Positions 1 through 64,000 of a DNA stretch of 64,000 nt are shown here, piece by piece (the stretch's first letter is position 1; every line of letters begins with the position of its first letter). A program made the translations under genes and the position numbers. Under the pieces are notes generated by a model that was not told the origin of the DNA, did no database searches, and saw only the letters and a program-made list of their open reading frames with translations. The stretch spans positions 1 through 64,000 of the forward strand of contig NZ_JAQZAM010000002.1 of assembly GCF_028737215.1 (NCBI RefSeq), written 5' to 3'. This stretch comes from Actinomycetospora chibensis (GTDB lineage: Bacteria; Actinomycetota; Actinomycetes; Mycobacteriales; Pseudonocardiaceae).

Positions 1-1
1 C

Positions 2-34
2 ACCTTCCGCGCCACCCTGGCCTGGCTCTCATGA
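2..34 (+). CDS. 3' end of an unidentified gene running in from the left edge
   Basis: Reading from base 2 gives Thr-Phe-Arg-Ala-Thr-Leu-Ala-Trp-Leu-Ser and a TGA stop. It is on the plus strand and converges on the siroheme synthase gene 21 bases away. The codons are GC-rich at third positions, as expected for a real gene here, but ten residues are too few to name a family. Confidence 0.3.
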   Translation, partial: TFRATLAWLS

Positions 35-55
35 ACCACCAGACACGCGCTAGCG

Positions 56-1273
56 CTAGCCCAGATCCGCGACCGCGCCGATCACGATGACGGCGGGCGG
101 GCGCAGGCCGGCGTCGGCGATGGCGCCGGGGAGCTTCGCGAGCGTCGCCCGGGTCGTGACCTCGCCGGGCAGGCCGCCCTCCTGGACGGCCAGCGCCGGG
201 GTCTCCGGGTCGCGGCCCGCCGCGACGAGCGCCTCGGTGATGGCGCCGATGTTCTCGACGGCCATGAGCAGCACGATCGTGCCGCGCAGGCGTCCCAACG
301 CCTCCCAGTCGACCAGCGACTGCGCGTGCCCCGGCGGAAGGTGGCCCGAGACGACCGTGAACTCGTGCGTGACGCCGCGGTGGGTCACCGGCACGCCGGC
401 GAGCGCCGGCACCGCGATCGCGCTGGTGATGCCGGGGACGACCTCGACCTCGACGCCCGCCGCGACGCAGGCCTGGATCTCCTCGACGCCGCGGCCGAAG
501 ACGAACGGGTCGCCGCCCTTGAGCCGTACCACGCGCCGTCCGGCCAGGGCTTCCTCGACGAGCACCTCGTTGATCGTGTCCTGGCTCATGTAGCGCCCGC
601 GCGGCAGCTTCGAGGCGTCGATGACGGTGACGTCGGGCGGCAGCTCGTCGAGCAGCGGCTGCGGCGCGAGCCGGTCGGTGACGACGACGTCGGCCGAGGC
701 CAGCGCCTGGCGCCCGCGGACGGTGATGAGGCCAGGGTCGCCCGGCCCGCCCCCGACGAGGGTGACGCCGGGTCGTACGACGCGGTGGCGGCGGTCGGCC
801 AGCGTGCCGCTGCGCAGGGCCTCGACGGCCCCGTCGCGCACCCCCGTGGCGCGCCGCGGGTCGCCGCCGCCGTGCACGGCCACGGTGATGTCGTCGTAGC
901 GACCGACCGCGGGCGTGACGGCCGTGCCGGCGTCCGCGATGTCGGCGCGCACGCAGAACACGCGCAGCAGCTCGGCCTCGGCGGCGACCGCGGCGTTGAC
1001 CTCCACGTCGTCGGTGGCCGCGACCGCGTACCAGGCGTCGGCGAGGTCGCCGTGGCCGTAGGGCCGGGCGTGCCAGGTGATCTCGCCGGAGTCCGCGAGG
1101 GCCTCGAGGGCGGTGGTGAGGGTCGGGCTCACGACGAGCGTGTCCGCGCCGACCTCGTGCAGCCCGGCCACCCGGCGCTGGGCGACGGACCCGCCGCCGA
1201 CCACGACGACCCGCCGGTCCTGCAGGCGCAGGCCCACCGGGTACACGCGGGCGGGCGGCTCGCTCGGGCTCAC
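56..1273 (-). CDS. cobA: Siroheme synthase / uroporphyrinogen-III C-methyltransferase
   Basis: A 405-aa CysG-like fusion. The N-terminal ~150 residues start with a Rossmann motif (VVVVGGGSVAQRR), typical of the precorrin-2 dehydrogenase/ferrochelatase part. The C-terminal ~250 residues are a SUMT-type SAM methyltransferase with VTLVGGGPGDPGLITVRG, VVRLKGGDPFVFGRG and EVVPGITSAIAVPA. It makes precorrin-2, the branch point to siroheme and cobalamin, in the cytoplasm. The GTG start overlaps the stop of the upstream bluB-cobT gene by 4 nt, so it is the last gene of the riboswitch-controlled operon. M. tuberculosis CysG has the same layout. The dehydrogenase half is somewhat divergent, so a mainly methyltransferase role is possible. 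Confidence 0.93.
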   Translation of the reverse strand: MSPSEPPARVYPVGLRLQDRRVVVVGGGSVAQRRVAGLHEVGADTLVVSPTLTTALEALADSGEITWHARPYGHGDLADAWYAVAATDDVEVNAAVAAEAELLRVFCVRADIADAGTAVTPAVGRYDDITVAVHGGGDPRRATGVRDGAVEALRSGTLADRRHRVVRPGVTLVGGGPGDPGLITVRGRQALASADVVVTDRLAPQPLLDELPPDVTVIDASKLPRGRYMSQDTINEVLVEEALAGRRVVRLKGGDPFVFGRGVEEIQACVAAGVEVEVVPGITSAIAVPALAGVPVTHRGVTHEFTVVSGHLPPGHAQSLVDWEALGRLRGTIVLLMAVENIGAITEALVAAGRDPETPALAVQEGGLPGEVTTRATLAKLPGAIADAGLRPPAVIVIGAVADLG

Positions 1274-3051
1274 GGTGCGTCTCCCCTGCTCTCCGTCGGA
1301 TCCTCCGTAGCCAGATCCTTCTCGGCACGGTCCTTCTCGGTCACCCCGGCCGCGTCGAACGTCGCGACGTCGGCGAGCGCGCGGGCCGCGGCGGTCACCA
1401 CCGGCACCGCGAGCAGCGCCCCGGTGCCCTCGCCGACCCGGAGTGCCAGGTCCAGCGCGGGCGCCAGGCCCAGGTGCTCGAGGGCCAGGGTATGGGCCGG
1501 TTCGACCGAGCGGTGCCCCGCGATCCAGGCGTGTGACGCAGTCGGGGCCAGCGCGGCCGCCACGAGCGCCGCCGCGCCGGACACCACGCCGTCGAGGAGG
1601 ACGGGCGTGCGCAGTGCCGCCGCGCCCAGCAGGAACCCGGCGACCCCCGCGTGCTCCAGGCCCCCGACCGCGGCGAGCACGCCCAGCGGGTCGGCGGGGT
1701 CCGGGCGGTGGAGGGCCAGGGCCTCGCCGACGACGTCGGTCTTGCGGGCGTGGGTGGCGTCGTCGATGCCGGTGCCGCGGCCGGTGACCTGCTCGGCGGA
1801 GGCGCCCGTGAACGCGGCCACGAGCGCCGCCGAGGCGGTGGTGTTGGCGATGCCCATGTCGCCGGTGACCAGCAGCCGGCTGCCGGCCGTGACCAGGTCG
1901 CGGGCGGTCTCGACGCCGGCCCGCATCGCGGCACGGGCCTCGTCGCGGGTCATCGCGGGCCCCGCGGTCATGTCCCGGGTGCCGTGACGGACCTTGCGCG
2001 GCAGCAGGCCGGCCGCGGGGTCGAGGTCGGCGGCGACCCCGACGTCGACCACCTGGACCTCGGCGCCCACCGTCGCGGCGAAGGCGTTCACCGCGGCGCC
2101 GCCGGCGAGGAAGTTCGCGACCATCTGCGCCGTGACCTCCTGGGGCCACGGCGTCACCCCGCGGGCGTGCACCCCGTGGTCCCCCGCGAAGATCGCGACG
2201 ACGGCCGGCTCCGGGAGCGGCGGCGGGCAGCTCCCGGCGAGCCCGGACAGGCGCACGCCGAGCTCCCCGACCTCGCCGAGCCCGCCGGGCGGCACGGTCA
2301 TGCGGGTCAGGTGCTCGCGCGCCGCGGCCTCGCCCTCGGCGGTGTCGAGGTCGGCGAGCGCCGCGAGCGTCTCGTCCAGCGGATCCATCGCGTGGTTCCC
2401 CCAGGTGTCGGTGTGCACGGCCCACGCCAGGGGTCGGCGTCGGGCCCATCCGGCGGTGGCGAGCTCGGGCTCGTCGGCGAAGCCCTCGACGTGCCCGACG
2501 CACAGGTAGGCGACGACCTCGAGGTGGAGGGGCATCCCGACGCGCTCGTGCAGCGTCCGGGCCAGCACCCGCTCGTCGAAGAAGCTCACCCAGCCGACGC
2601 CGAGATCCTCGGCGCGGGCGGCGAGCCACAGGTTCTGGACCGCGCCGGCCACGGAGTGCGCGGCCATGCGCGGCTGGGTGTGCCGCCCGAGGACGTGGCG
2701 CCCGCCGCGGGTCGGGTCGCAGGTGACGACGACGCCCAGCGGGGCCTCCCGGATCGCCTCGACGCGCAGGCCCGCGAACTGCCGGGCGCGAGCGGCGGGC
2801 AGGGACGCCGCGAACTCCCGGCGCTGCTGCTGGGCCAGGGTGGCCAGCTCGTCGCGGAGTCCGGGCGAGCGCAGGACGAGGAAGTCCCAGGGCTGCGAGA
2901 ACCCGACGCTGGGCGCGGCGTGGGCGGCCGCGAGCACGCGGTGCAGGCGCTCCTCGCCCACCGGGGTGTCGACGAAGCCGGTGCGCACGTCGCGGCGGGC
3001 GCGCAGGACGCGGTGCAGGGCGTCGCGGTCGCCGGGCTGCAGGGCGCTCAC
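1270..3051 (-). CDS. cobT: BluB-CobT fusion: DMB synthase / nicotinate-nucleotide-DMB phosphoribosyltransferase
   Basis: A single 593-aa frame with two enzymes. Residues ~1-220 are a nitroreductase-fold BluB (SVGFSQPWDFLVLRS, AVQNLWLAARAEDLGVGWVS), which cleaves FMNH2 to 5,6-dimethylbenzimidazole. Residues ~225-593, from MDPLDETL, are CobT, with PPPLPEPAVVAIFAGDHGVHARG and the MGIANTTASAA region. CobT joins that base to nicotinate mononucleotide to give alpha-ribazole phosphate, so the fusion performs two consecutive steps of the lower-ligand branch. The GTG start overlaps the cobC-like stop by 4 nt, and its stop overlaps the cobA start. Such fusions are known in actinobacteria. An internal ATG at the CobT boundary could also give separate CobT. 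Confidence 0.93.
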   Translation of the reverse strand: MSALQPGDRDALHRVLRARRDVRTGFVDTPVGEERLHRVLAAAHAAPSVGFSQPWDFLVLRSPGLRDELATLAQQQRREFAASLPAARARQFAGLRVEAIREAPLGVVVTCDPTRGGRHVLGRHTQPRMAAHSVAGAVQNLWLAARAEDLGVGWVSFFDERVLARTLHERVGMPLHLEVVAYLCVGHVEGFADEPELATAGWARRRPLAWAVHTDTWGNHAMDPLDETLAALADLDTAEGEAAAREHLTRMTVPPGGLGEVGELGVRLSGLAGSCPPPLPEPAVVAIFAGDHGVHARGVTPWPQEVTAQMVANFLAGGAAVNAFAATVGAEVQVVDVGVAADLDPAAGLLPRKVRHGTRDMTAGPAMTRDEARAAMRAGVETARDLVTAGSRLLVTGDMGIANTTASAALVAAFTGASAEQVTGRGTGIDDATHARKTDVVGEALALHRPDPADPLGVLAAVGGLEHAGVAGFLLGAAALRTPVLLDGVVSGAAALVAAALAPTASHAWIAGHRSVEPAHTLALEHLGLAPALDLALRVGEGTGALLAVPVVTAAARALADVATFDAAGVTEKDRAEKDLATEDPTESRGDAP

Positions 3052-4106
3052 AGGATCTCCCTGAGCGTGGCGACGAGGTGGTCGGTGATGTCGGAGGACC
3101 GCACCGCGATGCGCACGTGCTCGACGTCGAGACCGGGGAACGTGTCGCCGCGGCGGACGGCGAGGCCGCGCTCGCGGAGCCGTTCGCGGACGTCGGAACG
3201 TCCCGGGGTGCGCACGAGGACGAAGCTCGCCGCCGGGGTGCCGCGGACCTCGAGGCCGGGGAGCTTCTCCAGGGTGGCGACGAGGTGGTCGCGGTCGGCC
3301 TTGACGATGCGGGCGGCATGGTCGGCCTCGGCCCGGGCGCCCTCGGTGCTGCAGGCCTCGAGCGCCACCAGCGCCGGCGTCGACACCGACCACCGCGGAG
3401 CGGCGGCGCGCAGCGCCCGGGCGAGCTCCGCCGGCGCGAGGGCGTAGCCGACACGCAGGCCGGCGAGGCCCCAGGTCTTGGTCAGGCTGCGCAGCACCAC
3501 CAGGCCGGGGAGGTCGCGGCGCTCGGCGAGGCTGTCCGGTTCGCCGGGCGCGGTGTCGATGAAGGCCTCGTCGACCACCAGCGTCCGGCCGGGCCGGGCC
3601 AGCGTGGCGAGGACCGCGGCGGGGTGGCGCACGGAGCTGGGGTTGGTGGGGTTGCCGACGACCACGAGGTCCGCGCTCGCCGGGACCGCGTCGGGGTCGA
3701 GGGTGAGGTCGCCGTGGGGATCTCCCTGGTCGAGCACGACCCGGTCGACCTCGTGCCCCGCCGCCCGCAGCGCCGCCTCCGGCTCGGTGAACTGGGGATG
3801 CACGACGACCGCGTGGCGCGGCCGCAGGGCCCGTGCGAGCAGCACGAATCCCTCCGCGCCCCCGGCGGTCGGCACGACCTCGCTCTCCGGTCGCCCGTGG
3901 CGGGCGGCGACCGCCGCGGTCGCCGCCGTCGGGTCCGGGTAGGCGGCGAGGTCGCCGAGACTCGCCGTGAGGCACTCGCGCAGCCACGTCGGCGGGGTCC
4001 CCGCGCGGACGTTGACCGCCAGGTCGACGAGACCCGGCCCGACCTCGGCGTCGCCGTGGTGGTGGAGGTCGTACAGGGTCGGGTCCGCCTCCCGGGTCCG
4101 CGTCAC
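3048..4106 (-). CDS. cobC: CobC/CobD-like PLP aminotransferase (threonine-phosphate decarboxylase family)
   Basis: A 352-aa fold-type I PLP enzyme. Visible motifs are VVVGNPTNPSSV (cofactor-binding Asn), TLVVDEAFID and the Schiff-base lysine in RSLTKTWGLAGLRVGYA. This resembles HisC/CobD proteins that make (R)-1-amino-2-propanol phosphate or a similar side arm for the cobalamin nucleotide loop. M. tuberculosis Rv2231c is of this type. It overlaps the upstream 107-aa gene and the downstream bluB-cobT gene by 4 nt each, and lies in the riboswitch operon. A histidinol-phosphate aminotransferase role is less likely given the neighbours. Confidence 0.85.
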   Translation of the reverse strand: MTRTREADPTLYDLHHHGDAEVGPGLVDLAVNVRAGTPPTWLRECLTASLGDLAAYPDPTAATAAVAARHGRPESEVVPTAGGAEGFVLLARALRPRHAVVVHPQFTEPEAALRAAGHEVDRVVLDQGDPHGDLTLDPDAVPASADLVVVGNPTNPSSVRHPAAVLATLARPGRTLVVDEAFIDTAPGEPDSLAERRDLPGLVVLRSLTKTWGLAGLRVGYALAPAELARALRAAAPRWSVSTPALVALEACSTEGARAEADHAARIVKADRDHLVATLEKLPGLEVRGTPAASFVLVRTPGRSDVRERLRERGLAVRRGDTFPGLDVEHVRIAVRSSDITDHLVATLREIL

Positions 4107-4426
4107 CGGCGGGCGCGCGCGGCCCGCAGGAGCACCGTCTCGGCCTCGGGCACCGACGCGGCGAGCACCGACGTCACGGCCGACGGCGCGGCGCCCTCGT
4201 CCCAGTCCGCGTCGCGCATCCGGGCGACCAGCTCGCGCGCGAGGGTGTCGACGCGGGCGGCGGCCTCGGCGCGGTCGCGGACCGGGCCGTCACCGAGCAG
4301 GTCGAGCGGGAGGTGGCCCGTGCCGGCGAGCACCCGGCGCAGGTCGAGCAGCAGCCGTTCCTCACGTCCCCGGGTGCGAGTCACCGGGGGGTGGGATCGA
4401 GCGTGCGGGGTCACGGGTGCGTGCAT
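4103..4426 (-). CDS. Unidentified 107-aa protein, first gene of the cobalamin operon
   Basis: The ATG start is chosen because GAGGAAGG lies about 9 nt upstream, directly after the riboswitch. The protein is hydrophilic and probably helical: a basic N-terminus (HARSHPPVTRTRGREER), a central LLLDLRRVLAGTG and LARELVARMRDADWDEG, and an Arg-rich end. There is no signal peptide or membrane segment. Its stop overlaps the cobC-like start by 4 nt, so it is co-transcribed and probably translationally coupled. I do not recognise the family. Position suggests a small accessory to nucleotide-loop assembly or cobalt/corrinoid handling, but nothing in the sequence proves it. Confidence 0.7.
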   Translation of the reverse strand: MHAPVTPHARSHPPVTRTRGREERLLLDLRRVLAGTGHLPLDLLGDGPVRDRAEAAARVDTLARELVARMRDADWDEGAAPSAVTSVLAASVPEAETVLLRAARARR

Positions 4427-4469
4427 CGTCGCCGGCCTTCCTCGGGGTCCTCGCCCGATGTCTGCCTGA

Positions 4470-4640
4470 AGCCTTCCTCGCGACGGCCGGAGTCTCCTGG
4501 CTCCCGGATCGCTGCTCGCCCCGGCCTTCCCGCCGGCAGGTGCCGGCCGTGGCCTCTCGTGGGGTCCGCTCACCGGTGACAGTGGCGGGACCGCGCCGGA
4601 ATCACACCGGCTTCCTCCGCGTCCGTCGACGGCTCAGACG
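4470..4640 (-). promoter_or_regulatory. Cobalamin (B12) riboswitch
   Basis: The minus strand carries the classic elements in order: GAAGCCGGTGTGATTCCGGC, then GGTCCCGCCACTGT, a variable stem region, and the B12 box GAGCCAGGAGACTCCGGCC. The B12 box is followed by the ribosome-binding site and ATG of the 107-aa gene at 4426. It should sense adenosylcobalamin and repress the operon when B12 is plentiful. Exact ends are approximate. A promoter should lie just upstream, in 4640-4750. Confidence 0.95.
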
Positions 4641-4752
4641 ACCACGCAGGTCACGAGTGCGTCAACGTCGCAGCGGGGTTCGAGTGCGTGGCGTTACGGA
4701 CACCGAGTGTCTGCGGAGTGCCGCCGCTGACACGAGTGCTCCGCCGAACGGC

Positions 4753-5370
4753 TCAGCGCAACAGGCCCTGACGGAAGCCGCGGGCGACGGCGTCGGCGCG
4801 GTCGCCCGCGCCGAGCTTGCGGAACAGGCGCCGGGCGTGGGTCTTCACCGTGTCCTCGGCGAGCACGAGCTCGGCGGCGATCTCGGCGTTGGACAGGCCC
4901 TCGGTCATCCCGAGCAGCACGTCCATCTCGCGGTCCGAGAGCTCGGTGGTGGCGGGGCGGGCGCCGGGCAGGGCGGAGGGGTCGACGAGGTCGCCGGCGC
5001 GCAGGAACCCGCGGGCCCCGAGACGCAGGGCCCAGGCGGCGCGCTCGTCCTCGGCCGTGGCGGCACCCGGGGCCGGCGCCGGGCGCTCGGGCAGGGGGTC
5101 GAGCTCGGTCGACGGCGCCTCGCCCACGACGAGGACCGGCGTCTCCGGGGCGTGGCGACGCACCTGGCGGACGGCCTCCATCCAGACGCTGCCGTCGTCG
5201 GCGCCGACGAGCACGACGTCGGGCCCGTGCCCGTCGACGAGGTGGCCGAGGCCGACGACGAGGTCGGGGACGTTGTCGACGCACGGGAGGTCGTCGAAGA
5301 CCGAGGAGAGATGGCCGACCAGGCGTTCCCGCGCGGGCGTCGCTCCGGCGAAGACGAGGCACGATCCCAT
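4753..5370 (-). CDS. LuxR-family regulator with degenerate receiver-like domain
   Basis: 205 aa. The C-terminal ~65 residues are a clear GerE/LuxR helix-turn-helix (ELSDREMDVLLGMTEGLS, NAEIAAELVLAEDTVKTHAR). The N-terminal ~130 residues have alternating beta/alpha segments like a receiver domain (GPDVVLVGADDGS, TPVLVVGEAPS), but the usual phosphate-accepting Asp after beta-3 is not obvious. It may therefore respond to something other than a kinase. No sensor kinase gene is adjacent. It sits between the cobalamin riboswitch and the asparaginase gene. Targets cannot be told from sequence. Confidence 0.85.
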   Translation of the reverse strand: MGSCLVFAGATPARERLVGHLSSVFDDLPCVDNVPDLVVGLGHLVDGHGPDVVLVGADDGSVWMEAVRQVRRHAPETPVLVVGEAPSTELDPLPERPAPAPGAATAEDERAAWALRLGARGFLRAGDLVDPSALPGARPATTELSDREMDVLLGMTEGLSNAEIAAELVLAEDTVKTHARRLFRKLGAGDRADAVARGFRQGLLR

Positions 5371-5400
5371 TTCACACTCTCCTCACCCCGATGAGTGCTC

Positions 5401-6363
5401 TCACGATCGCACACGGTGAACGCCGATCGGGTGACCCCCTCCTCGGACGAGTGGCGCGGCGATGGTGGTCAGTTCGGCCGTCCGGTCGAGGTGGTCGAGG
5501 CCGCGACGGCGCAGCACCTCGAGGAGCACCGGGCCCACCGCCCGGCCCGCACCGTCGACGACGGCGAGCGCGAGCGACGCGCCGTCGGGCAGGACGGCGA
5601 GCAGGACGCCCTCGGCCCCGACCTTCGACAGCGCGCCGGGCGCCACGGTCATGAGGACGGTGTCGAGGCGGTCGGGGCCCGCGACGAGTCCGGGGTGGGC
5701 GCGCATCGCGGCGGCGACGCGACCCTCGGGGGTGTCGGCCCGCGCGGCGTCCAGCGCCAGCCCGAGGCGCGCCACGGCGAGGAGGTCGGTGGCGAACGCG
5801 GGCGCCCCGCAGCCGTCGACGGTGACGGCGCGGACGGGGCCCGCGAGGCGCTCGAGGGTCGCCCGGACCCCGCGCTGCAGCGGGTGCTCGGGGGCGAGGT
5901 AACCCTCGATCGGCCACTCCCGCGCCACGCAGGCGGCGAGCATCGCGGCGTGCTTGCCCGAGCAGTTCATGGCGAGCCGCTCGGGGGCCCGCTCGCCCCA
6001 CGCGTGGTCGGCGGCGACCCCGAGCGGGCGCGCGGGCGGACAGCCCAGTGCGTCGGCGTCGAGGCCGTGGCGCGCGAGCAGCCCGGCGGCGAGGACGAGG
6101 TGCTCGGGCTCGCCGGAGTGCGAGCCGGCGGCGAGCGCCAGCTCCCGGTCGTCGAGGTCCGCGGTGGTCCCGGCCAGGGCCTCCAGCACCGCCACCGCCT
6201 GCGCCGGCTTGAGCGCCGAGCGCGGCAGCATCGGGACGTCCACGGCCTCGGTCCGCAGCGCCGTCGTCCCGTCGGGCTCGAGCACCACCAGCGCGACCCG
6301 GTGCTCGGACTCCACGAGCTCGCCGCGGGTGACCTCGACGACCCAGGGCCCGGTGGGACTCAC
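5401..6363 (-). CDS. L-asparaginase II (thermolabile-type)
   Basis: A 320-aa member of the asparaginase II family, which resembles the Rhizobium etli enzyme and is unrelated to AnsA/AnsB. Typical motifs are the Ser/Lys segment MLPRSALKPAQAVAVLEA and the MNCSGKHAAML motif. It hydrolyses asparagine to aspartate and ammonia in the cytoplasm; no signal peptide is seen. The GTG start overlaps the fchA stop by 4 nt, so it is the last gene of the fhs-fchA operon. The functional link between asparagine use and C1-folate metabolism is not obvious. Confidence 0.88.
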   Translation of the reverse strand: MSPTGPWVVEVTRGELVESEHRVALVVLEPDGTTALRTEAVDVPMLPRSALKPAQAVAVLEALAGTTADLDDRELALAAGSHSGEPEHLVLAAGLLARHGLDADALGCPPARPLGVAADHAWGERAPERLAMNCSGKHAAMLAACVAREWPIEGYLAPEHPLQRGVRATLERLAGPVRAVTVDGCGAPAFATDLLAVARLGLALDAARADTPEGRVAAAMRAHPGLVAGPDRLDTVLMTVAPGALSKVGAEGVLLAVLPDGASLALAVVDGAGRAVGPVLLEVLRRRGLDHLDRTAELTTIAAPLVRGGGHPIGVHRVRS

Positions 6364-6899
6364 ACCAGCCGCTCCGCCAGGGCCCGGGCGTGGCCGGCAC
6401 GTTCCTCGACGTGCTCGAGGCGGGGGTCGGCGAGCTCACCGGCATCCGCGATGTTCGCGCCGACCAGTGCCGCGGCGCTCTCGGCGGCCGCGGCGGCGAG
6501 GAAGGCGGCGGTCACCGCGTCGCCGGTGAGGTGGTCGGGTCCGCTCTCGGCCAGGAGCGCCGCCAGCTCGGCGACCCGCACGGCGAGGGCGACGACGTCG
6601 GAGGGCACCTGGACGATCGCCTCGGTCGCCGCGGGGCCCCCGCCGGGCTTGCGGCGGGCCTCGAGGAAGCCCGCGAACGCCTCGACGTCGTCGTCGGCGA
6701 GGCGCAGGGCCTTCGCGCGCAGGGCGTCGAGCTCCTGCACGGCCTCCCGGTCGGCGGCGGCCTTCGCGACCTTGGTGGCGAGCCCCGCGGCGAACGAGGC
6801 GGTCACGGCGGCCGTCGACCCCGCCGCCGGGCCGGGCCCGGCGGCGGCGAGGACCTCCCCGAACCGCGCGACCCCCAGCTCACCGATCGGCCGGCTCAC
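6360..6899 (-). CDS. fchA: Methenyltetrahydrofolate cyclohydrolase / cyclodeaminase-type protein
   Basis: 179 aa, matching the formiminotransferase-cyclodeaminase fold: GPGPAAGSTAAVTASFAAGLATKVAK near the N-terminus and an Ala-rich helical body. It is expected to interconvert 5,10-methenyl- and 10-formyl-tetrahydrofolate. The start used is the GTG opening SRPIGELG, because the extra upstream residues have no family similarity and cover the intergenic hairpin. It follows fhs by 74 bases on the same strand, which makes a two-step formate-to-methenyl-THF module, and overlaps the asparaginase start by 4 nt. Confidence 0.85.
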   Translation of the reverse strand: MSRPIGELGVARFGEVLAAAGPGPAAGSTAAVTASFAAGLATKVAKAAADREAVQELDALRAKALRLADDDVEAFAGFLEARRKPGGGPAATEAIVQVPSDVVALAVRVAELAALLAESGPDHLTGDAVTAAFLAAAAAESAAALVGANIADAGELADPRLEHVEERAGHARALAERLV

Positions 6900-6920
6900 G
6901 GGTGCGCCTCCGGCGCACGG

Positions 6921-6956
6921 GAGCACTTTCCTGCGCTACAGGGCACGAAAGTGCTC
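6921..6956. repeat. REP-like hairpin between fhs and fchA
   Basis: A perfect 10-bp inverted repeat, GAGCACTTTC and GAAAGTGCTC, with a 16-nt loop containing GGGCAC. On the minus strand it reads GTGTGAGCACTTTCGTGCCC, which shares a 12-nt start and CGTGCCCTG with the hairpin at 29547-29586. It lacks a T-run, so it looks more like a dispersed palindrome or an mRNA-stability element than a terminator. Confidence 0.7.
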
Positions 6957-6973
6957 ACACGGGAGGAGCCCAC

Positions 6974-8671
6974 CTAGAACAGCCCCACGATCGTCCCGTC
7001 GGGCTTGACGTCGATGTGGTGCGCGGCCGGGTTCTTGCCCAGGCCCGGCATGGTCCGCATGTCGCCGCAGATCGGGTAGATGAATCCGGCCCCGACCGAC
7101 GCCCGGACCTCGCGCACCGGCATCCGCCAGCCCGTCGGCGCACCGAGGAGCTTCGGGTCCGACGAGATCGACAGGTGGGTCTTCGCGATGCACACCGGCA
7201 GGTTGCCGAAGCCGTTGCGCTCGTAGAGGTCGATCGAGGTGTTCGCGGCCGGGGCGTAGTCGACGCCGTCGGCGCCGTAGACCTTCGTGGCGACCGTCTC
7301 GATCTTCTCGCGCAACGAGGCGTCGTCGGGGTAGAGCAGCTGGAAGTGGCTCTCCTCGTTCGCGGCCTCGGCGACGGCCTCCGCGAGCTCGGCGGCCCCG
7401 CGCCCGCCGTCGGCGAAGTGCGTCGACACCGCCACGCGCGCGCCCATCGACTCGGCGATCTCGCGGATGGCCTCGTGCTCGCTCGGGTGGTCGGTGGGGA
7501 ACGCGTTGATGCACACCACCGGGGACACGCCGTGCAGGCGCATGTTCTCGATCTGCTTGCGCAGGTTGGCGCCGCCGACCTGCACCTCCTCGGGGTTCTC
7601 CTCGAGCAACGCCGGGGGCAGGTCCTTGCCGGCCACGATCTTGTGGTTGCCGGAGTGGGCCTTCAGGGCGCGGACGGTGGCCACCACGACCGCGGCGTCC
7701 GGTGTCATCCCCGACGCCCGGCACTTGATGTTGAAGAAGCGCTCGGCCCCCATGTCGGCGCCGAACCCGGCCTCGGTGACGAGGTAGTCGCCGCCGTGGA
7801 TGCCGATGCGGTCGGCGACGATCGACGAGTTTCCGTGCGCGATGTTGCCGAACGGCCCGGCGTGCACGAGGACCGGCGTGTTCTCGAGCGTCTGCATGAG
7901 GTTCGGCTTGAGCGCGTCGCGCATGAGCGCGGCCATCGAGCCGGCGGCGTGGATGTCCTCGGCCGTCACCGCGTCGCCGTCGGGGGTGTAGCCCACGACG
8001 ATCCGGCCGAGGCGCGCCCGCAGCTCGGCGAGGTCGTTCGACAGCGCGAGCACCGCCATCACCTCGGACGCCGAGGTGATGTCGAAGCCGGACTCGCGCG
8101 GCACGCCGTCCATGCGTCCGCCGAGGCCGGTGACGACGTTGCGCAGCGCGCGGTCGTTGACGTCGAGCACCCGACGCCAGGTGACGCGGTACGGATCCAG
8201 GCCCGCCGCGTTGCCCTGGTAGAGGTGGTTGTCGAGCACCGCGGAGAGCATGTTGTGGGCGCTCGTGACCGCGTGGAAGTCACCGGTGAGGTGCAGGTTG
8301 AACTTCTCCATCGGCACGACCTGCGAGTAGCCCCCACCCGCGGCGCCGCCCTTGATGCCGAACGTCGGCCCCATCGACGGCTGGCGGATCGCGACCACGC
8401 CGCGCTTGCCGATGTGGGAGAACGCCTGGCCGAGCCCGACCGTCGTCGTCGTCTTGCCCTCGCCCAGCGGGGTCGGGGTGATCGCGGTCACGACGACGTA
8501 CTTCGCGCGCGGCCGGTCGGCCATCGCCTCGATGGCGTCCAGCTCGATCTTCGCGACGTCGTGGCCGTGCATCTCGAGCATCTCGAGAGGCAGGTCCATC
8601 TGCCGGGCCACGTCGTCCAAGGGCTTCAGCGTCGCCGCCTGCGCGATGTCGAGGTCCGACGGAATGCTCAC
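6974..8671 (-). CDS. fhs: Formate-tetrahydrofolate ligase
   Basis: 565 aa, full length for the family. It carries the N-terminal ATP-binding segment ITPTPLGEGKTTTTVGLG, IRQPSMGPTFGIKGGAAGGG, and the C-terminal MRTMPGLGKNPAAHHIDV. It makes 10-formyl-THF from formate, ATP and THF in the cytoplasm. The GTG start is set by AGGAGGA a few bases upstream. It leads the operon with fchA and asparaginase. It is transcribed divergently from the cutinase-like gene, and their shared 204-base spacer holds one copy of a dispersed repeat. Confidence 0.97.
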   Translation of the reverse strand: MSIPSDLDIAQAATLKPLDDVARQMDLPLEMLEMHGHDVAKIELDAIEAMADRPRAKYVVVTAITPTPLGEGKTTTTVGLGQAFSHIGKRGVVAIRQPSMGPTFGIKGGAAGGGYSQVVPMEKFNLHLTGDFHAVTSAHNMLSAVLDNHLYQGNAAGLDPYRVTWRRVLDVNDRALRNVVTGLGGRMDGVPRESGFDITSASEVMAVLALSNDLAELRARLGRIVVGYTPDGDAVTAEDIHAAGSMAALMRDALKPNLMQTLENTPVLVHAGPFGNIAHGNSSIVADRIGIHGGDYLVTEAGFGADMGAERFFNIKCRASGMTPDAAVVVATVRALKAHSGNHKIVAGKDLPPALLEENPEEVQVGGANLRKQIENMRLHGVSPVVCINAFPTDHPSEHEAIREIAESMGARVAVSTHFADGGRGAAELAEAVAEAANEESHFQLLYPDDASLREKIETVATKVYGADGVDYAPAANTSIDLYERNGFGNLPVCIAKTHLSISSDPKLLGAPTGWRMPVREVRASVGAGFIYPICGDMRTMPGLGKNPAAHHIDVKPDGTIVGLF

Positions 8672-8789
8672 TCGAGTCCTCCTGCAGTCCACGCCACCCC
8701 GGCTCCGGCACCGCCGCCGGGGGACTCCTTGGAGGGGAACGCTGGCAGAACCGGGACGACTTGTCAGTACGGCCGGTCACGCTCGGTGT

Positions 8790-8833
8790 GTGCAAGCCCT
8801 GCGTCCACGCTGACGCTCAACGCCAGGAAATCC
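8790..8833 (-). repeat. Dispersed 44-bp repeat, copy A (intergenic)
   Basis: On the minus strand: GGATTTCCTGGC, 15 less-conserved bases, then GGACGCAGGGCTTGCAC. The same two blocks with identical 15-base spacing occur on the plus strand at 57704-57747, inside the third emb gene. By eye 36 of 44 bases match. This copy lies between fhs and the cutinase gene. Confidence 0.75.
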
Positions 8834-8875
8834 ACATCCTCGAGTGCTCCCCGGCGGTGTCCCCCATCGGCGAGG

Positions 8876-9655
8876 ATGTCCGATGTGGCGGGGGCGGCGG
8901 GGCGACGACTGCTGCTCGGGCTCGTGCTCCTGCTCGGAGCCGGGTTCCTCACGGCGCCCCTGGCCACGGCGGCGCCGGCGTGCCCCGCGGTGGCCCTCTT
9001 CGCCGTCGCCGGCACCAACGAGACGTCCGAGGCCGCCGACCCGGCGCGCTCGGTCGGGCTGCTCGCCGGCCTCACCGATCCGCTCGCGCGCCGCTGGGGT
9101 GAGGACCTGTCGGTGCGCTACGTCCCGTACCCGGCCTCGTTCGACCGGCCGGTGTTCTACCCGTTCAGCGAGGGCCGCGGGGCCGAGCGCCTCGCCCGCG
9201 ACGCCGGCGACCTCGCCGCGCGCTGCCCCGACACGACGATCACCCTCGTCGGCTTCAGCCAGGGCGCCGACGTGGTCTCCGACGTCGTCCACCGGGCGAC
9301 CAACGGCACGATCGCGCTGCCGCCCGACCGCATCGCCGGCGCGGTCATGCTCGGCAGCCCGCGACGCGACCCTCGTGCGCCGAACCTCCTCGACACCCCG
9401 GGACGCGGCGTCCTCGGGCCGCGCCCCACCCGCGAGCTCGACGTCTACGACGGGCGGGTCTACGAGGTGTGCGCGCCGGGCGACCCGATCTGCGCCACCG
9501 AGAACCTCGACGTCACCGTCTTCCGGGACGGCTGGGCCTCCGGCGCGCACCGCTCGTACCCGACGGTCCGGATCGACGGCGCGCCCCTGTTCACCGTGCT
9601 CGAACGGGCGGTGGACGCCGTCGTGGCGCGCGCCACGACGGGACCGGTGAGCTGA
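8876..9655 (+). CDS. Secreted cutinase-family serine hydrolase
   Basis: 259 aa with a signal peptide (basic GRRLLLGLVLLLGAGFLTAP, then ATAAPAC). The mature part has the cutinase nucleophile elbow LVGFSQGADVV, a likely catalytic Asp in CAPGDPIC and a His in WASGAHRSY. The paired cysteines (APACPAVA, ARCPD, EVCAPGDPICA) fit cutinase disulfides. It probably hydrolyses lipid or cutin-like esters outside the cell. It is monocistronic; the next gene starts 31 bases on with its own GTG. Confidence 0.9.
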   Translation: MSDVAGAAGRRLLLGLVLLLGAGFLTAPLATAAPACPAVALFAVAGTNETSEAADPARSVGLLAGLTDPLARRWGEDLSVRYVPYPASFDRPVFYPFSEGRGAERLARDAGDLAARCPDTTITLVGFSQGADVVSDVVHRATNGTIALPPDRIAGAVMLGSPRRDPRAPNLLDTPGRGVLGPRPTRELDVYDGRVYEVCAPGDPICATENLDVTVFRDGWASGAHRSYPTVRIDGAPLFTVLERAVDAVVARATTGPVS

Positions 9656-9686
9656 GCGCGCCCGTACGCTCGCACAGTGATGCGAC

Positions 9687-10634
9687 GTGCTTGAGCTGCT
9701 CGGCCGCGTCCTGCCCGTGTTCGCGGTGATCGCCGTCGGGGCGGTCGCCGGACGCTCCGAGCGCTTCGGCGAGCGCACCGCGACGGTGCTCAACGACCTC
9801 GTCTACTGGATCGCGCTCCCGGCCCTGATCTTCATCTCGGTGGCGGACGCCGACCTGTCCTCCGGCGTCCCGTGGTCCGCGCTCGTCGCCTCGACCGCGG
9901 TGGTGATCGTCGCGTACGCGCTGGGTGCGGTGGTGGCGCGGGCGGCGGGACGGCCGTCGGGCGAGGCCAACGCGGCCGGGCTGGTCGCGGGGTGGGGCAA
10001 CGTCGGCTATCTCGGCATCCCGTTGACCGTCTCGGTGCTCGGTCCCGCGACGGCCTTCGCCGCGTCGCTGACCTCGACGCTGCACACGGCCCTGTCCATC
10101 TCGATCTTCCTGGTGGCGGCCACGCTGCACGGTCGCGGGCGGGGCGAGGAGGCCGCCACGTCCCTCCCGGTGCTGCTCGCCCGCCGGGTGCTGGGCAACC
10201 CCGTCGTCATCGGCATCGCCGCCGGTGTCGCCGTGGCCGCCGTCGGCGTCCCGCTGCCGACGCCCGTCGCGAGCACGATCGGGCTGCTCGGCGACCTGGC
10301 CGCGCCGGGAGGCCTGTTCGCGCTGGGCATCCTGCTGCGCGGGGCCGTCCGGTCGCTGCGGGGTGCGACGGACCAGTGGGTCCCGATCGCCGCCGCGGTG
10401 CTCGTCAAGCTCGTGGCGATGCCGGCGCTGGCCCTCGGCGCGGTGGCGCTGCTCGATGTGCCGGCGCCGTGGGCCGCCGTGCTCGTCGTCATGTGCGCGC
10501 TGCCGGATGCTGCGACGGTGTTCGTCCTCACGGCGCAGTACCGGACCTGGTACCGCGAGAGCACCGCCGCGGTGGTGCTGACGACGGTGCTCTCGCTGGT
10601 GACGCTGCCGTTGACCCTGCTGGTCCTGCCGTGA
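9687..10634 (+). CDS. AEC-family (auxin efflux carrier-like) membrane transporter
   Basis: 315 aa with about ten hydrophobic segments spread over the whole length. It has an AEC-type N-terminus (VLPVFAVIAVGAVAG) and the mid-protein AGWGNVGYLGIPL motif, characteristic of AEC carriers, with a symmetric second half. It is an inner-membrane secondary carrier, probably for a small organic anion; the substrate cannot be predicted. The start is GTG at the first in-frame codon. It lies 31 bases after the cutinase gene. Confidence 0.85.
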   Translation: MLELLGRVLPVFAVIAVGAVAGRSERFGERTATVLNDLVYWIALPALIFISVADADLSSGVPWSALVASTAVVIVAYALGAVVARAAGRPSGEANAAGLVAGWGNVGYLGIPLTVSVLGPATAFAASLTSTLHTALSISIFLVAATLHGRGRGEEAATSLPVLLARRVLGNPVVIGIAAGVAVAAVGVPLPTPVASTIGLLGDLAAPGGLFALGILLRGAVRSLRGATDQWVPIAAAVLVKLVAMPALALGAVALLDVPAPWAAVLVVMCALPDAATVFVLTAQYRTWYRESTAAVVLTTVLSLVTLPLTLLVLP

Positions 10635-10636
10635 GG

Positions 10637-10870
10637 TCAGTCGCGGTCGCGGAAGGCCGCGCGGCGCTGCTCGTGGGTCCGGGCGTCGTCCATGCGGCGC
10701 ACGTCCGCCTTCTGGTCGTCGGTGGCCGTGCCCGTGGCGACCGCGCGCTCGGCGGCGGCCATGGCGCGGTCGGCGGCGGCCTCGACCGCGTCCGCCGGAG
10801 TGGGGGCGACCCACCCGCGGTGGGCGTCCTCGGGCTCGCTCGGACGCCGCTTCTCGGTGCTCCCGATCAT
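10637..10870 (-). CDS. Small hydrophilic hypothetical protein
   Basis: 77 aa, rich in Ala, Arg and Asp, with no membrane segment. The ATG is chosen for GGAGGTG 6 bases upstream. The central region ADAVEAAADRAMAAAERAV is likely a helix and the C-terminus is charged (RRAAFRDRD). It converges on the AEC gene with a 2-base gap and is divergent from mobA. I do not recognise the family. Confidence 0.6.
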   Translation of the reverse strand: MIGSTEKRRPSEPEDAHRGWVAPTPADAVEAAADRAMAAAERAVATGTATDDQKADVRRMDDARTHEQRRAAFRDRD

Positions 10871-10968
10871 GATGCACACCTCCATCGGCACGCTGTTGTG
10901 CCTCGCCCGGCATTCCCTCGCCCCGTGGCGGCGAACCGGTTGCATACATCACCGCGGGTCGGGCAGCG

Positions 10969-11613
10969 ATGAGCGCCGGCGTCGTGCTCGCGGGCGGTCG
11001 CTCCCGCCGGATGGGCACGGACAAGGCGTCCCTGCCCCATGGCGCCACCACCCTGCTCGGCCACGTCCTGGACGCCCTCGCCGCCGCCGTCGACGGCCCG
11101 CTGCTGGTGGTCGGCGCGGCCGACACCGCCCGGGCGCTGCCGGACGGGAGCTGGCGCGGGCGGTGCCGGGTGGTGCACGACCCGGTGCCGGGTCGCGGAC
11201 CCCTGCAGGGCCTCGCCACCGGCCTGTCCGCCGCCGCGGCGGACGGCGCGGAGACGGCCTTCGTCGCGGCCGTCGACCTCCCCCACCTGCACGCGGCGTT
11301 CGTCCGGGCGGTCCTGGCGTACCGGGTGCCGCCGGTGGAGGTCGCCCTGCCCGTGCTCGACGGGCACCGCCAGCCGCTGCTCGCCGCCTACGCCACCGCC
11401 CTCGGCGCCCGAGCCACCGACCTGCTGGCCCGGGGCGAGCTCCGCCCGGGCGCCCTGTTCGCGGCGAGCGACGTGCGCGAACTCGACGCCGCCACGCTGC
11501 TCACGGACCCGGCGCTCGCCGCCCGGGACCCCGAGCTCCGGGCGGCCCGCGGCGTGAACACCCCCGAGGAGTGGGCGCGCGCCACGGGCGAGACCCCCGA
11601 GCGGCCCACCTAG
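10969..11613 (+). CDS. mobA: Molybdenum cofactor guanylyltransferase-like protein
   Basis: 214 aa, a nucleotidyltransferase fold starting with GVVLAGGRSRRMGTDKASLP, the signature loop of MobA. AAVDLPHLHAAF holds the metal-binding Asp. It transfers GMP to molybdopterin to form the guanine dinucleotide cofactor. The spacing to the F420 gene is only 10 bases, so they may be co-transcribed. No molybdoenzyme lies in the window. A related MobA-like transferase of other substrate is possible. Confidence 0.85.
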   Translation: MSAGVVLAGGRSRRMGTDKASLPHGATTLLGHVLDALAAAVDGPLLVVGAADTARALPDGSWRGRCRVVHDPVPGRGPLQGLATGLSAAAADGAETAFVAAVDLPHLHAAFVRAVLAYRVPPVEVALPVLDGHRQPLLAAYATALGARATDLLARGELRPGALFAASDVRELDAATLLTDPALAARDPELRAARGVNTPEEWARATGETPERPT

Positions 11614-11623
11614 GCTGACCTCC

Positions 11624-12049
11624 ATGGCCGATCTCACCGACCCTGCGATCCACGCCTTCCTCGCCGAGGGCACCCGCACCGGCAAGATCGGCTGGACCGC
11701 GAAGGACGGCCGGCCCCTGGTCACGCCGATCTGGTTCCTCGTGGAGGACGCCACGGTCGTCTTCACCACCGGCAAGGACACCGCCAAGGGACGCGCGCTC
11801 GCCCGCGACCCCCGCGCGGTCCTCTGCGTCGACCTCCAGGAGCCGCCGTACGCCTTCGTGCAGGTCCAGGGCTCGGTGACGCTCTCGGAGGACCCCGACG
11901 AGCTGCTCCGCACGGCCACCGACCTGGGCGCGCGCTACATGGGCGCCGACCGCGCCGAGGAGTTCGGCCGGCGCAACGGCGTCCCGGGCGAGCTGGTGGT
12001 GCGCCTGCACCCGTCGAAGGTGATCGCCGCGCTGGACATGACGGCGTGA
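11624..12049 (+). CDS. PPOX-class F420-dependent oxidoreductase
   Basis: 141 aa, a split-barrel flavin/F420-binding protein similar to the Rv1155 group. The N-terminus TGKIGWTAKDGRPLVTPIWF and the strand VVFTTGKDTAKGRALARDPR, with basic residues for cofactor phosphates, are typical. It probably reduces an unknown substrate with F420H2. It overlaps the following cupin gene by 4 nt (GTGA), so the two are translationally coupled. Confidence 0.85.
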   Translation: MADLTDPAIHAFLAEGTRTGKIGWTAKDGRPLVTPIWFLVEDATVVFTTGKDTAKGRALARDPRAVLCVDLQEPPYAFVQVQGSVTLSEDPDELLRTATDLGARYMGADRAEEFGRRNGVPGELVVRLHPSKVIAALDMTA

Positions 12050-12483
12050 CCGCACCGCCACCCCTGGCCCGCGCGCTGGACCTCGCGCCACACCCCGAGG
12101 GCGGCTGGTTCCGCCGCACCTGGGCCACCGGCCCCACCCTGCAGCCCGCGGGCTACCCCGGCCCCCGCGTGAGCGCCACGGCGATCCACTACGTGCTCGC
12201 ACCCGGCGAGGAGTCGCGCTGGCACCGCGTGCGCTCCGACGAGCTGTGGTGCTGGCACCGCGGTCCGGCGCTGTCGCTGTGGCTCGGCGGCGACGGCGAG
12301 CACCCCGTCGAGGCCGACGCGATCGTCCTGGGGGCCCGGGTCGAGGACGGCCAGGCGCCGCACGCCCTCGTGCCCGGCGGCGTGTGGCAGCGGGCCGCGC
12401 CGGAGCCCGGCGCCGACGCCGAGGTGCTGGTGACCTGCGTCGTCAGCCCGGGCTTCGACGAGGACGACTTCACCCTCGCCTGA
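12046..12483 (+). CDS. Cupin (DUF985-type) protein
   Basis: 145 aa, with the DUF985 signature: LAPHPEGGWFRRTW at the start, then AIHYVLAPGEESRWHRVRSDELWCWHRG with cupin-barrel histidines, and a late WQRAAPEPGADAEVLVTCVVSPGFD. The fold is a small beta barrel that may bind a metal or a sugar-like ligand; the substrate is unknown. It is translated from a GTG that overlaps the F420 gene stop and converges on the penicillin-binding protein gene. Confidence 0.85.
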   Translation: MTAPPPLARALDLAPHPEGGWFRRTWATGPTLQPAGYPGPRVSATAIHYVLAPGEESRWHRVRSDELWCWHRGPALSLWLGGDGEHPVEADAIVLGARVEDGQAPHALVPGGVWQRAAPEPGADAEVLVTCVVSPGFDEDDFTLA

Positions 12484-12500
12484 GGGCCGCCCGAGGCCGG

Positions 12501-15500
12501 CTAGTTCGCCGCCGGGTCGGCGGCGACCTCGCCCTCGCCGTCGGCCGGGGCACCGCCCGCCGCCGGGTCCTCGGCCGCCGCGGCATCCCCGGCGACGGGC
12601 GGGACCTCGTCGGCCGGCTGGGCCGCGCCGGTGTCGGGTGCCGGGGCGGTGGTCGACGTGGGCGCCGAGGTGGAGCTCGGCGCCGAGGTGCTCGACGGCG
12701 CGGACTGCGTCGGACTCTCCGCGCTGTCCGCGGTGTCGCCCGGGTCGGTGCCCGCGATCGGTGTGAACGTCCCGAACGTCTGGCGCGGGGTGTCCTCCAG
12801 CGCGTCGTCCATGAACGTCTTCCAGATCTCGCTGGGCAGCCCGTGGCCGTAGACGGGGCGCCCGTCGGCCGTGCGGATCGGGGTGTTGTCGTCCGTCCCC
12901 ACCCACACGACGGTCGAGGCCTGCGGGGTGTAGCCCGCGAACCAGGCGTCGTTGTTCTGGCTCTCGACGTGCGACTGCACGGTGCCGGTCTTGGCCGCCG
13001 CCTGCCGACCGCCCTGGAGGCCGACGCCGTCGTAATCCGGCACGTCGCGCATCGCCTCGGTGACGTTGCGCGCCACCCGGGGATCGATGCGCTGCTCGCC
13101 GGGGGTCGTCGACTGGTCGTAGAGGACCTCGCCGCTGGCCGTCGTGACGCGCTGGACGAGGTGCGGCCGGTGGTACATGCCCTCGTTGGAGAACGTCGCG
13201 TAGGCCGAGGCCAGGTCGACCGCGGTCGTCTCCTGGTTGCCCAGCGAGATGCCCGAGTTCGGGTCGTTCATCGGCTGGCTGATCCCGGCCTGGCGCGCGG
13301 CGGCGGCCACGGCCTGCGGGCCGACCCGGTTGCCGAGCGCGGTGAACACGACGTTGTTCGACAGCGTCATGGCGCGCTTGAGGCTGCAGTTCGTGCAGTC
13401 GGCGCCGTCGACGTTGCGCACCGTCTGCCCGGGGATCGACCGCCCGTCGAACTCCGTCGAGATGCCGATCGGCGGGTCCTGCTGCAGCGCGGCGAGCAGC
13501 ACGAACGGCTTGAACGTCGAGCCGGCCTGCTTCTCGACCCGGGCGTAGTCCAGGCCCGAGCCGTTGTCGCCGCCGTAGTAGGCGAGGATGCCGCCCGTTT
13601 CCGGGTCGACCGACACGGTCGACGTGCGGAGATTGTCCGGCTGACCCCCCATCTTCGACCGTACCGCCTCGACGGCCTCGCGCTGCGCCTCCGGCTGGAT
13701 CGTCGTCTGGATCTGCAGGCCCTCGGTGACGAGCGCGTCCTGGTCGATGCCGAGCGTCCGGAGCTCGTCGCGCACCGCGCTGTAGATGTGGCCGCGGTCG
13801 TCGTCGGGGACGCCGCCGGTGACGCGACGGGGCGGCACCGTGACGGGGAACTGCGCCGTGGCGCGCTCCGGGGCCGACAGCCAGCCCTGGGCGACCATGC
13901 CGTCCATGACGTAGTTCCAGCGGCGCAGTGCGTCGTCGGGGTTCTGCGCGGGGTCCCACTTCGACGGGGCCTGGATGACCCCGGCGAGCAGGGCGCCGTC
14001 CGCCGGGGTGAGCGTCTCGACCGGCCGCCCGAAGTACGCCTGCGACGCCGCCTGGATGCCGTACGCGCCGCGACCGAAATAGATGCTGTTCAGGTAGTCG
14101 CCCAGGATCTCGTCCTTCGAGCGCTCCTGGGAGATCTTCAAGGAGATGATGAGCTCCTTGTACTTGCGCATCAGCGAGTACTCGTCACCCACCATCGCGT
14201 TCTTGACGTACTGCTGGGTGATCGTCGACCCGCCGCCGGAGCCGCCGGTGAGGTTCTTCCAGACGGCGCGGCCGAAGCCGGTGACGTCGAAGCCGCTGTT
14301 CGAGTAGAAGGTGCGGTCCTCGGCCGAGAGCACGGCGAAGCGCACCGCGGGCGGCACCTGCTCGAGGCCGACCTTCTGGCGGTTGCCCTGCTCGCCCGGG
14401 GCGATCCGCGCGAGGACGGTGCCGTCGGAGAACGAGACGGTGTTGAGCTGGCTCTCCACCGCGTCTTCGGCGTTGGGCACCGGGATGAACACCCAGCCGA
14501 CGAGCAGCGAGAACACCGGGGCGGCGATCATTGCGGCGACGCCCGCGTAGGCGCTGCGACGGATCCGGCGCCACCGCAGGGCGGCGGGCGCGAGCGTCTC
14601 GGGGTGCGGTCCGTCCAGGTAGAGGACGACCCGGGACCGCACGCGGCGGCCGAACGCGACGACCTTGTCGCCGTGGGGCAGGCGAACGACCCGGGCGGCG
14701 ACGACGGACAGGACCGCGGCGATCGCCAGCGCGATGCGGCCGCGGGGGACGCGGGAGGCGTCACTCTCGACGGCCCGGGTACTGCGCCCGGCGCTCCGGT
14801 TCGCGGTGGTGCGGGCGCCCGTGCGGTCGGCCGCGCGGCCCCCGGTGCGAGAGCGGGTGGTGGCGCGACGGGTCGTGTGCCCGGCACCGGTCCGGGTCGG
14901 GCGCGCCGCGCGGGTGGTGCCCGCGTCGGCGGCCTCGTCGGGCTCGTCACCGGGCTGGTGGTCGTGCGGGGTCTCGGGGAGGTCCTCGAGGTCGTCGTCG
15001 ACCGGGGCGGGCTCGTCGTCGCGGCGACCGCCCCGTCCGCGCGGCAGAGGGCCGGACCCGGGACCGCGGGGCGACGGGGCGTCGATCGCGGGCATCGCCG
15101 CGGTGCCGCCGGGACGGTTGCGGGTGGTGGCGGCGGTGGCGCTGCTCGTCGCGGGTGCCGACGGCGTCGCCGCGGTGGTGCTGGTCGTCGGGGGTGTCGC
15201 GGGCTTCGCCGACGGCGGGGTGCCGTGGGCCGGCGGCGGGGCGCCGCCGCCGGGCGGGCGGCCGGGCGGCGGGGCGGTCGGGCGGCCCGCCGGGGCGGGG
15301 CCGCCGCGCACGGGGCCTCGGGTGGGGCCGGCCGGCGGGGGCCCGGCGGGGGCACGGCCACCGGGCGCGGCACCGGGCCGGCCCTCGGGGGCGCGGGGCG
15401 GACGGGACGCCGGGCCGGCGGGACGGCGCGCGCCGGCGGGCTGCGCCGGACCGGGAGGCGGGGTGGAGCGCGCGGGACCGGGTCGGGCCGGACCGGATCG

Positions 15501-16049
15501 GGCGGGCGGGCCGGGCGGCGGTGCCGCGGGGTTCGGCGGTGGGCCCGCGGGCGTGGGGGGCGCCGCCGGCGCCGAGGCGGCCGGACGGCCCGGGGGCGGC
15601 GGCACCGTCGGGACGGGCGCCGGCGGCACCGGACGTCCCGTGGGCGCGGGACCGGCCGGGGCGGCGGGCCGGGTGCCCGTGGGAGCGGCGGTCGGACGTG
15701 CCGCGGTGGCCGTCGCGGAGCGGGCGCCCGCGGCGGGAGCGGCCGGGCGGGAGGGCGCCGCCGGGGCGGGCGTGGCGCCGGTCGTCGAGCGGCCGGGCCG
15801 GAACGACCCGGTCGACAGCGCCGACGGGAAGCCGACGGGCGGTGACGACGGCGCAGGCTCCGAGCGGAGGCGCTCACTCACGTAGTCGCCGTAGTCGCTG
15901 TCGCGCTCGCGGTCGAGCCGTTCGCGGTCCTCGCGGCGTGCGCGCCGTCCGCCGGTGGCGCCGGGCGTGCGGCGCTCGCCCTCGTCGGCGGCCTCGTCGG
16001 GGTCGACGGCATGGCGCCGCCCCGACGGACGAGAGTGCGTTCCCGCCAC
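12501..16049 (-). CDS. ponA: Class A penicillin-binding protein (transglycosylase/transpeptidase) with long Pro-rich N-terminus
   Basis: 1182 aa. The GTG start follows GGGGAGG. The first ~440 residues are low-complexity, Pro/Ala/Arg-rich and presumably cytoplasmic. Two hydrophobic segments follow, the second (~residues 510-540) being the likely anchor. The glycosyltransferase domain has AVLSAEDRTFYSN and GGSTITQQYVKNAM. The transpeptidase domain has the catalytic Ser-Lys in KQAGSTFKPF, LSNN, and AAKTGTVQS. A Ser/Thr/Ala/Pro-rich tail of ~100 residues ends the protein. It polymerises and cross-links peptidoglycan outside the membrane, like mycobacterial PonA1/PonA2. The N-terminal tail is much longer than usual and could be a phosphorylation or scaffold region. 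Confidence 0.94.
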   Translation of the reverse strand: MAGTHSRPSGRRHAVDPDEAADEGERRTPGATGGRRARREDRERLDRERDSDYGDYVSERLRSEPAPSSPPVGFPSALSTGSFRPGRSTTGATPAPAAPSRPAAPAAGARSATATAARPTAAPTGTRPAAPAGPAPTGRPVPPAPVPTVPPPPGRPAASAPAAPPTPAGPPPNPAAPPPGPPARSGPARPGPARSTPPPGPAQPAGARRPAGPASRPPRAPEGRPGAAPGGRAPAGPPPAGPTRGPVRGGPAPAGRPTAPPPGRPPGGGAPPPAHGTPPSAKPATPPTTSTTAATPSAPATSSATAATTRNRPGGTAAMPAIDAPSPRGPGSGPLPRGRGGRRDDEPAPVDDDLEDLPETPHDHQPGDEPDEAADAGTTRAARPTRTGAGHTTRRATTRSRTGGRAADRTGARTTANRSAGRSTRAVESDASRVPRGRIALAIAAVLSVVAARVVRLPHGDKVVAFGRRVRSRVVLYLDGPHPETLAPAALRWRRIRRSAYAGVAAMIAAPVFSLLVGWVFIPVPNAEDAVESQLNTVSFSDGTVLARIAPGEQGNRQKVGLEQVPPAVRFAVLSAEDRTFYSNSGFDVTGFGRAVWKNLTGGSGGGSTITQQYVKNAMVGDEYSLMRKYKELIISLKISQERSKDEILGDYLNSIYFGRGAYGIQAASQAYFGRPVETLTPADGALLAGVIQAPSKWDPAQNPDDALRRWNYVMDGMVAQGWLSAPERATAQFPVTVPPRRVTGGVPDDDRGHIYSAVRDELRTLGIDQDALVTEGLQIQTTIQPEAQREAVEAVRSKMGGQPDNLRTSTVSVDPETGGILAYYGGDNGSGLDYARVEKQAGSTFKPFVLLAALQQDPPIGISTEFDGRSIPGQTVRNVDGADCTNCSLKRAMTLSNNVVFTALGNRVGPQAVAAAARQAGISQPMNDPNSGISLGNQETTAVDLASAYATFSNEGMYHRPHLVQRVTTASGEVLYDQSTTPGEQRIDPRVARNVTEAMRDVPDYDGVGLQGGRQAAAKTGTVQSHVESQNNDAWFAGYTPQASTVVWVGTDDNTPIRTADGRPVYGHGLPSEIWKTFMDDALEDTPRQTFGTFTPIAGTDPGDTADSAESPTQSAPSSTSAPSSTSAPTSTTAPAPDTGAAQPADEVPPVAGDAAAAEDPAAGGAPADGEGEVAADPAAN

Positions 16050-16381
16050 CGAGCCACCACCTCCCCGTACCACTCGCGTCCGATAAGCCCTGGTCAGAGG
16101 CCCGGCCGGGGTGTCGACCGGACCCACCCGGCCCGCACGCAGACGTACGGGCCCGCACGAAGGCAACGCGTCGGTGACGGCGACGTCGCGCTCTGGCCGG
16201 GGGCCGTCCGTGACCGGAGCGCACGATGCGGTGAGTGGTGGTCTGGTGTCACTCCGTCGTGCACCCGGTCCGTTGGGCCCGGCCCAGCGCGCTGAGTGGC
16301 GACCCCGATCACCGAGTGCTAACGGCGGCGCACCGCGGACCGATGAGCGGGACGACGGTGATCGGCGAGAGGACTGACGGC
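16050..16381. other. Divergent intergenic region between the PBP gene and a small ORF
   Basis: 332 bases with no convincing gene. It should hold the divergent promoters. A perfect 8-bp inverted repeat, GATCACCG and CGGTGATC, spans about 16306-16364. GAGTGCT, seen near several other starts in this window, is at 16314. Confidence 0.5.
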
Positions 16382-16693
16382 ATGGAACCCGACCAGGACC
16401 CCCGCGTCCCGGCTCCCCGCGACGGGGGCCGCGAGACGGCGGAGGACGGCGGCTACCCCTTCCTGCCCTTCGTCCCGGCCCCGCGCGTCGCCCCGTGGAT
16501 CGAGCGCATGCCCGTGACGACCCCGCTCCCGACCCCGTCCACCGCGCTCGTGCCCGCGCCGGTCGTCCCCGATGCCGGCCTGCCCGCGCTGCTCCGCACC
16601 TGGGGACGGGCCGTCACCCGTGCCGTGCACGTCGCCGTCGACGGCGTCCGGTCGCTGTTCGACGCGCTGGTCCCCGCCCCCGCCTCGCGCTGA
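16382..16693 (+). CDS. Hypothetical proline-rich small protein
   Basis: 103 aa from ATG. The N-terminal half is acidic and Pro-rich (DQDPRVPAPRDGGRET, FLPFVPAPRVAPWIERMPV). The C-terminus is an amphipathic helix (LLRTWGRAVTRAVHVAVDGV) ending in Pro-Ala-Ser-Arg. No signal peptide. It converges on the SDR gene with an 8-base gap. No family recognised; it could be a small membrane-associated protein. Confidence 0.5.
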   Translation: MEPDQDPRVPAPRDGGRETAEDGGYPFLPFVPAPRVAPWIERMPVTTPLPTPSTALVPAPVVPDAGLPALLRTWGRAVTRAVHVAVDGVRSLFDALVPAPASR

Positions 16694-16700
16694 GACCGGG

Positions 16701-17459
16701 CTACAGCTGCACCCCGCGCGTCAGCGCCCCGTCGACGACGAGGTTGGTGCCGCTGATGAACGTGGCCGCGGGGCTGGCCAGGAACGTCACCGCCCGCGCG
16801 ACCTCCTGCGGCGTGGCCATCCGCCCGGTCGGGTTGAGCCCGAGAGCGTGCCCGTAGAGGTCGGGGTCGTTCTGCTCGATCGACTCCCAGACCCCGCCCG
16901 GGAAGTAGACGTTGCCCGGGGAGACCGTGTTGGCCCGGACCCGGCCCGCGAGCTGGTAGGCGAGGCCCTGCGTGTAGTGGACGATCGCGCCCTTGAACGT
17001 CCCGTACGGGCCGGCCGCGAAGTCGATCTCGCGGCCCGAGACGCTGGAGATCGTGACGATCGCGCCCGCGTCGCTCGCCTCGAGCGAGGGCAGGGCCGCC
17101 TCCACGAGGCGCACGGTCCCGAGCATGTCGGTGGTGAAACTCGCCGCCCAGTTCTCCTCGGTGGACGGGATCGCCAGCGCCGAGACGTTGGCGACGACGA
17201 CGTCGATGCCACCGCGCTGCGCGGCGGACTCCCGCACCCAGGCCGCGAGCGCGTCGCCGTCGGCGACGTCGACCTCCGAGCCGTACACGTCGTAACCCGC
17301 GCCCCGCAGCTCCTCCTCCGCGGTGCGCACGCCGTCCGCCGACCGCGCGCAGAACGAGACGGTCGCGCCCTCGGCGGCGAGCGCCTCGACCACCGCCCGC
17401 CCGATGCCCCGGCTGCCGCCGGTGACGAGCGCGGTCCGGCCGTTGAGCTGGAGGTCCAT
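16701..17459 (-). CDS. Short-chain dehydrogenase/reductase
   Basis: 252 aa, classical SDR: NAD(P)-binding TGGSRGIGRAV near residue 14, VVANVSAL for the NAG-type motif, catalytic Ser in TISSVSG and Tyr-Lys in PYGTFKG, and a late PGNVYFPGG loop. The substrate is unknown. Its start lies 20 bases after the formamidase stop on the same strand, so it is the last gene of the kinase-led operon. Confidence 0.9.
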   Translation of the reverse strand: MDLQLNGRTALVTGGSRGIGRAVVEALAAEGATVSFCARSADGVRTAEEELRGAGYDVYGSEVDVADGDALAAWVRESAAQRGGIDVVVANVSALAIPSTEENWAASFTTDMLGTVRLVEAALPSLEASDAGAIVTISSVSGREIDFAAGPYGTFKGAIVHYTQGLAYQLAGRVRANTVSPGNVYFPGGVWESIEQNDPDLYGHALGLNPTGRMATPQEVARAVTFLASPAATFISGTNLVVDGALTRGVQL

Positions 17460-17479
17460 GGGGCTCCTCTACGTCAGGT

Positions 17480-18490
17480 CTACGTCAGCGAGGTGGCGCG
17501 GGCGCGCAGGTCCGCGTGCAGCCCGTCGAGCGGTCGCAGGCCGGGCACGAGCGTCTTGGACACCTTCGTCACGGCGCTGTAGTTGGTGTCGACGACGTTG
17601 GCCAGCGGCGTCAGCGACACCTGGGTGAGCAGTTGGTAGGCATCGAGGCGGTCGAGACCGAGCAGCTCGCCGAGCCAGCCGATCATCTCGACCTGGCTGA
17701 TCCGCCACGCGTCCTCGAGCGGCCGTGACGAGCCGACGACGAGGATCTCGCCGTCGTTCTCGATCCGCGGCCACAGCGGCGCGCGCGCCGCCGAGGCCTT
17801 GACCAGGTCGACGATGAGCGTGACGTCCATGGCGCCCTCGACGGCGGTGCCGCAGGACTCGCCCTCGCCCTGGCGGAAGTGGCCGTCGCCGACCGAGAAG
17901 ATCGCGCCCGGCTCGTTGACCGGCAGGTAGCAGGTGGCGCCGGCCCGCATCTCGGGCGTGTCCATGTTGCCGCCGAAAGCGTCCGGGGTGAGCGACGACC
18001 GGACCTCGCGGTTGGCGGGCGCCACGCCGACGGTGCCGAGCATCGGGTCGATCGGCAGGTCGAGGGAGAACTCGCCCTGGTGCGCGACGAACGTGACGGT
18101 GCCGCGGGCGCGGTCGAGCTCGTAGATCCAGGTGCGCTCGGGCAGCGGGTCGGCGAGCAGGGCGGTGCGGTCGGTGCCGGTCAGTCCACCGAAGAAGGGG
18201 ACGAGCGTCGAGGCGCCCCAGTCGCGCGCCGGGGTGAGGTCGACGATGTGCAGCACGAGCGTGTCGCCGGGCTCGGCGCCGCGCACCGCGAACGGGCCGG
18301 TCTGCGGGTTGAGGAACCGCGGGTCGAGCGTCGCGCTCGCGAGGTCGGAGACGGTGCGGATGGCGCCGCCGAACGCGTCGTCGCACCACAGCCGCAGCAC
18401 GGTGCCGGGCTCGATCTCGCGGATCGGGGCGGCGCCACCGAAGGTCCAGGCGTACTGCGACGGCTCGGGCCGGAACTCGACGACGTCCAC
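17480..18490 (-). CDS. Acetamidase/formamidase
   Basis: 336 aa, of the FmdA/AmdA family: GPFAVRGAEPGDTLVLHIVDL, the central GDGHFRQGEGESCGTAVEG metal/active-site region, and QVSLTPLANVVDTNYSAVTK. It hydrolyses short aliphatic amides such as formamide or acetamide to ammonia and the acid in the cytosol. The GTG start has GGGAGG upstream. It starts 16 bases after the YbjN-like gene and precedes the SDR by 20 bases, so it is co-transcribed with both. Confidence 0.9.
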   Translation of the reverse strand: MDVVEFRPEPSQYAWTFGGAAPIREIEPGTVLRLWCDDAFGGAIRTVSDLASATLDPRFLNPQTGPFAVRGAEPGDTLVLHIVDLTPARDWGASTLVPFFGGLTGTDRTALLADPLPERTWIYELDRARGTVTFVAHQGEFSLDLPIDPMLGTVGVAPANREVRSSLTPDAFGGNMDTPEMRAGATCYLPVNEPGAIFSVGDGHFRQGEGESCGTAVEGAMDVTLIVDLVKASAARAPLWPRIENDGEILVVGSSRPLEDAWRISQVEMIGWLGELLGLDRLDAYQLLTQVSLTPLANVVDTNYSAVTKVSKTLVPGLRPLDGLHADLRARATSLT

Positions 18491-18506
18491 GACGGCCTCC
18501 CGCGGG

Positions 18507-19001
18507 CTAGTACTTGTCGGTGCCGGTGAGGGCGTGCTCGAGCTGGTCGGCGATGTGCGTGACCAGGCGGAACGGGGCGTCGAACTCGGCGAACGAGAGA
18601 TCTTCGAGCGGGGTGGCGTGCCGGAACACGGCGACACCGCCGACCGCCACCGCTCCGCCGACGACGGCCTCCTCGGCGAGCTCGAGCAGGCGGCGCGTGT
18701 CGATCTCGTCGAGGCGGGCGATCGGCGACTCGATCTGCAGCCAGTCGTGCCCGTCGACCTCGCCCCGGTGGTGGACGTAGACCAGCTGCGTGCGGTCCTC
18801 GGTGGTCGGGAGCCGGAACGTCAGGCTGCTCGTGTTCTGCGCCATGACCTCGTACCGCAGGCGAACCCAGGTCACCAAGTCGTCCCACGAGGCCACCGAC
18901 CACTCACCGTCCTCACGAGGGGTGCCCGGACGGCGCGCCGGGCGGAGCGAGCGCACCGTAACAGCGCGCCTGCGTGGCGATCGTTCGCTGTTCTCGCTCA
19001 C
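18507..19001 (-). CDS. YbjN / type III secretion chaperone-like protein
   Basis: 164 aa. A basic N-terminal ~30 residues (RSPRRRAVTVRSLRPARR) precede a compact alpha/beta domain with WDDLVTWVRLRYEVM, RTQLVYVHHRGEVDGHDWLQIES and RLLELAEEAVVGGAVAV, like the T3SC/YbjN fold widespread in actinobacteria. The function is unknown; such folds bind partner proteins. The GTG start overlaps the kinase stop by 4 nt, so the two are translationally coupled, which hints that the kinase and this protein work together. Confidence 0.75.
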   Translation of the reverse strand: MSENSERSPRRRAVTVRSLRPARRPGTPREDGEWSVASWDDLVTWVRLRYEVMAQNTSSLTFRLPTTEDRTQLVYVHHRGEVDGHDWLQIESPIARLDEIDTRRLLELAEEAVVGGAVAVGGVAVFRHATPLEDLSFAEFDAPFRLVTHIADQLEHALTGTDKY

Positions 19002-20782
19002 CGGACGCCTCCGCCGACGAGACGGTCCCAGCCGGCGTGGCCGGCCGCGGACGTGGCGCCGCTGCGGTCGAGCAGGCGCAGCAGCGCGGCGCCGTCGCGG
19101 GGCCGGTCGGACGCATCCTGGGCCGTCGCGCGGCGCAGCACCGGGACGAGCCGCGGGGACAGCCGGTGCACGGCGCCGAACGCCTCGGACCCGGGGCCGT
19201 CGAGGATGCGCCGCGCGATGTCGAGGATGTTGTCGCCGTCGAAGAGGTGATCGCCGCGGGCGGCGAACACCACGCAGCAGGCCCAGGCCCACACGTCGGT
19301 GGCGGGGCCGGCGCCGTTGCCGGTGACCTGCTCGGGCGCCATGTAGCCCGGCGTGCCGACCATGTTCCCGGCCGGCGTGTGGTGGGTCTGCCCCACGACC
19401 CGGGCGATGCCGAAGTCGACGACTTTCGGCCCCGCCGAGGTCAGCAGGACGTTGCCGGGCTTGAGGTCGCGGTGGGTGATGCCGTCCGCGTGCAGGGCCG
19501 CGAGCGCGCGGGCCAGCGCGATCGCGGTGCGCGTGAGCATCTCGCCGTCGGTGACCGCCCCCGAGGCCGCGACGAACGCGTGCAGGGACGGCCCGTCGAG
19601 GCGCTCCATGACGATGTAGGGCATCGACCCGTCGAAGCCGACGCCGTGGACGCGCGCGGTGTAGTCGCCGGTGACCTTCTGCAGGGTCTGGCCCTCGCGC
19701 AGGAAGCGGGTGCGGGCGTCGACGTCGTCGAGCAGGTGGGGCGCCAGCACCTTGATGGCCACGACGCCGTGCGTGCCGGCCCGGTGGCCGAGGTAGACGG
19801 TGCCCATCCCGCCGGAGCCGAGACGTCCGGTGAGCGTGTACTCGCCGACGGAGCGCGGGTCGTGCGGCGAGAGGGGCTGCTCGGGCGCGGCGAGGTCGAC
19901 CAGGCGGGTCGACGGGCCGACGACCGGCGGGGGCGGGAGGGGGCGCGACGGCGGCGGCGGGACCGACCGGGCCGGGCCCGACGGCGCCGGCGGGGCGATC
20001 TGCGCGCGGCTCACGTCGGGCGCCTTCCGACGAGCGCGCAACAGACGCCGCTCGCGCACCGGGGGCAGCCGCGCGGCCCGCAGCGCCTCGGGGACGACGG
20101 GGGCCTCGCGGCAGGCGCGGGGCCGCCCCGCGCGGGCGGTGACCTGGTGGGCGAGCAGGAAGATCGCCGCGCCCAGCCCGACGCCCGGGACCGCCGCGGC
20201 GCCGACGGCCAGGACGAGGACGAGGCCGAGCAGCAGGCCGAGCGCGAGCGTCGCCTTCCCGCGGCTGGCGGGCCACGGCCGCGTCACGGGCATGGCGCGC
20301 CGGCGCTCGAGGTCCAGGCCGCCGACGTAGAGGCCGGCCACCGTGAGGGAGAGCAGACCGACGACGACGAGCCCGGCGACCGTGATGGTCGGGCCGCTCG
20401 TGGTGGGAGCCGGCAGGCCCGCGTCGTCGAGGCGGGCGATGAGCCCCCGGATCGCGAGGCGGCGCCCGGCGGCGAGCTCGTCGGCGACGAGGGACACCGT
20501 GAGCACGCCGGTGACGACCGTGACCAGGGCTGTCAGCACCGTCAGGCCGATCGCGCGCGGCACGGGCAGGTCGGCGGCGCGGTGCAGGTGGCGGCGCGCG
20601 CGCCGGCGCTCGGCCCCCGACAGGCGCGCGACGCGGTCGGTGACCACGCGGTCGACCAGCATCGCGGTGCGCCGCTGCGCGGCCGCGCGCCGGTGCAGCG
20701 GGGCCATCGCGAGGGCGGTCAGCACGCCCGCGACGACCACCACGAGGACGGGTACCGCCGGGCCCAGCTCGGCCAGCCCCAC
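18998..20782 (-). CDS. Membrane Ser/Thr protein kinase with N-terminal transmembrane region
   Basis: 594 aa. The first ~215 residues hold about five hydrophobic segments (VPVLVVVVAGVLTALAMA, AIGLTVLTALVTVVTGVL, TVAGLVVVGLLSLTVAGLYV and two near 180-215). A Pro-rich linker (PPPPSRPLPPPP) leads to a Hanks-type kinase from ~residue 315: GRLGSGGMGTVYLG loop, AIKVLAP lysine, THRDLKPGNVLL, VVDFGIARV and GTPGYMAPEQ. All catalytic residues are present. Actinobacterial PknB-type kinases usually have the kinase first and an external sensor last; here the order is reversed and no external sensor domain is seen. It leads the operon with the YbjN-like, formamidase and SDR genes. Confidence 0.92.
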   Translation of the reverse strand: MGLAELGPAVPVLVVVVAGVLTALAMAPLHRRAAAQRRTAMLVDRVVTDRVARLSGAERRRARRHLHRAADLPVPRAIGLTVLTALVTVVTGVLTVSLVADELAAGRRLAIRGLIARLDDAGLPAPTTSGPTITVAGLVVVGLLSLTVAGLYVGGLDLERRRAMPVTRPWPASRGKATLALGLLLGLVLVLAVGAAAVPGVGLGAAIFLLAHQVTARAGRPRACREAPVVPEALRAARLPPVRERRLLRARRKAPDVSRAQIAPPAPSGPARSVPPPPSRPLPPPPVVGPSTRLVDLAAPEQPLSPHDPRSVGEYTLTGRLGSGGMGTVYLGHRAGTHGVVAIKVLAPHLLDDVDARTRFLREGQTLQKVTGDYTARVHGVGFDGSMPYIVMERLDGPSLHAFVAASGAVTDGEMLTRTAIALARALAALHADGITHRDLKPGNVLLTSAGPKVVDFGIARVVGQTHHTPAGNMVGTPGYMAPEQVTGNGAGPATDVWAWACCVVFAARGDHLFDGDNILDIARRILDGPGSEAFGAVHRLSPRLVPVLRRATAQDASDRPRDGAALLRLLDRSGATSAAGHAGWDRLVGGGVR

Positions 20783-20864
20783 GCCGACCTCCCCTCCCGC
20801 CGTCCGCGTTCCCGCGGTCGGTTCGTCCTCCGACGCCGTGCCTTGAGGTTACCGGGGTACCGGA

Positions 20865-21515
20865 TCAGCTCCGGGTGCGGCGACCCGGCGCGCCGTCACC
20901 CTCACGCGTCACGGTGGTCTTCCTCCGCCCCGGACGCCACCGAGGCTTGCGGGGGTGGCGCAGGACGACATCGCCGAGACTGTGCCTTCCCCGGATCGCG
21001 AGGTGCGGAGTGCCGCGCTCGCGCCGGTGGGTCGTGTCGTCGCGGACCTTGCCCGCGGAGATGAGCAGGTCGTCGACGTCGGCCGTGGCCCCCTCGGGCA
21101 GCACCAGCACCGGGGAGCACAGCCCCGTCGCCAGCTCGACCGCGATGACCGGCGCGGTGCACTCGGCGCCCGTGAAGTCCAGCGTCACCCCGCCGACCCA
21201 GCTGTGGACGCGCACCACGGGCGGCACCCGCCAGTACCCGCGCCGGGAGATCGCGCCGCCGACGCCCGCGCGCAGGTCGAGCACATCGACCGAGCGCTCG
21301 ACGTGCAGCGAGGCCCCCGGCAGGTCGTCGAGCAGGCCGACGAGGTCGCCCCGCACACGCGCGGCGAGGGCCGCGGCGGACCGGTCGCTGTACTCGGCCG
21401 GGGTGATCTGCCCGGCCACCATGGCCCGCGACAGGAACTGCTGGACCTGCTCGCGCTCGGTGTCCGAGACGCGCAGGCCCGCGGGATCCACCGGCTCCGG
21501 GCTCGCGGACGTCAC
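20865..21515 (-). CDS. DUF1707 (SHOCT-like) domain protein
   Basis: 216 aa from GTG; an ATG 27 bases upstream is an alternative. An N-terminal DUF1707 helical domain (LRVSDTEREQVQQFLSRAMV, ITPAEYSDRSAAALAARVRG, LLDDLPG) is followed by a beta-rich C-terminal part (VVRVHSWVGGVTLDF, SPVLVLPEGATADVDDLLI), similar to cell-wall-active-antibiotic-response/LiaF-like domains. The C-terminus is strongly basic. It is soluble and likely associates with membrane or envelope stress systems, but the role is unproven. Confidence 0.8.
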   Translation of the reverse strand: MTSASPEPVDPAGLRVSDTEREQVQQFLSRAMVAGQITPAEYSDRSAAALAARVRGDLVGLLDDLPGASLHVERSVDVLDLRAGVGGAISRRGYWRVPPVVRVHSWVGGVTLDFTGAECTAPVIAVELATGLCSPVLVLPEGATADVDDLLISAGKVRDDTTHRRERGTPHLAIRGRHSLGDVVLRHPRKPRWRPGRRKTTVTREGDGAPGRRTRS

Positions 21516-21583
21516 ACCGGAATGATAGGTCGCCGCGAGCACCCGGCCGGGAGTGCTCGACGCAGTCGGGACGGAGGTGGGCG

Positions 21584-22486
21584 GTGCCGCGCGGCCTGGC
21601 GCTCGTCGTGGCGGTGCTCGCCCTGGCCGCCGGCTGCGCGGGTGCGAGCCGGCAGGTGTCCCCGCTGACGGGGATGCCCGCGCCGTCGGGTGCGCCGGTG
21701 CTCGCGGTGAAGGTGGACAACTCCCCCGCCGGCCGCCCGTGGACCGGTGTCGAGGACGCCGACGTCGTCTACGTCGAGCCCGTCGAGGGCGGCACGACCC
21801 GGCTGCTGGCGGTGTTCTCGTCGCGCCTCCCTGCCTCGGTCGGCCCGGTGCGCAGCGCGCGTGAGTCGGACGTCACGGTGCTCGGCGCCTACGGCCGTCC
21901 GGCCCTCGCGTTCTCCGGCTCCGCCCCCGAGCTGGCCGGGACGCTCGCCGGCGCCCCGCTCGTCGCGGTGACCCCCGCGACCGCGGCCTCGGCGTTCCGC
22001 CGCGACCCCGACCGCCGCGCGCCGGTGAACCTGTACGCCGATCCCGCCGCCCTGCTCGCCGCGGCCGGCGAGGTCTCCCCACCCCGCGACGTCGGCTTCC
22101 GGTTCGGCGCGACCCCCACGGGCGGCGAGGTCGTGCGGCACCGCGAGGTGGCGTTCGGGTCCGCGATCGTGGGCCTGACCTGGGACGCCGTCCGCGGCCG
22201 CTGGGTGGTCGAGCCCGGCGGCGACCAGGTGGTCCCGTCCGGCGGCGGCGATCCGGTCGGCGCCGCCACCGTGCTCGTCCAGAAGGTGACGACGCGGCCG
22301 TCGGCCATCCGCGACGCCGCCGGAGCGGTCTCGCCCTACGCCGTGACGACCGGCGAGGGCGAGGCGGAGGTGCTGCGCGACGGCCGCGCCTTCCCGGCGC
22401 GGTGGTCGCGACCGACCCCGACCGATCCCACCCGCGTCCTCGACGCCGGCGGCGCCCCCGTCCCGTTCGCCTCCGGACCACTGTGA
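21584..22486 (+). CDS. DUF3048 lipoprotein
   Basis: 300 aa with a lipoprotein signal: hydrophobic LALVVAVLALAAGC with lipobox LAAGC. The mature part begins SPLTGMPAP and shows the DUF3048/YerB pattern AVKVDNSPAGRPWTGVEDADVVYVEPVEGGTTRL, then VGPVRSARESD, and the C-terminal AEVLRDGRAFPARWSRP. It is anchored on the outer face of the membrane. The biochemical role of the family is unknown. The GTG start lies 33 bases after a GAGTGCTC element. Confidence 0.9.
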   Translation: MPRGLALVVAVLALAAGCAGASRQVSPLTGMPAPSGAPVLAVKVDNSPAGRPWTGVEDADVVYVEPVEGGTTRLLAVFSSRLPASVGPVRSARESDVTVLGAYGRPALAFSGSAPELAGTLAGAPLVAVTPATAASAFRRDPDRRAPVNLYADPAALLAAAGEVSPPRDVGFRFGATPTGGEVVRHREVAFGSAIVGLTWDAVRGRWVVEPGGDQVVPSGGGDPVGAATVLVQKVTTRPSAIRDAAGAVSPYAVTTGEGEAEVLRDGRAFPARWSRPTPTDPTRVLDAGGAPVPFASGPL

Positions 22487-22543
22487 GTCCTGCTGATGCC
22501 CGAGGGCGGTTGACCGCCCCCGCCACGGGGGTACTCCCGGGGC

Positions 22544-22717
22544 ATGGGAGCCGACGACAAGATCGACAACAAGACCGACAAGCTCAAGGGCAAGGTCAAG
22601 GAGGCCGCCGGCACCGCTCAGGGTGACGAGGACCTCCGCGCCGAAGGCAAGAAGGACCAGACCAAGGGCGACGTCAAGCAGGCCGGCGAGAAGATCAAGG
22701 ACGCCTTCAAGTCCTGA
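22544..22717 (+). CDS. CsbD-family stress protein
   Basis: 57 aa, highly charged and helical, with Lys/Asp/Gly repeats (DDKIDNKTDKLKGKVKEAAG, TKGDVKQAGEKIKDAFKS). This is the CsbD signature; members are usually induced by general stress. It is flanked by a strong hairpin terminator 20 bases after the stop. Confidence 0.92.
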   Translation: MGADDKIDNKTDKLKGKVKEAAGTAQGDEDLRAEGKKDQTKGDVKQAGEKIKDAFKS

Positions 22718-22737
22718 TCCCGCCACACGTTCACACG

Positions 22738-22764
22738 AGCCCCGGGGACCTCGTCCCCGGGGCT
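22738..22764. terminator. Bidirectional hairpin terminator after csbD-like gene
   Basis: Perfect 12-bp stem AGCCCCGGGGAC / GTCCCCGGGGCT with a 3-base loop. It can extend by an outer ACACGA/TCGTGT pairing. It lies between convergent genes (CsbD at left, a small ORF at right) and can serve both. Confidence 0.9.
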
Positions 22765-22774
22765 TTCGTGTGTC

Positions 22775-23020
22775 CTAGTAGCCCCGCGACTCGCGTCGTC
22801 CGGCAAAGGAGTAGACCGGCGTGCCGTCGCCCTCGCGACGAGCCAGGCGGTGCACCGCGAAGGTGTTGACCCCGGGGATCGAGCCGCCGTGGATCTCGCT
22901 GACCTTCTGGCGCGGACCCTGTTCCACCAGCACCAGGAACTCCTCGGGGAGGCTGGCGCCCTCGGCGATCGTCAGGTCGTGGTCGCCCTGACAGGGACCG
23001 TCGGCGAGTCGGATACGCAC
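22775..23020 (-). CDS. Small hypothetical protein
   Basis: 81 aa from GTG. It has a hydrophilic mix with short beta-prone stretches (EEFLVLVEQGPRQKVSEI, VNTFAVHRLARREG, GTPVYSFAGRRE). Codon use fits a real gene. No signal peptide or known domain. It ends just beyond the shared terminator. Confidence 0.55.
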   Translation of the reverse strand: MRIRLADGPCQGDHDLTIAEGASLPEEFLVLVEQGPRQKVSEIHGGSIPGVNTFAVHRLARREGDGTPVYSFAGRRESRGY

Positions 23021-23112
23021 CCGTCACCCCCTCGTCTCGTCGCTGACGGCGACCATGGTGGCACGCCCCCCGGGACGCGGTGGACCGTCCGGACCCGCTC
23101 TTTGCGGATGTA

Positions 23113-23126
23113 CTTGCACATGCAAG
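23113..23126. promoter_or_regulatory. Operator-like inverted repeat
   Basis: CTTGCA-CA-TGCAAG, a perfect 6-bp inverted repeat with a 2-base centre, in the 276-base spacer between divergent small genes. It is AT-richer than its surroundings. It may be a regulator site; no regulator is identified. Confidence 0.35.
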
Positions 23127-23296
23127 GATGATCGTCGCCGGTCATGCCCCCCGTGATCGGCAACGGACCCGGTCGGTGTCCCCCCGCCGGCCGGGTCCTC
23201 CCACACTGATCGGACGAGCCCGACATCACCGTCCGTCGGTCGCCGACCGAGGTTGGGCCGGTCCCCGAGCGGACATCCTCATGTCGTCCCCGACGG

Positions 23297-23647
23297 ATGA
23301 TGAGAGCGGACGTGGAGAAGGACGAGGCGGCGGCTGAGCTCGCCCGGCAGGCGTCAGAGGCGCTCGCGGGGCTCCTCGAGCACGAGCGCACCCAACCGCC
23401 GGACGGCGACCGCTTCGACCGGTGCAGCGAGACCCTCGACGAGCTCGCCCGGGCCCTCATGACGATCGTCGAGGTGGTCGACCACTGCACCGCGAGCTCG
23501 CCCGTCGAGGAGGACCCCGACGGGCTCACGGAGAAGGCCCGCGACCTCGCGACGGCCATCGTCCGGCGCCGGAACTCCCTGCTCGCCGAGAGCGCGGCCG
23601 CGCGCCTCAACGTCCTGCGCCCGGCGCCCGTCCCCCACGCGGGCTGA
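23297..23647 (+). CDS. Hypothetical helical protein
   Basis: 116 aa, predicted mainly helical and acidic/Ala-rich (EAAAELARQASEALAGLLEH, CSETLDELARALMTIVEVVD, DLATAIVRRRNSLLAESAAA). Two cysteines (RCSE, DHCT). A GTG at 23312 is an alternative start. It converges on the VOC gene with a 2-base gap. No family recognised. Confidence 0.55.
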   Translation: MMRADVEKDEAAAELARQASEALAGLLEHERTQPPDGDRFDRCSETLDELARALMTIVEVVDHCTASSPVEEDPDGLTEKARDLATAIVRRRNSLLAESAAARLNVLRPAPVPHAG

Positions 23648-23649
23648 GC

Positions 23650-23991
23650 TCACCCGATCCCGGCTCCGAGCCCGATCTCGTTGCCGTCCGGGTCGCGGAA
23701 GACGACCTTGCGGACGCCACCCGGGTAGTCCTCGTGCCGCGCGGGCTCGAGGCCCCGGTCCGCGGCGGCCGCCACCATGGCGTCGAGGTCGTCGTAGAAG
23801 ATCGTCTGCTCGCCGTGACCCGCGTGCTCTGGGTCCTGCTTGATGTAGAGCCACCGGTGCTCGGCGAGTTCCCACACGGCCTCGGTCTCCGAGGCGAGGA
23901 ACGCCGGCTCGCGGCCGAACAGGCGCTCGTACCAGGAACGTGAGGTCTCGAAGTCGCTCACGAACAGTCCGGCGAAGAGGTCCACGGCCAC
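23650..23991 (-). CDS. VOC (glyoxalase-type) family protein
   Basis: 113 aa with two beta-alpha-beta-beta-beta modules: LFAGLFVSDFETSRSWYERLFG, EHRWLYIKQDPEHAG, TIFYDDLDAMVAAAADRGLE, and the terminal VVFRDPDGNEIGLG. This is a complete small VOC protein, possibly a metal-binding lyase or resistance-type protein. The GTG start lies 2 bases after the stop of the 55-aa half-VOC gene, so they are probably expressed together. Confidence 0.85.
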   Translation of the reverse strand: MAVDLFAGLFVSDFETSRSWYERLFGREPAFLASETEAVWELAEHRWLYIKQDPEHAGHGEQTIFYDDLDAMVAAAADRGLEPARHEDYPGGVRKVVFRDPDGNEIGLGAGIG

Positions 23992-23993
23992 GA

Positions 23994-24161
23994 CTACGGC
24001 CCCCACAGCCCGACGCGTTGGCCGTCGGGATCGAGGACGACCAGGCCGTCGTCGATCTCCTCGACGACGTCGATCCGCCAGCCGAGGAGTTCCCCGTAGA
24101 ACTGGCGGGACCTCCCGGCGTCGCTCGCGGTGACGTCATTCCACACGGACGGGCGTCCCAT
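23994..24161 (-). CDS. Stand-alone half-VOC module
   Basis: 55 aa from ATG. It reads as one beta-alpha-beta-beta unit: VWNDVTASDAGRSRQFYGEL, LGWRIDVVEEIDDGLVVLDP, DGQRVGLWGP, then a stop. This matches one module of VOC proteins, which normally carry two in tandem. No frameshift continuation was seen after the stop in this frame. It could dimerise, be a remnant, or pair with the VOC protein encoded 2 bases downstream. Confidence 0.6.
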   Translation of the reverse strand: MGRPSVWNDVTASDAGRSRQFYGELLGWRIDVVEEIDDGLVVLDPDGQRVGLWGP

Positions 24162-24181
24162 GGATACCTCCAAGTCCTGTT

Positions 24182-24685
24182 TCAGGACTGAAAAGTATCA
24201 GAGAGGAAGCCCAAGCGGCGACGGCTCCGGGCGAGCCCCAGGCCGACGACCACGACCACCACGGCCGCGGCCACCCGGCCGACCCGGGCCGCGCCCGGCG
24301 GGAGGGCCGCACGGACGGGCAGGGCCCAGCCCGCGCGGTCCAGGGTCACGTGGGGGCTGCCGGTCAGCAGCCGTCCCACCCGGCTGGACCGCTCGGGGTC
24401 GATCATCGCGACCCGTCCGCGCGGCCCGTGGAGCTCGGCTCGCACCCCGGCGGCGGCGAGCCGGGCGCTCACGCCCTGCGTGGCGCCGCGACCGGCGGCG
24501 GCGACGACCACGGCGGGGTCGGTGACCTCGAGATGCAGCCGGTGCCCGGTCCCGACCAGCCGGCCGGACGTGTGGCGCCCGGACGTGTCGGTGACCTCCA
24601 TGGCGAGGTCGATCTCGGCGACCAGGTGGCTCGGCCCGTCCTCGAACGGGCCCCTCGCCGCAGGCCCGGCGGCGTCGGGGTTCAC
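24182..24685 (-). CDS. Hypothetical protein with C-terminal membrane anchor
   Basis: 167 aa from GTG overlapping the stop of the 85-aa gene by 4 nt. The N-terminal ~125 residues look like a beta/alpha domain (HLVAEIDLAMEVTDTSGRH, LHLEVTDPAVVVAAAGRG, VRAELHGPRGRVAMIDPERS). Near the C-terminus is one hydrophobic helix (VGRVAAAVVVVVVGLGLARS) followed by arginines, giving a tail anchor with the bulk probably outside or peripheral. No family recognised. It is clearly a unit with the preceding small gene. Confidence 0.65.
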   Translation of the reverse strand: MNPDAAGPAARGPFEDGPSHLVAEIDLAMEVTDTSGRHTSGRLVGTGHRLHLEVTDPAVVVAAAGRGATQGVSARLAAAGVRAELHGPRGRVAMIDPERSSRVGRLLTGSPHVTLDRAGWALPVRAALPPGAARVGRVAAAVVVVVVGLGLARSRRRLGFLSDTFQS

Positions 24686-24939
24686 GCCGACGAGCTCGCG
24701 GAGCCCAGCGAACCGCGGCTGTCCTGGTCGCTGGTGCGGATGCGCAACGTGCCGTGCATCTTCCAGGTCGCGCGCGGGGAGTCCGGCCCGGTGGTCTGGG
24801 GGACCTCGACGCTCATGTTGTCGAGCTCGTACTCGATCACGGCGCCCTTGCCGGTCAGGTAGGCCCACAGCTCGTGCCCGAACTCGCGGATGTCAGTGGG
24901 CGTGGACGTGGTGCCGTTGCCGGTGGTGGTGCTGCTCAT
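24682..24939 (-). CDS. Hypothetical 85-aa protein paired with a tail-anchored protein
   Basis: 85 aa from ATG. A Thr/Ser-rich N-terminus is followed by DIREFGHELWAYLTGKGAVI, EYELDNMSVEVPQTTGP and ATWKMHGTLRIRTSDQD. This looks like a compact, conserved-style soluble domain. Its stop overlaps the start of the membrane-anchored partner by 4 nt. I cannot assign a family. Confidence 0.65.
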   Translation of the reverse strand: MSSTTTGNGTTSTPTDIREFGHELWAYLTGKGAVIEYELDNMSVEVPQTTGPDSPRATWKMHGTLRIRTSDQDSRGSLGSASSSA

Positions 24940-25237
24940 GGTGTTCACCAGGTGCTGATCGACGGGTGGAGGACCCGGCGCCCTGCACACGACAGCACCC
25001 GGGGACGGCGACCGGGGTCTGGGGCAGCTCTCCCGGATCGGCCCGCCGGCCCCGGCCGAAACCCCCTACCGGCCTCGGTGAGCGGAGTGTCGGGGGGGGG
25101 CAGTTCCCGGGCAGCCGTTGCTGTCCGTGCACGTTGATGCAGCGATCGATGTACGGGAGGCCCAGCCCGAGATCGCTCCGACGGGCTGCGCAGGGGCGTC
25201 GTCTCGGAGCGACGGGTGGGTTCCCGACGACGCGATC
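24940..25237. other. Intergenic region with a 9-G run
   Basis: 298 bases between two minus-strand transcription units. A run of nine G residues lies at 25092-25100, and no convincing reading frame was found. It should hold the promoter of the 85-aa/167-aa pair and the end of the BASS transporter transcript. Confidence 0.5.
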
Positions 25238-26146
25238 TCACGAGCGTGTGCGAGACGAGCCGACCTCGTCGTCGGGCACGCTCGGCGCCCGAGGTGCGAG
25301 CCGGCGCAGGAGGACGCCCGCGCCGACGGCCAGCGGGAACATGAGGACGCCGTAGACCGCGGCCGGCACCGCGAGCCGCTCGGTCTGCAGGACGCTCACC
25401 GCGACGGCGATCGCGAGCGTGCTGTTGTGGATCCCGACCTCGAACGCGGAGGCCATCGCCTGCGGGTGCCCGACGCGCAGCAGCCGGGGCACCAGGTAAC
25501 CCAACGTCAGGCTGATCAGGCAGAACGCCACGGCGACGAGGCCGATCGCAGCCAGGTACTCGCCGAGGTTCTCCCGCTCACCGAGGAGCGCGCCGACGAT
25601 CACCACGACTAGCACCACGGCCGAGAGGATCCGCACGGGTCTGTCGGCGCGGTCGGCGAAGGTGGGCGACGCGCGGCGGATCAGCATGCCGATCACCACG
25701 GGGACGAGGACCACGGCGAAGACCTGGGCGGTCTTGCTCAGATCGAGCCCGAGGCCGACCTCGACCACGGGGCGGAAGTACGCGAGCGACAGGTTCACGA
25801 CGACCGGCAGGGTGATCACGGCGATCACCGAGTTGACCGCCGTCAGCGTGATGTTGAGGGCGACGTCCCCGCGGAAGAGGTGGCTGAACAGGTTGGCGGT
25901 CGTGCCCCCGGGCGACGCCGCGAGCAGCATCGTCCCGACGGCGAGCAGTGGATCGAGCCCCGCTGCGATCACCAACCCGAAACAGATCACCGGCAGCACG
26001 ACGAGCTGGGTCACCAGAGCCGCCACGACCGCCACCGGCCGTCGCGCCACGCGGGCGAAGTCGCCGAGGGTCAGCGACAGCCCGAGCCCCAGCATCACGA
26101 CCGCGAGAGCGGCAGGCAGACCGACGGTGGTCAGCGCGGAGTCCAT
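25238..26146 (-). CDS. Bile acid:sodium symporter (BASS) family transporter
   Basis: 302 aa with about nine to ten hydrophobic segments. BASS hallmarks include MLLAASPGGTTANLFSHL and FEVGIHNSTLAIAVAV. It is an inner-membrane sodium-coupled carrier of an organic acid or pantoate-like compound; the substrate is uncertain. The ATG was chosen for GGGAG six bases upstream; another ATG lies 6 bases earlier. The C-terminal ~20 residues are charged and cytoplasmic. Confidence 0.9.
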   Translation of the reverse strand: MDSALTTVGLPAALAVVMLGLGLSLTLGDFARVARRPVAVVAALVTQLVVLPVICFGLVIAAGLDPLLAVGTMLLAASPGGTTANLFSHLFRGDVALNITLTAVNSVIAVITLPVVVNLSLAYFRPVVEVGLGLDLSKTAQVFAVVLVPVVIGMLIRRASPTFADRADRPVRILSAVVLVVVIVGALLGERENLGEYLAAIGLVAVAFCLISLTLGYLVPRLLRVGHPQAMASAFEVGIHNSTLAIAVAVSVLQTERLAVPAAVYGVLMFPLAVGAGVLLRRLAPRAPSVPDDEVGSSRTRS

Positions 26147-26253
26147 GAACACTCCCGAGGGTGAACAGGGTGCCCATCGTGCCGTCGGGACATCTCGCGA
26201 GGAAGCCGTCGAAACACGTCATTCCGGACGTCTGCGGTCGCCCCTCAACAAGA

Positions 26254-26286
26254 CAGAGGGGCCGCAGCAACGCTGCGACCCCTCTG
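26254..26286 (-). terminator. Terminator after tRNA-Arg
   Basis: CAGAGGGGCCGCAG and CTGCGACCCCTCTG form a near-perfect 14-bp stem with one mismatch. On the minus strand it is followed by TCTTGTTG. It lies just after tRNA-Arg and ends the tRNA transcript. Confidence 0.85.
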
Positions 26287-26303
26287 AGCTGCCTCGACCG
26301 GCG

Positions 26304-26376
26304 CGCGCCCGAAGGGATTCGAACCCCTAACCTTCTGATCCGTAGTCAGATGCTCTATCCGTTGAGCTACGGGCGC
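26304..26376 (-). tRNA. tRNA-Arg (ACG)
   Basis: 73-nt cloverleaf: acceptor GCGCCCG/CGGGCGC, D-arm TAGCTCAACGGATAGAGC, anticodon stem-loop TCTGA-CTACGGA-TCAGA with ACG, and T-arm AGGGGTTCGAATCCCTT. CCA is not encoded. It is probably transcribed with the tRNA-Ser 43 bases upstream. Confidence 0.96.
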
Positions 26377-26419
26377 AGTGTGTACTTGTGAAGCCTCGAC
26401 CCTTGCCGGACCGCGGCCG

Positions 26420-26509
26420 CGGAGGCTCCGGGATTTGAACCCGGGAGGGAGCCGAACTCCCAACCGCATTAGCAGTGCGGCGCCATAGACCAGACTAGGC
26501 GAAGCCTCC
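26420..26509 (-). tRNA. tRNA-Ser (GCT)
   Basis: 90-nt class II tRNA: acceptor GGAGGCT/AGCCTCC, anticodon loop CTGCTAA with GCT, a long variable arm, and T-arm CCGGGTTCAAATCCCGG. It lies upstream of tRNA-Arg on the minus strand. Confidence 0.96.
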
Positions 26510-26666
26510 CGAGGTCCCCCTGGGGCCTCCGTCGGGAAACAGTACACACCGCCGTCCGCCCGGTCGTCCGCCACCCCCCGGCCGCGCCGACGTGTGCACG
26601 GTCTCGCATGCGAGCGCTCGGGAGATGGGTAGCCCACAACCGAACGTACCCTCAGGAAGGACTGCA

Positions 26667-27698
26667 GTGAAGGCGACGTTGATCTACGGAGCGGGCGACA
26701 TCCGGGTGGAGGACGTCCCCGACCCGACGCTCCAGAACGCGGGCGACGCGATCGTGCGCATCACGCACTCGTGCATCTGCGGCAGCGACCTCTGGCCGTA
26801 CAAGAGCCGCGAGCAGACCGAGCAGGGCGACCGCATCGGTCACGAGTTCATCGGCGTGGTCGAGGAGACCGGCTCCGATGTGGACCGCATCCAGAAGGGC
26901 GACCTGGTCGTCGCCCCCTTCTTCTACGCCGACGGCACCTGTGAGTACTGCCGGGCGGGCCTCACCAGCGCCTGCCCGAACGGCAACGCCTGGGGCGCCG
27001 ACACCGACGGCGGCCAGGGCGAGGCGGCGCGCGTGCCCTTCGCGGACAACGTGCTCATGAAGCTCGACGTCCCGCAGGACTCGGAGCTCATACCGAACCT
27101 GCTCACGCTGTCCGACGTCTTCGGCACCGGGCACCACGCCGCCGTGTCGGCGCAGGTGGGGCCGGGCAAGGACGTCGTGGTGGTCGGCGACGGCGCGGTG
27201 GGCCTGCTGGGCGTGCTCGCCGCGAAGCGCCTCGGCGCCGAACGGATCGTCCTCATGGGCCACCACAAGGACCGCACCGACCTCGGCCGCGAGTTCGGCG
27301 CCACCGATGTCGTGGCCGAGCGCGGCGAGGAGGGCGAGCAGAAGGTGCGCGACCTGCTCGGCACCGACGGCGTCCATTCGGCGATCGAGGCGGTGGGCTT
27401 CGAGGAGTCGCTGACCTCGGCGATCAACCTCACCAAGCCGGGCGGGCACGTCGGCATCGTCGGCGTCCCGCAGAGCGGCTCGATGCCGAACCTGGCGCAG
27501 AAGTTCTTCAAGAACGTCACCATCGCCGGCGGCATCGCCCCGACGCAGGCCAACATGCACGAGCTGCTGCCCGACGTCCTCGACGGCACGGTCGAGCCGG
27601 GCAAGGTGTTCAACCGGACGATCTCGCTCGACGAGACGCCCGAGGGCTACCGCGCGATGAACGACCGCGAGGCGCTCAAGGTGCTCGTGCGTCCCTGA
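26667..27698 (+). CDS. Zinc-dependent alcohol dehydrogenase
   Basis: 343 aa MDR enzyme. Catalytic-zinc ligands lie in HSCICGSDLWPY and RIGHEFIGVVEE. The structural-zinc lobe is reduced to three cysteines (GTCEYCRAGLTSACPNG), as in FDH-like ADH3 relatives. The Rossmann motif is VVVVGDGAVGLLGVLAAKRL. It is an NAD(P)-linked oxidoreductase of unknown substrate. The GTG start follows AGGAAGG. A strong convergent terminator follows. Confidence 0.92.
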   Translation: MKATLIYGAGDIRVEDVPDPTLQNAGDAIVRITHSCICGSDLWPYKSREQTEQGDRIGHEFIGVVEETGSDVDRIQKGDLVVAPFFYADGTCEYCRAGLTSACPNGNAWGADTDGGQGEAARVPFADNVLMKLDVPQDSELIPNLLTLSDVFGTGHHAAVSAQVGPGKDVVVVGDGAVGLLGVLAAKRLGAERIVLMGHHKDRTDLGREFGATDVVAERGEEGEQKVRDLLGTDGVHSAIEAVGFEESLTSAINLTKPGGHVGIVGVPQSGSMPNLAQKFFKNVTIAGGIAPTQANMHELLPDVLDGTVEPGKVFNRTISLDETPEGYRAMNDREALKVLVRP

Positions 27699-27709
27699 CG
27701 CCCGACCGC

Positions 27710-27754
27710 CGAGGGGCGCCCTCGCTGCTCACGACGCAGAGAGGGCGCCCCTCG
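27710..27754. terminator. Convergent terminator hairpin
   Basis: Perfect 14-bp inverted repeat CGAGGGGCGCCCTC / GAGGGCGCCCCTCG with a 17-base loop. It lies between the convergent alcohol dehydrogenase and the LPG-synthase-like genes, so it can end both transcripts. Confidence 0.9.
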
Positions 27755-27781
27755 CTCGTTCCGGGTCCGGCGTCGACCGAC

Positions 27782-29530
27782 TCAGCGCCGCAGCAGGCGC
27801 AGCAGCGCCGGCGGGCGGCCCCCGTAGCCCTCGGCCTCGAAGGCGGCGACGGCGATGCGGGGCAGGTCGCGCACGGCGTCGAAGACGAGGAAGCGCGGGA
27901 CCCAGACGGGCCCGAAGCGGGCGTTGAAGCGGTAGAGCGTCTCGATCTGCCACCAGCGCGACGCGGTGCGCAGCAGGCGGGCCCACAGGCGCGCGACGGG
28001 CCCGGCACCGATCTTCTCGCCGCGCTCGAGCGCCGAGCGGAAGACCGCGAAGTTCAGCGAGACCCGGTCGACCTCGAGGCCCCGGCAGGCGCCCAGCAGG
28101 TCGGCGATGAGCAGCTCGTTGAGGCCGTTGTCGGGCACCGCGGGGTCACGGACCATGACGTCGAGCGACAGGCCGTCGGAGCCCCACGGCACGAACTGCA
28201 GCAACCCGCGCGTCTCCCCCTCGGCGGTGGCGACGACCAGCACGGCGTCGGGATCGGCCGCGGCGTCGGCGGTGCGCGAGAGCGCCATCGAGAAGCCTCG
28301 CTCGGCCGGGCCGCCTCGCCAGCGGGCGACGAGCTCGCGGAGCTGCTCGAGCTCCTCGGCAGGGATGTCGGACAGGCGCCGCACGGTCGTGTCGTAGCCC
28401 GCGCGACGGACGCGCGAGACGGCCTGGCGCACCGTGCGCATCGAGCGGCCCTGCAGGGAGAAGGTCGCGACGTCGACGACGGCCTCGTCGCCGAGCTCCA
28501 GCGCGTCGAGCCCGCCCTCGCGCGCCCAGACCCGCGCGCCGGCCTCGGAGCAGCCGAGCACCGCGGGCACCCAGCCGTAGCGCCGGCAGCTGGCGAGGAA
28601 CTCCGTGATCGCGCCGGGCCAGGCCTCGACGTCACCGAGCGGGTCGCCCGACGCCAGCGCCACCCCGGCCACCACCCGGTGGGGCACGGCGGCCTTGCCC
28701 GACGGCGAGAACACCACGGCCTTGTCGGGCCGCAGCGCGAAGTAGCCCAGGGAGTCGGCGCGGCCGTGGCGGGCGAGCAGCGCCCGGATGCGCTCGGCGT
28801 CGTCGTCGGTCAGCGTCCGACGGGGCTCCGCGGAGCGCAGCAGGAAGTAGCCGCCGAGCACGAGCGCGGCGATGCCGAACGTCAGGCCGAGGACCGCGGT
28901 GAGGTCGTCGAACCAGGTGACCCGGAACTGCACGGGCCCGCTGACTCCCACCAGCGAGAGCGCCGACTGCGCCAGGATCTCCCCCGTCGACGGCCGGCCC
29001 TCGAGCAGCGACGGCCGCACCAGCAGCAACAGGGTGACGACGGCGAAGCCGCCGAGGAGCATCTGGACGACCACCCGCACCGCAGCCAGCGGCCCGACGG
29101 GATCGGGCAGGGCCGTGAATTCGCGGCGGGTGAGCAGCAGCCCGACGAGCAGGACGAGCACGACGACGGTCGGGACGAGCGCGTGCCGACCGACGACGTG
29201 CGAGACGACCAGCAGAACGCACGCCACGACGGCGAGCTGCCACGCCCGGCGCTTGCGGCGCCGTAGGCCCGTGGCCAGCATCATCAGCCCGACGCCGAGT
29301 GTCGCGACGACGACGGAGCCGACGAGCGGCGCCTCCGGCGGCAGCCCGAACCAGGTCGCCGGCTGCAGGCGCCGGCGCAGCAGGGGCGTGAGCAGCGACA
29401 GGATCGTCAGGAGCCCGGCGACGCGCGCCGCCCAGGTGACGACCCGCGCGGTGCGCCGTCCGCGCCAGCGGGCGAAGCGCCCCTCGACGGCCGCCGCGGT
29501 GGGGCGATCCACCTGCACCCCCGACGCCAA
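27782..29530 (-). CDS. Lysyl-phosphatidylglycerol synthase-like membrane protein (DUF2156)
   Basis: 582 aa if read from the TTG that has GGAGG 5 bases upstream; GTG codons at 29554 and 29572 are alternatives. The first ~240 residues hold about six hydrophobic segments. The C-terminal ~300 residues match the MprF/LPG-synthase acyltransferase fold: ALRPDKAVVFSPSGKAAVPH, GDPLGD, FSLQGRSMRTVRQAVSRVRR, GRFLVF-like end LYRFNARFGPVWVPRFLVF. It is expected to transfer an amino acid from aminoacyl-tRNA to a membrane lipid, lowering surface charge. It lacks the fused LysRS of mycobacterial LysX. Confidence 0.88.
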   Translation of the reverse strand: MASGVQVDRPTAAAVEGRFARWRGRRTARVVTWAARVAGLLTILSLLTPLLRRRLQPATWFGLPPEAPLVGSVVVATLGVGLMMLATGLRRRKRRAWQLAVVACVLLVVSHVVGRHALVPTVVVLVLLVGLLLTRREFTALPDPVGPLAAVRVVVQMLLGGFAVVTLLLLVRPSLLEGRPSTGEILAQSALSLVGVSGPVQFRVTWFDDLTAVLGLTFGIAALVLGGYFLLRSAEPRRTLTDDDAERIRALLARHGRADSLGYFALRPDKAVVFSPSGKAAVPHRVVAGVALASGDPLGDVEAWPGAITEFLASCRRYGWVPAVLGCSEAGARVWAREGGLDALELGDEAVVDVATFSLQGRSMRTVRQAVSRVRRAGYDTTVRRLSDIPAEELEQLRELVARWRGGPAERGFSMALSRTADAAADPDAVLVVATAEGETRGLLQFVPWGSDGLSLDVMVRDPAVPDNGLNELLIADLLGACRGLEVDRVSLNFAVFRSALERGEKIGAGPVARLWARLLRTASRWWQIETLYRFNARFGPVWVPRFLVFDAVRDLPRIAVAAFEAEGYGGRPPALLRLLRR

Positions 29531-29546
29531 TGGGACCTCCGGTCGT

Positions 29547-29586
29547 GTGAGCACTTCCCCGTGCCCTGGCACGGATGATCGCTCAC
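29547..29586. repeat. REP-like hairpin upstream of the LPG-synthase-like gene
   Basis: Outer arms GTGAGC and GCTCAC enclose CGTGCC-CT-GGCACG. It begins GTGTGAGCACTT and contains CGTGCCCTG, as does the hairpin at 6921-6956 read on the minus strand. It lies between two minus-strand genes. Confidence 0.65.
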
Positions 29587-29593
29587 GAGCGCG

Positions 29594-30346
29594 TCAGCGC
29601 AAATGTGCGTCCAACCAGTTCAGTACCCGGCTGCGCGCCTCCATCTTGGTCGCCTCCTCCGAGTTCCCCTCGTCGAGGGGATCGGGCTGGACGGTGGCGT
29701 GCTCGTCGGCGTCGAAACGGTGCTCGCGCGAGGGGTAGACGACGACGTCGACGACGCGGCCGGAGGCGTGTGCGGCCTCGCGGAGGCGGTCGACGTCGGC
29801 GGGGTCGACGGGGTCGCCCCGCTCGCCGTAGAGACCGAGCCACGGGCAGGTCAGCTCGCCGACCACGTCGAGCAGCCGCGGCAGGCCCTCGGCCAGCGGG
29901 GTCGCGACACCCGCCGCCGAGACCGTGATCACCGCGCCGAGCGAGCGCTGCGCGGCGACGACGAGGGCGGCGGTGGCGCCGAGGTCGAAGCCGAGGACCG
30001 CCATCCGGTCGGAGGTGACGCCGCGGTCGGCGAGCACCCCGAAGGCGGCGTCGGAGTCCGCGAGCACCGACTCCCCCGAGATCGCCGCCGCCGCACGGCC
30101 GACGGCCTCGTCCTCGCCGGTCTGGTCGTCGATCTCCGGGTCGTCGCGGTGGTAGAGGTGCGGGGCGACCGCGAGCCACCCCTCCCCGGCGAGGGCCTCG
30201 ACGATCGCCTGCGTCCGCGAGGTGACGCCACGCGACTCGTGCAGCACGACGACCCCGCCCCGGACAGCGCCCTCGGGCTCACCGATCGTCAACCTCAGCT
30301 GCGTCTCGTCGACCAGGGGGATGGTCTCCGTGCGCGTCCCCGTCAT
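29594..30346 (-). CDS. Dienelactone hydrolase-like alpha/beta hydrolase with Asp at the nucleophile elbow
   Basis: 250 aa, DLH fold: VVVLHESRGVTSRTQAIV, VAPHLYHRDDPEIDDQTGED, and late YPSREHRFDADEHAT with the catalytic His. The elbow reads AVLGFDLGATAAL, where classical DLH has Gly-x-Cys-x-Gly. The nucleophile would then be Asp, as in haloalkane dehalogenases and epoxide hydrolases. The third acid may be in GERGDPVDPAD. It is cytoplasmic, divergent from the HisC/Pat gene, and of unknown substrate. Confidence 0.85.
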   Translation of the reverse strand: MTGTRTETIPLVDETQLRLTIGEPEGAVRGGVVVLHESRGVTSRTQAIVEALAGEGWLAVAPHLYHRDDPEIDDQTGEDEAVGRAAAAISGESVLADSDAAFGVLADRGVTSDRMAVLGFDLGATAALVVAAQRSLGAVITVSAAGVATPLAEGLPRLLDVVGELTCPWLGLYGERGDPVDPADVDRLREAAHASGRVVDVVVYPSREHRFDADEHATVQPDPLDEGNSEEATKMEARSRVLNWLDAHLR

Positions 30347-30434
30347 CCCCTCAGCCTTCCACGTCCCGCGAGTCCCGTCCCACGGACCTCGTCGATCACG
30401 AGGGGCCCTGGTGACGCCGTCTACCGTGGTTGTC

Positions 30435-31487
30435 GTGCCCGTGCGACTCCGTGACGACCTCGCCGCCCTCCCCGCCTACGTGGCGGGACGCACCGTGCCC
30501 GGCGCGGTGAAGCTCGCGAGCAACGAGATGCCGCTGCCGCCGCTGCCCGCCGTGCTCGACGCGATCACGCGGGCCGCGGAGGCCGGCAACCGCTACCCCG
30601 ACATCGCCGTGACCACGCTCACCGCCCGCCTCGCCGAGCACCACGGCATCGACCCGGCCCGTCTCGCGGTCGGCTGCGGGTCGGTCGCCCTGTGCGGGCA
30701 GCTCGTGCAGTCGGTGTGCGCGCCCGGAGACGAGGTCGTGTTCGCCTGGCGGTCGTTCGAGGCCTACCCGATCGTCGCGCTGACGGGCCACGCGCAGGCC
30801 GTCCGCGTCCCGCTCACCGCGGACCACGTCCACGACCTCGACGCCATGGCCGATGCGATCACCGACCGGACGCGCCTGGTGTTCGTCTGCAACCCGAACA
30901 ACCCCACGGGCACCGCGGTCGACGAGGACGCGCTGCGGGCGTTCCTCGCGCGCGTCCCGTCCGACGTCCTGGTGGTGCTCGACGAGGCCTACCGCGAGTT
31001 CGTCAGCGACGCGCGGGTGCCGGACGGGCTGGCGCTCGCCGAGGAGTTCGACAACATCTGCGTGCTGCGGACCTTCTCGAAGGCCCACCGCCTCGCCGGC
31101 CTGCGGGTGGGCTACGCCGTCGCGCCGCCCGAGCTGGCCGCGGCCCTGCGCGGGGTCTCGGTGCCGTTCGCGGTCTCCTCGCCGGCGCAGGCCGCCGCCC
31201 TGGCCGCGCTGGAGCACCTCGACGAGCTGCTCGCCGACTGCGCGGGCGCGGTGGCGGAGGTCGAGCGGATGACCTCGGAGCTGCGCACCCTCGGGTACGA
31301 GGTGCCGCCGTCGCAGACCAACTTCGTCTGGCTCCCGCTGGGTGAGCGGGCGACCGAGTTCTCCGAGCACGCGCTGGAGAACAAGGTGGTCGTCCGCGCG
31401 TTCGCGGGCGACGGCGTGCGGGTCAGCGCCGGGACGTCCGAGGAGGTCGACCTGTTCCTCGCGGCTGCCGGCTCCTTCCCCCGCTGA
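30435..31487 (+). CDS. Histidinol-phosphate / aromatic amino acid aminotransferase
   Basis: 350 aa PLP enzyme: KLASNEMPLPPLPAVLDA, VFVCNPNNPTGTAVDEDA, VVLDEAYREFV, and the Schiff-base Lys in RTFSKAHRLAGLRVGYA. It resembles M. tuberculosis Rv3772 (HisC2/Pat). Likely roles are the tyrosine/phenylalanine transamination or the histidine pathway; the region is syntenic with Rv3772 onward. The GTG start follows a divergent spacer of 88 bases. An antisense frame of the acyltransferase overlaps its 3' third. Confidence 0.92.
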   Translation: MPVRLRDDLAALPAYVAGRTVPGAVKLASNEMPLPPLPAVLDAITRAAEAGNRYPDIAVTTLTARLAEHHGIDPARLAVGCGSVALCGQLVQSVCAPGDEVVFAWRSFEAYPIVALTGHAQAVRVPLTADHVHDLDAMADAITDRTRLVFVCNPNNPTGTAVDEDALRAFLARVPSDVLVVLDEAYREFVSDARVPDGLALAEEFDNICVLRTFSKAHRLAGLRVGYAVAPPELAAALRGVSVPFAVSSPAQAAALAALEHLDELLADCAGAVAEVERMTSELRTLGYEVPPSQTNFVWLPLGERATEFSEHALENKVVVRAFAGDGVRVSAGTSEEVDLFLAAAGSFPR

Positions 31488-32509
31488 GAGGGCCGCCGGA
31501 CCAGCCAGCGGTGCACCGGGCGCTCGACGAGCACGGTGAGCGCCCAGCCGAGCACCACGGCGACGGCCACCACGAGCACCAGCCGCGGCCAGCCGTGGAC
31601 GCCGAAGCGCGCCTCGAGGCCCCAGGCGACGAAGTAGCCGATCTGCTGGTTCACCAGGTAGATGCCGTAGGAGAGCCCGGCGAGCCAGGTGACGACACGC
31701 GGGAGCGCGCCGACCCGCAGCACGCTCCAGTCGCGGCCCGCGGCCGCCGCGGTGATCCCCGCGACGGCGACCGCGAGCACCAGCACCGACGGCAGGTCCG
31801 GCGTGTGGACGTACTCCGCGGCGAGCCCGGTGACGACGAGGGCGGCGAGGTGCGGGGCGCTCAGGCGGCCGCGCGACCAGAGCCACACCGCCAGCCCGAT
31901 CCCGAAGACCTGCCAGCGGTACATCACGAAGCCCTCGAACGCCGAGGCGATCAGGCCCTCCGGCCGGGCCGTCCGCATCACGACGACGGGCAGGACGATC
32001 ACGGTCCAGGCCACGGCCGGAAGCGTCCACCGGCGGCGCCAGACGTCGCGGCCCAGCCACGCCGCCGCCACCGCGGCGAGGGTGAACATCGTCAGCTGGG
32101 CGGGCAGCGTCCAGTAGGAGTGGTCGATGTAGGTGACGCGCGAGTCCCAGCCCTGCAGCAGCAGGAGGTTGCCGATGAGGTCGCGACCGCTGGGCCGCCA
32201 GTAGCCGTACTGCGCCGCGTAGAGGGTCGCGAGGTAGGTGACGGCCACGGCGACGGCGTACGCGGGCAGGAGACGGGCGAGCCGGTCGGCCCACCAGCGC
32301 GCGGGCGGGCGCGTCGCGAGCGTGACGCAGACGAAGTACGCCGAGACGACCATCAGCGTGTTGGCGCCCGCCTGGATGCTCCAGGTGAACGGCGTGGGCG
32401 TCACCCACGGCAGCACGTCGCCGACCGTGTAGGTGGCGTGCTGGACGACCACGCTCGCCACGGCGGCGACGCGCAGCACGTCCCAGCTCAGCTGGCGCGA
32501 TCCGCTCAT
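31112..32509 (-). CDS. Membrane acyltransferase (acyltransferase 3 family), frame overlapping hisC/pat antisense
   Basis: 465 aa if the frame is used to its end. The first ~350 residues carry about ten hydrophobic segments and family motifs: WDVLRVAAVASVVVQHAT, FTWSIQAGANTLMVVSAYF, YWTLPAQLTMF, GLSYGIYLVNQQIGYF and VERPVHRWL. These are integral O-acyltransferases acting on sugars or lipids. After the expected C-terminus (around RRPSQRGKE, ~31470) there is no stop for 375 bases, and the tail is antisense to the aminotransferase gene and low-complexity. Either a stop was lost or the tail is non-functional. The start is uncertain. Confidence 0.8.
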   Translation of the reverse strand: MSGSRQLSWDVLRVAAVASVVVQHATYTVGDVLPWVTPTPFTWSIQAGANTLMVVSAYFVCVTLATRPPARWWADRLARLLPAYAVAVAVTYLATLYAAQYGYWRPSGRDLIGNLLLLQGWDSRVTYIDHSYWTLPAQLTMFTLAAVAAAWLGRDVWRRRWTLPAVAWTVIVLPVVVMRTARPEGLIASAFEGFVMYRWQVFGIGLAVWLWSRGRLSAPHLAALVVTGLAAEYVHTPDLPSVLVLAVAVAGITAAAAGRDWSVLRVGALPRVVTWLAGLSYGIYLVNQQIGYFVAWGLEARFGVHGWPRLVLVVAVAVVLGWALTVLVERPVHRWLVRRPSQRGKEPAAARNRSTSSDVPALTRTPSPANARTTTLFSSACSENSVARSPSGSQTKLVCDGGTSYPRVRSSEVIRSTSATAPAQSASSSSRCSSAARAAACAGEETANGTETPRRAAASSGGATA

Positions 32510-32576
32510 CGTGCCGAACGCTAGGAACGCCTCCTGAGGAGTGGCTGAGACGACCCCACGGCGGACCTGAGGCCCG

Positions 32577-33326
32577 TCAGGACCGCAGCTCAGAGGCCGG
32601 GACACGCCGCGTGACGTCGCACACCGACCCCTCGCGCCGCCCCCCGGTGAGACGCGCGGCACCCAGGCAGAACTGCAGCCAGAGCGCCGCCTGGACCTCG
32701 CGGCCGATCGCGAGGCGCCGGTAGACGATCTCGGCGGCGCGGTCGCCCGCCCGGGACCAGGCCTCGATCGTGAAGTCGACGACGCCCTGGCCGGCGTCGG
32801 CGGCGCGGAACTCGATGACGCCGGCCTCGAGGTGCCCGTCGAGCGTGCCGAAGCGGAACCGGTCCCCGGTCCGTGCCAGCACCCGCACCGGCCCGTCCCA
32901 CGGCGCCGGCATGTAGACCCGGTACTCGTCGCCGACGTGCATCGCCTCTGGCTCGCCGCGCTCGCGGGCGAACGTCACGACGTGGGGCGGGACCGCGCGG
33001 TCGAGGTCGCCGCAGATCATCTCGATGAGCCCGGCCGCGTCACACGTCGCGGCGACCGCGCGGACGGTGAACGTGCGGTGGTAGAGCGGGCCGAAACCGT
33101 CGGCGATCGTCTTGGTGCTCCGGTCGACGAGGGCGAGGGGCCAGGGCGCCGGAAGGTCGGTGGCGTTCCCCTCGGAACGGTGCCGCTCGGTGATCGGCAG
33201 GGTGCGCAGGTGGCGGACGGCCAGGATCCCCGCGCCCCAGCCACGTCGGAGGCGGCTGGTCGGCGGTCGGCTGGGGAGGAGGCGTCGAGGCACCTCGAGT
33301 GGGTAGCCGTCGGGCGCTGACAGCAT
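32577..33326 (-). CDS. DUF1990 family protein
   Basis: 249 aa from ATG, with a DUF1990 signature at the C-terminal half: RFRFGTLDGHLEAGVIEFRA followed by VVDFTIEAWSRAGDRAAE. It has an N-terminal ~70-residue Arg/Pro-rich part and a central domain GFGPLYHRTFTVRAVAATCD. Soluble; function unknown. It is divergent from a second DUF1990-like gene 49 bases away. Confidence 0.75.
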   Translation of the reverse strand: MLSAPDGYPLEVPRRLLPSRPPTSRLRRGWGAGILAVRHLRTLPITERHRSEGNATDLPAPWPLALVDRSTKTIADGFGPLYHRTFTVRAVAATCDAAGLIEMICGDLDRAVPPHVVTFARERGEPEAMHVGDEYRVYMPAPWDGPVRVLARTGDRFRFGTLDGHLEAGVIEFRAADAGQGVVDFTIEAWSRAGDRAAEIVYRRLAIGREVQAALWLQFCLGAARLTGGRREGSVCDVTRRVPASELRS

Positions 33327-33375
33327 GCGCCCCCGTGACGACCACCTGTGAGGACCACCCCGTGAGGACCCGCTC

Positions 33376-34053
33376 GTGAGGCTGCGCCCCCACCCCGACC
33401 CCGCTCGAGGCCTGCGGGACATCGCGGCCTACGACATCAACTACGACCCGGCCGAGACCGACGGTCGCGGCTGGCACCACGATCGGGAGCGCCACCTCCT
33501 CGGCGACGAGGAGCCCGGCGAGCCCGTGCCGGGCGGGCCGTTCGACATCGCGTGCCGGCTCGTGCACGACTACGAGTTCGCCGACCCGAGGATCATGCAT
33601 GCGTACTTCCACGCCGACGCGCCGCTCGTCGGGCGGGACATGCTGCTGGAGGGCCGGTTCGTCGTCCTGCGCTTCCCGATGGGCGTGCGCGTCGACGTCG
33701 AGGTCGACGAGGTCCGCGACCGCGCCGACGGCACCCGCGAACGCTCGTGGGGCTGGAGCTACCGGACGCTCGAGCACCACCTCGAGCGCGGGCGGCTGAT
33801 CTACGAGGTGGTCAAGAACCTCGACACCGGGCGCGTGGAGTTCGTCATCACCGGAGTCTCCAGCCGGGCCCACATCCGGAACCCGGTGATCGCCCTCGGC
33901 TTCGGCGTCTTCGGCCGCTGGACCCAGACGCGGTTCTACTCCAGAGCGGGCCGACGGCTCGCCCGGCTGGTCGCGGAGGTGTACGCGGGGGGCGAGCGCC
34001 CCGTGCCCGACCGGATCGGGCCCGGCGACGTGGTGGTGGCGCCGTCGGGCTGA
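33376..34053 (+). CDS. DUF1990-like protein
   Basis: 225 aa from GTG. The C-terminal half reads SWGWSYRTLEHHLERGRLIY, EVVKNLDTGRVEFVITGVSS and GFGVFGRWTQTRFYSRAGRR, a close variant of the DUF1990 pattern. The N-terminus (DIAAYDINYDPAETDGRGWH) is polar. It pairs head-to-head with the other DUF1990 gene and converges on the PIG-L deacetylase with a 7-base gap. Function unknown. Confidence 0.75.
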   Translation: MRLRPHPDPARGLRDIAAYDINYDPAETDGRGWHHDRERHLLGDEEPGEPVPGGPFDIACRLVHDYEFADPRIMHAYFHADAPLVGRDMLLEGRFVVLRFPMGVRVDVEVDEVRDRADGTRERSWGWSYRTLEHHLERGRLIYEVVKNLDTGRVEFVITGVSSRAHIRNPVIALGFGVFGRWTQTRFYSRAGRRLARLVAEVYAGGERPVPDRIGPGDVVVAPSG

Positions 34054-34060
34054 CGCGCCC

Positions 34061-34876
34061 TCACCCCCCGGGGGTTCGCCGGCGTGCGGCCACGTCGAGC
34101 AGCCACGCCCGGTAGAGCGGTCGCAGCCGGGCCGAGCTCAGGATCGACAGGTCGTCGAGGGGCGCCCACTGTCCGGGCTGGTCGAACGTCCGGGCCCGGC
34201 CGACGAACCAGCGGTGCCGGTACGCGGTCACCTCCGTGAGCAGCTCGGCGGAGGTCACCGACGCCGCGTCGCCCCGCGCACTGCCGAACCCGAACACCGT
34301 CTCGACCCCCCGCACGGCGTTGGCGGCACGCATCGACGTCTGCAGCGCCCGGTAGTCGTTGCGGTCGTTCTCGCCCGCGTGCTGATCGAGCATCCGGGCG
34401 CTGGTGCGCAGGTGGTCCTCGCCGCACGGGACCATCAGCGTGGGTCGCGGGAGATCGGTCCAGAGCGGCCACATCCACCAGGTCAGCGGGCGCCGCGAGG
34501 TCCACACCAGCTGGCGGATCGCCCGCGCGACGGTCTCGTGACCGTGGTGCCCGTCGCGGGGGTGCGGGCCGATCACGAGCTCGGCGTCGTGGCGCTCGAC
34601 GATCCCGGCCAGCTCGCGGGTCAGGACCCTGCGGGCGCGGGAGAGGTCGTCGCCGCGGGACAGCCCGGGCAGCGACGGCGACTCCTCGTGGGTGAAGCCC
34701 GCGACGCCCAGCGCGGCCGCGAGCTCGGCGCGGCGCCGCTCGTGGTCCGCGGGACGACCGAGGCCCGCCGCGACGTTGACGACGTGCCAGCCGAGGTCCC
34801 GGAGGGACAGCAGGGTGCAGGGCGCGCCGAGGCTCTCGTCGTCGGGGTGCGGCGAGATGTGGACGACCGTGGGCAC
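34061..34876 (-). CDS. PIG-L (LmbE-like) deacetylase
   Basis: 271 aa. The metal-binding motif HISPHPDDESLGA is at the N-terminus and the second ligand is in GPHPRDGHHGHETVARA. Start is GTG with GGGAG upstream. These zinc enzymes de-N-acetylate amino sugars such as GlcNAc-derived compounds (MshB/mycothiol-type or natural-product substrates). The target here is unknown. It is cytoplasmic and monocistronic. Confidence 0.88.
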   Translation of the reverse strand: MPTVVHISPHPDDESLGAPCTLLSLRDLGWHVVNVAAGLGRPADHERRRAELAAALGVAGFTHEESPSLPGLSRGDDLSRARRVLTRELAGIVERHDAELVIGPHPRDGHHGHETVARAIRQLVWTSRRPLTWWMWPLWTDLPRPTLMVPCGEDHLRTSARMLDQHAGENDRNDYRALQTSMRAANAVRGVETVFGFGSARGDAASVTSAELLTEVTAYRHRWFVGRARTFDQPGQWAPLDDLSILSSARLRPLYRAWLLDVAARRRTPGG

Positions 34877-34999
34877 GGGGCGCTCCCGGGTCGGCGGCAG
34901 GGGCACCGAACGCTAGATCGTCGGCCGGGTCGTGGGCCCTGCATCGTCGTCGGGGCGACCGGGCACCCCCACCTGCTGTCGGCAACGGGAGGGCCACGC

Positions 35000-35191
35000 A
35001 TGTCCGCACACGAGCCCGACGACGATCCACCCGGCCGGCTGGCGGACGCGGTCGAGGACGCCCTGGAGCCCGAGCTCCGGCGGAGCCTCGCGCCCCTCCC
35101 CGACCGGCCCGACCAGGACCGCGCCCGGCGCCCGAAGGAGCGCGAGGACGAGATCCTCGAGGACCTCCGCGAGCGCTGCCACGACGAGTGA
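35000..35191 (+). CDS. Small acidic hypothetical protein
   Basis: 63 aa from ATG with GGGAGGG upstream. Strongly acidic and helical: DDDPPGRLADAVEDALEPEL, then REDEILEDLRERCHDE. No domain recognised. It lies before the ole operon but is separated from it by a 265-base spacer. Confidence 0.6.
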   Translation: MSAHEPDDDPPGRLADAVEDALEPELRRSLAPLPDRPDQDRARRPKEREDEILEDLRERCHDE

Positions 35192-35456
35192 ACTCACCGG
35201 TAGGGCACAACCGACCGCTCGGCGAGTGCGGCGAATGTCGCAGGCGGCCGACCGCCGAGAATCGCGCAACCCGTGTATTTTGCGCCGATTCCGGATTTCG
35301 CCGCGTTTGTCGGACAGTCGCGAGATCGAGCTGATCCGTTCGGCTCAGCACCGGACAGAGCGTTCCTGTTACCCGGGTTCGTGTGACCGAAAGTAGCGCA
35401 TTCAGGAAACCCCGCGCAATCCGACGGAGAATCCGCGAGTCGCGCATTCTGAGGAC
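35192..35456 (+). promoter_or_regulatory. Upstream region of the ole operon
   Basis: 265 bases of clearly lower GC than the rest (TGTATTTTGCGCCGATTCCG, TTCAGGAAAC near the end). No gene is seen. This AT-rich stretch should contain the promoter of oleABCD; no confident -35/-10 pair is claimed. Confidence 0.5.
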
Positions 35457-36485
35457 ATGCGAGCGACCAAGAGGTACACCCATGTCGCCATCCGGGGCCT
35501 GGCGCACGTGGATGCCCCCCACGTCGTCACCTCCGCCGACCTCGAGGAGCGGCTCGCGGAGGCGTTCGGGCGCTTGAAGATCAGCAACGGCCTGCTGGAG
35601 AAGCTCGCGGGCATCGTCGAGCGCCGCGTCTGGGACCCGGGGACGATGCCCAGCGAGGTCGCCGCGCGGGCCGGCGAGGAGGCCCTCGCCCGCAGCGGGG
35701 TCGCCCGCGAGGAGATCGGCGCGCTGATCAACACCTCGGTGAGCCGCGACCACCTCGAGCCCTCGACGGCGAGCATCGTGCACGGTCGCATGGAACTGTC
35801 GCCCGAGGCCGTCAACTTCGATGTCGGGAACGCCTGCCTCGGATTCCTGGACGGCATGAACGTGGTGTCGACCATGATCGAGGCCGGTGAGATCGATCAC
35901 GGCCTCGTCGTCGCCGGCGAGACCAGCCGATTCGCGATGGACTCGACGGTCGCGCGTCTCTCCGGCCCGGAGGCGTCGCGGGCGATGTTCCACGAGCAGT
36001 TCGCCACGCTGACCGTCGGCTCGGGCGCCGTCGCCATGGTGCTCTCGCGCGACGACGGATCGGACGGGCACCGCTACCTCGGCGGGCTCGGTCGCGCGTC
36101 GACGGCCGGCAACTCCGGGCTGTGCATCGGGCAGGCCGACGAGATGCGCACCGACACCAAGGGCCTCCTGATGGCCGGCATGGAGCTCGGCGGGCGGACG
36201 TGGAAGGAGGCCGTCGCGGCGTTCGACTGGGACGCCGAGGGCTACGACACGTATTGCCTGCACCAGGTCAGCAAGGTCCACACCCGCGCGGTGGCCGACC
36301 AGATGGGCCTGCCGATCGAGCGTTTCCCGTCGCTCTTCCCCCGCTTCGGCAACATCGGCCCGGCCGGGGTCCCGACGGTGCTGAGCAAGGCCGTCGAGGA
36401 CGGCACCGTCACCGACGGCTCGCGGGTGATGCTCATGGGCGTCGGCAGCGGCATCAACGCCGCGGCGGCGGAGGTGGTCTGGTGA
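35457..36485 (+). CDS. oleA: OleA: head-to-head acyl-CoA condensing thiolase
   Basis: 342 aa, KAS III/thiolase fold. The nucleophilic Cys is in VNFDVGNACLGFLDGM. The His is in YCLHQVSKVHTRA and the Asn in RFGNIGPAGVPTV. The partner loop SRDHLEPSTASIVHG carries the Glu that, in Xanthomonas OleA, reaches the other subunit. It condenses two fatty acyl-CoA molecules to a 2-alkyl-3-ketoacid. It starts a four-gene operon with 4-nt overlaps throughout, oleA-oleB-oleC-oleD, which strongly supports the call over FabH. Confidence 0.92.
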   Translation: MRATKRYTHVAIRGLAHVDAPHVVTSADLEERLAEAFGRLKISNGLLEKLAGIVERRVWDPGTMPSEVAARAGEEALARSGVAREEIGALINTSVSRDHLEPSTASIVHGRMELSPEAVNFDVGNACLGFLDGMNVVSTMIEAGEIDHGLVVAGETSRFAMDSTVARLSGPEASRAMFHEQFATLTVGSGAVAMVLSRDDGSDGHRYLGGLGRASTAGNSGLCIGQADEMRTDTKGLLMAGMELGGRTWKEAVAAFDWDAEGYDTYCLHQVSKVHTRAVADQMGLPIERFPSLFPRFGNIGPAGVPTVLSKAVEDGTVTDGSRVMLMGVGSGINAAAAEVVW

Positions 36486-37399
36486 CCGCCGCCGCCACCG
36501 TCGAGCTCGACGGCTACCCCTTCGCCCCGAAGACCGTCGAGGTCAACGGGCACGTGATGTCCTACGTCGACGAGGGCGACCCGGACGCGCCGCCGGTACT
36601 GCTCGTGCACGGCAACCCGACCTGGTCGTTCTACTACCGCTCACTGCTGCGCAGCCTCCCCGGCCTCGGCCGCCGGGTGATCGCGCCCGACCACATCGGG
36701 ATGGGCCGCTCGGACAAGCCGGCGCTGGGCGACTACCCGCACACCCTCGCCCGCCGCGTCGAGGACCTCACGGCGTTCGTCGACGCCCTCGGGCTGAGCC
36801 GCCCGATCTCGCTGGTGGTGCACGACTGGGGCGGCCCGATCGGGCTGTCCTGGGCCGCCGACCACCCCGGTGCCGTCGACCGGATCGTCGTCCTCAACAC
36901 CGGCGCGTTCCCCCTGCCCCACGACCACGGCCTGCCGTGGATGCTGCGCGCCGCCCGCCTGCCCGTCGTGAGCGACGTGCTCGTGCGGCGCCTCAACGCG
37001 TTCTCGCTCGGCGCCCTCGTGATGGGCACGGGGCAGAAGTGGCTGCCGCGCGAGGCGCGGCGCGGGCTGCTCGCGCCCTACGCCCGTCCGGAGGACCGCG
37101 TCGCCGTCCACGCGTTCGTGCAGGACATCCCGCTCGGCCCCGACGACCCGGCGCACCCGGTGCTCGAGCGGCTCGACGAGCGCCTCGCCGTGCTCGACAC
37201 CCTCCCCGTACAGGTCCATTGGGGGATGAAGGACCCGGTGTTCGACGGCGACATCCTGGCCCACCTCGAGCAGCGCCTCCCCCACGCCGAGGTGCACCGC
37301 TACCCCGACGCCGGCCACTACGTCCTCGAGGACGTCCCCGGCCCGATCGTCGAACGGGTCGGCGCCTTCCTGGCGGGGCCGTCGGCGGAGCCCGCATGA
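36482..37399 (+). CDS. oleB: OleB: beta-lactone decarboxylase (haloalkane dehalogenase-like)
   Basis: 305 aa alpha/beta hydrolase: oxyanion VLLVHGNPTWSFYYRSLL, nucleophile Asp in LVVHDWGGPIGLSWA, and the catalytic His in DAGHYVLEDVPG. Elsewhere the cis-beta-lactone made by OleC is cleaved by OleB to an alkene and CO2. The GTG start overlaps the oleA stop by 4 nt, and its stop overlaps oleC. Here OleB and OleC are separate, unlike the fusion known in some Actinobacteria such as Micrococcus. Confidence 0.92.
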   Translation: MTAAATVELDGYPFAPKTVEVNGHVMSYVDEGDPDAPPVLLVHGNPTWSFYYRSLLRSLPGLGRRVIAPDHIGMGRSDKPALGDYPHTLARRVEDLTAFVDALGLSRPISLVVHDWGGPIGLSWAADHPGAVDRIVVLNTGAFPLPHDHGLPWMLRAARLPVVSDVLVRRLNAFSLGALVMGTGQKWLPREARRGLLAPYARPEDRVAVHAFVQDIPLGPDDPAHPVLERLDERLAVLDTLPVQVHWGMKDPVFDGDILAHLEQRLPHAEVHRYPDAGHYVLEDVPGPIVERVGAFLAGPSAEPA

Positions 37400-39045
37400 C
37401 GATCCTCGACGCCGCCACCCTCGACGCGCTGCTCGACGAGCACGCGCGGTCCCGTCCCGACGCCCCGGCGCTCGTCCTACCCCGGCCGGGCCTCGGGGTG
37501 TTCGAGTCCCGGCTCGGCGAGCGCGCCACGCAGCGGGTGACGTTCGCCGAGCTCGCCCGCCGGGTCGACGACGTCGCCGCCGGTCTGCGCGCCGCGGGCA
37601 TCGGCCCGGGCACCCGGACCGCGCTGCTCGTGCCCCCGACGGCCGACTTCTTCGTGATCGCCTACGCGCTGATGCGGGTGCGCGCGGTGCCCGTCGTCGT
37701 CGACCCGGGCATCGGGCTGCGCCGCGTGCGCAGCTGCCTGGGCGAGGCGGCGCCCGAGGCGTTCATCGCCGTCCCCCGCGGCCACCTGGCGCGGCGGGCG
37801 CTCGGGTGGTGCCCGGACGCGCGGATCGCGATCTGCACCGGCGCGGCGCCGATCCCGGGGACGATCGCGCTGCGACGCCTCGAGCGGACCGGAGCCCGGG
37901 GCCCGCGGATGCCGCTCGTGGCCGAGCGCCCCGCGGGCGACCCGGCGGCGATCCTCTTCACCAGCGGCAGCACCGGCGCCCCCAAGGGCGTCGAGCACCG
38001 CGACGAGGGCCTGCTCGCCCAGGCCGGGCTCGTCGGCGGGCTCTACGGCCTCGGCCCCGGCGACGTCAGCCTCGCGACGTTCCCTCCGTTCGCGCTGTTC
38101 GGGCCCGCTCTCGGGATGACGACCGTCGTCCCGCGCATGGACCCGACCCGCCCGGCCCGCGTGGTGCCCGGCCGTCTCGTCCGTGCGGTGGAGCGCACCG
38201 GCGCGACGGTCATGTTCGGGTCGCCGGCCGTCCTCGACCGCCTCGGACGCGGCGCCCCCGACGGCACGCTGCTGCCGACGCTGCGCACCGTGATCTCGGC
38301 GGGCGCGCCGGTGCCGCGCGACGTCCAGCGTCGCGTGCTCGCCCTGCTCGCCCCGGGCGCCCAGGTGCACACGCCGTACGGCGCGACCGAGGCCCTGCCC
38401 GTCGCGACGATCGGCAGCGACGAGCTGCTCGACCTCCCCGACGACGGCATCTGCGTCGGCCGGCCGGTGCCCGGCGTCGACGTCGCGCTCATGCGCGTCA
38501 CCGACGGCCCGGTCGCCGCGCTGACGCCGGAGATGCGGGTGCCCGACGGCGAGGTCGGCGAGGTCGTCGTCCGTGGCCCCGTCGTGAGCCGCGCCTACGC
38601 CGAGCGCCCGGAGGCGACGGCGGCCGCGAAGCTCGACTGGGACGGCCGGCTCGCGCACCGGATGGGCGACCTCGCGTCGCTCGACGACGCGGGGCGGCTG
38701 TGGTTCGCCGGGCGGGTCACGCACGTGGTGCCGACCGCCGACGGACCGCTCTACAGCGTGCCGTGCGAGGAGGTCCTCAACCACGACCCCGCCGTGCGTC
38801 GCAGCGCGCTGGTCGGCGTCGGCTCGGGCCCCGTCCGCGAGCCGGTGTTCGTCGTCGAACTGGCCGACGGCGCCCGCCTGACCGACGACGTGCGCGAGCG
38901 CCTGCTCGCCGTCGCCGCCTCCGACGCGCGGACCCGCACCGTGCGCACCGTCCTGCCCCACCGTGCGCTGCCCGTCGATCCGCGTCACAACTCCAAGATC
39001 GACCGCGAGGCTCTCGGGCGCTGGGCTGCCGGGGAGCTGTCGTGA
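37396..39045 (+). CDS. oleC: OleC: beta-lactone synthetase (AMP-dependent ligase family)
   Basis: 549 aa, ANL superfamily: P-loop ILFTSGSTGAPKGVEH, VHTPYGATEALPVATIG, HRMGDLASLDDAGRLWFAGR and the C-terminal lysine in HNSKIDREALGRW. OleC adenylates the 2-alkyl-3-hydroxyacid and closes it to a beta-lactone. It overlaps oleB and oleD by 4 nt. Its sequence alone would be called an acyl-CoA ligase; the operon settles the assignment. Confidence 0.92.
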   Translation: MTILDAATLDALLDEHARSRPDAPALVLPRPGLGVFESRLGERATQRVTFAELARRVDDVAAGLRAAGIGPGTRTALLVPPTADFFVIAYALMRVRAVPVVVDPGIGLRRVRSCLGEAAPEAFIAVPRGHLARRALGWCPDARIAICTGAAPIPGTIALRRLERTGARGPRMPLVAERPAGDPAAILFTSGSTGAPKGVEHRDEGLLAQAGLVGGLYGLGPGDVSLATFPPFALFGPALGMTTVVPRMDPTRPARVVPGRLVRAVERTGATVMFGSPAVLDRLGRGAPDGTLLPTLRTVISAGAPVPRDVQRRVLALLAPGAQVHTPYGATEALPVATIGSDELLDLPDDGICVGRPVPGVDVALMRVTDGPVAALTPEMRVPDGEVGEVVVRGPVVSRAYAERPEATAAAKLDWDGRLAHRMGDLASLDDAGRLWFAGRVTHVVPTADGPLYSVPCEEVLNHDPAVRRSALVGVGSGPVREPVFVVELADGARLTDDVRERLLAVAASDARTRTVRTVLPHRALPVDPRHNSKIDREALGRWAAGELS

Positions 39046-40058
39046 AAGCACTGGTCACCGGCGGGGGCGGGTTCCTCGGGGGCGCCGTCGTCGACGCCCT
39101 GCTCGCCCGCGGTGACGAGGTCACGAGCCTCGCGCGCGGGGCGTACCCCGCGCTCGCCGACCGGGGTGTCCGGGTGCTGCGCGGCGACCTCGCGGAGCTC
39201 GGAGCGGCGCGCGAGGCCGTCACCGGTCAGGACGTCGTGTTCCACGTCGCCGCGAAGGCCGGCATCTGGGGCACCGACGCCGACTTCCACCGCAGCAACG
39301 TCGAGGGCACCCGCGTGCTGCTCGCCGCCTGCCGCGAGGCGGGCGTCGGGCGGTTCGTCTTCACCAGTACCCCGAGCGTCGTGCACACCGGCGGCGACAT
39401 CGCCGGCGGCCACGAGGGCCTCCCGTACGCCACGCACTTCGACTCCGCCTACCCACGCACGAAGGCCGAGGCCGAGCGTCTCGTCCTCGCCGCGAACGGC
39501 CCCGCCATGGCCACGACGGCCCTGCGACCGCACCTCGTCTGGGGTCCCGGCGACACCCAGCTCGTGCCGCGCATCCTCGACCGGGCGCGGGCGGGGCGAC
39601 TCGCGCTGGTGGGGGACGGGTCCGCGGTCATCGACACGACCTACATCGACGACGCGGCGCGCGCCCACCTCGACGCGGCCGATTCGCTCGCGACACCCGG
39701 CGCGGTCTGCGCGGGGCGGCCGTACTTCGTGACCTCCGGCGACCCGCGCCCGGTCCGCGAGCTCGTCGACGGCATCCTCGCCGCCGGCGGGATGGGGCCG
39801 GTCCGGGTCACGGTGCCGCGACCCGTGGCGGTGGCCGCCGGCGCGGCGGTGGAGACGGTGTGGCGGGGTCTCGGCCTCGCGTCCGCGCGGGGCTGGATCG
39901 CCGACCCCGGCGAGCCGCCGATGACCCGCTTCCTCGCCCGTCAGCTCGCCACCGAGCACTGGTTCGACATCACCGCCGCTCGCCGTGACCTGGGCTACGC
40001 CCCGCAGGTCGACCTCGACGAGGGGTTCGCGCGCCTGGCGATCTCGCTGGCCGGGTGA
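39042..40058 (+). CDS. oleD: OleD: NAD(P)-dependent 2-alkyl-3-ketoacid reductase
   Basis: 338 aa extended SDR: LVTGGGGFLGGAVVDALLAR near the N-terminus, HVAAKAGIWG, Ser in FTSTPSVVH and Tyr-Lys in DSAYPRTKAEAE, and RPHLVWGPGD. It reduces the OleA product before OleC. The GTG overlaps the oleC stop by 4 nt; last gene of the operon. It looks like a 3-beta-HSD/epimerase family member, which is the usual OleD assignment. Confidence 0.92.
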   Translation: MKALVTGGGGFLGGAVVDALLARGDEVTSLARGAYPALADRGVRVLRGDLAELGAAREAVTGQDVVFHVAAKAGIWGTDADFHRSNVEGTRVLLAACREAGVGRFVFTSTPSVVHTGGDIAGGHEGLPYATHFDSAYPRTKAEAERLVLAANGPAMATTALRPHLVWGPGDTQLVPRILDRARAGRLALVGDGSAVIDTTYIDDAARAHLDAADSLATPGAVCAGRPYFVTSGDPRPVRELVDGILAAGGMGPVRVTVPRPVAVAAGAAVETVWRGLGLASARGWIADPGEPPMTRFLARQLATEHWFDITAARRDLGYAPQVDLDEGFARLAISLAG

Positions 40059-40060
40059 GT

Positions 40061-40089
40061 CCGGCCGGCTGTCGAGAACCGCCGGCCGG
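40061..40089. terminator. Hairpin after the ole operon
   Basis: Perfect 9-bp inverted repeat CCGGCCGGC / GCCGGCCGG with an 11-base loop, 3 bases after the oleD stop. No T-run follows, so termination is probable but not certain. Confidence 0.6.
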
Positions 40090-40147
40090 CTCCGTCCCCG
40101 GGGTACGAGCGGCCACGACGGGCCGCGGGACCCGCGGGAGCGCCAAC

Positions 40148-40606
40148 ATGTCGATCAAGCGGATGGACCACGTCGGCGTCGTCGTCGACGACCTCGAGGC
40201 CGCCGTCGCCTTCTTCGTCGAGCTGGGCGTGGAGCGGGTGGGCGGCGCGGAGTCGGTCGAGGGCGCGTGGGTGGACCGGGTGGTCGGGCTCGAGGACGTC
40301 CACGTCGAGATCGCCTTCGTGGCGACCCCCGACGGGCACAGCCGGCTGGAGCTCACGCAGTTCCACCGGCCCGTGGCCACGACCACCGAGCCGAGCGCCC
40401 CGGCGAACACGCAGGGGCTGCGTCGCCTGATGTTCGCCGTCGACGACATCCACGACACCGTGACACGGCTGAAGGCCCACGGGGGCGAGGTCGTCGGCGA
40501 GATCGCGCCGTACGAGGACGTGTTCCTGCTCTGCTACCTGCGCGGACCGAGCGGCATCATCGTCGCCCTGGCCGAGGAGATCGGCGGAGCTACCCCGCCC
40601 CGGTGA
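40148..40606 (+). CDS. VOC family protein (glyoxalase/epimerase-like)
   Basis: 152 aa with two VOC modules: MDHVGVVVDDLEAAVAFFVE, LELTQFHRP and a second RRLMFAVDDIHDTVTRLKAH with a LRGPSGIIVALAEE end. It resembles methylmalonyl-CoA epimerase and glyoxalase-like proteins; a metal-dependent lyase or isomerase of unknown substrate. It is separated from oleD by a hairpin and overlaps the SRPBCC gene by 17 bases at the 3' ends. Confidence 0.85.
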   Translation: MSIKRMDHVGVVVDDLEAAVAFFVELGVERVGGAESVEGAWVDRVVGLEDVHVEIAFVATPDGHSRLELTQFHRPVATTTEPSAPANTQGLRRLMFAVDDIHDTVTRLKAHGGEVVGEIAPYEDVFLLCYLRGPSGIIVALAEEIGGATPPR

Positions 40607-41213
40607 AGAAGGCGATCGTGCGGTCCGCGCGGGCCTTCGCGTCGTCGGGGTCGAGGCCGTCCGCGATGCTCACCGGCACCCAGGCCTCGCCGACCGCCGT
40701 CAGGAACGCGGCGCCCTCGGGCGAGGCGGCCCACTCCTCGGACTCGCCGTGCGGGGTCCCGCCGTCGTCGAGGTGCCAGGCCAGGCCGACCAGCCCCAGG
40801 TCCCACCCCATCCCGGTGGCGGCGGGGCCATAGCGGGGCCAGTGCTCGTCGTCGGGGTGGAAGACGTGCGTGAGGTCGAGCCGGGCGCCGTCCCCGTCCG
40901 GGCTCAGCCGGAGCTCGATCCAGCTGACGTCACCGTCGTACTCCCAGGTCGCGTCGAGCGCGTGCGGGGCCTCGCAGGCGGTGATCGTCCCGCCGGCCTG
41001 ACCCTCGAGCTGGTAGCGCCCACCGACATGCAGGTCGCCGTGCACGGGCAGGAACCACCGCGCGAGGCGGGCGGGGTCGGTGCACGCCGCCCAGAGGTCC
41101 TCGACGTCGGTGGGGTACCGGCGGGAGAGGGTGACGACGCGTGCGGTGCCGGCCTCCAGCTCGCGCGTGCCGAGCCGACGGTGGGTCGCGTCGATCTCGC
41201 GGCGGATGTCCAC
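40590..41213 (-). CDS. SRPBCC / AHSA1-domain protein
   Basis: 207 aa, START-like helix-grip fold: TLSRRYPTDVEDLWAACTDP, ARLARWFLPVHGDLHVGGRY, and LDLTHVFHPDDEHWPRYGPA. Such proteins usually bind hydrophobic ligands and are often next to an ArsR regulator; none is intact here. Its upstream spacer carries a palindrome and the remains of a TetR-like gene. The 3' end overlaps the VOC gene by 17 bases. Confidence 0.88.
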   Translation of the reverse strand: MDIRREIDATHRRLGTRELEAGTARVVTLSRRYPTDVEDLWAACTDPARLARWFLPVHGDLHVGGRYQLEGQAGGTITACEAPHALDATWEYDGDVSWIELRLSPDGDGARLDLTHVFHPDDEHWPRYGPAATGMGWDLGLVGLAWHLDDGGTPHGESEEWAASPEGAAFLTAVGEAWVPVSIADGLDPDDAKARADRTIAFFTGAG

Positions 41214-41233
41214 GGCCGCAGTGTTCAGCCGAT

Positions 41234-41245
41234 ACTTATATAAGT
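41234..41245. promoter_or_regulatory. Perfect 12-bp palindrome upstream of the SRPBCC gene
   Basis: ACTTATATAAGT, AT-rich in a GC-rich background and 20 bases upstream of the SRPBCC start. On the minus strand it is preceded by TTGACT, a plausible -35 box overlapping the palindrome. Likely an operator or promoter core; the matching regulator is not known. Confidence 0.5.
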
Positions 41246-41373
41246 CAAGACGGGTTTAGCGAGCGGACCTCGCCCTCCACGGCGTCGAGGACCTCGGTGA
41301 GGGCGCCGGCGTCCGGGTCCTCGATCCAGCGGGTGAGGGCCTCGCCGACGCAGGCGATCCCGATGCCGGCGAT
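41245..41373 (-). pseudogene. Truncated C-terminal tail of a TetR-like regulator
   Basis: In the minus frame ending in TGA at 41245-41247 the sequence reads IAGIGIACVGEALTRWIEDP then DAGALTEVLDAVEGEVRSLN, like the last helices of TetR-family proteins. The body and DNA-binding part are absent; upstream the frame enters unrelated sequence at ~41375. The remnant abuts an integrase remnant running the other way. Short, so the family call is an inference. Confidence 0.45.
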
Positions 41374-41381
41374 GCTCGGCC

Positions 41382-41495
41382 ATCGAAATGACCATGACCG
41401 TCTACGGCCACGTCAGCCTCGACAGCCAGCGCGAGGCCCTCGGCCGGCTCGACGACCAGCTCGGCACACCCACCGACGACCAGCCCGAGGAGTGA
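41382..41495 (+). pseudogene. Truncated C-terminus of a tyrosine recombinase (integrase)
   Basis: Reads IEMTMTVYGHVSLDSQREAL followed by GRLDDQLG and an acidic tail with a TGA stop. This is the characteristic end of phage-type integrases, including the catalytic Tyr-Gly-His region. The rest of the enzyme is missing, and upstream sequence is unrelated. It runs toward the 3' end of tRNA-Ser, 75 bases away, the usual position of an integrase beside its attachment site. Confidence 0.7.
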
Positions 41496-41569
41496 TCCGT
41501 TGCTGTCATCGACCGCTGTCACCGGATCATGGAGCGACTGTAGAGACCGTCCGCACCGGCTCTCACCTG

Positions 41570-41654
41570 CGGAAGCGGGGGGATTCGAACCCCCGGTCAC
41601 TCTCGTGACGTCCGCTTTCAAGGCGGATGCAATCGGCCGCTCTGCCACGCTTCC
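41570..41654 (-). tRNA. tRNA-Ser (TGA)
   Basis: 85-nt class II tRNA: acceptor GGAAGCG/CGCTTCC, anticodon loop CTTGAAA with TGA, a long variable arm, and T-arm GGGGGTTCGAATCCCCC. CCA is not encoded. Its 3' end is a typical integration target; an integrase tail lies beyond it. Confidence 0.96.
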
Positions 41655-41673
41655 GCGGGTCAGGGTAGGGCGA

Positions 41674-42141
41674 TCAGCCGTCGGCGCGCAGCTTGGTCAC
41701 CACACGCTCGAACACGTCGCCGACGACGCGGCGCTCGTGGTCGTCGAGCAGGTCGACGAAGTGGGCCCGCACGCCTTCGAGGTGATCGGGCGCGGCGCGC
41801 TGGAGGACGTCGTAGCCGTGGGCGGTGAGCACGGCGAAGACGCCCCGGCCGTCGGAGGGGCAGAGCTCGCGGCGCACGAGGTCGTCGGCCTCGAGGCGGG
41901 ACACCTGGTGCGACAGGCGGGACTTCGAGGCCACGACCTCGTCGGCGAGCAGGCTCATCCGCATCCGGTGGTCCTGCTGCTCGGAGAGCCGCACGAGGAT
42001 CTCGTAGTCGGCCAGCGAGATGCCGTGAGCGTCCGACAGCTCGCGGTTGAGGCGGCCCGCGAGCAGCGCCTGCCCCGCGATGTAGTTGCGCCACGCGTGC
42101 CACTCGACGGGGTCGAGCCAGCGCGGTTCCTGCTCGGCCAT
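41674..42141 (-). CDS. MarR-family transcriptional regulator
   Basis: 155 aa, winged helix: NRELSDAHGISLADYEILVR, LSEQQDHRMRMSLLADEVVA, SKSRLSHQVSRLEADDLVRR and a wing ELCPSDGRGVFAVLTAHG. The call fits MarR proteins such as those binding small phenolic compounds. It is divergent from the quinone oxidoreductase gene 43 bases away and may regulate it and itself; this is an inference from orientation. Confidence 0.92.
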   Translation of the reverse strand: MAEQEPRWLDPVEWHAWRNYIAGQALLAGRLNRELSDAHGISLADYEILVRLSEQQDHRMRMSLLADEVVASKSRLSHQVSRLEADDLVRRELCPSDGRGVFAVLTAHGYDVLQRAAPDHLEGVRAHFVDLLDDHERRVVGDVFERVVTKLRADG

Positions 42142-42184
42142 CCGACCAGGGTACTGCGGGCGCGGCCCGCTAGCGTCGCGCTTC

Positions 42185-43195
42185 GTGTACGCGATCAGCA
42201 TCCGTGAGCCCGGCGGCCCCGACGTCCTCGAGTGGACCGAGCACCCCGACCCCGAGCCCGGGCCGAACGAGGTGGTCGTCGACGTCGTCGCGACCGCGGT
42301 CAACCGCGCCGACGTGATGCAGCGTCAGGGGATGTACCCGCCGCCGCCCGGGGCGTCGGAGGTCCCGGGCCTCGAGTGCTCGGGCCGCATCGCCGCGCTC
42401 GGTCCCGACGTCGAGGGGTGGGCCGTCGGCGACGAGGTGTGCGCGCTGCTCGCGGGTGGCGGCTACGCCGAGAAGGTCGTCGTCCCCGTGCCCCAGCTGC
42501 TGCCCGTGCCGCGCGGGGTCTCGCTGACCCAGGCCGGCGGGCTGCCCGAGGTGGCCTGCACGGTGTGGTCGAACCTCGCGATGACCGGCCACCTGAGCGA
42601 GGGCGAGACGCTGCTCGTGCACGGCGGGACCGGGGGCATCGGCACCCACGCCATCCAGGTCGGCAAGGCGCTCGGCGCGCACGTGCTCGCCACGGCGGGC
42701 TCGCCCGAGCGACTCCAGGTCTGCCTCGACCTGGGCGCCGACCTCGCGATCGACTACCACGACGACCTGCCCACCGAGGTCGCGAGCGCCACCGACGACC
42801 GCGGTGTCGACGTCATCCTCGACAACATGGGCGCCTCGGGGCTCAAGGCGAACCTGGCCTCGCTCGCCACCGGCGGCCGCCTCGTGATCATCGGGCTGAT
42901 GGGCGGGCCGAAGACGGAGATCAACCTCGCGACGCTGCTCACCAAGCGCCTCAGCGTCGGCGCCACCAACCTGCGCGGACGCGCGGTCGAGGAGCCCGAC
43001 GGCAAGGGCGCGATCGTGTCCGCGGTGCGCGAGAACCTGTGGCCGCTCGTGGAGCAGGGGGCGGTGCGCCCCGTGGTGCACGAGTACCTGCCGGTCGCCG
43101 AGGCGTCCCGAGCTCACGCGGCGCTGGACGAGGGCGGGGTCGTCGGCAAGCTGATCCTGGTCGTGCGCGACGAGGACGGGGTGCTGGGCGGCTGA
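42185..43195 (+). CDS. NADPH:quinone oxidoreductase (zeta-crystallin-like MDR)
   Basis: 336 aa, zinc-free MDR: AVNRADVMQRQGMYPPPPGA, GDEVCALLAGGGYAEKVVV, cofactor-binding LLVHGGTGGIGTHAIQVGKA, and ATAGSPERLQVCLDLGAD. It probably reduces quinones or enones with NADPH. It corresponds in position to M. tuberculosis Rv3777, opening the syntenic block. The GTG start is divergent from the MarR gene. Confidence 0.92.
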   Translation: MYAISIREPGGPDVLEWTEHPDPEPGPNEVVVDVVATAVNRADVMQRQGMYPPPPGASEVPGLECSGRIAALGPDVEGWAVGDEVCALLAGGGYAEKVVVPVPQLLPVPRGVSLTQAGGLPEVACTVWSNLAMTGHLSEGETLLVHGGTGGIGTHAIQVGKALGAHVLATAGSPERLQVCLDLGADLAIDYHDDLPTEVASATDDRGVDVILDNMGASGLKANLASLATGGRLVIIGLMGGPKTEINLATLLTKRLSVGATNLRGRAVEEPDGKGAIVSAVRENLWPLVEQGAVRPVVHEYLPVAEASRAHAALDEGGVVGKLILVVRDEDGVLGG

Positions 43196-43203
43196 GCTGA
43201 CCG

Positions 43204-43255
43204 GAGCGAGGGACGCCTCGGCTGCGTCCCATGCAGCAAGGGTGACCCTCGCTCC
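43204..43255. repeat. Tandem palindromic repeat, copy 1
   Basis: Outer arms GAGCGAGGG / CCCTCGCTC with an inner GCTGC/GCAGC hairpin. The 49-base core (43207-43255) recurs at 43282-43330 with one mismatch, T to C. It lies between convergent genes, so it may also act as a terminator. Confidence 0.85.
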
Positions 43256-43281
43256 ACGGCGGGCGGCCGGCCCCCGAGCAA

Positions 43282-43330
43282 CGAGGGACGCCTCGGCTGC
43301 GTCCCACGCAGCAAGGGTGACCCTCGCTCC
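43282..43330. repeat. Tandem palindromic repeat, copy 2
   Basis: Second copy of the 49-base element, 48 of 49 bases identical to copy 1, with a 26-base spacer between them. The outer stem is shorter here (CGAGGG/CCCTCG). Same position between convergent genes. Confidence 0.85.
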
Positions 43331-43362
43331 AACACCGCAGCCCGGCGCCCGCGGGCCGAGCC

Positions 43363-44580
43363 TCAGAGCCGAGCGAGCGCGCTCACGAGCGTGTCGATCT
43401 CGGCGCGGGTGCTGTAGTGCGCGAGCCCGACGCGCACCACGCCGCCGACCTCGGCGCCGCCGAGCACCTCGAGCGCCCCGGAGTCGCCGGTGTCGGTGAC
43501 GACGCAGACGCCGTGCTCGGCGACCCGCTCGGCGACCTCTCGCGCGGTGCGCCCGGCGACGGTGAACGCGACCACGGGGATCCGGCGCGGGGGCTCGCCG
43601 ATGACCATCACGCCGGGCAGGAAGCGCAGCTCGGAGACGAGGTAGGCGGTGAGGTCGTCCTGGTGGCTGCGGACCGAGCTCATCGAGGTGAGCACCTTGT
43701 CGCGACGCGGGCCGTCGGCCCTGTCGTCGAGCTCGGCGAGGTAGTCGATCGACGCGACGAGCCCGGCGAGCAGGGCCCAGGGGGCGTCGCCGACCTCGAG
43801 GCGCTCGGGCCCGCGGGCCGAGGCGTCGAGGGACGCGGCGGGCAGGCGATCGAGCAGGTCGGGCGTGCGGAACACCAGCGCGCCGACCGGCGGGCCGCCC
43901 CACGCGGCGGCCGAGAGCACCATGACGTCGGCGCCCATCGTGTCGAGGTCGAGCGGCAGGTAGGGCGCCGCGGCGGTGGCGTCGACCACCAGGAGCGGCT
44001 CGACGCCGGTGCTCCGCGCGGGCAGGGCGTGCACCTTGCGCGCGATGGCCGCGACCTCGGTGCGGGTGCCGATCGCCGGGCACGCGGCGGTGACGGCGAC
44101 GGCCCGCGTGCGCTCGCCCAGCAGCTCGTCGTACTGCCAGCTCGGCAGCTCGCAGGTCTCGACGTCGATCTCGGCGGTGAGCACGCGCCCGCCGGCGCGC
44201 TGCGCCGCGCGCTCCCACGGGGCGACGTTCGCGAGGTCGTCGAGCCGCGAGACCACCACCTCGTCGCCCAGGCTCCACTCGGACCCGAGGGCGTCGGCGA
44301 GGCGTTCGAGCAGCGGGGCGGGCCCGGGGCCGAGGACGACGCCCTTGGGGTCGGCGCCCACGAGGTCGCCCACCGCGCGCCGGGCGGCCTCGACGATGGC
44401 GCCGCCGCGCAGGGACGCCGGGAACACCCCGCCGGGGCGCGAGACGGGGGCGCGGAGGGCCGACGACACCGCCGTCGCCACCTGCTCGGGGACCTGCATG
44501 CCCGTCGGTCCGTCGAGGTGCGCCCATCCGTCACCCAGGGCGGGCACCAGCCCGCGGACCCTGGCGACGTCGAACGTCAT
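43363..44580 (-). CDS. Class V aminotransferase-like protein lacking the PLP lysine
   Basis: 405 aa, NifS/SufS-like fold: HLDGPTGMQVPEQVATAV, GVVLGPGPAPLLERLADAL, VVDATAAAPYLPLDLDTMGA. Where cysteine desulfurases have the Ser-x-His-Lys loop, this reads MVLSAAAWGGPPVGAL, without Lys. It may not bind PLP covalently. M. tuberculosis Rv3778c is at the same place in the conserved block. It is convergent with the quinone oxidoreductase gene and divergent from bpa. Confidence 0.85.
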   Translation of the reverse strand: MTFDVARVRGLVPALGDGWAHLDGPTGMQVPEQVATAVSSALRAPVSRPGGVFPASLRGGAIVEAARRAVGDLVGADPKGVVLGPGPAPLLERLADALGSEWSLGDEVVVSRLDDLANVAPWERAAQRAGGRVLTAEIDVETCELPSWQYDELLGERTRAVAVTAACPAIGTRTEVAAIARKVHALPARSTGVEPLLVVDATAAAPYLPLDLDTMGADVMVLSAAAWGGPPVGALVFRTPDLLDRLPAASLDASARGPERLEVGDAPWALLAGLVASIDYLAELDDRADGPRRDKVLTSMSSVRSHQDDLTAYLVSELRFLPGVMVIGEPPRRIPVVAFTVAGRTAREVAERVAEHGVCVVTDTGDSGALEVLGGAEVGGVVRVGLAHYSTRAEIDTLVSALARL

Positions 44581-44689
44581 GCTTTCGGAGGGTACGGAGC
44601 AGGGTTGCGGGCGGCGACGGTGGTCGGGCGAGGAGACGGTCAGGGGCGCCGGACGGGCGCTGCGCGCCGACGGGTGGAGGATGGGGAGC

Positions 44690-45259
44690 ATGAGCGAGGC
44701 ACCCTCCGGACCCAGTGCGGGCGACCAGGTCATGGTCGTCGGACCCGACGGCCAGCCGGTCGGCACCGTGCGGATGCCGGGCGGCGAGGACGGCGGCGGC
44801 GAGGTCGTGGAGGACTCCGCCCAGGACGCCGAGAACAGCGAGGACCTCTCCGGAGCCGTCGAGGAGCCCGCGAAGGTCATGCGCATCGGTATGATGATCA
44901 AGCAGCTGCTCGAGGAGGTCCGCGGCACCGATCTCGACGACGCCAGCCGCGGGCGCCTGCGCGAGATCCACGCCTCGTCGCTGCGCGAGCTCGAGACGGC
45001 GCTCTCGCCCGAGCTGCGCGAGGAGCTCGCCCGCCTCGTCGAGCCGTTCGCCGCCGACGAGCCGCCCTCCGCCGGCGAGCTGCGCGTCGCCCAGGCCCAG
45101 CTCGTCGGCTGGCTCGAGGGGCTCTTCCACGGGATCCAGACCGCGCTGGTCGCCCAGCAGATGGCCGCCCGGGTGCAGCTCGAGCAGATGCGCAAGGGCC
45201 TGCCGGCCGGGTCGTCGGGCGCGGCGGCGGGCATGGGCACCACGGGCCAGTACCTCTGA
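44690..45259 (+). CDS. bpa: Bacterial proteasome activator (Bpa/PafE)
   Basis: 189 aa. A flexible acidic N-terminus is followed by a helical core (RIGMMIKQLLEEVRGTDLDD, ASSLRELETALSPELREELA, AQAQLVGWLEGLFHGIQTAL) and the C-terminal GQYL, which docks on the 20S proteasome core. It forms an ATP-independent ring that feeds unfolded proteins. The start at 44690 has GGAGG 9 bases upstream. It matches Rv3780 in content and in position, next to wzm/wzt/glfT1. Confidence 0.95.
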   Translation: MSEAPSGPSAGDQVMVVGPDGQPVGTVRMPGGEDGGGEVVEDSAQDAENSEDLSGAVEEPAKVMRIGMMIKQLLEEVRGTDLDDASRGRLREIHASSLRELETALSPELREELARLVEPFAADEPPSAGELRVAQAQLVGWLEGLFHGIQTALVAQQMAARVQLEQMRKGLPAGSSGAAAGMGTTGQYL

Positions 45260-45327
45260 GCGACGAGGTCGGCGCGCCCCTGCCGGGACGCGGAGCCGCA
45301 CCCCCCGCGCAGGTACGCTCACCGGTC

Positions 45328-46281
45328 GTGGCCGTCCCCGCACTCGCGCGCCAGGACGCCGACGACCCGGCGCCCCTCGAGCACGCTCCGTCCCCGCGCA
45401 GCTGGGGGCGCGCGTTCGGGGACATCCGCAAGGCCGTGGACCAGCGCGAGCTCTGGGGTCACCTCGGCTGGCAGGACATCAAGCAGCGCTACCGCCGCTC
45501 GGTGATCGGGCCGCTGTGGATCACCATCAGCATGGCGGTCACCGCCGCGGCGCTGGGCGGGCTGTACTCGCAGCTGTTCGGGCAGCCCATCGGCACGTTC
45601 ATGCCGTACGTGACCGTCGGCTTCATGATCTGGTACTTCATCAGCGCCTGCGTGCTGGAGGGCACCGAGACCTTCATCGCCAACGAGGGGCTCATCCGCT
45701 TCCTGCCGGCCCCGCTGATGATCTACGTCTTCCGGACGGTCTGGCGACAGATCCTCTTCTTCGCCCACAACGTCGTCGTCTACGTCATCGTGCTGGCGAT
45801 CTTCTTCGGTCAGCTCGACCAGCCGTACCGGATGGTCAACGTGGTGCCGGGCACCGACGGCGAGCCCGGCATCCTGCACCCCGGCCTGAGCTGGTGGGCG
45901 TTGCTCGCGATCCCCGCGTTCATCGTCATCGTCATCAACGGGATGTGGGTGACCCTGCTGTTCGGGATCATCTCCGCGCGCTTCCGCGACATCCCGCCGG
46001 TGGTCGGTAGCTTCATGCAGCTGTTCTTCACGATGACGCCGATCATCTGGACCACCGACCTGCTGCAGGGCGGCGCGCCCGGCAGCATCAAGGCGATCAT
46101 CGAACAGCTCGCGAAGCTGAACCCCTTCTACCACTTCATCGAGATCTTCCGGGCGCCGCTGGTCGGCCAGGTGCAGAGCTGGACGCACTGGGCCGTCGTC
46201 GGCGTCATCACGGTCGTCGGGTGGTCGCTCGCGCTGATCGCGCTGCGCAACTACCGCTCCCGCGTCGCGTACTGGGTGTGA
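45328..46281 (+). CDS. wzm: ABC-2 type permease of the galactan exporter (Wzm/RfbD-like)
   Basis: 317 aa with about six hydrophobic segments, in ABC-2 polysaccharide-exporter style: ELWGHLGWQDIKQRYRRSVI at the N-terminus, TFMPYVTVGFMIWYFISACV, and GSFMQLFFTMTPIIWTTDLL. It pairs with the ATPase encoded 22 bases on and should export lipid-linked galactan precursor. M. tuberculosis Rv3783 is the counterpart, although gene order within the block differs. The GTG is the first plausible start. Confidence 0.92.
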   Translation: MAVPALARQDADDPAPLEHAPSPRSWGRAFGDIRKAVDQRELWGHLGWQDIKQRYRRSVIGPLWITISMAVTAAALGGLYSQLFGQPIGTFMPYVTVGFMIWYFISACVLEGTETFIANEGLIRFLPAPLMIYVFRTVWRQILFFAHNVVVYVIVLAIFFGQLDQPYRMVNVVPGTDGEPGILHPGLSWWALLAIPAFIVIVINGMWVTLLFGIISARFRDIPPVVGSFMQLFFTMTPIIWTTDLLQGGAPGSIKAIIEQLAKLNPFYHFIEIFRAPLVGQVQSWTHWAVVGVITVVGWSLALIALRNYRSRVAYWV

Positions 46282-46303
46282 GCCGAGCCATGGAAGAAAT
46301 CTG

Positions 46304-47104
46304 ATGGTCAGCATCGAGGTCCGCGGGGCGTCCGTCGAGTTCCCGATCTTCGACGCCAAGAACAGGTCGTTGAAGAAGTCCGTGCTCGGGCGCGCGGGCG
46401 GGCGCATCAGCGAGCAGAAGGTCCCCGTGGTGGAGGCCCTGCGCGACATCGACCTGACCCTCGGCGAGGGAGCCCGCGTCGGGCTCGTCGGGCACAACGG
46501 GGCGGGCAAGTCGACGCTGCTGCGCCTGCTCGCCGGCATCTACGAGCCGACCCGCGGGCGCGCGAGCATCCGTGGCCGCGTCGCGCCGGTATTCGACCTC
46601 GCGGTGGGCATGGACCCCGAGATCTCCGGCTACGAGAACATCCTCATCCGCGGCCTGTTCCTCGGGATGACGCGCCGCGAGATGGAGCGCCGTGTCGACG
46701 AGATCGCGGACTTCAGCGAGCTCGGCGACTACCTCAACATGCCGCTGCGGACCTACTCGACGGGCATGCGGGTGCGGCTCGCGCTCGGCGTCGTCACCTC
46801 GATCGACCCGGAGATCCTGATCCTCGACGAGGGCATCGGCGCGGTGGACGCCGCGTTCCTCGAGAAGGCGCGCGACCGCCTGCGCGACCTCGTCGGACGC
46901 TCGGGGATGCTCGTCTTCGCCTCGCACTCCGACGAGTTCCTCGTCGAGCTGTGCGACACCGCGATCTGGATGGACGGCGGGGTCATCCGCGAGCAGGGCC
47001 CGCTGCGCGACGTGGTCAGCCACTACAAGGGGCGCGACGTGTTCGAGAACCTCAGCCCGGAGACGATCGAGCGCCTCGAGCGGGCGAGCGTGACCGGGCC
47101 GTGA
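46304..47104 (+). CDS. wzt: ABC transporter ATPase of the galactan exporter (Wzt/RfbE-like)
   Basis: 266 aa. Walker A is RVGLVGHNGAGKSTLLRLLA, signature YSTGMRVRLALGV, Walker B ILILDEGIGAVD, and the switch His in FASHSDEFL. The N-terminus VEFPIFDAKNRSLKKSVLG is typical of O-antigen/galactan exporters. It lacks a C-terminal glycan-binding domain. It is coupled to the permease and overlaps the glycosyltransferase gene by 4 nt. Confidence 0.94.
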   Translation: MVSIEVRGASVEFPIFDAKNRSLKKSVLGRAGGRISEQKVPVVEALRDIDLTLGEGARVGLVGHNGAGKSTLLRLLAGIYEPTRGRASIRGRVAPVFDLAVGMDPEISGYENILIRGLFLGMTRREMERRVDEIADFSELGDYLNMPLRTYSTGMRVRLALGVVTSIDPEILILDEGIGAVDAAFLEKARDRLRDLVGRSGMLVFASHSDEFLVELCDTAIWMDGGVIREQGPLRDVVSHYKGRDVFENLSPETIERLERASVTGP

Positions 47105-48018
47105 GCCCACCGCACGGCACCGACGCCGAGACCGTGACGGCTGTCGTCGTCACCCGACACCGGGCCGACCTGCTCGTCGACGGGCTCGCGGTGGTCGCGA
47201 AGCAGACCCGCCCGCCCGACCACCTGATCGTCGTCGACAACGGGCCCGACGAGGCGACCCGCGAGGTCGTCGAGAACTGCGGCCTGCCCGTCACCTACCT
47301 GCCGTCGCACCACAACCTCGGCGGCGCCGGCGGCTACGCGCTCGGCATGCTCACCGCGCTGGCGCGGGGCACCGACTGGCTCTGGCTGGCCGACGACGAC
47401 GGCAGGCCCGTCGACGAGCACGTGCTGGCGACCCTGCTCGACGTCGCCCGCCGGCGCGGGCTGGCCGAGGTCTCCCCGGTCATCGCCGACATCGACGACC
47501 CCGACCGACTGGCGTTCCCGCTGCGCCAGGGCCTGCACTGGATGCGGCGCCGCAGCGAGCTCGCCGCGTACGGGGACGACGAGCTGCTGCCCGGCATCGC
47601 GCACCTGTTCAACGGCGCGCTGTTCCGCGCGAGCACCCTCGACGTCATCGGAGTGCCCGACCTGCGCCTGTTCGTCCGGGGCGACGAGGTCGAGGTCCAT
47701 CGCCGGCTGGCCCGCTCCGGGCTGCCCTACGGCATCTGCCTCACCACGGCCTACGTCCACCCCGACGGCTCCGCCGAGTTCAAGCCGATGCTCGGCGGAC
47801 GCCTGCATGCCCAGGATCCGGGGGACGCCACGAAGCGCTACTACACGTACCGCAACCGTGGCTATCTCCTCGCCCAGCCGGGTCTGCGGCGGTTCGGGGC
47901 GATCGAGCACCTGCGCTTCGCCTGGTACTTCCTGGTCTCCCGCCGGGATCCCGCCGCGCTGCGCGAGTGGCTGTCACTGGTCCGTCTCGGACGTCGCGAG
48001 CGCTTCCTGCGTCGCTGA
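47101..48018 (+). CDS. glfT1: GlfT1-like galactofuranosyltransferase (GT2)
   Basis: 305 aa GT-A enzyme: VTAVVVTRHRADLLVDGLAV, DHLIVVDNGPDEAT, HNLGGAGGYALGML, and the metal motif WLWLADDDGRPVD; later LRLFVRGDEVEVHRRLAR. It should add the first galactofuranose units to the decaprenyl-linked linker, as M. tuberculosis Rv3782 does. The GTG overlaps the wzt stop by 4 nt, so exporter and transferase are translationally linked. Confidence 0.92.
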   Translation: MSPPHGTDAETVTAVVVTRHRADLLVDGLAVVAKQTRPPDHLIVVDNGPDEATREVVENCGLPVTYLPSHHNLGGAGGYALGMLTALARGTDWLWLADDDGRPVDEHVLATLLDVARRRGLAEVSPVIADIDDPDRLAFPLRQGLHWMRRRSELAAYGDDELLPGIAHLFNGALFRASTLDVIGVPDLRLFVRGDEVEVHRRLARSGLPYGICLTTAYVHPDGSAEFKPMLGGRLHAQDPGDATKRYYTYRNRGYLLAQPGLRRFGAIEHLRFAWYFLVSRRDPAALREWLSLVRLGRRERFLRR

Positions 48019-48108
48019 CGTCCCTCTCGCCCCAGGGGTCACCCGATCGATGAGCCACAGCATGGTCCACCTCACGGTGCCCACCGGCGCCCGGACTAAC
48101 CTCGCCGC

Positions 48109-51100
48109 GTGCTGACCTCGGAACAGGCCGTCAGTCCGGCGCGCCCGGGCAGCGGCGACTCCGAGACCCCGGACGGGGGTCGTCCGACCCGGGGGCCGCG
48201 ATGGCTGCGCTTCACGGCGGTCGGTCTCGGCCTGTTCGGCACGGTGCTGGCGCTGCTCTTCCCGTTCCTGCCCGTCGTGCAGGAGACCGCCACGATCTCG
48301 TGGCCGAGCGCGACCACCGGCACCCGTCCGGTCGACGCCCCGCTGGTGGCCTACCGGCCGGAGACGATGAGCGTCACCGTCCCCTGCCGGGCGATCCAGG
48401 ACCTCGACGGTCGTACCGGCCCTGCGGCGAACGTGCTCTCGACGTACCCGCCGCTCTCGCCGGACGGCCCCTCGGTGGGCATGCGCCTGACCGTCGAGAA
48501 CGGCCAGCTCGTCCTGAACGACCGCGGGCAGCAGATGGCCGCCGCCGCGGTGCCGCCCGGCGACTGCACGGTGCGCATCGTCTCGGACGCCGGCTCCACG
48601 CTCGTCGACCTCGGCATCGGGCAGGAGATCCGGCTGCCGTTCGACGCCCGTCCCCAGGTCGTCGGCATCTACTCCGACCTCGACCAGGACCGCGACGACG
48701 TCGCAGGCGTCGCGGTGTCGATCACTCCGGACACCCGTTTCGAGACCAGCCCGACGACGCTGAAGATCCTCGCCGGGCTCCTGGCGGTGCTGGCCGCGGG
48801 CGGCGGCGTCTGGGCCCTGCACGCCCTCGACGTCCGCGCGGGCCGGCGCGCGCCGCGCCTGGCGCCCAAGCGCTGGTGGTGGCCGACGAGCCGCGACGCC
48901 GTCGTCACCGTCGTGCTCGCGGTGTGGGCGGTGATCGGCAGCCAGACCTCCGACGACGGCTACATCCTGGGCATCGCCCGGGCGCGGGAGTCGGCGGGCT
49001 ACATCGGCAACTACTACCGCTGGTTCAACGTCCCCGAGGCGCCGTTCGGCTGGTTCTACGAGCTCTACGCGCTCTGGATCCGCCTCGGAGACTCCATCCT
49101 GTGGTTGCGGCTGCCGTCGCTGATCATGGGGATCGCCTCCTGGATCCTCATCAGCCGCGAACTGCTGCCGCGCCTGGGCCAGCAGGTCCGGCGGTCGAAG
49201 GCGGCGGCCTGGGCGGCCGCGGGCGTGTTCCTCGCCTTCTGGCTGCCCTACAACAACGGGCTGCGCCCCGAGCCGGTCGTGGTGATCGCCGCCCTGCTCG
49301 CCTTCTGCGCCGTCGAGCGCGGCGTCGCGACCCGCCGCCTGGCGCCGGTGGCGCTGGGGCTGCTCGCCGCGGCGTTCGCGGTGGCGGCGACGCCAACGGG
49401 GCTCATCGCCGTCGCACCCTTCCTCTCCGCGGCCCGCCCGCTGTGGCGCCTCGTGATCGAGCGCGTGCGCTTCGGCGGCTGGCTGCCGGTGCTCGCCCCG
49501 GTCTCGGCGGCCGGCCTGCTCGTGCTCGTCCCGATCTTCTCCGACCAGACGTGGGCCGCGGTCTATGAGGCGACGCGGCTGCGCACCCTGCTCGGGCCGA
49601 ACTGGACGTGGTTCCAGGAGGTCGTGCGCTACCAGTCCCTGTTCGGGACGGCGGCCGACGGCTCGCTCGCGCGCCGCTTCCCGGTGCTGCTGCTGATCCT
49701 CGGGATCGTCGTCTGCATGGTGGTGCTGCTGCGCCGCGACAAGATCGCCGGCGCCGCGCTCGGGCCGTCGCAGCGGCTCATCGGCTCGTCGGTGATCGCG
49801 TTCGCCGTACTCGCTCTGACCCCGACGAAGTGGACCCACCACTTCGGCGCCTTCGCCGCCCTCGGCGCCGGCATCGCCGCGCTGACGGCGCTGGCGACGT
49901 CGTCGGACGTCCTGCGCTCGCGCCGCAACCGCCTGCTGTTCCTGGCCGCCCTGTTCGCGATCCTGGCGCTGGCATTCACCGGCCCGAACACCTGGTGGTA
50001 CACGAACAACTGGGGCGTGCCGTTCAACGGCGGCCCGCCCTTCTGGGACGGCTGGCCGTTCGCCTACGGCCTCGTCGAGCCGTGGCCGGTCTACTCGTTG
50101 TGCCTCCTGGTGTCGGTGATCCTGCTGGCGGCCGCCGGGATCGAGCACGTGCGCGGCGTGCCGCGGCCGCCGGAGGACGACGACGCCAAGCCCTCGGCCG
50201 CCTCGGCCGCCGTCGGGGCGGTGCTGGCCCCGCCGAAGGACGCGATCGACAAGCTGCGGGCGACCCGCGGCGGGTCGAGCGTGGAGCGCCGTGCCCGGGC
50301 CCTGCGCATCGGCTCGGCGCCGATCGCGCTGGTGTGTGCCGGGCTCCTCGCGTTCGAGATGGTCTCGATGACCGACGGGATCGAGGCCCAGGCCGGCAGC
50401 TTCTCGCTCGGCGGCGACGTGCTCGACCACCCCTTCGGCGACAGCTGTGGCCTCGCCGACCGCGTCCGCGTCGAGGGCTCGACGGTCGCCGGTGTCCTGC
50501 CGGTCGCGCCGGCGCCGACCGGGATCACCGCCGCCTCCGGCGTGCTGCCGACCGTCGCCCCGGCCACCCCGACCCCGACCACCACGACCGCCGACGGGGC
50601 CGGCTCGGGGTCGTCGGCCGGGGAGGGCGCGGGCGGCACCGACGGCGGTGGGACGACGACCACGACGCCGCCGACGACCTCCACCACCCCCGGGGCGGTC
50701 ACGCCCGGCCAGCCGAGCCCGGCGCCGCTGCCCGCCAACACCGTGCCCGCGTCCGCCCCGGAGGCCCAGCTCGTCGACCCCCAGCCCGGCAACAGCGGGT
50801 TCACCGCCGCCGGCGCGACCCCGCCGGTCGGCGGCGGCACCGGGGTCTCGGGCTACGAGTACTCGCTGCGCAACGGCCTCGCCGACCAGGCGATCGGCTC
50901 CTACGACGCGGCCGGCACGGGCACCGGCGTCCTGCGCACCGACTGGTACTCGCTCGACGACGACCTCCGCGCGGGCACCACCCCGCTCGTCCTGTCCGTC
51001 GCCGGGCGGCTCAACGGCGGCAACTTCCTGACGATCCAGTTCGCCGACCGCCTGCCCGACGGGCGCGTGCGCATCCTCGGCCAGCAGCCGATCGACGACG

Positions 51101-51663
51101 GCCGCTTCGGCGAGCCGGGGTGGCGCGAGATCCGGCTCAACCTCGCCGGCGGCCCCGGGGCACAGGCCGACGAGGTGCGGCTGATCGCGCAGGATCGGGC
51201 GCTGGGCCCGGACGGGTGGCTGGCGATCGCGCCGATGCGCGGCCCCCAGCTCGTGCCGCTGACCCAGATCCTCGGCCCGGAGAACCCGGGCTACCTCGAG
51301 TGGCCCGTGCAGTTCGCGAGCCCCTGCCTGCGGCCGTTCGAGGTGCGCGACGGCATCGCCGAGGTCGCCCGCTACCGCCTCATCGGCGACGCGAGCCAGC
51401 TGCGCCCGGGTGGCGTGAACTGGTCGTCCTCCAACGCCGGCGGGCCGCTGGGGTGGATCGAGATCCTCGAGCGGCGCACCGAACTGCCGACCTACCTCGA
51501 GGGCCAGCCCCAGCGCGACTGGGGCATCGTCGAGCGCCTCGACCCCTACACCCCGAACGCCGCCGCGCCGGCGGTCACCCGCGGCGAGCGGACGATCTCG
51601 GGGACCTTCACCCCCGGCCCCATCGGCGACCCGCCGCCCGGGACCCCGTCGCCGGAGCGCTGA
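48109..51663 (+). CDS. Emb-type arabinosyltransferase (first, EmbC-like)
   Basis: 1184 aa GT-C membrane enzyme. The first extracytoplasmic domain follows one hydrophobic helix, then about 12 more membrane segments. The catalytic Asp pair is in SQTSDDGYILGIARARESAG, followed by YRWFNVPEAPFGWFYELYAL. The C-terminal domain (YEYSLRNGLADQAIGSYDAA and on) is the carbohydrate-binding part. A Thr/Pro/Gly-rich segment of ~80 residues (~nt 50550-50790) links membrane and C-terminal domains, unlike the tight junction usual in mycobacterial Emb. It transfers arabinofuranose from decaprenyl phosphate to arabinan outside the membrane. Confidence 0.94.
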   Translation: MLTSEQAVSPARPGSGDSETPDGGRPTRGPRWLRFTAVGLGLFGTVLALLFPFLPVVQETATISWPSATTGTRPVDAPLVAYRPETMSVTVPCRAIQDLDGRTGPAANVLSTYPPLSPDGPSVGMRLTVENGQLVLNDRGQQMAAAAVPPGDCTVRIVSDAGSTLVDLGIGQEIRLPFDARPQVVGIYSDLDQDRDDVAGVAVSITPDTRFETSPTTLKILAGLLAVLAAGGGVWALHALDVRAGRRAPRLAPKRWWWPTSRDAVVTVVLAVWAVIGSQTSDDGYILGIARARESAGYIGNYYRWFNVPEAPFGWFYELYALWIRLGDSILWLRLPSLIMGIASWILISRELLPRLGQQVRRSKAAAWAAAGVFLAFWLPYNNGLRPEPVVVIAALLAFCAVERGVATRRLAPVALGLLAAAFAVAATPTGLIAVAPFLSAARPLWRLVIERVRFGGWLPVLAPVSAAGLLVLVPIFSDQTWAAVYEATRLRTLLGPNWTWFQEVVRYQSLFGTAADGSLARRFPVLLLILGIVVCMVVLLRRDKIAGAALGPSQRLIGSSVIAFAVLALTPTKWTHHFGAFAALGAGIAALTALATSSDVLRSRRNRLLFLAALFAILALAFTGPNTWWYTNNWGVPFNGGPPFWDGWPFAYGLVEPWPVYSLCLLVSVILLAAAGIEHVRGVPRPPEDDDAKPSAASAAVGAVLAPPKDAIDKLRATRGGSSVERRARALRIGSAPIALVCAGLLAFEMVSMTDGIEAQAGSFSLGGDVLDHPFGDSCGLADRVRVEGSTVAGVLPVAPAPTGITAASGVLPTVAPATPTPTTTTADGAGSGSSAGEGAGGTDGGGTTTTTPPTTSTTPGAVTPGQPSPAPLPANTVPASAPEAQLVDPQPGNSGFTAAGATPPVGGGTGVSGYEYSLRNGLADQAIGSYDAAGTGTGVLRTDWYSLDDDLRAGTTPLVLSVAGRLNGGNFLTIQFADRLPDGRVRILGQQPIDDGRFGEPGWREIRLNLAGGPGAQADEVRLIAQDRALGPDGWLAIAPMRGPQLVPLTQILGPENPGYLEWPVQFASPCLRPFEVRDGIAEVARYRLIGDASQLRPGGVNWSSSNAGGPLGWIEILERRTELPTYLEGQPQRDWGIVERLDPYTPNAAAPAVTRGERTISGTFTPGPIGDPPPGTPSPER

Positions 51664-51843
51664 GCTCGCCCGCGGCGAACGCCCTGTCGACGTGCTTCAC
51701 CTGTGGTTCGCCGCTTCTACCCGCGCACGATCCCCGTTCGCCCTCGGGCAGTGGACACGCCCCGCGCTCGCTCGCCCGAACGTCGGCTCGCTGGCGTCCG
51801 GATGCGCGCGCGTTCGTCTCAGGGGCGGGACCTCGCGCCGACC

Positions 51844-52278
51844 TCAGTCGCGGAAGATCACGGTGCGCATGACGATGAAGTTGATCGTCGTCGCGCAGGC
51901 CTGGGCGATGAACCAGGACAGGAAACCGGCGAGGGCGCCGGGGTTGATCGACGGCGCGTCCATGACGACCAGGACGAGGCTGGCGACGCCGACGTTGACC
52001 GCGAAGGTCGAGCCGTAGAGCAGCACGAAGCCGAGGAACTTCCCCGCGCCGCCGGAGGACGAGGCGAAGGTGAAACGGCGGTTGAGCAGGTAGGCCGTCG
52101 TGGTGCCGAGGATGAACGACACCGCCTTGGCCAGCGGCGCCCAGACGCCGAGGGCGAGGAGTCCGGCGTACACGCCGAGGTCGACGCCGGCGGCGACGGC
52201 GCCGATCGCCACGAATCGCACGAGCTGCGCCTTGAGCCCCAGGGGGGCGGGGCGCTCGCCGGTCTCGGCCGCGGTCAT
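51844..52278 (-). CDS. GtrA-family membrane protein
   Basis: 144 aa with four hydrophobic segments: LVRFVAIGAVAAGVDLGVYA, FILGTTTAYLLNRRFTF, LGFVLLYGSTFAVNVGVASL and LSWFIAQACATTINFIVMRT. The NRRFTF motif is the GtrA hallmark. M. tuberculosis Rv3789 of this family recruits or handles the decaprenyl-phospho-arabinose pathway. Here it is on the opposite strand between two emb genes, so it has its own promoter. Confidence 0.92.
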   Translation of the reverse strand: MTAAETGERPAPLGLKAQLVRFVAIGAVAAGVDLGVYAGLLALGVWAPLAKAVSFILGTTTAYLLNRRFTFASSSGGAGKFLGFVLLYGSTFAVNVGVASLVLVVMDAPSINPGALAGFLSWFIAQACATTINFIVMRTVIFRD

Positions 52279-52375
52279 GGCTCGAGGGTACGAGGGAGCA
52301 CCGGGCACCACGGAGCGGCCCCGCCGGGTCGGCCCTTGTCAGCGCACCGGGGGCGCGTCGATATCGTCGCAACCC

Positions 52376-55300
52376 ATGGCCGTGGTGGCAGCGCAGGAGA
52401 GCCGGCCGGGCCCGGCCCCCGACGCCCCCGGCGACGAGACCGGTCCCGGGCGTCGTGGCGGCTCGCGCGCCGCCGGCTGGTGGCTCGCGGCGCTGGCGGC
52501 GCTCACCGTCGTGCTCGGGCTCGCGATCCCGCTGGCGCCGGTGATCGCGGACGACCCCGTCGTCACCTGGCCGAAGGCCGGCACGCCGGCGGCGTCGACG
52601 AGCCTGCCGCTGACGCCCTACCGCCCGCTGAGCATGACCGCCGACGTGCCGTGCGCCGCGCTGCGTCCGGGCGGCGACGCGCTGCGCACCCAGCCGGAGT
52701 CCGCCGGCACGCCCGGGCGGGGACTGACGGCCGGCACGAGCGGCGGCCGCGTCGTCATCACGAGCTCGGGCGCCACGGTGCTCGACGAGCTCCTCCCGCT
52801 GGGCGACTGCACCTACCGGATCGTCGCCGACCAGGCGGGCACGCGGGTGGAGCGCGACGGGCAGCTGCTCGTCGACCGGCCCGGCGCGCTCGTGCCGCAG
52901 GTCGCCGAGCTCGCCACCGACGCGCCGGGGACGCCGGGCCTCGCCGCGACCGTGCACACCGACGACCGGTACGCGTCGTTCCCGAGCACCCTGAAGCTCG
53001 TCCTGCTCGTGCTCCACGCGCTCGCGCTGGCGGCGACGCTGTGGATGGCGGTCCGGCGGTGGCGCGGCCGGGGACCCGGCCTCGAACGACCACGGTTCCA
53101 CCCGGCGGACGCCGTCGTGCTGCTCGTCTCGGCGGCGTGGGTGGTGCTCGGGCCGCTGCAGAACGACGACTCCTGGTACACGGCGATGGCCCGGGCCGCG
53201 ACGCCGACGGGCTACATCGGCAACCAGATCTACATGTTCAACACGACGGAGAACCCGTTCGTGCTGTCCCAGTACCTCATGGCGCTCTGGGGCCACCTCG
53301 GCGTCGCGATCGGGCTGCCGGGCTGGGGCCTGCTGTGGATGCGCCTGCTGCCGCTGCTGCTCGGCCTCGTGACGTGGTGGCTGCTGCGGACCCTGCTGGT
53401 CACCCTGCTCGGCCGGTCCGGACGTCTGCCCGGTGTCGCGTGGGCGCTGCTGCTCGCGCACCTCGCGTGGTGGCTGCCGTACGGGATGGCGCTGCGGCCG
53501 GAGGTCGTCATCGTCCCGCTGTCCGCGGGCGTGCTCGTGCTCGCCGAGCTCGCGCGCCGGCGCCAGGCCGTCGGTCCCCTGATCCCGGCGACGGCCCTCG
53601 CCGCGCTCGCGGTGAGCGTCTCGCCGTCGGGGCTGGTGGCCGCGGCACCCGTGGTCGTGGCGCTGCCGTGGTTGTGGCGCTGGCTCGTGGCCCGCGGCTG
53701 GCGCTCGCGGCTCGGCGCGGCGGGGGCCGTGATCGCCGCCGGGACGATCGCGATCCCGATCGGCTTCGGCGACGCGACCCTGGGTGACGTCATCGAGGCC
53801 ACCGACGTCCACAGCTGGTACTACCTGACCTTCCCCTGGTACGAGGAGTGGGCCCACTACCGGACGATGATCGAGACCGGGACGTGGGGACGCCGGCTGC
53901 CGGTGCTGCTCACGGTGGTGCTCCTGGTCGTCGTGTCGATCGGCAGCGGACGCGGCCCGGGCAGCGGACGTCTGCGCGACGCCACCCTCGCGACCGCGGT
54001 GACCACCGCCGTCGCGCTGGGCCTGCTCGCGCTCGGCCCGACGAAGTGGGTCAACCACTTCGGGGCGGTCGCGGCACCGGCCACCGTGCTGCTCGCGCTG
54101 ACGCTGCTGCACTCGCCGCTGCCCCGTCGCGCCGGCGCGCTCGTGAGCGGGGCGTCCGTGCTGCTCATCAGCGGCGCGACCGTGCTCGGGTTCGCCGGGC
54201 CGAACACCTGGAAGCCCTACAGCGACCGCGGCCAGCCCTTCGGCGACCACCTCGACATCGAGATCTCGATGCTCGACCTCGAGCAGTTCGCCCCGCACTG
54301 GGACCAGTTCTACCTGCGCGACGTCTGGTGGTGGCTGCTCGTCGCGGTGGTCGCCTCCGCCTGGCTGTGGTGGCGGCGCCGCGCGAAGAAGCGCACCTAC
54401 GGCGTGACCCCCGAGCGCGCGGTGCTCGTCACCGCCACGACGGTCCTGGTCGGGCTGCTGATCGCGGTGATGGTGCTGGCGCCCGTGTGGCAGGGCGCGG
54501 GCTGGAGCGTCGCGGGCAGCCAGATGCAGGCGCTGGCGGGACGCGGGTGCGGCCTCGGCGAGGCGGCCACGGTGATGGCCCGGACCCGCGAGGACGTCGG
54601 GACACCCACCACCCCGGACACCCGCACCGGCGACTTCGCCCTCGCCGCGGACGACCCGTCCCCCGTCCCGGCGCCCAACCCCGGACCGGTGTGGCACGAC
54701 CAGGTCGAGCTCGTGCCCGGCGCCGACCCCACCATCCCGCCGCCCGGCGTCACCGGCCTCGGCACCCTGACCACCGGTTGGTTCCCGCTGCCCGTCACCG
54801 ACCCGATCGACCCCGAGGCGCCCACCCACCTCGTCGTCCCCGTCGCGGGCAACGACCCCGATCGCCAGCGGGTCGTCGTCCAGTTCGGCTCCGGCGATCC
54901 GAACGCGCCGGTCGAGGCCGAGTCCGTGGTGGCGACGCCCGTCGGCGGGTTCACCGCCCGGCAGTGGCAGGAGGTTCCGGTGCAGCTCCCGGGCAGCCGC
55001 CCGACCGCGGCGCGCGTCGTGGTCGAGGACCGCGTCGCCGGGCCGGAGAGCGCCCTCGCGGCCGCGGCGCCGCACCTGGCCCGCATGCAGCCGGTGGGCA
55101 CCCTCGTGGACGCCGCCGCCCGGCCGGACCCGGACGTGGTCGCCGGCGGGGCGTTCGCCGACCAGCTCTCGGTCGTGCTCTGGCCCTGCGTCGACCAGGT
55201 CTCCGTCCAGGACGGCATCGCCCCGACCCCGACCCTGCGTCTCAACGCCGCCGAGAACACCCCCGAGTTCATCCTGACCAACCCGACCTACGAGTCGTGG

Positions 55301-55528
55301 GGCGGCACGATGGTCCAGTCGGAGCGGACCTGGGCCACCGTGCGCCCGTTCTCCGCGCTCCCCGACGGCGGGGTGCCCGCGCTGCCGTGGGGCACCGTCG
55401 AGCGGATCGTCTACGACCACCCGACCGACGGCTACGACCTCCGCGTCGACCAGGTCTCCCGCGGCGGGTTGGAGCGGTTCGCGACGCTGGCGTCCGAGGA
55501 GTACTCGGGGCGTGAGTACCTCGGCTGA
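52376..55528 (+). CDS. Emb-type arabinosyltransferase (second, divergent)
   Basis: 1050 aa GT-C enzyme. It shares the Emb layout (N-terminal PVVTWPKAG after one helix, multiple membrane segments, large C-terminal domain ending LRVDQVSRGG). At the catalytic loop it reads LQNDDSWYTAMARAATPTGY then IGNQIYMFNTTENPF, instead of DDGY and EAPF in the other two. It still has the Asp pair. Its last 17 bases overlap the third emb gene. It may correspond to EmbA, or have a distinct acceptor. Confidence 0.9.
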   Translation: MAVVAAQESRPGPAPDAPGDETGPGRRGGSRAAGWWLAALAALTVVLGLAIPLAPVIADDPVVTWPKAGTPAASTSLPLTPYRPLSMTADVPCAALRPGGDALRTQPESAGTPGRGLTAGTSGGRVVITSSGATVLDELLPLGDCTYRIVADQAGTRVERDGQLLVDRPGALVPQVAELATDAPGTPGLAATVHTDDRYASFPSTLKLVLLVLHALALAATLWMAVRRWRGRGPGLERPRFHPADAVVLLVSAAWVVLGPLQNDDSWYTAMARAATPTGYIGNQIYMFNTTENPFVLSQYLMALWGHLGVAIGLPGWGLLWMRLLPLLLGLVTWWLLRTLLVTLLGRSGRLPGVAWALLLAHLAWWLPYGMALRPEVVIVPLSAGVLVLAELARRRQAVGPLIPATALAALAVSVSPSGLVAAAPVVVALPWLWRWLVARGWRSRLGAAGAVIAAGTIAIPIGFGDATLGDVIEATDVHSWYYLTFPWYEEWAHYRTMIETGTWGRRLPVLLTVVLLVVVSIGSGRGPGSGRLRDATLATAVTTAVALGLLALGPTKWVNHFGAVAAPATVLLALTLLHSPLPRRAGALVSGASVLLISGATVLGFAGPNTWKPYSDRGQPFGDHLDIEISMLDLEQFAPHWDQFYLRDVWWWLLVAVVASAWLWWRRRAKKRTYGVTPERAVLVTATTVLVGLLIAVMVLAPVWQGAGWSVAGSQMQALAGRGCGLGEAATVMARTREDVGTPTTPDTRTGDFALAADDPSPVPAPNPGPVWHDQVELVPGADPTIPPPGVTGLGTLTTGWFPLPVTDPIDPEAPTHLVVPVAGNDPDRQRVVVQFGSGDPNAPVEAESVVATPVGGFTARQWQEVPVQLPGSRPTAARVVVEDRVAGPESALAAAAPHLARMQPVGTLVDAAARPDPDVVAGGAFADQLSVVLWPCVDQVSVQDGIAPTPTLRLNAAENTPEFILTNPTYESWGGTMVQSERTWATVRPFSALPDGGVPALPWGTVERIVYDHPTDGYDLRVDQVSRGGLERFATLASEEYSGREYLG

Positions 55529-58500
55529 GACGACCCCGCCCCGGCTCGTCAGGCAGGGTCCCGGGCTGCTCCTGGCCTCGGCCGTGCTCACGCTGCTGTG
55601 CGCGATCGCGTTCCCCCTCGCGCCGGTGACGCAGCCCGTCGTGACGTTCTCCTGGCCACAGGCGCCGGGGCAGACCGCCGCCGCGCTGCCGCTCATGCCG
55701 TACCAGCCGGTGGCGCTGGACGCCGCGGTGAGCTGCGACGCGCTCGCGGCCACGCCGCCCGGGGCGACGACGCTGGCCACCACCCCGCCGGGCACCCCGT
55801 CCGCGCCCGTCGGGGGGCTGACCGTCCGTCCGGTGCCGGGCGGCGCGCTGGTGACGAGCAACGGCGAGGCCCTCGCCGCGGTGGCCCTGCCGCGCGGCCC
55901 GTGCACGCTGGGCGTGGCGTCGACACCGTCGGCGACGACGGTCCTCCTCGACGGCCGGGTCGTGGCGTCCCGCGAGGGCGACGTCCGTCCCGTCGTGGCC
56001 GCGGTGGTCACCGGGGCGCCGGGCACCGACGGTCTGTCCCTGTCGCTGCGCACCGACACCCGCTTCCAGACCACCCCGGGCGTGCTGAAGTACCTGCTCG
56101 GGCTGGGGGTGCTGGTCGGGCTCGCCGGGATGGCCGCCGGCGCGTGGCGACGCGACGGGCGGTCGTTCGCCCGTCCTCGTCGGCCACGACCGCGGCCGGT
56201 CGACGCGGTGGTGACCCTCGGTCTCGCCGGGTGGGCGGTGGTGGGCCCCGCGACGGTCGACGACGGCTACATCGCGGGCATCCTGCGGGCGCGCGACTCC
56301 AGCGGCTTCACCGGCAACGTCTACCGCTGGCTCAACGCGCCCGAGGCGCCGTTCAGCTGGTTCTACGAGCTCACGCGGGCCTGGGCGGAGCTGGCGCCCG
56401 GGGCCCCGTCGGTGCTCTGGCTGCGCGTCCCCGCGACCGTGCTCGGGCTGCTCATCTGGATCCTGCTGCGCCGCCACGCCCTGCCCCGCCTCGGTCCGGC
56501 CCTGCGCCGGCCGGGGGCGACGTGGGTCGCCGCGGCGGCGTTCGCGGCGTGGTGGCTGCCGTTCGGGCTCTCGCTGCGCCCCGAGCCGTGGCTCGCGCTG
56601 GGCGTGCTGGCCGTCTGGGTGTGCGTGGAGCGGGCCGTGGCCACGCGGACGCTCCTGCCGCTGCTCGGGGCCGGGGTGGTCGCGGGGTTCACGGTGGCGC
56701 TGACGCCGGGCGCGCTGCTGGGCCTCGCGCCGCTGCTCGTGGCGCTGCCCGCGCTGGCCCGGGCGGGGCCCGGTAGGCGAGAGGGGTGGTTCCGCACGCT
56801 CGTCGTCGTGGCCGGGCTGGCCGTCGCCGTGCTGCCGATGGCCGCCGACCAGTCGCTCGCGGGGCTGCTCGAGGCCACGCGGGTGCGCCAGCTCGTCGGA
56901 GGCGGGCAGCCGTGGTGGCAGGAGCTGTCGCGCTACTCCTCGCTCCTGGAGCCGGGCAACGTGCAGGGCGGGATCGGGGCGCGGCTCGCGGTGCTGCTGA
57001 CCCTGCTCGCGCTGGCCGCCGTCGCGTGGGCGGTGCTCGCGGTCCGGGTGCGCGCGGGGGTCGCGGTGGGCCCGGTGCGGCGGCTGCTCGCCGTCACGGC
57101 GCTCGGACCGGTGACCCTGATCGTCAGCCCGACCAAGTGGACGCTGCACTTCGGCGAGCTCGCGGGTGTCGGCACGGCGGTGCTGACGCTGTTCGTGGTG
57201 CTGTGGTCGCCGCGGCTCGTGGCGTCGGTCGCGCGGCTGCGAGGGCCCGCCCTCGTCGTCGTGCTGGGTGGCCTCGGGCTCGTGACGACGCTCGTGCTCA
57301 TCGGCTACAACCAGTGGGCGTGGGCCTCCGCGTGGGGCGTGTTCTGGAACGACATCCCCCCGCAGATCGCCCGCGTGGCACTGGGCGACATCGCGCTGCC
57401 GGTGACGATCGTGGGCACGCTGGTGCTCGGCGTGCTCGTGGCCGTGCGCGGACGGGCGCCCCGCCGGCTGGCCCGGGTGCTGGCGCCGGGGACGGTGGCG
57501 CTGGTCCTCGTGATCGCGGTGATCGCGCTGGAGGGCGGCTCGTTCCTCAAGGTCACCGCTGACCGGCGCGGCACGTTCAGCTACGGCTCGGACTCCGTCG
57601 CGGCCCTGCGCGGCGACCCCTGCGGGCTGGCCTCGGACCTCGCGGTGGAGACCGATCCCCGGGCGGGCGTGCTGGTCCCCGGTCCGCCCTCGATCGACGA
57701 AGCGGATTTCCTGGCACCCAGTGCAAGCGAGGACGCAGGGCTTGCACCGGGCACGCGATTCCTGCCCACCTCCCCGCAGACGCCGGCCGCGGTGCCGCTG
57801 GCGATCGGGGGGACGGAGCTCCCGGGCTGGGCGGCGCCGGTGACGTCGCCGGACGAGGGCCCCGCGCAGCTGCGGTCGGACTGGTTCGTGCTGCCGCCCG
57901 AGGCGCGCGAGCGGCGCGCGCCGGTGGTCGTCACCGCGAGCGGGTCGGTGTCGGCGGGCTCGGTGAGCCTCGAGTTCGCGGCGTCGCCGGGCGAGGCACC
58001 GATCGCGGAGACCCCGGGCGGCCCGATGAGCGGCGTCGCCCCGCGCGACCTCCGGGCGCTCGCTCCCGAGGGCACGTCGCTGGTCCGGGTGCGGGCGACG
58101 AGCGCGGCGCGCGACGCCGAGGACGCCCGGACCGCGACGCCCGTCGGGCGCACGCCCGACCTCCCGGTCGCCGTCAGCCTGCCCCGGGTGCCGCGCACGG
58201 TGCCGTTCGACGACGTCGTCCCGCCCGGCAGCACCGCGCTCGTCGACTGGCCCGTCGCCTTCGCCTTCGGATGCCTCGTCCCGCCGCCGCTCACTGGAGG
58301 GACGGCGGGCATCCCGCCCTGGCGCGTGACGCCGCCCGGCCTCGCCGACACCGGCGAGATCGAGGTCGCCCCGACCACCGGCGGCCCGTTCCTCACCCCG
58401 CGGCTGCTGGTCGAGGAGATCCGCCTGCCGGTGTACCTCGACGGCGACCCGACCCGCGACGCCGTCGGCCTCGCGCGCTGGGTGCCGCGCCTGCCCCTCG

Positions 58501-58589
58501 GGGCCCTGTCGCCGCAGGTCGGCGAGGAGACCGTCGCCGGTTGGACCCGGACGGGACGCGCGGGAATCCCCGTCCTGGACACCCCCTAG
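55512..58589 (+). CDS. Emb-type arabinosyltransferase (third)
   Basis: 1025 aa GT-C enzyme. Features: N-terminal [20 protein letters not shown], catalytic [20 protein letters not shown] followed by [20 protein letters not shown], many membrane helices and a C-terminal carbohydrate-binding region ending [13 protein letters not shown]. The GTG overlaps the second emb gene by 17 bases. A dispersed 44-bp repeat unit lies inside it at 57704-57747, coding [17 protein letters not shown] at the start of the C-terminal domain. Confidence 0.93.
57704..57747 (+). repeat. Dispersed 44-bp repeat, copy B (inside the third emb gene)
   Basis: GGATTTCCTGGC, 15 bases, GGACGCAGGGCTTGCAC, in the same spacing as copy A at 8790-8833 (opposite strand). 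Here it is in frame and translated. Local codons are AT-richer than the rest of the gene, which fits an inserted element. Confidence 0.75.
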
Positions 58590-58600
58590 ACTCGCGCGGG

Positions 58601-59971
58601 ATGCCTCGCTCCGTGAAGACGCTCGCCGGGTGGGCGCGCACCGCCCCGAGTCGGGCCACCGTGCTCTCCGGCGACGAGGTCGCCTCCACCGAGGCACTGG
58701 CGGAGGCGATCGCCGGAGCAGGGCACCGCGGGGTCATCGCCCGCGGCCTCGGGCGCTCCTACGGCGACACCGCGCAGAACGCCGGCGGCCTCGTCCTCGA
58801 CATGACCGCCCGCGACCGCATCCACTCCGTCGACGCGGAGACGGGGCTGGTCGACCTCGACGCCGGAGTCTCGCTCGATCGCCTCATGCGCGTCGCCCTG
58901 CCCTTCGGGCTCTGGGTGCCGGTACTGCCGGGCACCCGCCAGGTCACGATCGGCGGCGCGATCGCCAACGACATCCACGGCAAGAACCACCACTCGGCGG
59001 GCAGCTTCGGCCAGCACGTCGTGTCGATGGACCTGCTCACGGGCACCGGCGAGGTCCGCCACCTCGAGCCGGACGGCGTGGAGTCCGAGCTGTTCTGGGC
59101 CACGGTCGGCGGCATCGGCCTGACCGGGGTGATCCTGCGCGCGACGGTCCGGATGACGAAGACCGAGACCGCCTACTTCGTCGCCGACACCGAGCGCACC
59201 GCAAACCTCGACGAGACGATCGAACGCTTCTCCGACGGCTCGGACGAGGCCTACGACTACTCGTCGGCGTGGTTCGACTCGATCTCCACGGGGTCGAAGC
59301 TGGGGCGCGCCGCGCTCGGACGGGGCTCGCTGGCCCGGCTCGACGAGCTGCCCACGAAGCTCCGCAGCGACCCCCTGAAGTTCGACGCCCCGACGCTCGC
59401 GAACCTGCCCGACGTCTTCCCGAACGGCCTGGCCAACAAGCTCACGTTCTCGGCGATCGGCGAGCTGTACTACCGCAAGACGAAGAACAAGCGGGGCCAG
59501 ATCCAGAACCTGACGGCCTTCTACCACCCCCTCGACCTGTTCGGGGACTGGAACCGGGCGTACGGGTCGAAGGGCTTCCTGCAGTACCAGTTCATCGTCC
59601 CGCTGGACGCCGAGGCCGAGTTCCGGGCGATCGTGCGCGACATCGCCGAGTCCGGGCACGTCTCGTTCCTCAACGTCTTCAAGAAGTTCGGCGAGGGCAA
59701 CCGCGCGCCGCTGTCCTTCCCCATGCCGGGGTGGAACATCTGCGTCGACTTCCCGATCGTCGACGGGCTCGGCGCCTTCTGCCGCTCCCTCGACGAGCGC
59801 GTGCTGGCCATGGGCGGTCGCCTCTACACCGCCAAGGACTCGCGCACCGATCCCGACACCTTCGCCGCCATGTACCCGCGGCTGGACGAGTGGCGCAAGG
59901 TCCGCGACGCCGCCGACCCCGACGGCGTGTTCGCCTCGGACATGTCGCGCCGCCTCCGGCTCACCTCCTGA
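58601..59971 (+). CDS. dprE1: Decaprenylphosphoryl-beta-D-ribose oxidase
   Basis: 456 aa FAD enzyme of the VAO type: [54 protein letters not shown]. The C-terminal [14 protein letters not shown] keeps the Cys equivalent to M. tuberculosis Cys387, the benzothiazinone target, and YTAKDSR keeps the active Lys. It oxidises decaprenyl-phospho-ribose to the keto form. It starts 12 bases after the third emb stop and is followed by dprE2, its partner, 8 bases on. Confidence 0.97.
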
Positions 59972-59979
59972 GGAGAACC

Positions 59980-60735
59980 ATGATCGACGCTGTCGGCCAC
60001 CCCTCGTCGCTGCTGCTGCTGGGCGGCACCTCGGAGATCGGCCTCGCCACGGCCGAGAAGTACCTCGAGGGCGGTCCGGTGCGCGTGGTGCTCGCCGGAC
60101 GCCAGTCGCCGCGGCTCGCCGACGCCGCCGCCCGGCTCACCCGCGCGGGCGCGACGATCGAGACCGTCGAGTTCGACGCCCGCGACGCGGCGGTGCACAC
60201 CGAGGCCGTCCGCAAGGCCTTCGCCGGCGGCGACATCGACGTCGCGATCGTCGCGTTCGGGCTGCTCGGCGACCAGGAGAAGGCCTGGCAGGACATCGAC
60301 GTCGCCGTCGAGCTCGCCGAGGTCAACTACGTCGCCGCGGTGTCCGTCGGTGTGGCGCTGGCCGCGGAGTTCCGCCGCCAGGGCCACGGGCACCTCGTCG
60401 CGCTGTCGTCGGTGGCCGCCGAGCGCGCCCGGCGCTCCAACTTCGTCTACGGCTCGACCAAGGCCGGGCTGGACGCGTTCTACACGGGCCTCACCGAGGC
60501 GCTGCGCAGCGAGGGCATCGGCGTCACGGTCGTCCGCCCCGGCTTCGTGCACACCAAGATGACCGAGGGCCTGTCGCCCGCCCCGCTCTCGACCACCCCG
60601 GAGAAGGTCGCCGAGGTCATCGTCTCGGCGGTGTCGTCGGGCAAGGAGCAGGTCTGGGCGCCCGCGCCGCTGCGCGCGGTGATGACCGTCCTGCGCCACA
60701 TCCCGCGCCCGATCTTCCGCCGCCTGCCCGTCTAG
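59980..60735 (+). CDS. dprE2: Decaprenylphosphoryl-2-keto-erythro-pentose reductase
   Basis: 251 aa SDR: LLLLGGTSEIGLATAEKYLE cofactor loop, FGLLGDQEKAW, catalytic Ser in ALSSVAAERA and Tyr-Lys in VYGSTKAGLDAF, PGFVHTKMTEG. It reduces the DprE1 product to decaprenyl-phospho-arabinose, the donor for all three Emb enzymes. AGGAG 6 bases before the ATG. Same order dprE1-dprE2 as in mycobacteria. Confidence 0.96.
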   Translation: MIDAVGHPSSLLLLGGTSEIGLATAEKYLEGGPVRVVLAGRQSPRLADAAARLTRAGATIETVEFDARDAAVHTEAVRKAFAGGDIDVAIVAFGLLGDQEKAWQDIDVAVELAEVNYVAAVSVGVALAAEFRRQGHGHLVALSSVAAERARRSNFVYGSTKAGLDAFYTGLTEALRSEGIGVTVVRPGFVHTKMTEGLSPAPLSTTPEKVAEVIVSAVSSGKEQVWAPAPLRAVMTVLRHIPRPIFRRLPV

Positions 60736-60747
60736 TTCGGGTCGCGG

Positions 60748-60774
60748 TGTCCGATCCGGGGCCCGTCGTTCGTC
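60748..60774 (+). promoter_or_regulatory. Possible ECF-type promoter of the YCII-sigma operon
   Basis: TGTCCGA and CGTC separated by 16 bases, 43 bases before the YCII gene start. It resembles TGTCGA-type ECF sigma sites, so the downstream ECF factor could control its own operon. Weak evidence: two short matches. Confidence 0.25.
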
Positions 60775-60816
60775 AGGATGACGACGGCACCGGATGGACG
60801 TGGGAGGAGCGACGCC

Positions 60817-61173
60817 GTGGCGCGCTACGTGTTCCTGATGTACGACCCCGAGGACTGGCACGACACCGTCGACGAGCAGGGCGTGGTCGACGAGTTCCGG
60901 CTGCACGAGGAGTTCATGACCGCCGTGGTCGAGGCCGGGGCGAGCGTGGTCGGCGGGGAGGCGCTCGAGCGGTCGTCGACCGCGAGCACCGTGCGCCGCG
61001 GCGAGGGTGACCCCATGGTCACCGACGGCCCCTTCGCCGACACCAAGGAGGCCCTCGGCGGCTTCTACGTCATCGAGGCCCCCGACCTCGACGTCGCGCT
61101 GCACCTCGCGGCGGTGTGCCCGGCCGGGACCATCGAGGTGCGCCCGGTGATGGAGATGCCCGACGGCGTGTGA
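60817..61173 (+). CDS. YCII-domain (DGPF) protein
   Basis: 118 aa from GTG with GGGAGGAG upstream: VFLMYDPEDWHDTVDEQGVV, VTDGPFADTKEALGGFYVIE (the DGPF motif), and AVCPAGTIEVRPVMEM. YCII proteins are small ferredoxin-like-fold proteins often encoded beside ECF42 sigma factors. Its stop overlaps the sigma factor start by 1 base (TGATG), so they are translationally coupled. Confidence 0.9.
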   Translation: MARYVFLMYDPEDWHDTVDEQGVVDEFRLHEEFMTAVVEAGASVVGGEALERSSTASTVRRGEGDPMVTDGPFADTKEALGGFYVIEAPDLDVALHLAAVCPAGTIEVRPVMEMPDGV

Positions 61174-62387
61174 TGGCGGCGCTCGACGAGGTCTTCCGCC
61201 GGGCCTGGCCCGTGGTGGTCGCGTCGACGGCTCGGCTGACCCGCGACCTCGACCTGGCCGAGGACTGCACGCAGGAGGCGTTCGAGCCCGCGGTGGCGAG
61301 CTGGTCGGCCACCCCGCCGGACAACCCGGCGGGGTGGCTGACCACGACGGCCCGCCGGGTCGCGCTCGACCGGCTACGTCGCGACGCGGTCCTGGCCCGC
61401 AGACTGCCGCTGCTGGTGGAGCCGGGCGGCGCGGACGAGGGCGATCCCCCGCCGACCGACCCGCTCCGGCTCGTCTTCATCTGCTGCCACCCGGCGCTGG
61501 CCCGCGAGTCGCAGGTGGCGCTGACGCTCCGCCTCGTCTGCGGGGTGGACGTCCCCGCGATCGCCGCCGTCCTCCTCACGGGCGAGGCGGCCGTCGCCCG
61601 CCGGATCACCCGCGCCAAGCAGAAGATCGCGACGGCGCGCATCCCGTTCCGCGTCCCGCCCGAGGAGGACCTCCCGGCCCGGCTGGACACCGTGCTGACC
61701 GTCGTGCACCTCGCCTACACCGCCGGACACGTCGCGGCCCGCGGGGCGCTGCGCGACGATGCGCTGACCGAGCGCGCCACGGCCCTGGCCCGCATGCTCG
61801 TCCGGCTCCTACCCGACGAGCCCGAGCCGCCGGCGCTCCTCGCGCTCGTCCTGCTCACCGAGGCCCGCGGGCCGAGCCGGACGACCTCCGACGGCGACCT
61901 CGTCCTGCTCGCCGACCAGGACCGGTCCCGGTGGGATCGCGCGCTGATCCGGGAGGGCCTCGTCCTCGCGACTGCGGCGTTGCGGCACCCGCGGCACGGC
62001 CGCTTCGCTCTGCAGGCCGCCGTCGCCGGGCTGCACGCGACGGCCCCGAGCTGGTCGGACACCGCGTGGGCGCAGATCGTGACGACCTACGACGCCCTCA
62101 TGCGACGGTGGCCGTCACCCGTGGTCGCGCTCAACCGCGCGGCGGCGCGCAGCCGCCTCGAGCACGCCGACCTCGACGAGGTGCTGCACGACATCGACGC
62201 CCTCGCGCCCGACCTCGCCGGCTATCCCTACCTGCCGGCGGCCCGCGCGGACGTGCTCGCCCGGCTCGGACGGAGCGACGAGGCGGCGCGGGCTTACGAC
62301 GACGCGCTGGCGTTGACCACGAACCCCACCGAGCGGCGGTACCTGGCGCGCCGGCGCACCGAGCTCGAGCCTTCCGACGACCGGTGA
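61173..62387 (+). CDS. ECF42-type RNA polymerase sigma factor with C-terminal extension
   Basis: 404 aa: sigma region 2 (FRRAWPVVVASTARLTRDLD, LAEDCTQEAFEPAVASWSAT), region 4 (RLVCGVDVPAIAAVLLTGEA, AVARRITRAKQKIATARIPF), and a ~200-residue helical extension with TPR-like repeats (ALNRAAARSRLEHADLDEVL, ARADVLARLGRSDEAARAYD). This layout and the coupled YCII gene are the hallmarks of the ECF42 group. No anti-sigma factor is adjacent; the extension is thought to control activity. Confidence 0.93.
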   Translation: MAALDEVFRRAWPVVVASTARLTRDLDLAEDCTQEAFEPAVASWSATPPDNPAGWLTTTARRVALDRLRRDAVLARRLPLLVEPGGADEGDPPPTDPLRLVFICCHPALARESQVALTLRLVCGVDVPAIAAVLLTGEAAVARRITRAKQKIATARIPFRVPPEEDLPARLDTVLTVVHLAYTAGHVAARGALRDDALTERATALARMLVRLLPDEPEPPALLALVLLTEARGPSRTTSDGDLVLLADQDRSRWDRALIREGLVLATAALRHPRHGRFALQAAVAGLHATAPSWSDTAWAQIVTTYDALMRRWPSPVVALNRAAARSRLEHADLDEVLHDIDALAPDLAGYPYLPAARADVLARLGRSDEAARAYDDALALTTNPTERRYLARRRTELEPSDDR

Positions 62388-62447
62388 TCGAAGTACCGAT
62401 ACGGACACTGAACGTCTGCGACGGCACTTCGCTGACACTCCGGGCCC

Positions 62448-63809
62448 CTACGCGGCCGCCGCTGCCGGCCGGACGGCGTGGCTGCCCCCACGCCGCCCGA
62501 CCGTCCGTCCACCGGAGTGCGGGGTGGCCTCCGGTCGACGGACCTCCGCGACGTCGCGGCGCGCGCTACCCCGGCGCCGCGACGGGTCCTTGTCCCGCAT
62601 CCAGGCCTGTGCGGGCTCCTCCACCCAGCGGTAGGCGAGATGCGCGAGCAGCAATGACGCCACCGCGAGGTGGGGCACCAGGAGGGCCGCCGCCGCCGTG
62701 TCCGGGGCGAGCGCGGGGATGCGCGTCATGGCGACGAGCGCCATCTCGATCAGGGGGAAGTGCACGAGGTAGAGGGCGTACGAGATGCGCCCGCCGTGCC
62801 GCAGCCGCGGGGTGCCCAGGGCGCGGGCGACCGGCCCGTCGGTGAGCGCCAGCGCGCCGAGCAGCACCGGCAGCATCGGCACGGCCAGGAAGACGCGGGC
62901 GTCGGCGCTGACGGCGGCGGTCGCCGGCGCGGTGGCGGCCCAATAGACGACCAGCGCGATCTCGGCGAGGGCGACCACCAGCACACGGTGCGCCCAGCGC
63001 GAGACCACCTGGGTGCGCGGCACCCGGCGCACGACCAGCCAGGTCAGCACGCCCGCGCTGAAGCCGGCGACGAGGCGCACCGCCCAGAAGCCCTCGAACG
63101 CGCCGTGCAGTGCGCCCTGCACGGCGAAGACGGCCGTCGGCATCGCCGCGAGCACGGCCAGCACCGCGAGGACCGGGCGCGGCCAGCCCCGCACGAACCA
63201 GGCGGCCGCGGCCAGGAGCGGGAAGGCCAGGTAGGCGGCCCACTCGGCGCTGATCGACCACGCCGGCAGGACGAAGGACACGCCGTCGATGCCCGGCGAG
63301 TCCCACATCTGCGTCATCGTGACCTGGCGCAACCAGCTCAGGGGGTCCAGGCCGGGCTGGGCGCCCTGCCACGTCACGACGCCGTCGCTCCCCAGGACGG
63401 CGCGCGCCGCGCACCACAGCCCGACCAGGACCACCACGACCGCGTACAGCGGCCACACCCGGGCGAGTCGCGCCCAGACGAAGCCCAGCGCCTGCCGCGG
63501 CCCCGGCGCACCACGCCAGCGGTCGAGGTAGGAGCGGGCGAGGAGAAAGCCCGAGAGGGCGAAGAACAGGTCCACCCCGAGCGGGCCCGCCGCGAGCAGC
63601 GGGGCGATCGGCCCGAACCACGCGGCGTAGCCGGTGACGGGCAGGAAGCTCAGGTGGTGGACGAGGACCCACACCGCGGCGACCGCGCGCAGCCCGGTCA
63701 GCGCCGGGATCTCGACGGTGGCCGACCGACCCACCGGGGCCGTCGGGCGGGACGACGTTCCGCCCCGTGGCGACGGGATGTCGTGGTCCTGCCCCACCAC
63801 CGTCCGCAT
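62448..63809 (-). CDS. Membrane acyltransferase (acyltransferase 3 family)
   Basis: 453 aa from ATG, with GGGGAGG 4 bases upstream. About ten hydrophobic segments. Motifs: IPALTGLRAVAAVWVLVHHL, PLGVDLFFALSGFLLARSYL, WSISAEWAAYLAFPLLA, ISYALYLVHFPLIEMALVA and YRWVEEPAQAW. These proteins move acyl groups to sugars, peptidoglycan or lipids; the target is unknown. The C-terminal ~50 residues are Arg-rich and cytoplasmic. Near the emb/dprE block it could modify a wall polysaccharide, which is an inference. Confidence 0.9.
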   Translation of the reverse strand: MRTVVGQDHDIPSPRGGTSSRPTAPVGRSATVEIPALTGLRAVAAVWVLVHHLSFLPVTGYAAWFGPIAPLLAAGPLGVDLFFALSGFLLARSYLDRWRGAPGPRQALGFVWARLARVWPLYAVVVVLVGLWCAARAVLGSDGVVTWQGAQPGLDPLSWLRQVTMTQMWDSPGIDGVSFVLPAWSISAEWAAYLAFPLLAAAAWFVRGWPRPVLAVLAVLAAMPTAVFAVQGALHGAFEGFWAVRLVAGFSAGVLTWLVVRRVPRTQVVSRWAHRVLVVALAEIALVVYWAATAPATAAVSADARVFLAVPMLPVLLGALALTDGPVARALGTPRLRHGGRISYALYLVHFPLIEMALVAMTRIPALAPDTAAAALLVPHLAVASLLLAHLAYRWVEEPAQAWMRDKDPSRRRGSARRDVAEVRRPEATPHSGGRTVGRRGGSHAVRPAAAAA

Positions 63810-64000
63810 CGCGCCTCCCCGACGTCCACCGGCGGGATCGGCATCCACCGACCCTCGACCTGGTTAACGGCTCCGAGTGGCCGCTACCTGATACTCCGAT
63901 CGGTGGATCGGTGGGTGGTGCCGTTCGATCAGGGATCACAAGGGGTCAGCACTGTCGCTGTCCGTCACATGCCACGAACGGAGCAACCACCGGCGGGTGG
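63810..64000. other. Intergenic region at the right edge
   Basis: 191 bases with no confident gene. It should hold the acyltransferase promoter. CCGATCGGTGGATCGGTGGG at ~63896 contains repeated GATCGGTGG units that could be a regulator site. Confidence 0.4.

Follow-up and report, generated by a model that had tools for sequence, protein, structure and literature searches.

This locus raises two questions, namely whether four consecutive genes of a soil actinobacterium form a complete pathway to olefins, long-chain hydrocarbons of the membrane, and how they came to lie at their present site. The host belongs to the genus Actinomycetospora (Pseudonocardiaceae, Pseudonocardiales), and the analysed stretch of 64 kb is referred to as the window. 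We are fairly confident that the window encodes a complete oleABCD operon and that in Actinomycetospora this operon behaves as a self-contained cassette, which has changed its chromosomal place and has probably passed from one species to another.

The first-pass annotation had placed oleABCD at positions 35457-40058 with each gene overlapping the next by 4 nt, and the reading frames bear out both the order and the overlaps. All four genes lie on the forward strand. The acyl-CoA condensing thiolase is encoded by oleA (35457..36485, 342 aa, ATG start), followed by the beta-lactone decarboxylase oleB with an alpha/beta-hydrolase fold (36482..37399, 305 aa, GTG start), the AMP-ligase type beta-lactone synthetase oleC (37396..39045, 549 aa, ATG start), and the 2-alkyl-3-keto acid reductase oleD (39042..40058, 338 aa, GTG start). 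The three overlaps are GTGA at 36482-36485 (oleA/oleB), ATGA at 37396-37399 (oleB/oleC), and GTGA at 39042-39045 (oleC/oleD), and translation of the operon is probably coupled through them. All four ole genes are under purifying selection, their dN/dS values across five sister pairs being 0.03-0.26. A VOC-family gene lies 3' of oleD on the same strand (40148..40606). It was not counted in the operon because, apart from the window, A. callitridis is the sole genome in which it adjoins ole, and the PIG-L and SRPBCC neighbours were rejected as operon parts on the same grounds.

The product of the first gene carries ACP_syn_III domains in Pfam, which would also suit an ordinary FabH-type ketosynthase of a fatty-acid or polyketide pathway. 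Of the 335 residues that align with the solved OleA of X. campestris (3row; E 2.1e-90), 151 are identical, and Glu101, Cys127, His269, and Asn299 of the window protein fall on Glu117, Cys143, His285, and Asn315, numbered after the 358-residue X. campestris construct. The Cys, His, and Asn as well as the partner-loop Glu named by the first-pass annotation are all present in this alignment. Cys143, His285, and Asn315 are catalytic positions of the Xanthomonas enzyme. Its catalytic Glu117 is named in PMC7064751. The protein passes the OleA-type model NF006720 of NCBIfam with 405.7 bits (cut-off 285) but stays far below the FabH model TIGR00747 with 88.9 bits (cut-off 292.1). The pattern EPxx[AS]x(14,18)DxxNACL occurs together with the catalytic residues in all 18 OleA sequences of the genus. 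With Glu101 and this pattern present and OleB, OleC, and OleD encoded downstream, the chance of a FabH identity is negligible; it is ruled out by the curated models and residues, and the gene is OleA-type, as had been proposed.

The genes after oleA had been assigned to a hydrolase, an AMP ligase, and a reductase, and motifs and clustering agree with these assignments, while OleC and OleD fall short of the thresholds set for the specific olefin models, a point against the olefin reading. The nucleophile elbow HDWGG and the catalytic His motif of OleB are found in all 18 genus sequences. OleC passes the broader model NF006754 with 555 bits (cut-off 478) and scores 512.6 bits against the olefin beta-lactone synthetase model NF045786 (cut-off 900), and among the genus sequences its P-loop occurs in 18 of 18 and NSKIxR in 17 of 18. 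OleD reaches 426.8 bits against the OleD model NF042422 (cut-off 580), with the next non-OleD model at 114 bits; the YxxxK pair is present in 17 of 17 genus sequences and TGxxGFLG in 16 of 17. The scores below cut-off may be explained by distance of OleC and OleD from Xanthomonas- and Shewanella-type models. NF045786 and NF042422 are named for these types.

The established route to the olefin runs from OleA via OleD and OleC to OleB, as given in PMC7158056. OleA would condense two acyl-CoAs head to head into a 2-alkyl-3-keto acid, OleD would reduce this acid, OleC would close the beta-lactone ring with ATP being spent, and OleB would decarboxylate the beta-lactone to CO2 and the olefin. By analogy with the known pathway, a long-chain internal olefin (C27-C31) is the expected product in Actinomycetospora. 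Ending at a beta-lactone of the lipstatin or nocardiolactone type would also draw on OleA, OleC, and OleD, which PMC7064751 describes as common to both pathways, and the OleB fold covers many other activities. However, beta-lactone clusters lack oleB according to the same paper, while oleB is intact in the operon across the genus, with both of its motifs in every sequence. Since oleB is present, a beta-lactone end product is disfavoured and appears improbable, leaving the olefin as the preferred product. Olefin chain length is not readable from sequence.

Beyond the first-pass annotation, the operon is genus-wide, its sites vary by species, and its OleA lineage is distinct from the fused actinobacterial type. 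OleA was identified in 18 of 18 Actinomycetospora genomes and the full oleABCD in 17 of them; the contig of the remaining genome, G010, ends inside oleC. The closest named loci also belong to Actinomycetospora, A. callitridis being nearest with 96% OleA identity (records of the window genome itself were possibly left out). In the family sample, OleA was matched at E 1e-60 in 23 of 297 genomes, made up of the 18 Actinomycetospora genomes and 5 of one other genus. Matches were obtained in 47 of 298 genomes of the order sample, two of them Actinomycetospora, and in 24 of 396 of the phylum sample, the window genome included.

Fusion state was classified for all genus, family, and phylum matches and for 30 of the 47 order matches. 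The first-pass annotation had described oleB and oleC as unfused, and they are separate frames both here and in all 18 genus genomes. Among the matches listed from Actinomycetota outside the genus, 44 were fused, 12 were separate (9 distinct OleA), and 4 were left unassigned. In an OleA tree of 69 rows, 19 make up the separate actinobacterial lineage (support 99/96) and 48 the fused one (support 100/99), 4 of the latter being of unassigned fusion state. One change of state suffices on this tree, which was rooted with two xanthomonad rows labelled separate, the state of one (L078) being undecided at its locus. Judged by this tree, separate and fused actinobacterial operons represent two OleA lineages among the loci examined. 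Besides Actinomycetospora, the separate lineage comprises MAGs titled Frankiaceae, Egibacteraceae, Nitriliruptorales, and Actinomycetota bacterium, and the Pseudonocardiaceae hold both types. In the few loci compared, the window proteins scored higher against xanthomonad than against fused actinobacterial counterparts for OleB (215 vs. 149 bits), OleC (319 vs. 184 bits), and OleD (261 vs. 175 bits), while OleA behaved in the opposite way (296 vs. 313 bits).

The operon is preceded by a region that the first-pass annotation called an unusually AT-rich promoter region. Low G+C was confirmed, as the 200 bp 5' of oleA have a G+C content of 59.5%, which gives them rank 3 when the 64 kb are divided into 6,380 overlapping 200-bp windows; across the 18 genomes, the values for these 200 bp range from 59.5 to 67.5%. 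The region (35212..35456, forward strand) resembles, in register, what precedes oleA in the other species, its outer edge being approximate and a rough guide as the scoring was too loose for G+C-rich DNA. Within it lies a dyad-like element, CCTGTTACC-N18-AGTA (35365..35395, forward strand). The motif CCYGTTACY starts 82-115 bp 5' of the oleA ATG in 18 of 18 genomes and is followed after 18 or 20 bases by RGTA in every one, as read from the printed sequences, so that the arms appear to form a dyad. A second copy of CCYGTTACY was not found in the 18 upstream loci, and the motif was not seen in the 260 bp 5' of oleA at 6 loci outside the genus. Scanning six of the 18 genomes in full for CCTGTTACYN{18,20}RGTA returned one match each, always 5' of oleA, while the backward control gave none in five genomes and one in G006. 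CCYGTTACY-N18-20-RGTA is regarded as a candidate promoter or operator. Between the arms, TATGAT was observed by eye in G002, G004, G008, G009, and G013 and TACGAT in G017, which would fit a promoter between putative operator halves, although this is a guess. Folding of the upstream DNA was not notable (z -1.24).

The surroundings of the operon were compared within the genus. The first-pass annotation proposed that the block is otherwise syntenic with M. tuberculosis Rv3772-Rv3795, and the part of this putative synteny that was checked, by Pfam, covers two arabinosyltransferases of the EmbC type, an ABC transporter, and an aminotransferase, all encoded in the window. The embC and quinone-oxidoreductase (QOR) genes of the window occur throughout the genus (18 of 18 genomes). 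Leaving aside the window and A. callitridis, QOR has a MarR gene beside it in 16 of 16 genomes and tRNA-Ser(UGA) likewise in 16 of 16. The left backbone gene, DUF1990, is present in 12 of the 14 genomes with a long enough stretch, being absent within the fetched DNA of G007 and G012; G009 and G010 are not among the 14, as their contigs break off too early. At the corresponding fetched region of the same 16 genomes, ole proteins gave no match at E 1e-8, and the one strong OleA match of each genome lies elsewhere. The first-pass view of an insertion into an otherwise conserved block therefore stands within the genus, with no ole match at this position in 16 relatives.

In the window and A. callitridis, ole fills a variable interval that abuts the 3' end of tRNA-Ser(UGA) (41569..41654, reverse strand), the right edge of the interval, whose 3' end faces ole. 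A small ORF of 63 aa (35000..35191, forward strand) marks the left edge and has homologues beside DUF1990 in G003, G011, and G014. Among the 14 genomes with both edges, DUF1990 and the tRNA are 7.5 kb apart in the window and 8.7 kb apart in A. callitridis, as against 0.69-6.6 kb in the remaining 12; from the small ORF to the tRNA the distance is 437 bp in G003 vs. 6,381 bp in the window. Next to the tRNA, the C-terminus of a tyrosine integrase remains (41388..41495, forward strand), with 35 codons and a stop that match the last part of the 385-aa G007 integrase at 91% identity; at such a length the remnant has no Pfam match. Window positions 41375-41700 are 92-93% identical to G007, G012, and G006. 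Both G007 and G012 carry a 385-aa integrase at the same tRNA (Pfam Phage_integrase for G007), and G006 has a truncated frame. With integrases or their remnants present and a gap of variable length, the tRNA-Ser(UGA) site resembles an integration hotspot, and an integrase element may have brought ole there. An FtsK-like frame in G007 scored 21 bits (Pfam cut-off 24). Within 33900-42500, no direct repeats of the tRNA end of at least 16 nt were found with 12-nt seeds, and the tRNA alone reached the gathering score among RNA families. Plasmid carriage was not indicated, as none of 72,556 plasmid records matched OleA at E 1e-40.

Flanking contexts were compared by translated similarity for 18 operons, taking in at most 10 kb on the upstream side and roughly 6 kb at most on the other. 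The operons fall into about nine contexts, three of the shared ones being defined solely by upstream sequence. Downstream of ole, G010 and G011 have next to no DNA. Of 153 genome pairs, 15 have a context in common, and no pair that spans species clades A and B is among them. The largest context unites G002, G004, G008, G013, and G017, and has one flanking gene in common with G005 and G010. The occurrence of the same gene set at differing chromosomal sites of related species points to its having been handed on along with its control region, in which case the cassette would consist of about 245 bp of upstream region and the four genes, moving as a unit.

Host genes separate the two clades clearly, with EmbC and QOR combined (18 genomes) and RpoB (15 of 18) both splitting A from B at 100/100. 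By their ole genes, three clade A genomes (G003, G011, and G014; A3) lie at a smaller distance from clade B than from the remaining members of clade A (A7). Dividing A3-B by A3-A7 distances gives a ratio of 0.66 for OleABCD (bootstrap 0.62-0.71) and 0.59, 0.60, 0.69, and 0.77 for OleA, OleB, OleC, and OleD, respectively. For host genes it amounts to 2.38 (EmbC), 2.25 (QOR), and 1.85 (RpoB; 1.38-2.62, with G003 alone standing for A3). Topology tests were mixed. Clade A was rejected for ole with four outgroups (p 0.0154), though neither with one outgroup (p 0.101) nor unrooted (0.224), and clade B was not rejected with four outgroups (p 0.198). In single-gene ole trees, clade A is absent from four of four, and A3 groups with B in three of four at a bootstrap of 80-82.

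Vertical descent from the genus ancestor would attribute the contexts to general rearrangement and the reversed distances to uneven rates or old paralogues. The presence of the operon in every genome accords with such descent, as do the sister pairs, which have contexts in common and an ole dS like that of host genes, and the tests in which clade A was not rejected. On the other hand, the emb-QOR block, which was the sole control for context change, has kept its order in the same genomes, each ole gene shows the reversed ratio while three host genes do not, and clade A is missing from all four single-gene trees. Vertical descent is accordingly considered unlikely. Transfer between the clades is the likely explanation, given ole distances opposite to those of EmbC, QOR, and RpoB and no context shared across the clades. 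A broader proposal, that membrane-olefin synthesis is kept by exchange of a cassette of promoter and four genes, present in every sampled species, occupying about nine contexts, swapped between clades and read by a putative dedicated regulator with a single site per genome, is tentative and falls somewhat short of an even chance.

If the broader proposal is true, the trait would belong to the core by content and yet be mobile in position, contradicting the view published in PMC7158056 that transfer has done little to spread ole genes. This 2020 survey states that, among Gram-positive orders, ole genes occur in the Micrococcales only and that their spread by transfer was rare; it also says ‘mostly’ Micrococcales and shows two actinobacterial clusters. 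According to the mBio paper PMC7064751, the oleBC fusion is typically found in Micrococcales. Judged by title and abstract opening, no report of Actinomycetospora oleABCD appeared among the matches listed, subscription papers being mostly outside this scope. Complete oleABCD is extended to the Pseudonocardiales, and a second, unfused ole lineage is added within the set of actinobacterial loci that was compared. As separate actinobacterial enzymes from closely packed genes, the four proteins offer a test of what OleBC fusion changes, and the upstream element provides a handle for seeking a regulator of bacterial olefin synthesis.

Among known systems, the window resembles the tRNA-targeting integrative elements of actinomycetes (AICE type) in having the same tRNA site and an integrase remnant, but differs in that its interval is without an intact integrase, a transfer gene, or a flanking repeat. 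The oleACD beta-lactone clusters (lipstatin, nocardiolactone) have homologues of OleA, OleC, and OleD in common with the window (PMC7064751), whereas the window also has oleB. Fused oleA-oleBC-oleD operons of Actinomycetota encode the same pathway in the same phylum, with OleA 42-53% identical in the loci found, but carry oleBC in one frame and another OleA lineage, while oleB and oleC are separate in the window. Xanthomonas-type oleABCD of Gammaproteobacteria consists of four separate genes with the same OleA catalytic residues as the window, whose OleB is 43% identical to that of Xanthomonas massiliensis (L078) and whose OleC and OleD are 43 and 50% identical, respectively, to those of Pseudoxanthomonas (L080). 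In the latter, other sequence lies between oleA, oleB, and oleC, while the genes of the window follow each other with 4-nt overlaps and no gaps.

A gene beside the oleABCD operon, of the PIG-L deacetylase type (window 34061-34906, minus strand), found a match near ole in A. callitridis only among the loci compared. A homologue of OleA also occurs in the Pseudonocardiaceae genome G097 (loci L038 and L060), with no match to OleB, OleC or OleD of the window within 8 kb downstream, and may be part of a different pathway.

In the largest ole context, tRNA-Thr(CGU) is found upstream of oleA (loci L044, L045, L049, L051, and L054), at a distance of about 2 kb in L045. In the window, the tRNA-Ser(CGA) reported by ARAGORN at 42343-42424 on the plus strand lies within an oxidoreductase gene and is probably a false call.

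Sequence sharing with relatives breaks sharply at window 41374/41375, beside tRNA-Ser(UGA). To the left, the sequence is common to the window and A. callitridis, and to the right to the window and the Actinomycetospora genomes G007, G012, and G006. Complete tyrosine integrases of 385 aa are located at tRNA-Ser(UGA) in G012 (L175, 2444-3601) and in G007, where an FtsK-like frame scoring under Pfam's cut-off lies upstream (both within L170, 10745-14080). The arrangement looks like an actinomycete integrative element.
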